Positions 1 to 25,799 of a DNA stretch of 25,799 bases are shown here, piece by piece. Below the pieces are notes generated by a model, which did not search any database, was not told the origin of the DNA, and saw nothing but the letters and a program-made list of their open reading frames with translations. The stretch's first letter is position 1; every line of letters begins with the position of its first letter. The translations under genes and the position numbers were made by a program. This stretch comes from a virus, in IMG/VR virus record IMGVR_UViG_3300028837_001425, positions 1 through 25,799 of that record, one strand, 5' to 3'.

Positions 1-203
1 GTTCCTGTTCCGTCGGCAGAGATCTTGATTTTACCGTTAGCCGAAGCCTGAATGTAAATTCCGTCGTCATAGAATTCAATTTTCTGCGTGGATGCTAGGT
101 GAATCCCGATGTCACAATCCCCGATCGAGTTGCTATCACCATAACTAACGGTGATACCAGTCCAACTGGTATCAAATCTACCATCGCTCAGGGTGTTGAT
201 TAT
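1..203 (-). other. Partial coding-like segment of a virion/fibre-type protein, leaving the left edge
   Basis: The minus strand is open from 203 to the window edge. From about residue 10 it reads like a phage fibre or virion protein, with motifs such as IEFYDDGIYIQASANG followed by KIKISADGTG, a pattern I associate with beta-rich phage surface proteins. It has no ATG, GTG or TTG start after the in-frame stop at 204-206, so it is not a complete gene as it stands. It overlaps the first ~100 bases of the plus-strand gene, whose own first ~18 codons look less protein-like. The two readings meet at the dyad at 153-173. I infer a rearrangement or assembly join here; the segment is probably coding in its native context. 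Confidence 0.45.
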
Positions 204-1922
204 TCAGGCTTTGTAGTCGGTGTATGGGGAAGTGCGAGCTTGACATCCGATAGCGGGGGAACTTCCAAGAATGCTCTTGGAGGATGTTTTGAGATAAACT
301 TCACAGATACTTACGCTATGACAGGAATGGGATTAGCTGCGGGTGCGTATGTTGGAGCATACTCAGCTAAAGTTGGAACAGTCCCGAATAGCTGTCTCGT
401 CTTGGAAGCTATACCGTCAACCAGCGTAGATTTCACCGAAATGCCTATGCTAGTTATGATGGCTTCGGGAGATGGGACAAAGCCAACGTATCTCTTTGAG
501 ATAGGGCATAAGCAGGCTGCGAAGTATTTTACTCCTGGCGCAGGCGGGCTTCTCTATCATGAGACCATACAGATTAGAGTAAATACTGCTGCGGATTCTC
601 ACCTCGACAGATTTATCCCTATGTCAACCGAAGAAGGCACATACACGACTGCTTATCCGATAATATCTAGCTATTCGGCCGGATCTGCAGTGGCTGTCAC
701 CTCAACCGCTCCGACAACTGCTACCAATGCAATCTCGAGTGCAGTAAATATAACGGACGGTTGGGCGAGCGGAGAGATAAACGCTATCTATGGCAAGGTG
801 ACGATAACTCCCGCTGCTGGAGTGACATACAGTGCTGCTGGGGGTCATTTTGAGCTAGAGATGGTCGGGAACGCGACGAGTGGTCACGGTCTGCTGTGCG
901 GAGCGATGGTTAAATTCACTTCGGACTTAGAGCAACCTAATGCGATACTGTATCTGGAATCATATCCTACTGGATCCTGCGACCTATCCGAGACTCCCTT
1001 TATAACATTCTGTGACTATAAGTCAGGTAGCGGGGTTAAATCTAATACTCTATTCAGGATAGGGGATCCCATGATGGCGCAAGCTATCTCAACAGGAAGC
1101 GGCAAACTCTCTTACAATCAGACGCTTCGGTGCGCTCTTTATGATACCCCGATTTATCTCGTGACTTCAACTGAACAGGGCACCTACACGACTGCTTATC
1201 CGATAGAATCATCGAGTAGAAATGCTTTTAGTTCTGCTGCGATCTTTGTTCCATCTACCAGTGTTGGAACGGATTATGTTTTCGCAATGGGAACATACGG
1301 CACTCCACTTGATGTCACATATGCTTCTGGTGCTGGTGCTCAACATTTCCTCCCATTCCAGATGAATGTCACGCCCATAGGAGCAGACCCAGAATCTTCA
1401 AGCTCAACTAACTTGATGACTTGTGTGATTACTCACGACACTCTTGCTATGCCTCATGGACGACTAAAATGTACAGACTTCTACACCAACATATCAAAGA
1501 ATGTTTTGGATGCTTATGTCTATCAGGGCGAGCTTAATTTCTCTGATAGTTCTGCTTTCAATGAGGCTGCTGCTCTCGGTTTATGCGTGAATGCTAGTAG
1601 TGGAACAGTTGCTGGGAAACTTCGTGGCATAATTGTTCAAATGCAGGGGGCTTCTCAACCAACGGATACAATGGCTATTGAAATTAGAAACATCGGAAGC
1701 GGAGCAACCATTAAGGACGGAGTTATGATGAACGCTGCTGATACAATCACCAACGGCGTAAGAATGTGGGGAGATGTTACGAATGCCTTCGCTTTTGAGG
1801 CTGCTGATACTGGCCCTGTAATAACTGGTTGCGATAATGTTGATGACCGTGAAGGTTCAATAAAGATTACAGTTGCTGGGGTTGCGAAATATCTACACTA
1901 CTGGCCGAATGCAGCATCATAA
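99..1922 (+). CDS. Large repeated beta-structure virion protein (fibre/decoration-like), 5' end uncertain
   Basis: This 607-residue protein, if the GTG at 99 is used, is rich in Gly, Ser, Thr and Ala with alternating hydrophobic residues, as in phage fibre or decoration proteins. It contains tandem units of roughly 180 residues: TEEGTYTTAYPI near residue 180 recurs as TEQGTYTTAYPI near residue 361, encoded by nearly identical DNA at 636-662 and 1179-1205. A third, more divergent unit follows. The C-terminus (SIKITVAGVAKYLHYWP) resembles the surface-strand endings of other phage structural proteins. There is no convincing ribosome site before 99, and an in-frame TAG precedes it at 96-98, so the native N-terminus is probably missing or replaced. 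It lies first in the structural operon, where head proteins might be expected, so a capsid role cannot be excluded. No membrane segment or enzyme motif was seen. Confidence 0.7.
   Translation: MNPDVTIPDRVAITITNGDTSPTGIKSTIAQGVDYSGFVVGVWGSASLTSDSGGTSKNALGGCFEINFTDTYAMTGMGLAAGAYVGAYSAKVGTVPNSCLVLEAIPSTSVDFTEMPMLVMMASGDGTKPTYLFEIGHKQAAKYFTPGAGGLLYHETIQIRVNTAADSHLDRFIPMSTEEGTYTTAYPIISSYSAGSAVAVTSTAPTTATNAISSAVNITDGWASGEINAIYGKVTITPAAGVTYSAAGGHFELEMVGNATSGHGLLCGAMVKFTSDLEQPNAILYLESYPTGSCDLSETPFITFCDYKSGSGVKSNTLFRIGDPMMAQAISTGSGKLSYNQTLRCALYDTPIYLVTSTEQGTYTTAYPIESSSRNAFSSAAIFVPSTSVGTDYVFAMGTYGTPLDVTYASGAGAQHFLPFQMNVTPIGADPESSSSTNLMTCVITHDTLAMPHGRLKCTDFYTNISKNVLDAYVYQGELNFSDSSAFNEAAALGLCVNASSGTVAGKLRGIIVQMQGASQPTDTMAIEIRNIGSGATIKDGVMMNAADTITNGVRMWGDVTNAFAFEAADTGPVITGCDNVDDREGSIKITVAGVAKYLHYWPNAAS
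153..173. repeat. Perfect 9-bp inverted repeat with 3-bp centre
   Basis: The arms GATACCAGT (153-161) and ACTGGTATC (165-173) flank the centre CCA. The dyad sits exactly where the minus-strand coding-like segment meets the plus-strand gene. Because it is in register with both frames, it encodes D-T-S-P-T-G-I on plus and D-T-S-W-T-G-I on minus. A second, smaller dyad (ATCACC at 135-140, GGTGAT at 150-155) lies beside it. It could be a recombination crossover site, a fold-back point or chance. Confidence 0.6.
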
Positions 1923-1942
1923 TCACTAAGAATTAAAGGCTA

Positions 1943-1968
1943 GGGGCTGGCCCCTTCCAAACAGCCCC
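1943..1968 (+). terminator. GC-rich intergenic hairpin, possible attenuator
   Basis: GGGGCTG (1943-1949) pairs with CAGCCCC (1962-1968) around a 12-nt loop. An alternative shorter hairpin, GGGGC/GCCCC, overlaps the left arm. It falls in the gap between the fibre-like gene and the next gene. There is no run of T after it, so it is not a classical Rho-independent terminator; partial attenuation or RNA processing is equally possible. Confidence 0.35.
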
Positions 1969-1993
1969 ACACTAACCTAATAGGAGGTTACCA

Positions 1994-2434
1994 GTGAAAC
2001 TCACAACCATCGAGCGCCTCACTCTGCTCAACATTTTCCCGGCAGAGGACAACATCGTGACCATGCGGACCACTCGCAGCACCAGGGAGAAACTCAGCTT
2101 CTCGGACCAGGAACAGATCGACTTTGAGTTCGTCAATGTCTGGGAGTGCCCGGTCTGCAAGACCGAGGTTGATAAGCCGATTACCACTTTACTTCCTCCC
2201 CCCTGTCCCAACTGTGAGAAGAAATGTGAGAATTGCGGACACGTCATGGGGAAACCCACCCTCGTCAACACTGGCAAAATGAAATGGAAGACCAAGGATG
2301 TTAAGCCCAAAGATCTCAAATTCGGTGGCAAAGCTAAGGAGCTTATCCGCAGTGTTCTCACGAAACTCAGTACCGATAAGAAGATCACCGAAGCTCATAT
2401 CAGCTTGTACGACAAGTTCATAGGGAAGGACTAA
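1994..2434 (+). CDS. Small phage protein with a six-cysteine zinc-ribbon insertion
   Basis: This 146-residue protein starts at GTG behind a strong AGGAGG (1982-1987). The flanks (ERLTLLNIFPAEDNIVTMR near the N-terminus and LSTDKKITEAHISLYDKFI near the C-terminus) resemble a family of small phage proteins with an ExLTLLxILP start and an LTxxHxxLYxKF end that is common in tail gene clusters. Between them lies an insertion with Cys52, Cys55, Cys71, Cys74, Cys78 and Cys81, spaced as CxxC pairs, so it very probably binds zinc. It begins a closely spaced run of small genes leading to the connector genes. Function is unknown; a scaffold or assembly-chaperone role is possible from context only. Confidence 0.8.
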   Translation: MKLTTIERLTLLNIFPAEDNIVTMRTTRSTREKLSFSDQEQIDFEFVNVWECPVCKTEVDKPITTLLPPPCPNCEKKCENCGHVMGKPTLVNTGKMKWKTKDVKPKDLKFGGKAKELIRSVLTKLSTDKKITEAHISLYDKFIGKD

Positions 2435-2435
2435 C

Positions 2436-2747
2436 ATGGCTAAGAACTCCAAAGGCAAACTCACGGAAATCAAACTCGCAACGTACCGTACACTCGGGGG
2501 CTGGAAAGCCCTCGTTATCTGGTTGGCTGTCAATGATCCTAATAAGGGGGGGTATGCGATTCACCGACCAGGGGAGAAGGGAGAGAGCCCTCCAATTTAT
2601 CACGCAGCGGATGGCACGGCTCACGCAGCATTTCAGCAATCTGCCTGCGCACCACCGCGTTACGGTCTAGCTCTCCCCGCTGATTTAGTCGAAATAGCTA
2701 AGGAGGAATCAAGTGGCAAAGAAAACAAAAATCAAGAAACAGAATAA
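2436..2747 (+). CDS. Small hypothetical phage protein
   Basis: This 103-residue protein begins one base after the preceding stop codon, with GGAAGGA as ribosome site, and overlaps the start of the next gene by 35 bases. That packing argues for a real, translationally coupled gene. The N-terminal half (EIKLATYRTLGGWKALVIWL) is mildly hydrophobic but not a clear membrane helix. The centre is rich in Gly, Pro and His, and the C-terminus is charged. I do not recognise a family. The downstream ribosome site for the next gene lies inside its last codons, which explains the overlap. Confidence 0.65.
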   Translation: MAKNSKGKLTEIKLATYRTLGGWKALVIWLAVNDPNKGGYAIHRPGEKGESPPIYHAADGTAHAAFQQSACAPPRYGLALPADLVEIAKEESSGKENKNQETE

Positions 2748-3120
2748 GCCCACAGTTGGAGGACTCCAAAAGGGACCAGGCAAATGGATCCTGCTTTCCA
2801 TACACGATGCTGATAAAAAGATTGTCGGGCAACTGGATCTCGTTGGTAAGACTGTTTCCTTCCGGGGCCAGGCCGACAAAGCAGCTCGTGTTTTCTTCGA
2901 TACTTCCAAGATTTTCATTGATGGTTATATCGCCGAACGTCTTACCGAGCATATCCCTGATGAGGAGGAGACCATAGGTTATGAGCTCGACTCCTCTGTC
3001 TTCACCAAAGTTATCAGACAACTGGGGCTCAAGCCCGATGATGTTCTTTCCCATACTGAATACCCTGACCGCATTGTCATCGTTACCAAGAACGGCAAGA
3101 AGTTCAAAGTTCCAATTTAA
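2713..3120 (+). CDS. Small hypothetical protein with basic N-terminus
   Basis: This 135-residue protein starts at GTG, chosen because a perfect AGGAGG (2701-2706) lies seven bases upstream. The first 12 residues are strongly basic (MAKKTKIKKQNK). The rest alternates beta-type stretches (WILLSIHDADKKIVGQLDLV, TVSFRGQ, IVIVTKNGKKFKV) with an acidic helix near residues 78-90. This suggests a small alpha/beta or beta-barrel fold. It overlaps the previous gene and is followed 12 bases later by the next. I do not recognise the family; a virion or assembly role is inferred only from its position upstream of the connector gene. Confidence 0.7.
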   Translation: MAKKTKIKKQNKPTVGGLQKGPGKWILLSIHDADKKIVGQLDLVGKTVSFRGQADKAARVFFDTSKIFIDGYIAERLTEHIPDEEETIGYELDSSVFTKVIRQLGLKPDDVLSHTEYPDRIVIVTKNGKKFKVPI

Positions 3121-3132
3121 GGAGTTTAATCT

Positions 3133-3483
3133 ATGTCACAACGACAATGCACTACACATAAGCTCTTGGCTTCGGCCGAGCGCGTTGCAGGCACTTACAA
3201 TTCTGATCCCTGGCTAAAGGTAGGCTCATTCATAGAGGGTCTCCTGATGGTTAGCGTTACCGCAGCGAGTACTGGAACACCCACTCTCACTATCACGGTG
3301 CAGGTTTCCCCCGATGAGGGGACAACCGCTGTTACCCACACCACCCTAAGTGCGATCTCGGCTGTGGGCACCGTTGTGTCCAAACTGACTCACCTGGGCG
3401 AATGGATCCGAGTAAGCGCCGTAGTAGCTGGCACCAATACCCCCAAATTCACGTTCTCAATTCATCTCGCGGTGAAGAGCTAG
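3133..3483 (+). CDS. Small beta-sandwich virion protein
   Basis: This 116-residue protein follows AAGGAG at good spacing. After a short polar N-terminus it is a run of predicted beta-strands rich in Thr, Ser and Val (LLMVSVTAAS, TPTLTITVQVS, KLTHLGEWIRVSAVVAG, PKFTFSIHLAV). The ITVQVSPDEGTT and LGEWIRV...PKFTFS pattern matches a type of small phage protein seen between head and tail genes in many siphovirus clusters, probably an Ig-like or jelly-roll fold. Head decoration or neck protein is the best guess. It lies immediately before the connector gene. Confidence 0.75.
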   Translation: MSQRQCTTHKLLASAERVAGTYNSDPWLKVGSFIEGLLMVSVTAASTGTPTLTITVQVSPDEGTTAVTHTTLSAISAVGTVVSKLTHLGEWIRVSAVVAGTNTPKFTFSIHLAVKS

Positions 3484-3486
3484 GCC

Positions 3487-4176
3487 ATGTCAAAACTCTC
3501 GGATTATAATTCCAGGGTCGATGCCTTAGTCCAGGATGATGCTGGTTTCATCGAATCGGCTGAGATCGACGAGGCCATCACCATGGCCGTCAAACGCTAC
3601 TCGCTGCATCGCCCGCAGGAGAAAGCCCAGGAGTATGCAGGCGACGGCGGTTATGACTATGACCTTCCTAGCGATTGGGTCCAGGGATTCTCTCGCATTG
3701 TCTCCGTTGAGTACCCTTACGATGAACAGGATCCTAATTTTATTCCCAAAGAAGAGTGGACTATCTTCCTCAAACTCGTTGGGAGCACACAAACGCGTGT
3801 CCTTCGCTTCCTGACTACTTCACCCGCAGCAGCGGATTCCGTCCGCGTCGTCTACACCATCCCTCATCTCGTTGATGACTCATCCTCCACGGTCTATGCT
3901 AATGATTTCGAGGCTCTTTCCTCCCTCGCCGCCTCATACGTTTGCGGGATGTTATCCAGGAAGTTCCTCCAGACCTCGGATTCCACTATCGGAGCCGATG
4001 CAGTCTCCTACGCAGCCAAGTCCTCCGCGGCTGCTTCCCGCGCCAAGGAACTCCACCACTCATACCTCGATCACCTGGGCCTCGCTGAGACTCCAGCCAG
4101 CGGGGGCATAAAAGAATTTGATACCGGCTTTGTCTGGGGCTCAGAGCATTTAACACACAAAAGTTGGCAGAGATAG
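3487..4176 (+). CDS. Head-tail connector / adaptor protein (candidate)
   Basis: This 229-residue protein begins three bases after the preceding stop with only a weak ribosome site, suggesting coupled translation. The N-terminal part (DYNSRVDALVQDDAGFIESAE, then EIDEAITMAVKRYSLHRP) and the later YDLPSDWVQGFSRIVSVEYP are typical of phage adaptor proteins that bind under the portal. An alpha-helical, Ala-rich C-terminal half follows (FEALSSLAASYVCGMLSRKF, then SAAASRAKELHHSYL). It sits just before the HK97-gp10-like gene, the normal place for an adaptor. The family call rests on sequence pattern and gene order, not on a search. Confidence 0.7.
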   Translation: MSKLSDYNSRVDALVQDDAGFIESAEIDEAITMAVKRYSLHRPQEKAQEYAGDGGYDYDLPSDWVQGFSRIVSVEYPYDEQDPNFIPKEEWTIFLKLVGSTQTRVLRFLTTSPAAADSVRVVYTIPHLVDDSSSTVYANDFEALSSLAASYVCGMLSRKFLQTSDSTIGADAVSYAAKSSAAASRAKELHHSYLDHLGLAETPASGGIKEFDTGFVWGSEHLTHKSWQR

Positions 4177-4185
4177 GATTAAACA

Positions 4186-4800
4186 ATGGCATCAGATGAC
4201 ACAACCATCAAACTCGAATTCAAGGGGAAACTCTTGACCGATACTCTCGGGACAACTCAGATTTTCCACGACGAGTATCTCAACGGCTTTGAAAATTCAT
4301 TGAAAACTCTGCGGGATTATATTCGTGCACGCTGTCCTATCGGAGTTTCCGGTCGTCTTCGCAGTTCCGTCAACTATCGTGCAGAGGAACTCACTCCTCG
4401 GGGTCGTTTCGGTTTCCCAACTGGTCCGCTCGAATTCGAGGGCGAGGTCTACGCCCGCTCCGAAGCGGAATACCATTTCGGCATCTTTCCTACCCCGTGG
4501 TCGGCCATTTGTCCCTACTCCAGAGCGGTCGAAATTGGGACTCGCCCTCATTTTCCACCTATGATTCTACTTCGCGACTGGGCTTCCCGTGTTCTCTTTC
4601 TAGCTCGTCCAGCGGCCACCCTCGCAGCCTATTTCATCGGCCGTTCGATCTCCAAGCATGGCACCCGCGGTCGCTTTATGTTCCGAGATGGACTTACACA
4701 ATTTGAATCCGAGAAAGTTTTTGAAAATAATATGGAAAAAGCGGTAGCCATAGCTACCCAAAAAACCGCGGTAGAGACTCCGTGGTGGGCTGCCTTCTAA
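4186..4800 (+). CDS. HK97 gp10-like head-tail joining / neck protein
   Basis: This 204-residue protein carries the hallmarks of the HK97-gp10-like family: a helical start (LKTLRDYIRARCPIGVSGRLRSS), where CPxxSGxLRxS leads into a beta region, and a Tyr-x-x-x-V-E-I-G-T-x-P-H-F-x-P signature (YSRAVEIGTRPHFPP near residue 115). These proteins occupy the neck between connector and tail. At 204 residues it is longer than many members; the extension is an Ala-rich helix and an aromatic tail (ETPWWAAF). It is followed by the tail-terminator candidate, as in many siphoviruses. Confidence 0.78.
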   Translation: MASDDTTIKLEFKGKLLTDTLGTTQIFHDEYLNGFENSLKTLRDYIRARCPIGVSGRLRSSVNYRAEELTPRGRFGFPTGPLEFEGEVYARSEAEYHFGIFPTPWSAICPYSRAVEIGTRPHFPPMILLRDWASRVLFLARPAATLAAYFIGRSISKHGTRGRFMFRDGLTQFESEKVFENNMEKAVAIATQKTAVETPWWAAF

Positions 4801-4892
4801 ATGTTACTATCTCACGCACACACTTTACCACTGCCTTCACCCAACATCCAAATTTCGGCACTCTATGGCGTTATTTTCGGGGGAGATGCAGT

Positions 4893-5342
4893 ATGAGTTA
4901 TTCTACGATTTTAGCCCAGATCTTATCGACTCTCCAGGGCGTTACCGGCATCGGCACCAAAGTCTACGATTATGAGCGCTATGCCGCAACCTGGAAAGAG
5001 TATCTCGACCTCTTCAAAGCGAATGACCTTATCAAAGGTTGGACGATCACTCGTATTGCCACTCCCGAGGAAACAAAAAATGTCACTACCAATCTACGCA
5101 CTCATGTTTTCGTCATTCGCGGTTTCTACTCTCTTGATGATTCCGCAGCTACGGAGAAAACGTTCCAGGTTCTTATCGAGAGCATCTGCACGGCTTTCAG
5201 AGAGGACCCAACTCTCAGCGGCGTCGCCTTCGATTCCGGCCCCGTGCAAGTGGACACCGTTGGCCCAGTCATGTTCGGCCAGGTTCTTTGCCACCACTGT
5301 GAACTCAGATTACCAGCTCAGGAGGAAGAACAGTGGCGCTAG
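4893..5342 (+). CDS. Tail terminator / tail completion protein (candidate)
   Basis: I place the start at ATG 4893 because GGGGGAG lies just upstream and the 37 residues available further upstream overlap the previous gene and look non-coding. That gives 149 residues. The N-terminus (SYSTILAQILSTLQGVTGIGTKVYDYERY) and the centre (TNLRTHVFVIRGFYSLDDSA) fit small tail terminator proteins that cap the tail tube and bind the head. The C-terminal half predicts alternating helix and strand. Its position between the gp10-like gene and the tail tube gene supports the call. No enzyme motif was seen. Confidence 0.65.
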   Translation: MSYSTILAQILSTLQGVTGIGTKVYDYERYAATWKEYLDLFKANDLIKGWTITRIATPEETKNVTTNLRTHVFVIRGFYSLDDSAATEKTFQVLIESICTAFREDPTLSGVAFDSGPVQVDTVGPVMFGQVLCHHCELRLPAQEEEQWR

Positions 5343-5373
5343 TCATTCCTATTCTATCTACCGGAGGTTTCTG

Positions 5374-5592
5374 ATGAGTTCCAACTCTTTCAAGAATCCA
5401 GTGGTCGCGACTCTGTGTGTCGCTTTCGTCGCTTTCTGCATCGCCATCGGCAGCTACTCGACCTACGCTTACCGCACTTCGATGGAGAATCGCGAGCGCA
5501 TCGCTGTTCTCGAATCCACACAGCGAATCATGCTACAGAAATTAAATGAGATCTCACTCGATGTTAAAACTCTTTTGTCCTCAAGGAGATAA
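5374..5592 (+). CDS. Small single-pass membrane protein with coiled-coil tail
   Basis: This 72-residue protein starts at ATG 5374 behind GGAGG (5363-5367). The same frame is open further upstream, but that part is a shadow of the tail terminator gene. Residues about 9-28 (VVATLCVAFVAFCIAIGSYS) form one strong membrane helix. A heptad-like amphipathic helix follows (RERIAVLESTQRIMLQKLNEI). This layout resembles small phage membrane proteins such as XhlA-like or inner-spanin-like proteins, though the order differs from XhlA. Its place between the tail terminator and tail tube genes is unusual for a lysis gene. Function unknown. Confidence 0.7.
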   Translation: MSSNSFKNPVVATLCVAFVAFCIAIGSYSTYAYRTSMENRERIAVLESTQRIMLQKLNEISLDVKTLLSSRR

Positions 5593-5594
5593 TA

Positions 5595-7019
5595 ATGGCA
5601 GGCTCAGGTAAGCAATCTCATCTCGGCATAGCCAAAGAAGTCATCTGGGGCGAGGCTGTAGCTGCCACAGATCATCTCAAATACTCCTCAGAGAAACTTA
5701 TTTTCGACCCAGAGGAGTTAGTCGCCTCCTCCATACCATCTTTACGCGATGAGCCCGACAGCTACGAGGGCTTAAATAACATCGGTGGCCCATCGGTTCA
5801 CGAAGTTCATCCCGATGGTCTCGGCTACATTCTCCGTTCCTGGTTCGGTAAATGCCTTACTACTAATCCTACCGGCACGGTCTTCAAGCATGTGTTTACC
5901 CCAGGTTTGGATAAGGAAGCATCCGGGACCGCGAATTCCGGCACCTCCACCACGTTAATAGACGCAGCTCTCGTCGCTACGGACGACATGTATAACGGCT
6001 GCTGGCTTCATATTATCTCCGGCACTAATTCAGGTGAGTGGCGCATTATTACCGATTCTGTGGCATCTTCCAACCAACTCACGGTAGCCCCCGCTTTTAC
6101 CGCGGCTATCAACAATACTTCTGTTTTCGAGATTCGTAATGGTCCGAAGGATTGTATTCTACCACCTTACACCCTGGAAGCTCATCGAGATCTTGCTAAA
6201 GCCTTTCAATTCAAAGGCTGTGTACCCAATACGCTTTCCTTCGCCATCAGCACCGTGGCTAAGATCCTCATGCTCACCGCTGACTGGATCGCCAAGGACG
6301 TCGCGCTCGTCGATCCCACGTCTCCGGATCCTGAGGATACTGAACCATTTCGCTGGAACCAGGCAATACTACTCATCGGCCGTGATTATTCTAGCACCGT
6401 GGATATAGATGGCAATACCAATACTACTACCAAGATTTATGACGTTGCTGCTTCCTACACCATTGACGCCCTCATCGGCAAATATATTCGCATGACCTCC
6501 GGGACCTGCATCGACCAAATCCGTAAGATTACGGATAACACGGCTACAACTATTACCTTCTCACCGGCTATGTCCGCAGCTCCCTCAAACGCCGATACGT
6601 ATGAGGTTTGGACTGAGGACGGCACGATGGAGACACTCGCCCTCGCTATTTCCAATGGTCTCCTGGCTGTGCCGTTACTGAATAATTCTAAATGCATCGC
6701 TAAAATAGTCGGCGATGTCTTCAGGCTCGGCACCATCGCAGCAACTTTCCACGTTGAGAATCGCACTAATTGGGAAACCTATTTCAAAGACTGGACGACA
6801 CGCCCCTGGTTCCTACTCTTCCGGGGTGCTTCCCGTACCAGCACCGCATTCTATTACGAGTTACAGTTTCATCTACCGAAGGTGCTTTTTACCGCTTACC
6901 CCCTTGGCACCGATGGCCCCGGCCAACTCACAGTCGGAGCCACCGGGAAAGTTAAGTACGATTCAACTTCGGAGTATCTCGCTAAATGCGTGCTCTTTAA
7001 CGCTAAATCTAGTTATTAA
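5595..7019 (+). CDS. Major tail tube protein with two inserted beta domains
   Basis: This 474-residue protein starts just after the previous gene behind AAGGAG. The core resembles siphovirus tail tube proteins: a start like HLGIAKEVIWGEAVAATDHLKY, then SEKLIFDPEELVASSI, a HPDGLGYILRSWFG block, and later KGCVPNTLSFAISTVAKILM. The family is usually about 200-330 residues. The excess comes from two insertions, near residues 108-181 and 266-340, that share one pattern: Thr-rich lead, LIDAALVATDDMYNG or IYDVAASYTIDALIG, ISGTNSGEWRIITD or TSGTCIDQIRKITD, then a VAPAF or FSPAM strand and a closing VFEI or YEVW. They look like copies of one domain placed on surface loops. The tube would polymerise into the tail shaft around the tape measure. 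Confidence 0.8.
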   Translation: MAGSGKQSHLGIAKEVIWGEAVAATDHLKYSSEKLIFDPEELVASSIPSLRDEPDSYEGLNNIGGPSVHEVHPDGLGYILRSWFGKCLTTNPTGTVFKHVFTPGLDKEASGTANSGTSTTLIDAALVATDDMYNGCWLHIISGTNSGEWRIITDSVASSNQLTVAPAFTAAINNTSVFEIRNGPKDCILPPYTLEAHRDLAKAFQFKGCVPNTLSFAISTVAKILMLTADWIAKDVALVDPTSPDPEDTEPFRWNQAILLIGRDYSSTVDIDGNTNTTTKIYDVAASYTIDALIGKYIRMTSGTCIDQIRKITDNTATTITFSPAMSAAPSNADTYEVWTEDGTMETLALAISNGLLAVPLLNNSKCIAKIVGDVFRLGTIAATFHVENRTNWETYFKDWTTRPWFLLFRGASRTSTAFYYELQFHLPKVLFTAYPLGTDGPGQLTVGATGKVKYDSTSEYLAKCVLFNAKSSY

Positions 7020-7091
7020 GCCGCGGGGAAGGATGGCGATTCACAAGAAGCCTCTCGCTAACAACCTTCTCCGCTTTATTATGAGGTTACT

Positions 7092-7487
7092 ATGTCTCTG
7101 ATCTCGTTATCACTCATCCTGAAGGACATTATCTCCCGCATCGCCAACGCTGCTGCTTCGTTCTTCCAGAAGCTCTTTGACCTCGCTCTACTGTTTATTT
7201 CTCTTTACCGGGGAATTGCTGCTCTTTTCCTTACCTCATCTCAGAAACTACGTTTCCTTATCACGAAGTACGCTTCCCAACAGGTCTCACGCTTTACCGA
7301 ACACACCACCATCGCTCAAGCAGCGCTCCCCGATCTCCTTTCGCCGGAGACAACTACGGATGTTATTCGTGATCTTACTAGCATTACATCGCAAGCCCAG
7401 GCTGCACGCATCGGCGTTCTCGGTCTAGTCGCTCGCATCGCTAGAATGCGCAGCCGCACGATTATTAAATACATCTACGTTGATTAA
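7092..7487 (+). CDS. Short tape-measure-like / tail assembly protein, paralogue of next gene
   Basis: This 131-residue, largely hydrophobic helical protein starts at ATG 7092 after GAGG. Its N-terminus (SLSLILKDIISRIANAAASF) parallels that of the next gene (LAVTIMLKDLFSAALKTVATA). Its end (TIIKYIYVD) parallels that gene's KTITITTIYVYK, a strand often seen in tape measure proteins. I infer that the two genes are related, one perhaps a truncated copy. It occupies the position where tail assembly chaperones are normally encoded, but I see no chaperone signature and no obvious slippery frameshift site. It is not clearly secreted. Confidence 0.65.
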   Translation: MSLISLSLILKDIISRIANAAASFFQKLFDLALLFISLYRGIAALFLTSSQKLRFLITKYASQQVSRFTEHTTIAQAALPDLLSPETTTDVIRDLTSITSQAQAARIGVLGLVARIARMRSRTIIKYIYVD

Positions 7488-7498
7488 CGAGGTTTAAT

Positions 7499-8107
7499 GT
7501 GAAAAAACTTGCCGTAACTATTATGCTCAAGGATCTTTTCTCCGCTGCACTCAAAACGGTAGCCACAGCGGTGGAGGTCTTTACCGGCAAATCCAAGAAA
7601 CTTGAGTCGCAGATGAAGGCCGAGGTCTCAGCCATCAAGGAGCGCACTCGGCAGGTGGAGACAGCGCTACAGGAGCAAATGGACGCGGAGGATGCTGCGG
7701 TTCGCGCAGTCGGGAAAGCCGCTGAGGAGTACGAAGCAATCCTGGAAAAAGAGCGGTCAGCTCTCAGCGGCAAGGTCAAGGAATACGATTCGATTCGCAG
7801 CGCATCATCTCAAGCAGCCAGCGCAGTTCGCAGCCTCAACTCAGCTATTGGTTCGCTCAAATCCAAGACCATCACTATCACTACCATTTATGTTTACAAG
7901 ACGAGGGGCTCGAAGGGCTCGAATCCTTACGAGGGTTCATCCAAAGGCTCCAACCCATATTCTTCATCGGCTCCCACTACAGGTCCCGGGTTATCCTCAA
8001 CCACTGACGCCGCGGACGCCAAGGATATTGTCGAGAAAACAGTGCTTCCGGCACTTAAAACGCTGGCCAGGGAAGGTAAAGTCTCCGAGGAGGTAGTCTT
8101 ACAATGA
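7499..8107 (+). CDS. Short tape measure-like protein
   Basis: This 202-residue protein starts at GTG behind CGAGG. Residues 1-25 match the N-terminus of the preceding gene. Residues about 30-115 form a long charged coiled coil (KKLESQMKAEVSAIKERTRQ onward). The segment SLKSKTITITTIYVYKT is a typical tape-measure motif, followed by a low-complexity Gly/Ser/Asn/Pro linker with a repeated KGSNPY and a C-terminal helix (DIVEKTVLPALKTLAREGKV). Tape measure proteins set tail length and are usually 600-2000 residues, so this one is very short; at about 1.5 angstrom per residue it would specify a tail of some 30 nm. Its last base overlaps the next start (ATGA). Confidence 0.65.
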   Translation: MKKLAVTIMLKDLFSAALKTVATAVEVFTGKSKKLESQMKAEVSAIKERTRQVETALQEQMDAEDAAVRAVGKAAEEYEAILEKERSALSGKVKEYDSIRSASSQAASAVRSLNSAIGSLKSKTITITTIYVYKTRGSKGSNPYEGSSKGSNPYSSSAPTTGPGLSSTTDAADAKDIVEKTVLPALKTLAREGKVSEEVVLQ

Positions 8108-8469
8108 GCGCAATCAGAGTCACAGACGGTACAACAACGATTGACTTCGATCCGGCTGAGGGGTACATCGAGCCTAAGATCCTGGACAAGACTCACCAGC
8201 GAGCTATCGACGGGACTGGCTACGCTTACAAATGGTGGGCCAAAGAGCGTTGGGAGATGCCTCTGGACAGAATCGCCAAAAGCGATGCCGACCAATTCAA
8301 TACCTGGTGGGAGGCCATTACTCCCCTAACCCTTACCCCCGATATGGTCAATGCCGCTACGACCACTTTCACCGTACTTTTAAGAAATGATACCGCACCC
8401 GTATCCGCGATGCAATCCAAGGTATTCGCTGTTCATTACGCGGGCGTACTAATTTTCGAGGAGTCATAA
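8104..8469 (+). CDS. Minor tail protein downstream of tape measure (distal-tail-like)
   Basis: This 121-residue protein begins in an ATGA overlap with the tape-measure-like gene, indicating coupled translation. The pattern IRVTDGTTTIDFDPAEGY at the start, a WWAKERWEMPLDRI centre and FNTWWEAITPLTLTPD resembles small minor tail proteins commonly encoded directly after the tape measure. Its beta-rich C-terminus (TFTVLLRNDTAP, then HYAGVLIFEES) fits a distal-tail or hub-adaptor role at the tail tip. No enzyme motif seen. Confidence 0.65.
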   Translation: MSAIRVTDGTTTIDFDPAEGYIEPKILDKTHQRAIDGTGYAYKWWAKERWEMPLDRIAKSDADQFNTWWEAITPLTLTPDMVNAATTTFTVLLRNDTAPVSAMQSKVFAVHYAGVLIFEES

Positions 8470-8470
8470 A

Positions 8471-8905
8471 ATGGGATTCCCCACAGTAACAAATGATGAC
8501 GGTACAGGTCTCACGGGGACCAGCTTTAGCGCAGCCTTCTTCACCCTGGTAGAAACGCATGGTCAAAAGGTGGCCAGGACAGCCACGGTGGTGGATTTGT
8601 CTGGCGCCGCGGCTACGCTCATCGCCCTGCATTGTGAGCGCGCCTGCACTCTGCTTAAAGCCACTCTGCTTTACACCGAGGCTTCCAGCGGTGATGCGGG
8701 AATAGCTGTCAAGATTGGGAAGGAAACTGACAACGATTATTTCTACACGGGAACGTCCGAGGTCAGCAAAGCGCAGTGGTATTCCAAGAACGTTACTCTC
8801 TTACAGACCGCGGTTGGGGCCGGTGATACCGTAATCCTCTCCAGTGCGGGGAGTAAATCCGGCACCGGCGAAATAATGCTGATCCTCGAATATGATTACA
8901 CATAG
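8471..8905 (+). CDS. Beta-rich virion protein, tail tip region
   Basis: This 144-residue protein follows GAGGAG (8458-8463) and the preceding stop by one base. It is predicted to be almost all beta-structure, with Thr/Ala/Gly-rich strands (FFTLVETHGQKVARTATVVD, LLYTEASSGDAGIAVKIG, VGAGDTVILSSAGS). The arrangement looks like a small jelly-roll of the kind found in tail tips and fibres. I do not recognise a specific family. It heads a set of four small genes between the distal-tail-like gene and the large hub. Confidence 0.65.
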   Translation: MGFPTVTNDDGTGLTGTSFSAAFFTLVETHGQKVARTATVVDLSGAAATLIALHCERACTLLKATLLYTEASSGDAGIAVKIGKETDNDYFYTGTSEVSKAQWYSKNVTLLQTAVGAGDTVILSSAGSKSGTGEIMLILEYDYT

Positions 8906-8914
8906 AGAGATATC

Positions 8915-9418
8915 ATGACAGTAGCACCCGCGGAATTAAAGCTCTACGCAGCTCTCAAGATGCCGAGGAACGATTTTGGAATCAACGGCGGCGGCATAGA
9001 TACCGATGAGGAAATTACCGGGGTTGTCCTCGAAGTCTTTAAGGACCAGTATTCGCTAGTCGCTGGCAGCGGCGGTAGAATCGTCTACCGCAAAGTTTTC
9101 TTCAAGAGTACGAATAGCATCGACACCCTCAGCGACGCGGTGGTGTGGATGAGCGTGGATGATAATAACTGGATTACCCTCGATATGGACGATGCCGTTG
9201 ACGGCTCCTCAACCTCAGTCAATAGAGTTACTGCACCATCCAGCCGCACCTTCGCCGAGCATAACACGGAGGCTACGGCTCATGCAATTCCCGGAGGCGC
9301 TTTAGCTCCAGGAGAAGCTATCGGCATCTGGCTGAAACTTACGATCCCAGAGGGGCAGAGCGCAGATTCCTCAATCAAGGCGACGTTGAAATGCTTAGGA
9401 TCAGTAATAAGTGTATGA
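8915..9418 (+). CDS. Beta-rich phage structural protein
   Basis: This 167-residue protein contains GGGIDTDEEITGVVLEVF, then IVYRKVFFKSTNS and later GGALAPGEAIGIWLKLTIPE. The RKxFFKN-like strand and the LAPGxxxGIWL block recur in phage virion proteins encoded near fibre genes. It is a likely beta-sandwich. It overlaps the region just upstream of the next gene and lies in the same operon. Role probably at the tail tip or in a side fibre; inferred. Confidence 0.7.
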   Translation: MTVAPAELKLYAALKMPRNDFGINGGGIDTDEEITGVVLEVFKDQYSLVAGSGGRIVYRKVFFKSTNSIDTLSDAVVWMSVDDNNWITLDMDDAVDGSSTSVNRVTAPSSRTFAEHNTEATAHAIPGGALAPGEAIGIWLKLTIPEGQSADSSIKATLKCLGSVISV

Positions 9419-9440
9419 AAAAAATAACAAGGAGAGTCAA

Positions 9441-9971
9441 ATGATTAAGCTATTGAAACAGATCGACCGGTTTTTGGGAAAACTGATATTCGGGACATTG
9501 CGCAAGCGGACCAAGAATTCCTTTGATCTCAACGATACTCTGTGGGCGAAGCACTATGACAAGAACGGCAAGCTCATCGAGAAACGTTGTCTCGGCCACA
9601 ATCTAGTCGTAGATGATGGGATGGAGCATATCGTTGATTCCTGGCAGGATTCCACGACTTACCCTCTGGATGAATGTAAATACCACGATACAGGGATTGG
9701 AACTACCGGCGCGGCCGCTGACAACCCGGCGATGGAAACCGCTACTGGATTCACGCGAGCTACTGGGTCTCTCACCGAGGGAGATAACGCTAAGGAATTC
9801 AAGAGCGTCGGAACCGTATCCTGCACGGGAACCAAAGCTGTTACCGAATGGGGGCTTTTTAGTGCGTCAACAAACGGAGTCCTGATCGCACGGAATACTT
9901 TCTCGGCCATTAACGTAGTGAGCGGGGACAGTATAGAGTTCACCTGGGAATGTCAGTTAGCATCTAGTTAA
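9441..9971 (+). CDS. Phage structural protein, fibre-associated type
   Basis: I choose ATG 9441, which has AAGGAGAG (9429-9436) upstream, over an in-frame start 30 bases earlier that overlaps the previous gene. This gives 176 residues. The basic, helical N-terminus (IKLLKQIDRFLGKLIFGTLR) is followed by a beta domain: HNLVVDDGMEHIVD, a TGIGTTGAAADNPAMETATG block, and TKAVTEWGLFSAS then FSAINVVSGDSIEFTW. The last two strands are a well-known pattern in phage tail-fibre-associated proteins (ITEWGLF...SGDSITFTY). Probably a virion protein; exact position unknown. Confidence 0.75.
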   Translation: MIKLLKQIDRFLGKLIFGTLRKRTKNSFDLNDTLWAKHYDKNGKLIEKRCLGHNLVVDDGMEHIVDSWQDSTTYPLDECKYHDTGIGTTGAAADNPAMETATGFTRATGSLTEGDNAKEFKSVGTVSCTGTKAVTEWGLFSASTNGVLIARNTFSAINVVSGDSIEFTWECQLASS

Positions 9972-9984
9972 ATAGGAGGTTTAG

Positions 9985-10488
9985 ATGGCTTATCGAGAAG
10001 TAAATCTACCAGCGGGTAGCTGGAATTATCCTACAAGTAATCCTGCTCCTTTAGATAGAGATGTGGGAACTAACAGCGGAATGTTTATTCAAGTCTTTGA
10101 TAAAACGACGGAGGAATTTGTTCTACTGGAACCTGCATTTGAATTGCCTAATAATTTGGATGGGTCAGGGACGGTCTATTTCAGTTTGATTGGCTACGCA
10201 AAGACGGCTGATGGAAACGAAGTGCAATTCCGAATTTCTCATTCGGCTAAGGCTAAAGGAGAAGATTGGGATGCACCTTATGATACCCTAGATAGTGGGG
10301 ATTATGTGACAGATGGACAGCAGGACGAGTTAGACCAGATTGAATTCAATGAAACTGTGAGCAATTTAGCTTGGACTGCTAAGGATTCGCTTAGACTGAT
10401 GCTGAGTAGAATAGCGATAGATGATGGAAGTATTGTCAATGATGATTATTACATAACGAATCTGAAAATAAGAATACCTGTAACCTAA
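9985..10488 (+). CDS. Small virion protein with atypical AT-rich composition
   Basis: This 167-residue acidic protein follows a strong TAGGAGG. It predicts as a beta-sandwich (MFIQVFDKTTEEFVLLEPAF, GTVYFSLIGYAKTADG, VQFRISHSAKAKG, YYITNLKIRIPV) and resembles jelly-roll or attachment domains without a recognised family. Codon use differs from its upstream neighbours: AGA, GGA, AAT, TTA and GAT are favoured, and the DNA is visibly more AT-rich. The change continues into the lectin part of the next gene. Joint acquisition of these receptor-type sequences is a reasonable inference. Confidence 0.68.
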   Translation: MAYREVNLPAGSWNYPTSNPAPLDRDVGTNSGMFIQVFDKTTEEFVLLEPAFELPNNLDGSGTVYFSLIGYAKTADGNEVQFRISHSAKAKGEDWDAPYDTLDSGDYVTDGQQDELDQIEFNETVSNLAWTAKDSLRLMLSRIAIDDGSIVNDDYYITNLKIRIPVT

Positions 10489-10498
10489 AGGTGATTAG

Positions 10499-13400
10499 AT
10501 GGCATTAGAATTTGATGGGAATGACCAAAAAGTAACCAATCCTACCTTATTAAATGTTGTTCCTGCAGCAATCAGCATAAGTTGTTGGATTAAAACAGGA
10601 ACTGAGAATGCTGGCATACTTATACACAAAGATAATATTACTGATGAAGATAGATTTTACCTTCAGGTAACTGGTGGAATTATAAACTTTAGAACGGAAG
10701 AAAATAACAATGGTTTCAAACATTTATTCGGAGAAATAGCTATAGATGGTGATAAATGGCATAACATTATGGTAATTTGGGATGGTGGTAGTGGAAAAAG
10801 AATATTTGTTGATAGCGTTCTTGATGTAATAGATGGGGTAGAAACAACGCTGATGAGGAATGGGACGGCTTCAGATTTTAATATCGCTTGTAGTCCAGTT
10901 TTGGGGAACTACTACGATGGTCTCTTTAGTGATGTCCGTGTCTATAATCGTAATATTTCCCTGGCAGAAATAAAATCAATCTATTATGCCCAAGGTGCTG
11001 ATAACATCATAAACGGTCTTTTGGGTCGCTGGCTAATGAACGAAAAGCCAGATGGAACTGCTGCCGCAGGAGCTAATGTAGTAATTGACATATCGGGAAA
11101 TGGGAATCATGGAACGCCTGTCAATGCTCCAGTTTATCGGGCGGGGACTGTGCGGTTGATCCGTCCAACTCTTAAATCACCATTATTAAATTGGACTGTA
11201 CCCAAAGCTCTAGCCGATCCTCTCGCTTTCACTGACACCATTGTCAAGAAACCATCCAGGCTATTAGCGGATACCCTCGCCTTTACGGACGCCATCGCTA
11301 AGTTCACTTCAAAGATCCCATTCACGGACAACCTTGCTTTCACTGATGTTCTCTCCCACGTCGTGATTTGGGGCAAGGCATTAGCAGATTCCATAGGACT
11401 CACAGATTCTTTCATCGCCAAGTGCAAAAAAGTCTTCGCAGATGACTTGACCTTCACGGATGCTATTGCCAAATTCACCACAAAGATCCCATTCACCGAC
11501 TCTCTTGCTCTCACGGATGCTATCGCCAAGGAGACAAAGCGGTTGCTAACCGATGGCCTGGCCTTAACGGACTCACTCCTCGGCAAAATCTATAAAACTA
11601 GGGACATCGTCTACGACATCGTGAGCCGCAGTTGGCTCTCAGCTCATAGCATTAAAGTCATCCTCAATCTCCTCCGCAAATTTGTCTATGACGCCACGCA
11701 CGAAACCTCAAAAATCCAGGCTCTTGGTTCGATCAGCAGAATGGCCTCCAAAATCGTTTCCGGGGGGACTCAGGTAACTCTGGTCAACACGGCACAGTAT
11801 TGGAATAAATTCCTGTCCGACAAGACTAACATTCGGCAGACGGCAACTCTCCAACTCGGAGTCGGAGTTGAGAATACCATCGCACGAGCTGGCGTTGCCC
11901 GAGCGGGAATCACCGTAGCCAATTTAACCACGCTCAAGACCGGCAGCGTGGTCTCCAGCGGGATTTTCGTTCCCGGTGCGGGTCAATGGTTTGATGTTCT
12001 AACCGGTTGGGGGGATGATCCGCTTTTCCAAGGCTCTTATACCACTTTAGCTATCCGCGATAAATTTGCAGGACTTTTCGAGAAAACTATTGGCAGCCAA
12101 GCGGCACCCGTAGATTTCTATTCCATAGCTCATAACCCCGCTGACCTCGCCTGGCATATTCTCGTGGATTATGGCGGGCTGGATTCAACGGTTTCCACCG
12201 CTAATACGGACATTGATTACACCACGTGGTTGAGCTGGTGGACGGACTGCGACACCGTTAGCCTCTCGCTCGAAGCACGCTTTAACGGACAAACGGTCAA
12301 ACAGGCTCTTCAACTCGTCAGGGACCTTTCCAATAGCGGGATATTCGTAGCAGGAGATGGCAAGCTCAACTTCTTCAGGTTCAAGCAAGCCGCAGCGCCA
12401 TCCTCCCCACAGCATTATACAACCCGCACTATGAAGGACTTCTCCATTCGATTAGATGATTCGCAGATCCTCAATTATCTTCGCACTTTTTATGACCTGG
12501 AGATCGCAGACACTATAGTTACCAACGGGGATATGGAAGCCGCAGATAGCTGGACCACCGCTGGCGCAAACACGAATGAGCGGTCGAATGATCGGGCTTA
12601 CCGTGGCACTTATTCCAGAAAGATAATTACCGACAAATGTTTCGAGGGAGTTTACCAGAATCTCACCACCGTGGTTGGCAAAAGATATTCAGCCACCGCT
12701 CGTGTGTACGTCACAGCAGGTGAGGCCATCATCGGCATCGGCCCGCGAAGTATATGCGGTCTCGCAGGCGGCACGGTAGGTGCAGGCGGCACCCTCGCAG
12801 CTAATACGGTTATGTTTCAGCCTTTTCAGTCAGGCTTTAGCGGTGATGTCGATAGAATAGTTGCTAAAATCGACCCAGGGGTTTCGCCTCCGTATACAGT
12901 GAAGTTAGCCCTCTATGAACGCACGGATTCCGGCGAGGGCGATTTCTTGAAAGCCACGGAAGAAAAGGAGATTAGTGTTGACGAATGGGCTTCCTTTGAG
13001 TTCACCAGTCCCGTAACTCTCGTTAGCGGCTCTTGGTATCAGCTCGCGATCTGGACACCAGACTTCGGTGTCTCAATGGACATCTGGTCCGGTGGCGCAA
13101 ATCGGTGGCATCATACAAAAGACTACAATAGTTGGCCATCAGCGGTTGTTGGAGCTCTCGCTGCACCCCACGGCTCTCGTTTTTGGTTCGCCGGACAGGA
13201 GGCCATTGCTCTCTCCGCTCCTGCCGATGCCGCCGAGTGGGTAGAATTGAGCTTTAACTTCACTGCTACGTCCACGACCTCCAGACTCTTTCTTGAGTCC
13301 AATAATGCTGATGTCTCAACATTCTACGTTGATGAGGTCGTTGTCCGAGAGATTCTTGATGAGGAGTTTGCGGGCTCCTATCTCAAGGAGGATCCTACCT

Positions 13401-13705
13401 CTCAAGGTCATTACGGGACTTCCGATCACGTCACTGACGGTACCGTAGTCTGGCACGCTAATAGCCCGAGCGCTATTGCCTACACAGATCGCCGTATCGA
13501 AATTCATAAAGACCCCCTCGCAGTCATCGCCTTCACTTCCTTCCTCATGGGTTTTAATAACGCTCTCGGCGATATTATCCAAGTCACTCACTCATTCCAT
13601 GCTTTGGATGCAGATTATTTCAGAATCTATAAAATTCTTGATATCAACCTAGCCGCGGCAACCATAACCTTCGAGGCCGCCGACTTCGCTGACATCACAC
13701 CATAA
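10499..13705 (+). CDS. Lectin / LADxLxFTD-repeat / tail hub fusion protein
   Basis: This 1068-residue protein starts at ATG 10499 after AAAGGTG. Residues 1-165 form a LamG/concanavalin-A-like domain (LEFDGNDQKVTNP, CWIKTGTENAGILI, DGDKWHNIMVIWDG, FSDVRVYNRNIS); residues 172-210 complete it (GRWLMNEKPDG...SGNGNHGTP). Residues 236-362 hold seven degenerate repeats of about 20 residues with core LADxLAFTDAIAK. Residues about 405-670 and 955-1068 resemble a baseplate hub with tail-protein ending (DADYFRIYKILDIN). Between them, residues 673-740 and 905-950 look like one carbohydrate-binding jelly-roll (TNGDMEAADSWTTAG...FYVDEVVVREI) that is itself split by another beta domain at about 760-895. The DNA is AT-rich up to about 11190 and then returns to the operon's usual composition. 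It likely forms the tail tip and binds host glycans. Confidence 0.75.
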   Translation: MALEFDGNDQKVTNPTLLNVVPAAISISCWIKTGTENAGILIHKDNITDEDRFYLQVTGGIINFRTEENNNGFKHLFGEIAIDGDKWHNIMVIWDGGSGKRIFVDSVLDVIDGVETTLMRNGTASDFNIACSPVLGNYYDGLFSDVRVYNRNISLAEIKSIYYAQGADNIINGLLGRWLMNEKPDGTAAAGANVVIDISGNGNHGTPVNAPVYRAGTVRLIRPTLKSPLLNWTVPKALADPLAFTDTIVKKPSRLLADTLAFTDAIAKFTSKIPFTDNLAFTDVLSHVVIWGKALADSIGLTDSFIAKCKKVFADDLTFTDAIAKFTTKIPFTDSLALTDAIAKETKRLLTDGLALTDSLLGKIYKTRDIVYDIVSRSWLSAHSIKVILNLLRKFVYDATHETSKIQALGSISRMASKIVSGGTQVTLVNTAQYWNKFLSDKTNIRQTATLQLGVGVENTIARAGVARAGITVANLTTLKTGSVVSSGIFVPGAGQWFDVLTGWGDDPLFQGSYTTLAIRDKFAGLFEKTIGSQAAPVDFYSIAHNPADLAWHILVDYGGLDSTVSTANTDIDYTTWLSWWTDCDTVSLSLEARFNGQTVKQALQLVRDLSNSGIFVAGDGKLNFFRFKQAAAPSSPQHYTTRTMKDFSIRLDDSQILNYLRTFYDLEIADTIVTNGDMEAADSWTTAGANTNERSNDRAYRGTYSRKIITDKCFEGVYQNLTTVVGKRYSATARVYVTAGEAIIGIGPRSICGLAGGTVGAGGTLAANTVMFQPFQSGFSGDVDRIVAKIDPGVSPPYTVKLALYERTDSGEGDFLKATEEKEISVDEWASFEFTSPVTLVSGSWYQLAIWTPDFGVSMDIWSGGANRWHHTKDYNSWPSAVVGALAAPHGSRFWFAGQEAIALSAPADAAEWVELSFNFTATSTTSRLFLESNNADVSTFYVDEVVVREILDEEFAGSYLKEDPTSQGHYGTSDHVTDGTVVWHANSPSAIAYTDRRIEIHKDPLAVIAFTSFLMGFNNALGDIIQVTHSFHALDADYFRIYKILDINLAAATITFEAADFADITP
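11204..11584 (+). repeat. Protein-coding tandem repeat, LADxLAFTDAIAK type
   Basis: Seven degenerate in-frame repeats lie in residues 236-362 of the hub fusion protein. Examples are LADPLAFTDTIVK, LADTLAFTDAIAK, FTDNLAFTDVLSH, LADSIGLTDSFIA, FADDLTFTDAIAK, FTDSLALTDAIAK and LTDGLALTDSLLG. Spacing is 18-22 residues. The repeats probably form a stalk between the lectin and the hub. Confidence 0.8.
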
Positions 13706-13719
13706 CCAGGGAGGTTATT

Positions 13720-14748
13720 ATGAAAGGACGAATCATCCAGGACGCACGGCTTTTCTTGCGACTGGAAGGCGAGAAAAAGATAAGACACATAAAGGACTAC
13801 GAGACATTTCTGAAAATTCGCGACGAGCTAGAAGATAAAAAGCGTGTTTACCTACACCCGCTCCCACAGGAGGGAAGAGTGATAGCCGAGTGGCCAGAGA
13901 AAGAATCCAACTATACGATTGGTCCCGAGAGGCTTATATGGTGTGTTCCGTTGGAATGCAATTTCCAGCATATAGTCGATGCAGGATTTACGGCAATCCA
14001 GACCTATGGACCATACTGGATGAAGAACTCGCAGGGACACATTGATCACGGCCGCGAATTTCTTGACAAGGCCCAAGCTCACGGACTCAAAGTCCTATTC
14101 TCCGCAAAGACCCACGTTCACGATATGACCCGAGCGGGCAAATCCTGGGATAGAGATACCTGTAAATGGATGGTAGACGAGTTTGATTCCCACTCGGCTC
14201 TTTGGGCCTGGATTTACATGGATGAAGCTGATGCAGGGTCGGTTGATCCCAAACATGGCATTTCCCTAGCCACCCAGAGGGCCGTACACGACGCCTTTCG
14301 GTCCTGGACCGACAAACCCCTCACTACTGTAGTGAGAGGCGGGACGAGCGGATGGCATTTGGTAGACCTCTCACTATTCGATTTCATTATGGCGGATACA
14401 TACGCCATCGACGGCAACCCCTGGATCTGGGAACCAGGGCTTACGTGGCAGGGGGCTCTGCGCATAGTAGGTCAGCAAGAAACGGACTATCTCGCCACTC
14501 ATCTACCGAACATGCCGATTATGTTCGTCTTCCAGTCCTCGGATTTCGTTGCGGACCAGATCGGTAACGTCGGAACACGGATACCAGACGGTAAGATACA
14601 AGAGCAGTTCGATATTCTGAACCAGTATCGGATATTCTCTGCGGGAGTAGGCATGTATCCCTGGGATGGCGGTCCCTTCGACCCGGAGGGGGAGAGCGTA
14701 CTCCGCACAGAGATAAAACAATTATTCAACAAAATAAAGGAGGGTTAA
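13720..14748 (+). CDS. Glycoside-hydrolase-like TIM-barrel protein
   Basis: This 342-residue protein follows GGGAGG at good spacing. From residue about 70 it reads as a beta/alpha barrel: LIWCVPLECNFQHIVDAGFT with AIQTYGPYW, HGLKVLFSAKTH, ALWAWIYMDEADAG (residues 161-173), KPLTTVVRGG, DFIMADTYAI, MPIMFVFQSS and GVGMYPWDGG. The Trp-x-Tyr-x-D-E strand end is where glycosidase families of this fold carry a catalytic acid, so Glu169 is the candidate; I cannot assign a GH family. No signal peptide is seen. Lying between the hub and the lysis genes, it could be a virion-borne capsule or cell-wall glycan depolymerase. Confidence 0.65.
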   Translation: MKGRIIQDARLFLRLEGEKKIRHIKDYETFLKIRDELEDKKRVYLHPLPQEGRVIAEWPEKESNYTIGPERLIWCVPLECNFQHIVDAGFTAIQTYGPYWMKNSQGHIDHGREFLDKAQAHGLKVLFSAKTHVHDMTRAGKSWDRDTCKWMVDEFDSHSALWAWIYMDEADAGSVDPKHGISLATQRAVHDAFRSWTDKPLTTVVRGGTSGWHLVDLSLFDFIMADTYAIDGNPWIWEPGLTWQGALRIVGQQETDYLATHLPNMPIMFVFQSSDFVADQIGNVGTRIPDGKIQEQFDILNQYRIFSAGVGMYPWDGGPFDPEGESVLRTEIKQLFNKIKEG

Positions 14749-14751
14749 AAG

Positions 14752-14940
14752 ATGGCAAAAAGTTTCTCGGTCAAGGTCGTAGAAAAGACGCAGATTGATG
14801 AGGAAACTGCTGAGGTTCGTCTCAGGATTACTCAACCCAAGAACCTGGACAAGTTGCTAAAAACCTGGGATATGTTGGAAGCTGCTGACGATATGATAGA
14901 GGTTGCTTTTATGCTCTATCTTCTCTGGAGAAAGAAGTAA
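14752..14940 (+). CDS. Small hypothetical protein with hydrophobic C-terminus
   Basis: This 62-residue protein follows a strong GGAGGG and begins 3 bases after the preceding stop. The first 40 residues are charged (KVVEKTQIDEETAEVRLRI); the end carries a short hydrophobic stretch (MIEVAFMLYLLW) followed by basic residues. It could be a tail-anchored membrane peptide. Its stop overlaps the next start (TAATG), so the two are coupled. It belongs to the small-gene cluster before the endolysin. Confidence 0.65.
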   Translation: MAKSFSVKVVEKTQIDEETAEVRLRITQPKNLDKLLKTWDMLEAADDMIEVAFMLYLLWRKK

Positions 14941-15173
14941 TGGCCATTCCAGTTGTTCCCATACTCATTTCTCTTATATTGGGACACTCAGCAAAGAAAT
15001 TATTGCGGAAATATCTCAATGTAAAAGACGTTGAGACTGCAATGGGAGATCTCTTTCAGGCTATAATACAGGCCCGCAAGGACAAGAAGCTCACTCTGGA
15101 AGAGGTCAAGGACATTCTGAAGAAAATGGCAGACGTGGGATGGTCCCACATGCTAGGCAAAATGCTTAAATAG
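14940..15173 (+). CDS. Small membrane-associated protein, holin candidate
   Basis: This 77-residue protein starts in a TAATG overlap with the previous gene. Residues 2-15 (AIPVVPILISLILG) form a short hydrophobic segment, followed by a basic stretch (KKLLRKYL) and two amphipathic helices (VETAMGDLFQAIIQARKD, LTLEEVKDILKKMADVGW). One N-terminal membrane segment upstream of an endolysin that lacks a signal sequence makes a holin or holin-partner role plausible. No family was recognised. Confidence 0.65.
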   Translation: MAIPVVPILISLILGHSAKKLLRKYLNVKDVETAMGDLFQAIIQARKDKKLTLEEVKDILKKMADVGWSHMLGKMLK

Positions 15174-15183
15174 GAGGCTCGAT

Positions 15184-15366
15184 ATGCCTGACTACGCATG
15201 GCTAATTCTCTTTGTAGCCGGGTGCGCACTCTCATTCATCGGCGGCACAAAGGTTCAGTTCCGTGCTCTCTGCCAGGAACTCAGCGAGGGCTTTGCAGCT
15301 CTTGATAAGTTCCTGGGCATAGAGAACTGGCAGAAAGAAGATGCGGAGAAGCTCCGCAAAGAATGA
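15184..15366 (+). CDS. Small one-helix membrane protein, holin/lysis candidate
   Basis: This 60-residue protein follows TAGGAGG. Residues 4-21 (YAWLILFVAGCALSFIGG) make a clear membrane helix; the rest is an amphipathic, charged helix (FRALCQELSEGFAALDKFLG). Together with the preceding gene it forms a probable pair of small membrane proteins before the endolysin. Its stop overlaps a possible short downstream gene in an ATGA arrangement. Confidence 0.68.
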   Translation: MPDYAWLILFVAGCALSFIGGTKVQFRALCQELSEGFAALDKFLGIENWQKEDAEKLRKE

Positions 15367-15512
15367 TTCGACGTTCTCAGGGCTGGTGGAGCTTTGCTCG
15401 GGACTTTCATTCAATCAGTAAGACGCGTCCGGCAACAGACAGGCGACGGCATGAAGAAGTAAATCAAAATCACAGGGCCTCCCCTAGCAGGGAGGCCCGG
15501 ATCCTACCATGA
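15363..15512 (+). CDS. Possible 49-residue basic peptide
   Basis: An ATG overlaps the preceding stop (ATGA) and opens a 49-residue frame rich in Arg and Trp near the start (IRRSQGWWSFARDFHSISKT). It runs through the hairpin at 15475-15498 and ends at the start of the endolysin gene. The overlap is typical of coupled phage genes, but the C-terminal third lies in the hairpin and looks non-coding. Treat as uncertain. Confidence 0.3.
   Translation: MIRRSQGWWSFARDFHSISKTRPATDRRRHEEVNQNHRASPSREARILP
15475..15498 (+). promoter_or_regulatory. Hairpin covering the endolysin ribosome site
   Basis: GGGCCTCCC (15475-15483) pairs perfectly with GGGAGGCCC (15490-15498) around a 6-nt loop. The right arm contains GGGAGG, the only good ribosome site before the endolysin ATG at 15509 (13 nt away). 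No T-run follows, so transcription termination is less likely than translational control. Folding would hide the ribosome site and delay or limit endolysin synthesis. Confidence 0.55.
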
Positions 15513-15868
15513 AATTATCCCAAAAACAAATCCTTTTCGCCCACAATGTCGTTGATCTCCTAATCTGGGTTCACCAACATGAAGGCTGGGAGGTCACTCT
15601 CGATGAAGTCTCCAGACCTAAGATCCTGCAACTCATCTACGTCTGGGCCAAGAAGAGTAAAACGCTTATCTCCAAGCATCTCAACCGCCTGGCCATCGAC
15701 CTAAACCTCTTCATCGACGGCGTTTATGTAGATGATCCTGAAAAGTATCGGCCTCTGGGTGAGTATTGGGAGTCGCTGGGGGGTCGCTGGGGAGGACGCT
15801 TCGGTGTCAAACCAAAGGATTATGATAAGAAAGTCGGGTGGGATTCCCGCCATTTTGAGTTCAAATGA
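15509..15868 (+). CDS. Endolysin, M15-family zinc peptidase
   Basis: This 119-residue protein matches the peptidase M15 (D-Ala-D-Ala carboxypeptidase / L-Ala-D-Glu endopeptidase) fold used by many phage endolysins. It shows SKHLNRLAIDLNLFIDGVY (residues 55-73), equivalent to the SxHxxxxAxDL zinc motif, with His57 and Asp64 as ligands, and the closing SRHFEF with His115 as third ligand. The GEYWESLGGRWGGRF block is usual for phage members of the family. It cuts peptide cross-bridges or stems of bacterial peptidoglycan. There is no signal peptide, so export needs a holin; small membrane proteins lie just upstream. It is the last gene of the plus-strand operon. Confidence 0.85.
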   Translation: MKLSQKQILFAHNVVDLLIWVHQHEGWEVTLDEVSRPKILQLIYVWAKKSKTLISKHLNRLAIDLNLFIDGVYVDDPEKYRPLGEYWESLGGRWGGRFGVKPKDYDKKVGWDSRHFEFK

Positions 15869-15883
15869 AAAGTGGAGGGATTT

Positions 15884-15907
15884 GCCTCTGGCCAGGGCGT
15901 ATTTTTT
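15884..15907 (+). terminator. Probable Rho-independent terminator of the plus-strand operon
   Basis: GCCT and AGGGC (15884-15898) form a short GC-rich stem with one bulge around a 6-nt loop, followed within four bases by a run of six T (15902-15907). It starts 15 bases after the endolysin stop and lies between convergent operons, where a terminator is expected. The stem is short, so efficiency may be modest. Confidence 0.45.
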
Positions 15908-16015
15908 GTCCAAAGTGGAGGAGATCTCCCATTTTCTTTTTAGGATCCCAGGAGAAAGTGGAGCACTGTCCCCAAAAAATTTCTCCATGGACCGGCAGCA
16001 ACATACCTCAATCTA

Positions 16016-16513
16016 TCATTTTTCCAACTGGGACAGCGTCTCACCCCTTACTTCCCGCCTCCAGAACGTCTTTGCGCACTTTATAACATCTATTCCGAAA
16101 CTGGCTACGATGCCGTCAACTTCCTTCCCGATCCAGACACGTCTGAACCCCAACCTGGCATACGCGAAGCCACCAAAGTTATTCTCCGCATAGATCTGCC
16201 ACCCCAGCTTGCTCTCCGCTTTATTCAGTCCAGCACCCAGGCTAAACCCACGATTCTTATAAACAGAGCAATTCACTTCCCACAGGTCAATATCACGCTC
16301 GGATACTCCGTCCACCAAGTGCAGTAGCTTCCCAGGCTCCTTTGAAGTATAGCTTGCCCTGTAGTATTCCAACCTTACATCGCCAGCAGCCACGCTCATC
16401 CCATAGCCATTAAGCCGCGCAAATTGGCTGGATATAATCGGGGCCGTTGTCGCTGGCCATACACTTACACCCGGCACCATCAGTGCCATTCCTAAAAGTA
16501 ATATCATCCACAT
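16016..16513 (-). CDS. Small secreted protein, unknown function
   Basis: This 165-residue protein starts at ATG 16513 behind AGGAAGGAG and directly follows the 1515-residue gene. The first 21 residues (MWMILLLGMALMVPGVSVWPA) look like a signal peptide with cleavage near Ala21, or an uncleaved membrane anchor. The rest alternates polar and hydrophobic residues with Gly and aromatic residues (DVRLEYYRASYTS, GWQIYAENNFGGFAYARLGF), suggesting beta-strands. It could act in the host envelope, for example in superinfection exclusion, but that is inference. It is the last gene of the minus-strand operon and converges on the endolysin. Confidence 0.65.
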   Translation of the reverse strand: MWMILLLGMALMVPGVSVWPATTAPIISSQFARLNGYGMSVAAGDVRLEYYRASYTSKEPGKLLHLVDGVSERDIDLWEVNCSVYKNRGFSLGAGLNKAESKLGWQIYAENNFGGFAYARLGFRRVWIGKEVDGIVASFGIDVIKCAKTFWRREVRGETLSQLEK

Positions 16514-19500
16514 TTATCTAACTCCTTCCTCAATATAGTATTGTTCCGTGCGTCGCTCACCCGGCAACGCTCCCCTTCTCATCACCCACACCGCAGCACC
16601 CGCACTCTCCCGTTTTAGCGTCACATAGCCTTTTAGCGCCTTCCCCTTGAACTCCAGGGAGATGAACATTTCACTCTCCTCAATCGCATTCACCTTTCCT
16701 TGATCAAGGATTTTCATATATGCGGGGATCCGTTTATTAGGATTTCCCCATTCAGGGTGCCCTGGCGGGATTGTCCCCTCCCACTTCATCCAATCTCTGA
16801 AGTTTCCTCCTTTTGGTGTCCCGGTCTTAACCTTTTTCCGAAAAGCCGGAATCCCTCTCTCCAGGTTCTCAACTATCAATGGATCCTTTTCCAAGTTAAA
16901 CTCCTCCAGGTAATCTTTGCCGGTATCAATCAGGAGGTCCCAATGCTGCACGGGCATAGCCCGCACTACAATCTGGCCCCTCCACCAGTGCCGTCGGACT
17001 GTAAAGCTCCCCATCGCTTCCTCAACTCTCTTCAACGGCCGTGCTTTCAACTCGCCTTTCTCAGCCAGGTAATTAAACGCCTGGTCCATTCGGTCCAGCT
17101 TTTCCGATCTACTCAATTTCCTGCCCCACCATCTTAGCATGTGCGGGATCTTCTTCTCCCACTGCGGCGGTAGCCCAGATGCCGTAGTCTCCTCCCCATT
17201 TGGCACGTAGTCTCTCTTCAATCTTGCACGACGTGTCAGGAGGTATGGCGTCTGCTCCTTCAAATTAAACCAGCATTGCCATTGTAACTTTCCTTTCGGC
17301 GGTTTCTTCCACTTCTCACCGACTCCGATCAATCGCACTACCATTCGCCCCTTATAGTGCTTCATATCCAAGAAATACTCTTCAAAGTATGGCTTTTTGA
17401 CAGTCAAGTATGCATAACCAGTGTCTTCCTGGACTACAACGCCCCATTCAAACCGCGTTGCCGTCACCGAGCCCGGCTCCGCAGCAGCAAATTTACCCAT
17501 CCCCTTATCATCCCATTTTAACCATATCGTAGGCTGTTTTGCTTTTCTTGTGGCCACAACGTGAGTCGCTGGATCCATGTCAGGTCTCAATTTCCATCTA
17601 ACTTTTTCCTGCCAGTGCCTTCCATCCTCGACCGTTTCAACATCTTCTGTTACTTCACCCTCAGGTTGATCCATTATAGTCCAACCACGGAGATGCTCAT
17701 TCAGTTTCACTCTGAAATCCTTATGCTGAGACCGACCCCTAAAATGATTTTGTATCACAGCCCAGAATCGCGGTAGTTTCTTTGCCGCAGCGCCAGCTCG
17801 CCGCAGCGCCGCTCCAAATCCAGGCTCTCTCTCTGTTTCCTTGAGCTCTTCTTCATTCGGGCTCCAATCATACCGTCCTTCTATGAAAGCCCGCTCTCTC
17901 AGCAAGCGATAGACTTCATTTCGTTCAATCCTATACGTCTCATGCAACCACTCTTTGTACTCATCCTTACTCAGGTACTCGACTTCAACGTTTTCAACCA
18001 GATCCTCGTAGACCCGGGCTCCATCCTTGGTAATAGTTTTCTGTCTCAGGATCAGATTCCTCCGTGCTTCGCTAACGACTTCATCCACACTATCAGGTTT
18101 TCCAGCTACCGCTTTCATAAATCTCGGCACCCAGGCCGTGATCTTCACCGTCCCGGATCTCTCATCCTTCACGAAGTTCAGTGTCTCGAATTCTATCTCA
18201 ATCACGCTTCCACGTCCAACTTTCTTTTTGGTACTGAACGTCTTGCCAACCTCCATCCACTCTCTACCACTAACTTCAGATAGATCCCCAGGCTTTACTT
18301 TATATTTCCCCTGGTCAATTCCGTAGCGATAGTTATACACCCCTCGCACCGTAGTCTCGATAGCCTCGATCACGATGCCTTCCAACATTCCCGTGTTATG
18401 CAATTTGAACCAACCATTGCGCGAGTTCCGGTCCAGGTAATAGATAGCTTTGTGCTTCTTGACCACCACGCCCTCAGATCCGGGCCGCTTTCTCAGATCT
18501 GCTATGGCCGCCTTCAACTCCCCGGTGTTTTTTGCCGTCCGCGAGGGCGCTAGGTTCAACCGATACTTTAAGTCTGGCTCGTCCACCGTTGTCTGCGGCC
18601 AGCCCATTCCCTCTAATGCTTTCCTACGCTCTGCCTCACTCTTTTTATGCAGATCTTCACCCTCCAGGAACACAACTCCATAGACGTTGGTTACGATGTG
18701 CGAGTCATCCGGCTTGCTGTGGGAATGTAAGTACCCGGATACTACCTCCCGCGGTAGGTGCTTATTCCCCTCCCAGGCTTCCAGTTCCCCCAAAAACTTC
18801 GCTGTCTTAGCTTTGAGTCTCCGTACGGCCTCAACGGTCTTCGGCAGCCTGGCTGTGTTATCCTCACCATCCTCGGAGATGATCGTAATTTTATCCCCAT
18901 CTTTGGTGAACTCATGGTTCGCACCATCGTACTTCTTCTCCACATTCGCAGGGAAGTCCTCCTCCTTAAAGTATTTGAGCAGGGATTCCAGCGTCATCCG
19001 CTCCTCGGGCACGGCGGGTCTCGTCGGCTTCAGGGTCAGAAAATATCTCTCGAGTAAAATCTTGTCCTCTCTGAGTGATGCTGCTGCTTCATTTCTAAAC
19101 TTCGCAGATCCCTCTCGAGAGGATTCCAACCCCAGAGACTCATAAAACTGCTCGATGAATCCGGGCTCGTTCATCTCAATGAATTTCAATTCCTTTGTCG
19201 GCACCAGGGCCAAATCCCATAGCGGTAAGTTTCTCCAGTTGGACCCAGCAGAGCTCGCGTGTGGACACGACTCTACTCCGAAATACCTCTCGAATATCCG
19301 GTTCACTTTCAACAGCAAATCTTTGTTTACCTCATCGTCTCGGAACACAGTATCCAGGTCATTCGGTAAACGGTTCTCCACAAACGCAGCCGACCCCGTT
19401 AGAGCTATGTACTTGTCCTTCCAGATGATTTGACCGAGTTTCTGGATCTGCTTTGCTTTTTCGATTAAGAAGCCATCGAGCTTTCCTTCTGTTAAACTCC

Positions 19501-21061
19501 CTGTCAATCGCCCCAACTTTCCTTCAAATCTCGCACGCAATCCTCGCTTTTCGATCTCTTCTCTTACAAGGAGATAGGCATTGATGACCAACTCATCTCC
19601 CTCTTTTGCTCCCCGCTCCTCGAAGATTTGACATAGTTCTTTTTGCACTGCTATCAGGTCTTCATCGGACAGCTTTTTTAACTTCCCAGGCTCGTAGTCC
19701 TGGGGATTGAACCTCTGCCCTTCCACCAACCCATCTTTAATATCCGGGTTAGGATTATCACCGAATTTTTCAGCAGCTTTCCCATCCTTCACGGCCTTCA
19801 CGTAATCAATATCGTCCCATTTATCCTTACCCCATTTCTTAAAATGCCCTTTACAGAACCACGCGTGCCCCATACCCTCCGCCCACTTCACTTCATACTC
19901 AGGAGGCTTGCTACACTCCATACACTGGTCACGCCGATGCCTCGCTTCCTTCATCGCCTCCTTGACGCACTTCTCAATTTTCTCCGCAAGACTTTCCCAC
20001 CAGGAATCCCATCCGTCTTGACCATAGTATATTTTCCCAGCTACGCAAATCCTTGCCCGACCTTCTGTCCCAATATCCGACAGCGCATAAATTCCATCCT
20101 CTTTCAGCTCCAGCTCCTTAGCAAGTTTTTTCGCATTGCTATCTTTCTCCTTATCCTTAAATCTAAATACAACGTAGCTCACTCGCTCAAGAGAATGACC
20201 CTCGCAGCTCGCTCGGATCTCAATTCCAGCAATATTATTCAGGGCATCAAACCATTCTCGCTTCAAATGCTCATCAATCATTATGCCATTTTTCCACTCT
20301 TTCTCCGGCCCCCCAGCTCGACCAGGTATCCATTCCTTAGGCTCTTTTCCATAAACTGTCATATAAGCGAAAGTCGGAGAGTTAATTTTTTGCTTTTGCC
20401 ACGAGGGGGCACTTTCATTCAATCGTGCACGTTCCCCGTAGGTCTGGATCCCTTTCGGGACTCTAACGTGTCGTGGTTTTTCCAGGGGGATCCACGTTCG
20501 TAGCTTGTAGAAATACAGCTCCTTTTTCTCCGGCCACCATTTCTTTCGTTCTCCTGGATGTATTCTGTGCTCAGAACTCAGTTTCCCGAATTCATCAATC
20601 GTGATCTTTTTCCCTTCTTCAAATCGGGCGAATCCGAATTCATATTCCGGGCCTACGATGCTAACAAACCCTCCCTGGATAAATTTTCGCGCGTGGACCG
20701 TAGCCGTTTTCCTGCCTTTGTAAATCAGCTCCGCATGAGGCGCTACCAAATATCTAAACCTGGTTATTAGTTTATTAAAAGCCTCCAGATATATTTCTTT
20801 AGCGTATTTTTTCCAACTCTCGGGATGGAATTCGGTCGAGCCTTCTCTTATAAGCTCGCGCAGGCAGGGGACCAGGAAGGTGTTTAAGATCTCATTCTTT
20901 GAATACTTAAACTTTCCCTTTAATTTTAGCGTCGTGTACCAGCCTCCGAAGATCCTCCAATCATCTCTGGTTCGTTTGAGGTCAATTATCGTCTCAATCT
21001 TCGGTTTGTACGGTAGGACCGCCTCCAACAATGCTGTTTCTCTAGTCATCTGCCAACTCAT
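16514..21061 (-). CDS. Giant nucleotidyltransferase / ATP-DNA-ligase / LigD-type phosphoesterase fusion
   Basis: This 1515-residue protein follows the portal with a 20-base overlap. Residues 1-370 are unassigned and include an ASCEGH motif (284-289). Residues 380-406 form a CxxC/CxxxH zinc knuckle (CMEC, CKGH). Residues 551-621 show a minimal nucleotidyltransferase: TGSAAF, then NDLDTVF, then WDLALVP. Residues 700-890 are an ATP-dependent DNA ligase adenylation domain: KYDGAN with Lys710 as the AMP-binding residue, FLGELEAW (motif III), GVVVKK (motif IV), GWFKLH (motif V). An OB-like domain follows to about 985. Residues 1098-1260 match the LigD 3'-phosphoesterase pattern (QNHFRGRSQHKDFRV with GWTI), and 1353-1400 repeats it (RRHWWRG...QHWDLLID). 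It probably repairs or processes DNA ends, linked to packaging by its position. The motifs are seen in the sequence; the role is inferred. Confidence 0.78.
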   Translation of the reverse strand: MSWQMTRETALLEAVLPYKPKIETIIDLKRTRDDWRIFGGWYTTLKLKGKFKYSKNEILNTFLVPCLRELIREGSTEFHPESWKKYAKEIYLEAFNKLITRFRYLVAPHAELIYKGRKTATVHARKFIQGGFVSIVGPEYEFGFARFEEGKKITIDEFGKLSSEHRIHPGERKKWWPEKKELYFYKLRTWIPLEKPRHVRVPKGIQTYGERARLNESAPSWQKQKINSPTFAYMTVYGKEPKEWIPGRAGGPEKEWKNGIMIDEHLKREWFDALNNIAGIEIRASCEGHSLERVSYVVFRFKDKEKDSNAKKLAKELELKEDGIYALSDIGTEGRARICVAGKIYYGQDGWDSWWESLAEKIEKCVKEAMKEARHRRDQCMECSKPPEYEVKWAEGMGHAWFCKGHFKKWGKDKWDDIDYVKAVKDGKAAEKFGDNPNPDIKDGLVEGQRFNPQDYEPGKLKKLSDEDLIAVQKELCQIFEERGAKEGDELVINAYLLVREEIEKRGLRARFEGKLGRLTGSLTEGKLDGFLIEKAKQIQKLGQIIWKDKYIALTGSAAFVENRLPNDLDTVFRDDEVNKDLLLKVNRIFERYFGVESCPHASSAGSNWRNLPLWDLALVPTKELKFIEMNEPGFIEQFYESLGLESSREGSAKFRNEAAASLREDKILLERYFLTLKPTRPAVPEERMTLESLLKYFKEEDFPANVEKKYDGANHEFTKDGDKITIISEDGEDNTARLPKTVEAVRRLKAKTAKFLGELEAWEGNKHLPREVVSGYLHSHSKPDDSHIVTNVYGVVFLEGEDLHKKSEAERRKALEGMGWPQTTVDEPDLKYRLNLAPSRTAKNTGELKAAIADLRKRPGSEGVVVKKHKAIYYLDRNSRNGWFKLHNTGMLEGIVIEAIETTVRGVYNYRYGIDQGKYKVKPGDLSEVSGREWMEVGKTFSTKKKVGRGSVIEIEFETLNFVKDERSGTVKITAWVPRFMKAVAGKPDSVDEVVSEARRNLILRQKTITKDGARVYEDLVENVEVEYLSKDEYKEWLHETYRIERNEVYRLLRERAFIEGRYDWSPNEEELKETEREPGFGAALRRAGAAAKKLPRFWAVIQNHFRGRSQHKDFRVKLNEHLRGWTIMDQPEGEVTEDVETVEDGRHWQEKVRWKLRPDMDPATHVVATRKAKQPTIWLKWDDKGMGKFAAAEPGSVTATRFEWGVVVQEDTGYAYLTVKKPYFEEYFLDMKHYKGRMVVRLIGVGEKWKKPPKGKLQWQCWFNLKEQTPYLLTRRARLKRDYVPNGEETTASGLPPQWEKKIPHMLRWWGRKLSRSEKLDRMDQAFNYLAEKGELKARPLKRVEEAMGSFTVRRHWWRGQIVVRAMPVQHWDLLIDTGKDYLEEFNLEKDPLIVENLERGIPAFRKKVKTGTPKGGNFRDWMKWEGTIPPGHPEWGNPNKRIPAYMKILDQGKVNAIEESEMFISLEFKGKALKGYVTLKRESAGAAVWVMRRGALPGERRTEQYYIEEGVR

Positions 21062-22427
21062 TCTTCTCTTTCTTCTCTTCCGGCTCTTTCTTTTTCCCCT
21101 CTTTTTCCTCTGTAGGTGTTATCTCCAAGCCCAACTGACCCATCATGAAGGCAAAGATCCGTTTTGCGTCCTTCTCCTCAACCCACTGCTTCTCAACCGC
21201 CTTCTCCAGCGCTTCCATCACGAATTTCATACCAAGCGCCAGGGTATAAACATCCTTCTCCAGAATTTTGGGGAGGTTCACGGAGCAAGTTTGGTCAACA
21301 TCCTTTTTTAACCGCTGATGAATAATTGCTTGGTGGATCACATATTTGAAGATATCTAAGATCATGTGTTTGAACACCAACTGGCGTGATTTTAACCGCT
21401 TAATCACCGGCGTAGCCATTTCCAGCGCCGTCGCTCTCGTTATTCCTTCTCCGCCAGCGTACCAGTGCGGGGGCAACCCAGCTCCCCCGAGCATGTGGTT
21501 CTTAAATAATTTTGCTGATTCACTCGTCTCACGTGAACCCAACTCGGGTACGACCGCATTCCACTTCACCCGTTCATTATGAGCTCTGATTGACGCAGGC
21601 TTGGGGACACTTTGGTCGTCTAGCCATTTATCAATCTGGATCTGGTCATATCCTTCCAAAGTCACGTCCCAGAGGAACACGTTCATTAGGTGTGAGCGCT
21701 CCAGCGCATTGAAAAGAAACTGGTCGAAACCATCGATCCAATCCGACAGCGTGAATAAATCGCTCCGTCCTCTCTTGGAGGTTGTTACCTTGTTCACCGA
21801 GAAGAAAAATATGTCGCCTACCATCTTCTCAAACGTTGGCGATCTCGGGTTATCATCTTCCCGGATCACATCGTATGTTTTCTGCGGAGCCGTTAGCGAT
21901 CCCTTGCGCTTCACCTGCCAGGCGATCTCAACATTCTCAGGGTCGGTCACGACCCGGGCTACGGATACCGGATCCAAGTATCCCATCCTGACCTTGCCAT
22001 TCTGGTCATTTACGGCCACGGGATAAAATGCTTCGCCCCACAATCCCAACTCCAGGATCCGCTGTCCACCCTTGCGGTCCCACGCGTTCACCGAGTCATC
22101 CCAAAATTCTTTCAGGACCCCCTCGACTTCCGGGTCCTTCGCCGAGTATTTCACGCCCTCACCAACCACAAAGTCCTTGATTAACTCCAGGAGCCGGTGC
22201 GCAAATATATTTGTATCATACAAGTAGAACGCTATCTCCTGCATCCTCTCCTGGCTCATGGGCGCCAGATCTCTCTTCGGATCATCCGTCAACGACCTGA
22301 AACCCTCATCCTCCTTACGTCCAGTGTATATCGCTTCCTTCATCACTTTCTTTTTTATGCTTTCTTCCATGTTCTTTACGAAACCTTTGCCTAGCACGGC
22401 GTCCGCTACGCGTTCACGTATTCGCAT
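21042..22427 (-). CDS. Portal protein
   Basis: This 461-residue protein starts in a 22-base overlap with the terminase gene, behind GAGGAGAAG. Typical portal features are the N-terminal helical lead, RLLELIKDFVVGEGVKYSAK, the stretch GQRILELGLWGEAFYPVAVN with GKVRMGYLDPVSVARVVTDP, a strand IFFFSVNKVTTSKRGRSDL, and the long helices around FNALERSHLMNVFLWDV. A GLPPHWYAGGEGITRATALE block precedes the C-terminal crown helices. The last 30 residues are a Lys/Glu-rich tail that encodes the start of the next gene. It forms the dodecameric DNA gate at the head vertex and binds the terminase. Confidence 0.88.
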   Translation of the reverse strand: MRIRERVADAVLGKGFVKNMEESIKKKVMKEAIYTGRKEDEGFRSLTDDPKRDLAPMSQERMQEIAFYLYDTNIFAHRLLELIKDFVVGEGVKYSAKDPEVEGVLKEFWDDSVNAWDRKGGQRILELGLWGEAFYPVAVNDQNGKVRMGYLDPVSVARVVTDPENVEIAWQVKRKGSLTAPQKTYDVIREDDNPRSPTFEKMVGDIFFFSVNKVTTSKRGRSDLFTLSDWIDGFDQFLFNALERSHLMNVFLWDVTLEGYDQIQIDKWLDDQSVPKPASIRAHNERVKWNAVVPELGSRETSESAKLFKNHMLGGAGLPPHWYAGGEGITRATALEMATPVIKRLKSRQLVFKHMILDIFKYVIHQAIIHQRLKKDVDQTCSVNLPKILEKDVYTLALGMKFVMEALEKAVEKQWVEEKDAKRIFAFMMGQLGLEITPTEEKEGKKKEPEEKKEKNELADD

Positions 22428-24217
22428 TTTCTTCTCCTCACCATGTATCCTCGCTTTCTCATTTCGTCAAACCGCGATTGCACATCTCTATCTTCCTTTC
22501 CATCTTCTTTTTTTTCATCACCCGGGTCTTTGCTTCCACTGGCTGCCTCAACCCGTTCTCCCTCCTGCATACAATGGAAGCCCACGGCTGCGGCAGCATC
22601 AATAATATCCTTGGATCCCCCTGGTCGGTGGTCAACTTTCTTCCCCTGTTTGAGAATCAGCTCCTTCCCCTCATCTCTCAGCTTTTTATTCGGATATGTC
22701 TCTAGGTCTGCTCCGTATATTATTTCCTTCAGGGTATCGTGCTGTTCCTTCAAAACATACAGATTCTCCGGTTTAATGTTTTTCTTCCTCAGGGCTTGCC
22801 ATACGCTCACGGCAGCCCAGGTATCAAACGTAGCCTTCTTGATCTTAAATTTCCTTCGGACGATTTCGAGGATCATCTGCTTAATCTCATCCACGTCCAC
22901 TTCACCCTCCCGGGACTGGAATCCATGAGCTAGGTCCAGGATCACCCTATTTCCTAACCGATGGCCCAGGCAGAGCCCGAACGCATCATTCCTCGCACTC
23001 GGATCCCCATGCAAATAGTAATCAAACTCAGGATTGGGCTTAAAGCTGTCTTTCAACGCCCCCTTAGAATCAATCGGGTTCTCCATTCCCAGCTTCTTGC
23101 TCTTCTTATACATATCCTCCAGACGAGATGGCACGCGATAGTAGGCCTCGGCGGGTTTACTCGGATCTGCACCAAAGTCCCTCTGCGCTGCCTCCGGGTT
23201 CTTCATAAACTCGTATTTGAAGCGCTCCCTCGGCAATTTGGGGTTCATCTCCCAGGTAGCGAGTTTGAATCCCAGCATATTCGGGATCTTGCGACTCAGC
23301 TTATACAGGCTCATAATCTTGTCACGCTCCCACAAGGGGGAGCTAATACTAACAATCCTTCCCTCTTCCTCGAATGGCTCCACGGAGCGGGTCAAACTGG
23401 TATAAATGGCCTCCGCTGAGTTCTTACCCCCCGAGTCCTTGAATCTCGCCAGCTCATCAAAGAGCACCAATTTCGCTAACTTTCCCACGATCGAGGCACT
23501 ATTGCTGTGCCCGCATCGGATTCTCACCTTACTATCCCGGAATTCTATTGTCTTTCCCACTTCACTGTATTTCCGATACCTCTCATAAAATGGCGAGTTA
23601 CGTACCCTGGCTGACACTTGCGCGTAAATCGTATCCTCTGCCTGGTCCTTACTCGTTGCCACGTTAATAATATAGATCTCTTGCCCCTTGGGGAACCCAT
23701 AGTGCTTGCACGCATCCCCCGTGCTCGCCAGCAGGTATTCCTCGTAGCAGGCAATCACCGAGGCCAGGATTGTCTTCCCACCCTTCATCCCCGCTACTAC
23801 CACCAATTCCCGGTACTTCTGGCCTGGCTTATACGTGGTTTTACCATGCCTGGCCACTTCCATCAGCATCGCCGTATCCTCATCCGTCATAGGCAACTGG
23901 TAGTACGCTTTCAGGATCAATTCTTGCATAGGGTTTAGTTTGAAATCTAGGAAGGCAGGATCCTCGGCAAATTCAAGGATATTCAAATCTCCGACCCAGT
24001 CGAGGACCGGGGGCGCAGTCTTCTCCTTCAATCCCTCGGCATTCTCAATCGCGGCTATCTTCAGAGCATCCATCGGCTCGCTTAAATATCGGTGGACACT
24101 CTCTCGGGATACCTTCAACTCCTCTCTTATTTCGGTAAGGGTATGGCCACGCTTTTTGAGCAACTGGGCTCGGTAGGATCTTCGCCAGCGATTGACGGTC
24201 TTAGTCGGGGTGGCCAT
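22406..24217 (-). CDS. terL: Terminase large subunit with N-terminal helix-turn-helix
   Basis: This 603-residue packaging motor starts at ATG 24217 behind GGAGGAATA. Residues 22-46 (KRGHTLTEIREELKVSRESV) form a helix-turn-helix usually found in the separate small subunit. The ATPase has Walker A GMKGGKT (143-149), Walker B LVLFDE (250-255) and the coupling motif SISSP (290-294). The nuclease has HGDPSARND (Asp405), TFDTW (Asp465) and KDIIDAAA (Asp537 and Asp540). The C-terminal 45 residues are a charged linker and a basic end. No separate small terminase is visible upstream, so the N-terminal domain may supply DNA recognition. Portal follows directly, as is usual. Confidence 0.9.
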   Translation of the reverse strand: MATPTKTVNRWRRSYRAQLLKKRGHTLTEIREELKVSRESVHRYLSEPMDALKIAAIENAEGLKEKTAPPVLDWVGDLNILEFAEDPAFLDFKLNPMQELILKAYYQLPMTDEDTAMLMEVARHGKTTYKPGQKYRELVVVAGMKGGKTILASVIACYEEYLLASTGDACKHYGFPKGQEIYIINVATSKDQAEDTIYAQVSARVRNSPFYERYRKYSEVGKTIEFRDSKVRIRCGHSNSASIVGKLAKLVLFDELARFKDSGGKNSAEAIYTSLTRSVEPFEEEGRIVSISSPLWERDKIMSLYKLSRKIPNMLGFKLATWEMNPKLPRERFKYEFMKNPEAAQRDFGADPSKPAEAYYRVPSRLEDMYKKSKKLGMENPIDSKGALKDSFKPNPEFDYYLHGDPSARNDAFGLCLGHRLGNRVILDLAHGFQSREGEVDVDEIKQMILEIVRRKFKIKKATFDTWAAVSVWQALRKKNIKPENLYVLKEQHDTLKEIIYGADLETYPNKKLRDEGKELILKQGKKVDHRPGGSKDIIDAAAAVGFHCMQEGERVEAASGSKDPGDEKKEDGKEDRDVQSRFDEMRKRGYMVRRRKCEYVNA

Positions 24218-24230
24218 TATTCCTCCGGCT

Positions 24231-24482
24231 TTATCTCAAATGATATCTATACGCTTTTGGTCGAATGGGATACCAATTTATTGCTCCGTCTTCAATCGAG
24301 TGAACTAATCCACAATCACAGCACTCATTCTCAAAAATATGTTTAATTTGTTCAGGAGTCATAGGACAGTTCCGGTCTTTCCTAACATAAAATCCTGTTT
24401 TCCAGTAGAACTTTTTCAGACAGAAATGTCTGAGCTCTCCCAAGCGGATAATCAACCATGTTAGAATCTCATAGATTAACAT
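24231..24482 (-). CDS. Small zinc-binding protein
   Basis: This 83-residue protein starts at ATG 24482 behind AAAGGAAGAG and ends 13 bases before the terminase start. The second half carries Cys39 and the cluster ECCDCGLVHSIED, a CxxxCG-LVH pattern seen in many small phage zinc-ribbon proteins. The N-terminus is hydrophobic and aromatic (LIYEILTWLIIRLGEL), which may be a helix packing on a partner or a weak membrane segment. Function unknown; co-expressed with the terminase. Confidence 0.65.
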   Translation of the reverse strand: MLIYEILTWLIIRLGELRHFCLKKFYWKTGFYVRKDRNCPMTPEQIKHIFENECCDCGLVHSIEDGAINWYPIRPKAYRYHLR

Positions 24483-24497
24483 TTTGTGGCTCTTCCT

Positions 24498-24626
24498 TTA
24501 TCGCAAGGTTACTACAACAAAGGGCGTCCAGCATGGAAACAGACGCCATTTGTACAGATATATGCGCTTCCTGGTAAACCAGCGCCCGCCGGCGCTACTC
24601 CATCTTCGGAAACTCAGCCATATCAT
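24498..24626 (-). CDS. Possible 42-residue basic, aromatic peptide
   Basis: An ATG that overlaps the stop of the upstream small gene (ATGA) opens a 42-residue frame. It is rich in Arg, Trp and Phe (MIWLSFRRWSSAGGRWF near the start) and ends with a hydrophobic stretch (TPFVVVTL). Its stop lies just before the ribosome site of the next gene. The tight coupling supports a real gene, but its amino-acid make-up is unusual. Confidence 0.4.
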   Translation of the reverse strand: MIWLSFRRWSSAGGRWFTRKRIYLYKWRLFPCWTPFVVVTLR

Positions 24627-24796
24627 TTGAACTCCTCCGTCTGCTTTAGTTCCCATATTTTCTGGTTGAGGGCGATTATTCTGTTATCTAAGATTCTTTG
24701 TTCTGATAACTTCGCAGAGCTCTTCCGAACTATCGGAACTATGTCCAGTACCTCCTCAACTAACTCCAAGAGCTTACCGAGGTTGCTGACAGCCAT
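24623..24796 (-). CDS. Small helical protein, unknown
   Basis: This 57-residue protein starts at ATG 24796 behind a strong GGGAGG and 17 bases after the preceding stop. It is predicted to be all helical: LGKLLELVEEVLDIVPIV, then a heptad-like second helix (LSEQRILDNRIIALNQKIWE). It may dimerise as a coiled coil. It lies in a run of small genes upstream of the terminase. Confidence 0.7.
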   Translation of the reverse strand: MAVSNLGKLLELVEEVLDIVPIVRKSSAKLSEQRILDNRIIALNQKIWELKQTEEFK

Positions 24797-24813
24797 TTAC
24801 TTTTACCTCCCTT

Positions 24814-25104
24814 TTACCACTCATCATTCTTCGGCCAATTCAAAAACTGAAATCTCAAAATTGTCCCATCGGGATAGCGCTTAGTCCGGTCTTCCTTCAT
24901 CACTACCCCATCGCTCCGCACCCGGGCAATACCAATTTTAATTCCTCCGTCCAGCGTCAGGTAATAAAGCTGTTGGTCTCCATCTGCATCCGGGCCAGTT
25001 TCCAAGCCAACTATTCTGCGCCCAATCAGCTTCTTGGACAGGTCAATTTCCGCAAACCATTTGTCTTCACCCATACTCACTACGCCGTTCTTTTTCGCTG
25101 GCAC
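24814..25104 (-). CDS. Small hypothetical protein
   Basis: This 96-residue protein starts at GTG 25104 behind AAAGGAGAAGG. A later ATG (MGEDKW, ten residues in) is an alternative start. The body predicts mostly beta-strand (KWFAEIDLSKKLIGRRIVGL, LYYLTLDGGIKIGIARVR, GTILRFQFLNW) with charged loops, suggesting a small beta-barrel. I do not recognise the family. It is the second gene of the minus-strand operon. Confidence 0.68.
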   Translation of the reverse strand: MPAKKNGVVSMGEDKWFAEIDLSKKLIGRRIVGLETGPDADGDQQLYYLTLDGGIKIGIARVRSDGVVMKEDRTKRYPDGTILRFQFLNWPKNDEW

Positions 25105-25128
25105 TTCCTTCTCCTTTCTATGCTGGGG

Positions 25129-25221
25129 TCACAGTCTTATTAGCATTACTGCCAGAGGAATAAAAATTACAGCCATTACAATACTTATGACTACTAAATA
25201 CCACAACTCTGGATGTTTCAC
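25129..25221 (-). CDS. 30-residue single-pass membrane peptide
   Basis: A GTG start at 25221 lies behind AAAGGAG at good spacing. The 30-residue product is almost entirely a membrane helix (LWYLVVISIVMAVIFIPLAV) flanked by a short polar N-terminus and a final Arg-Leu. It ends 24 bases before the next gene's start. The ribosome site and the clean helix argue for a real gene, the first of the minus-strand operon. Confidence 0.6.
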   Translation of the reverse strand: MKHPELWYLVVISIVMAVIFIPLAVMLIRL

Positions 25222-25440
25222 TTCATTCTCCTTTCACGTAGATTAGGGTTTAGCGGTCTCATGTTACACATTTTTTTAAGCGACCGAAATATATATATCA
25301 AGTTGATTCTTTCTAACTTTCAAAAAAAGAAATTCTCTCTCTCACTCACACAAATAGTTTACTCTATTTCTTCATCAAGTCAAGTCCTAGCCTCGCAGGT
25401 ATTGTCCAGTTCACGAATACACACTTTCCTCCCAGGGGGA
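25222..25440 (-). promoter_or_regulatory. AT-rich leader with promoter-like sequences for the minus-strand operon
   Basis: No gene was seen here. Read on the minus strand, TTGACT (25378-25383) is separated by 16 bases from TAAACT (25356-25361), a fair sigma-70-like pair. A second candidate is TTGAAA (25318-25323) with a TATATA-type element around 25290-25297, at a longer spacing. Homopolymer runs of A and T and a TC-rich stretch (25331-25350) fill the rest. A 6-bp hairpin (CCTCCC/GGGAGG, 25428-25442) separates this leader from the word array. Confidence 0.45.
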
Positions 25441-25442
25441 GG

Positions 25443-25799
25443 TCTAACCGTAGGTTGATACGTTAAGACATTACGAGGTTAAGACGTTGATCTACGTTAA
25501 GACGTTAAGAGGTTAACGTAGGTTGGTACGTTAACGTAGGTTGAGAGGTTAGCTTACGTTAAGAGGTTGATCTACGTTGAGACGTTAGTCTACGTTAATA
25601 CGTTAACACAGGTTGAGACATTAAGAGGTTAGCTTACGTTAAGAGGTTGATCTACGTTGAGACGTTGAGAGGTTAATACGTTAACGTAGGTTAAGACACT
25701 AATGTAGGTTAACGTAGGTTAAGACATTAAGAGGTTAGCTTACGTTAAGACATTACGAGGTTAAGACGTTGATCTACGTTAAGACGTTAAGAGGTTAAC
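25443..25799. repeat. Array of 8- and 10-nt GTT-words, running off the right edge
   Basis: From 25454 to 25793 the DNA divides with no remainder into 39 words: 25 of 8 nt and 14 of 10 nt, plus a truncated word at the edge. The commonest are GTTAAGAC (8 times), GTTAAGAG (4), GTTGATCTAC (4), GTTAACGTAG (4), GTTGAGAC (3) and GTTAGCTTAC (3). Five of the 39 begin ATT or ACT instead of GTT; all end AC or AG. Stops occur in all frames, so it is not coding. Strings of words recur: 59 bases at 25459-25517 are repeated exactly at 25741-25799. It lies upstream of the terminase operon. A packaging, replication or partition site is possible but unproven. Confidence 0.9.

Follow-up and report, generated by a model that had tools for sequence, protein, structure and literature searches.

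Gene surroundings and make-up of the array

The window is the whole stretch of DNA analysed, i.e. an IMG/VR record of 25,799 bases; the genome beyond the record is absent. Its left 16 kb contains tail genes in the opposite orientation to those at the right, where the minus strand carries a few small genes followed by those for the terminase TerL, the portal protein and a protein of 1515 aa (Table 1), all running away from an array of short words at the end of the contig. The sequence-only reading had placed this array upstream of the terminase operon, and this location holds. As for pac and cosB sites, the array (25454-25799) lies close to the packaging genes, the TerL operon starting ~220-340 bp off and reading away from it. 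The same arrangement is found in a related contig, L008, with unrelated words at the same place. Two other proteins of the window deserve mention. The 1515-aa protein is far longer than its ligase domain, and viral contigs yielded no relative of it; a 1068-aa protein of the tail region (window 10499-13705) has an N-terminal laminin-G-like lectin domain (PF13385) and is without match in annotated phages.

Table 1. Coordinates of features in the window and, where stated, in contig L008
Feature	Position	Strand	Basis or remark
1515-aa protein, directly after portal gene	16514-21061	-	ATP-dependent DNA ligase domain PF01068, residues 696-887
Portal protein, next operon gene after TerL	21042..22427	-	phrog_10963, E 2.7e-43
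TerL; N-terminal HTH at residues about 5-46 (window about 24080-24205)	22406..24217	-	PF03354 and PHROG terminase matches; HTH by sub-cut-off Pfam matches and AF2
TTGACT-16-TAAACT, a promoter-like pair that points to the terminase and lies between the first gene and the array	25356..25383	-	Weak (see shuffles in text)
Degenerate edge word CTAACCGTAG, preceding the array	25444..25453	+	Read from sequence; 7/10 bases in common with GTTAACGTAG
Word array: 15 word types, 39 words in all, each 8 or 10 nt long	25454..25793	+	Exact parse, randomised controls
59-nt stretch with exact copy at 25741-25799 (last bases of the contig)	25459..25517	+	Assembler may have stopped or looped
GTTAAC, opening of the next word, truncated where the contig ends	25794..25799	+	Sequence
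L008 block A	1-226		28 consecutive 8-nt words, mainly TTTGGGTC and TGAACTTC
L008 block B	about 387-624		8- and 10-nt words TTTGGACA, GAGTGACC, GAATGACC and TTTGAACTTC, plus two 7-nt units
L008 hexamer block	about 690-905		GATTTT/GGTTTT/GACTTT-like; adjoins the 8-nt word arrays

The array divides without remainder into 25 words of 8 nt and 14 of 10 nt, which bears out the parse and the number of variants (about 15) proposed earlier from the letters. GTT opens 34 of the 39 words and AC or AG closes every one of them, again as had been described. The commonest word is GTTAAGAC (n=8), followed by GTTGATCTAC, GTTAAGAG and GTTAACGTAG (n=4 each). After a rotation by two bases and with few departures, the words share a core A[C/G]GTTRR, which is followed by 1 nt in those of 8 nt and by 3 nt in those of 10 nt. 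Since the last six bases open another word, the array runs past the contig end. A hairpin with a 6-bp stem, CCTCCCAGGGGGAGG, occupies window positions 25428-25442, exactly at the opposite border.

The array is real and not a product of chance. The 8/10 parse gives 34 canonical words (GTT...A[C/G]). Among 2000 randomised sequences (first-order Markov) the highest count was 8, and parsing the array with other pairs of lengths (7/8, 8/9, 9/10, 7/9, 8/11) yields only 0-13. The spacing between successive identical 6-mers is even in 243 of 243 cases. Recurrence of 7-mers reaches 0.88 in the array (randomised sequence: mean 0.13, maximum 0.29) and stays at or below 0.17 throughout the window left of 25100. 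No ORF of at least 60 aa is contained in the array, in agreement with its description as non-coding; units of 8 and 10 nt shift the frame and the words carry stops, which excludes a protein-coding repeat. The contrast drawn earlier with iterons and CRISPRs also stands: unit lengths are mixed, and the words are contiguous, whereas CRISPRs combine constant repeats with unique spacers. A minisatellite has one unit repeated head to tail; for this array, Tandem Repeats Finder (TRF) returns ten alternative rows, whose periods lie between 10 and 106 nt, and autocorrelation peaks at 18 nt (8+10).

Strings of words recur exactly, as the sequence-only reading had pointed out: 59 nt (25459=25741), 43 nt (25544=25624) and 29 nt (25616=25722). 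These repeats indicate that strings of words, and not single bases, were copied. The 39 words contain no odd-length indel despite many substitutions. Exact duplication at the level of words and the lack of such indels support the suggestion that the array probably grew by slippage or recombination of composite units. As the contig terminates in the 59-nt exact internal repeat, the length, copy number and order of the array near that end are untrustworthy, and an assembly artefact has to be considered. This explanation is extremely improbable, given that 15 word variants stand in a non-trivial order and that an array of this kind occupies the same position in an independent contig, which comes from another metagenome.

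A counterpart in a second contig

Contig L008 (IMG/VR, 4475 bp) encodes a TerL 61-63% identical to that of the window, with the portal gene downstream, and is the sole close relative found in the TerL search. Its repeats form three blocks upstream of the TerL operon, likewise at a contig end (Table 1). Block A is nearer to a simple repeat, with a period of 8/16; in block B, the register of the first three words was corrected by eye. None of the 10-nt words of the window and only one of its 8-nt words, occurring once, is present in L008, and alignment of the interval between array and genes in the two contigs gave no convincing conservation. Both the word grammar and the positional counterpart are demonstrated. 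The two contigs have position, non-coding nature and quantised word length in common, and the words are entirely different. Upstream of the TerL operon, L008 positions 1016-1200 include a 15-nt inverted repeat (1042-1056/1169-1183) and a 160-nt stretch with the near-duplicate GATTCTARCGGTTGTARAGT on either side; this is possibly a structured leader, and Rfam gave no match.

No sequence similar to the array DNA was found in phage, plasmid or viral-contig collections; within these collections, the result bears on the case of an ordinary repeat spread through a host genome, named earlier as one that would undermine the interpretation. The L008 array gave only a 37-bp, chance-level plasmid match (E 0.2). 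Relatives were sought among viral contigs, with TerL, the portal protein and the 1515-aa protein as queries, and among genome contigs, with TerL alignments; only L008 proved to be close. In 23 other viral contigs, TerL is 24-32% identical and arrays are absent; repeat density is 0.66-0.85 in the arrays of the window and L008, as opposed to about 0.30 or less in these contigs and several named phages. Two candidates were discarded. An 18-nt string of the array matched four viral contigs (L004-L007), but in all four this is one and the same site of a single phage locus that has no array, i.e. a chance match; and nothing comparable to the array lies near the terminase of Gordonia phage Demosthenes, whose TerL matches from residue 23. 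Descriptions of such arrays were not found in the open-licence literature.

A candidate reader and rival explanations

Pfam searches with the N-terminus of TerL gave sub-threshold HTH matches, Terminase_5 (gpP-like) among them. The full-length TerL model was poor (pLDDT 36) and the N-terminal HTH alone was used; AF2 predicts three helices, with a pLDDT of about 80 for the window protein and about 90 for that of L008. The L008 model can be superposed at 0.9 A (40 columns) on the DeoR DNA-binding domain and at 0.6 A (35 columns) on rudivirus ORF55, but with Foldseek E-values near 1, so that only a general HTH fold is claimed. In the alignment, this segment is absent from the TerL homologues of other phages. 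Between the window and L008, identity is 35% in the HTH and 60-84% in the ATPase core. Such faster divergence would be expected of a reader co-diverging with its site, although N-terminal domains often diverge quickly for other reasons. The small genes between array and TerL match no small-terminase family, and a separate small terminase was recognised in neither phage; such families are so divergent that a member might escape recognition.

Because TerL bears an N-terminal HTH, a multi-copy protein-binding site, as suggested earlier, is plausible for the array. Our tentative reading, with a probability of roughly 0.36, is that of a real non-coding cluster of short predicted sites for protein binding, bordering the packaging operon on its upstream side and most likely serving packaging initiation by the TerL HTH. 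Binding, the packaging role and the mode of growth are what we infer, as follows. Each word, with its core and a spacer of 1 or 3 nt, would be one contact site, many copies providing avidity. The most likely reader would be the HTH of the phage's own TerL, acting in place of a small terminase, and the array would be a cosB- or pac-like initiation region, placed as in lambda directly ahead of the terminase genes. The array would lengthen or change as whole words are copied by unequal recombination or template switching; its location and unit length (8 or, less frequently, 10) would persist through the turnover of its vocabulary.

The main rival, itself rather unlikely, is a neutral or selfish minisatellite in the non-coding gap between early and late genes, where repeats turn over by slippage and recombination and no protein binds. 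Words unrelated between the window and L008 are in line with it, as are the hexamer (GATTTT) repeats beside the word arrays of L008, such as a repeat-prone gap may accumulate, and the absence of a folding signal from word order. Yet the phage genome is compact and otherwise devoid of such repeats, both relatives have arrays at the same place, and the words have accumulated many substitutions and not one odd-length indel. That folding result also bears on a transcribed structured RNA, in which the plus strand of the array would act folded. The strand does fold better than its dinucleotide shuffles (z -5.8), but 51 of 60 random permutations of the words fold equally well or better, which means that the fold comes from near-palindromic words and word composition; with no Rfam match up to E 1 among 4227 families, a role as RNA structure is highly improbable and was rejected on the word permutations.

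Two further explanations appear distinctly unlikely, to a similar degree. A replication origin, whose iteron-like sites would be bound by a phage initiator with its gene in the missing part of the genome, would account for small repeated sites at a boundary of transcription units and for the 18-nt autocorrelation peak. Against it, iterons usually hold to one unit length while the array mixes two, and the replication genes are not in the window. No adjacent initiator gene was recognised in this incomplete genome. A cluster of operators or enhancers that controls the late (packaging) operon through a phage or host regulator would fit the position of the array end ~60 bp upstream of the promoter-like pair in the window and that of TTGACA-16-TAGAGT between repeats and genes in L008. 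Promoter-like hits in both contigs are, however, no commoner than in shuffled sequence.

Several considerations count against the packaging reading as well. A single close relative is a thin base for it; a length of 340 to over 600 bp would be large for a packaging site; and words of 8 and 10 bp are out of helical phase. In addition, the DNA-binding domain of the SF6 small terminase binds pac DNA with little preference for its repeats (PMC4737164).

Likeness to known systems and significance

Phage packaging sites, such as SPP1/SF6 pac, the R sites of lambda cosB and the hexamers of P1 pac, are likewise clusters of short direct repeats beside or within terminase genes, and the lambda R sites are read by an HTH protein. 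They consist of a few boxes, equal in length and separated by gaps, whereas the array has at least 39 contiguous words of two even lengths, totally replaced from one relative to the other, and the HTH forms part of TerL itself. Replication iterons of plasmids and lambdoid phages are also directly repeated protein-binding sites in non-coding DNA; they have a single and usually longer unit, in few copies beside an initiator gene. Bacterial minisatellites and the short tandemly repeated repetitive sequences of cyanobacteria share the arrangement of short intergenic units head to tail. In these, only one unit is repeated, whereas the array combines 15 words of strictly 8 or 10 nt at one locus only. 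Eukaryotic centromeric satellites offer no more than an analogy, in that place is kept, sequence turns over and the DNA-binding partner evolves fast; common descent is absent, and scale and context differ. Clusters of short sites at control loci are already known. What sets the array apart from pac/cosB, iterons, CRISPRs and minisatellites is the combination of two strict even lengths, a combinatorial vocabulary and its full turnover at a fixed place.

It is tempting to go beyond a packaging site and to envisage a satellite-like packaging locus of quantised 8/10-nt words, whose place is kept and whose vocabulary is replaced in co-evolution with the TerL-fused HTH, each lineage packaging only DNA that bears its own words; we consider this unlikely. 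How terminases recognise their own genome is poorly understood for most phages. If the proposal is true, the array and the fast-diverging HTH of TerL would constitute a natural experiment in the co-evolution of reader and site, and both packaging specificity and satellite-like turnover in a virus would become directly testable.
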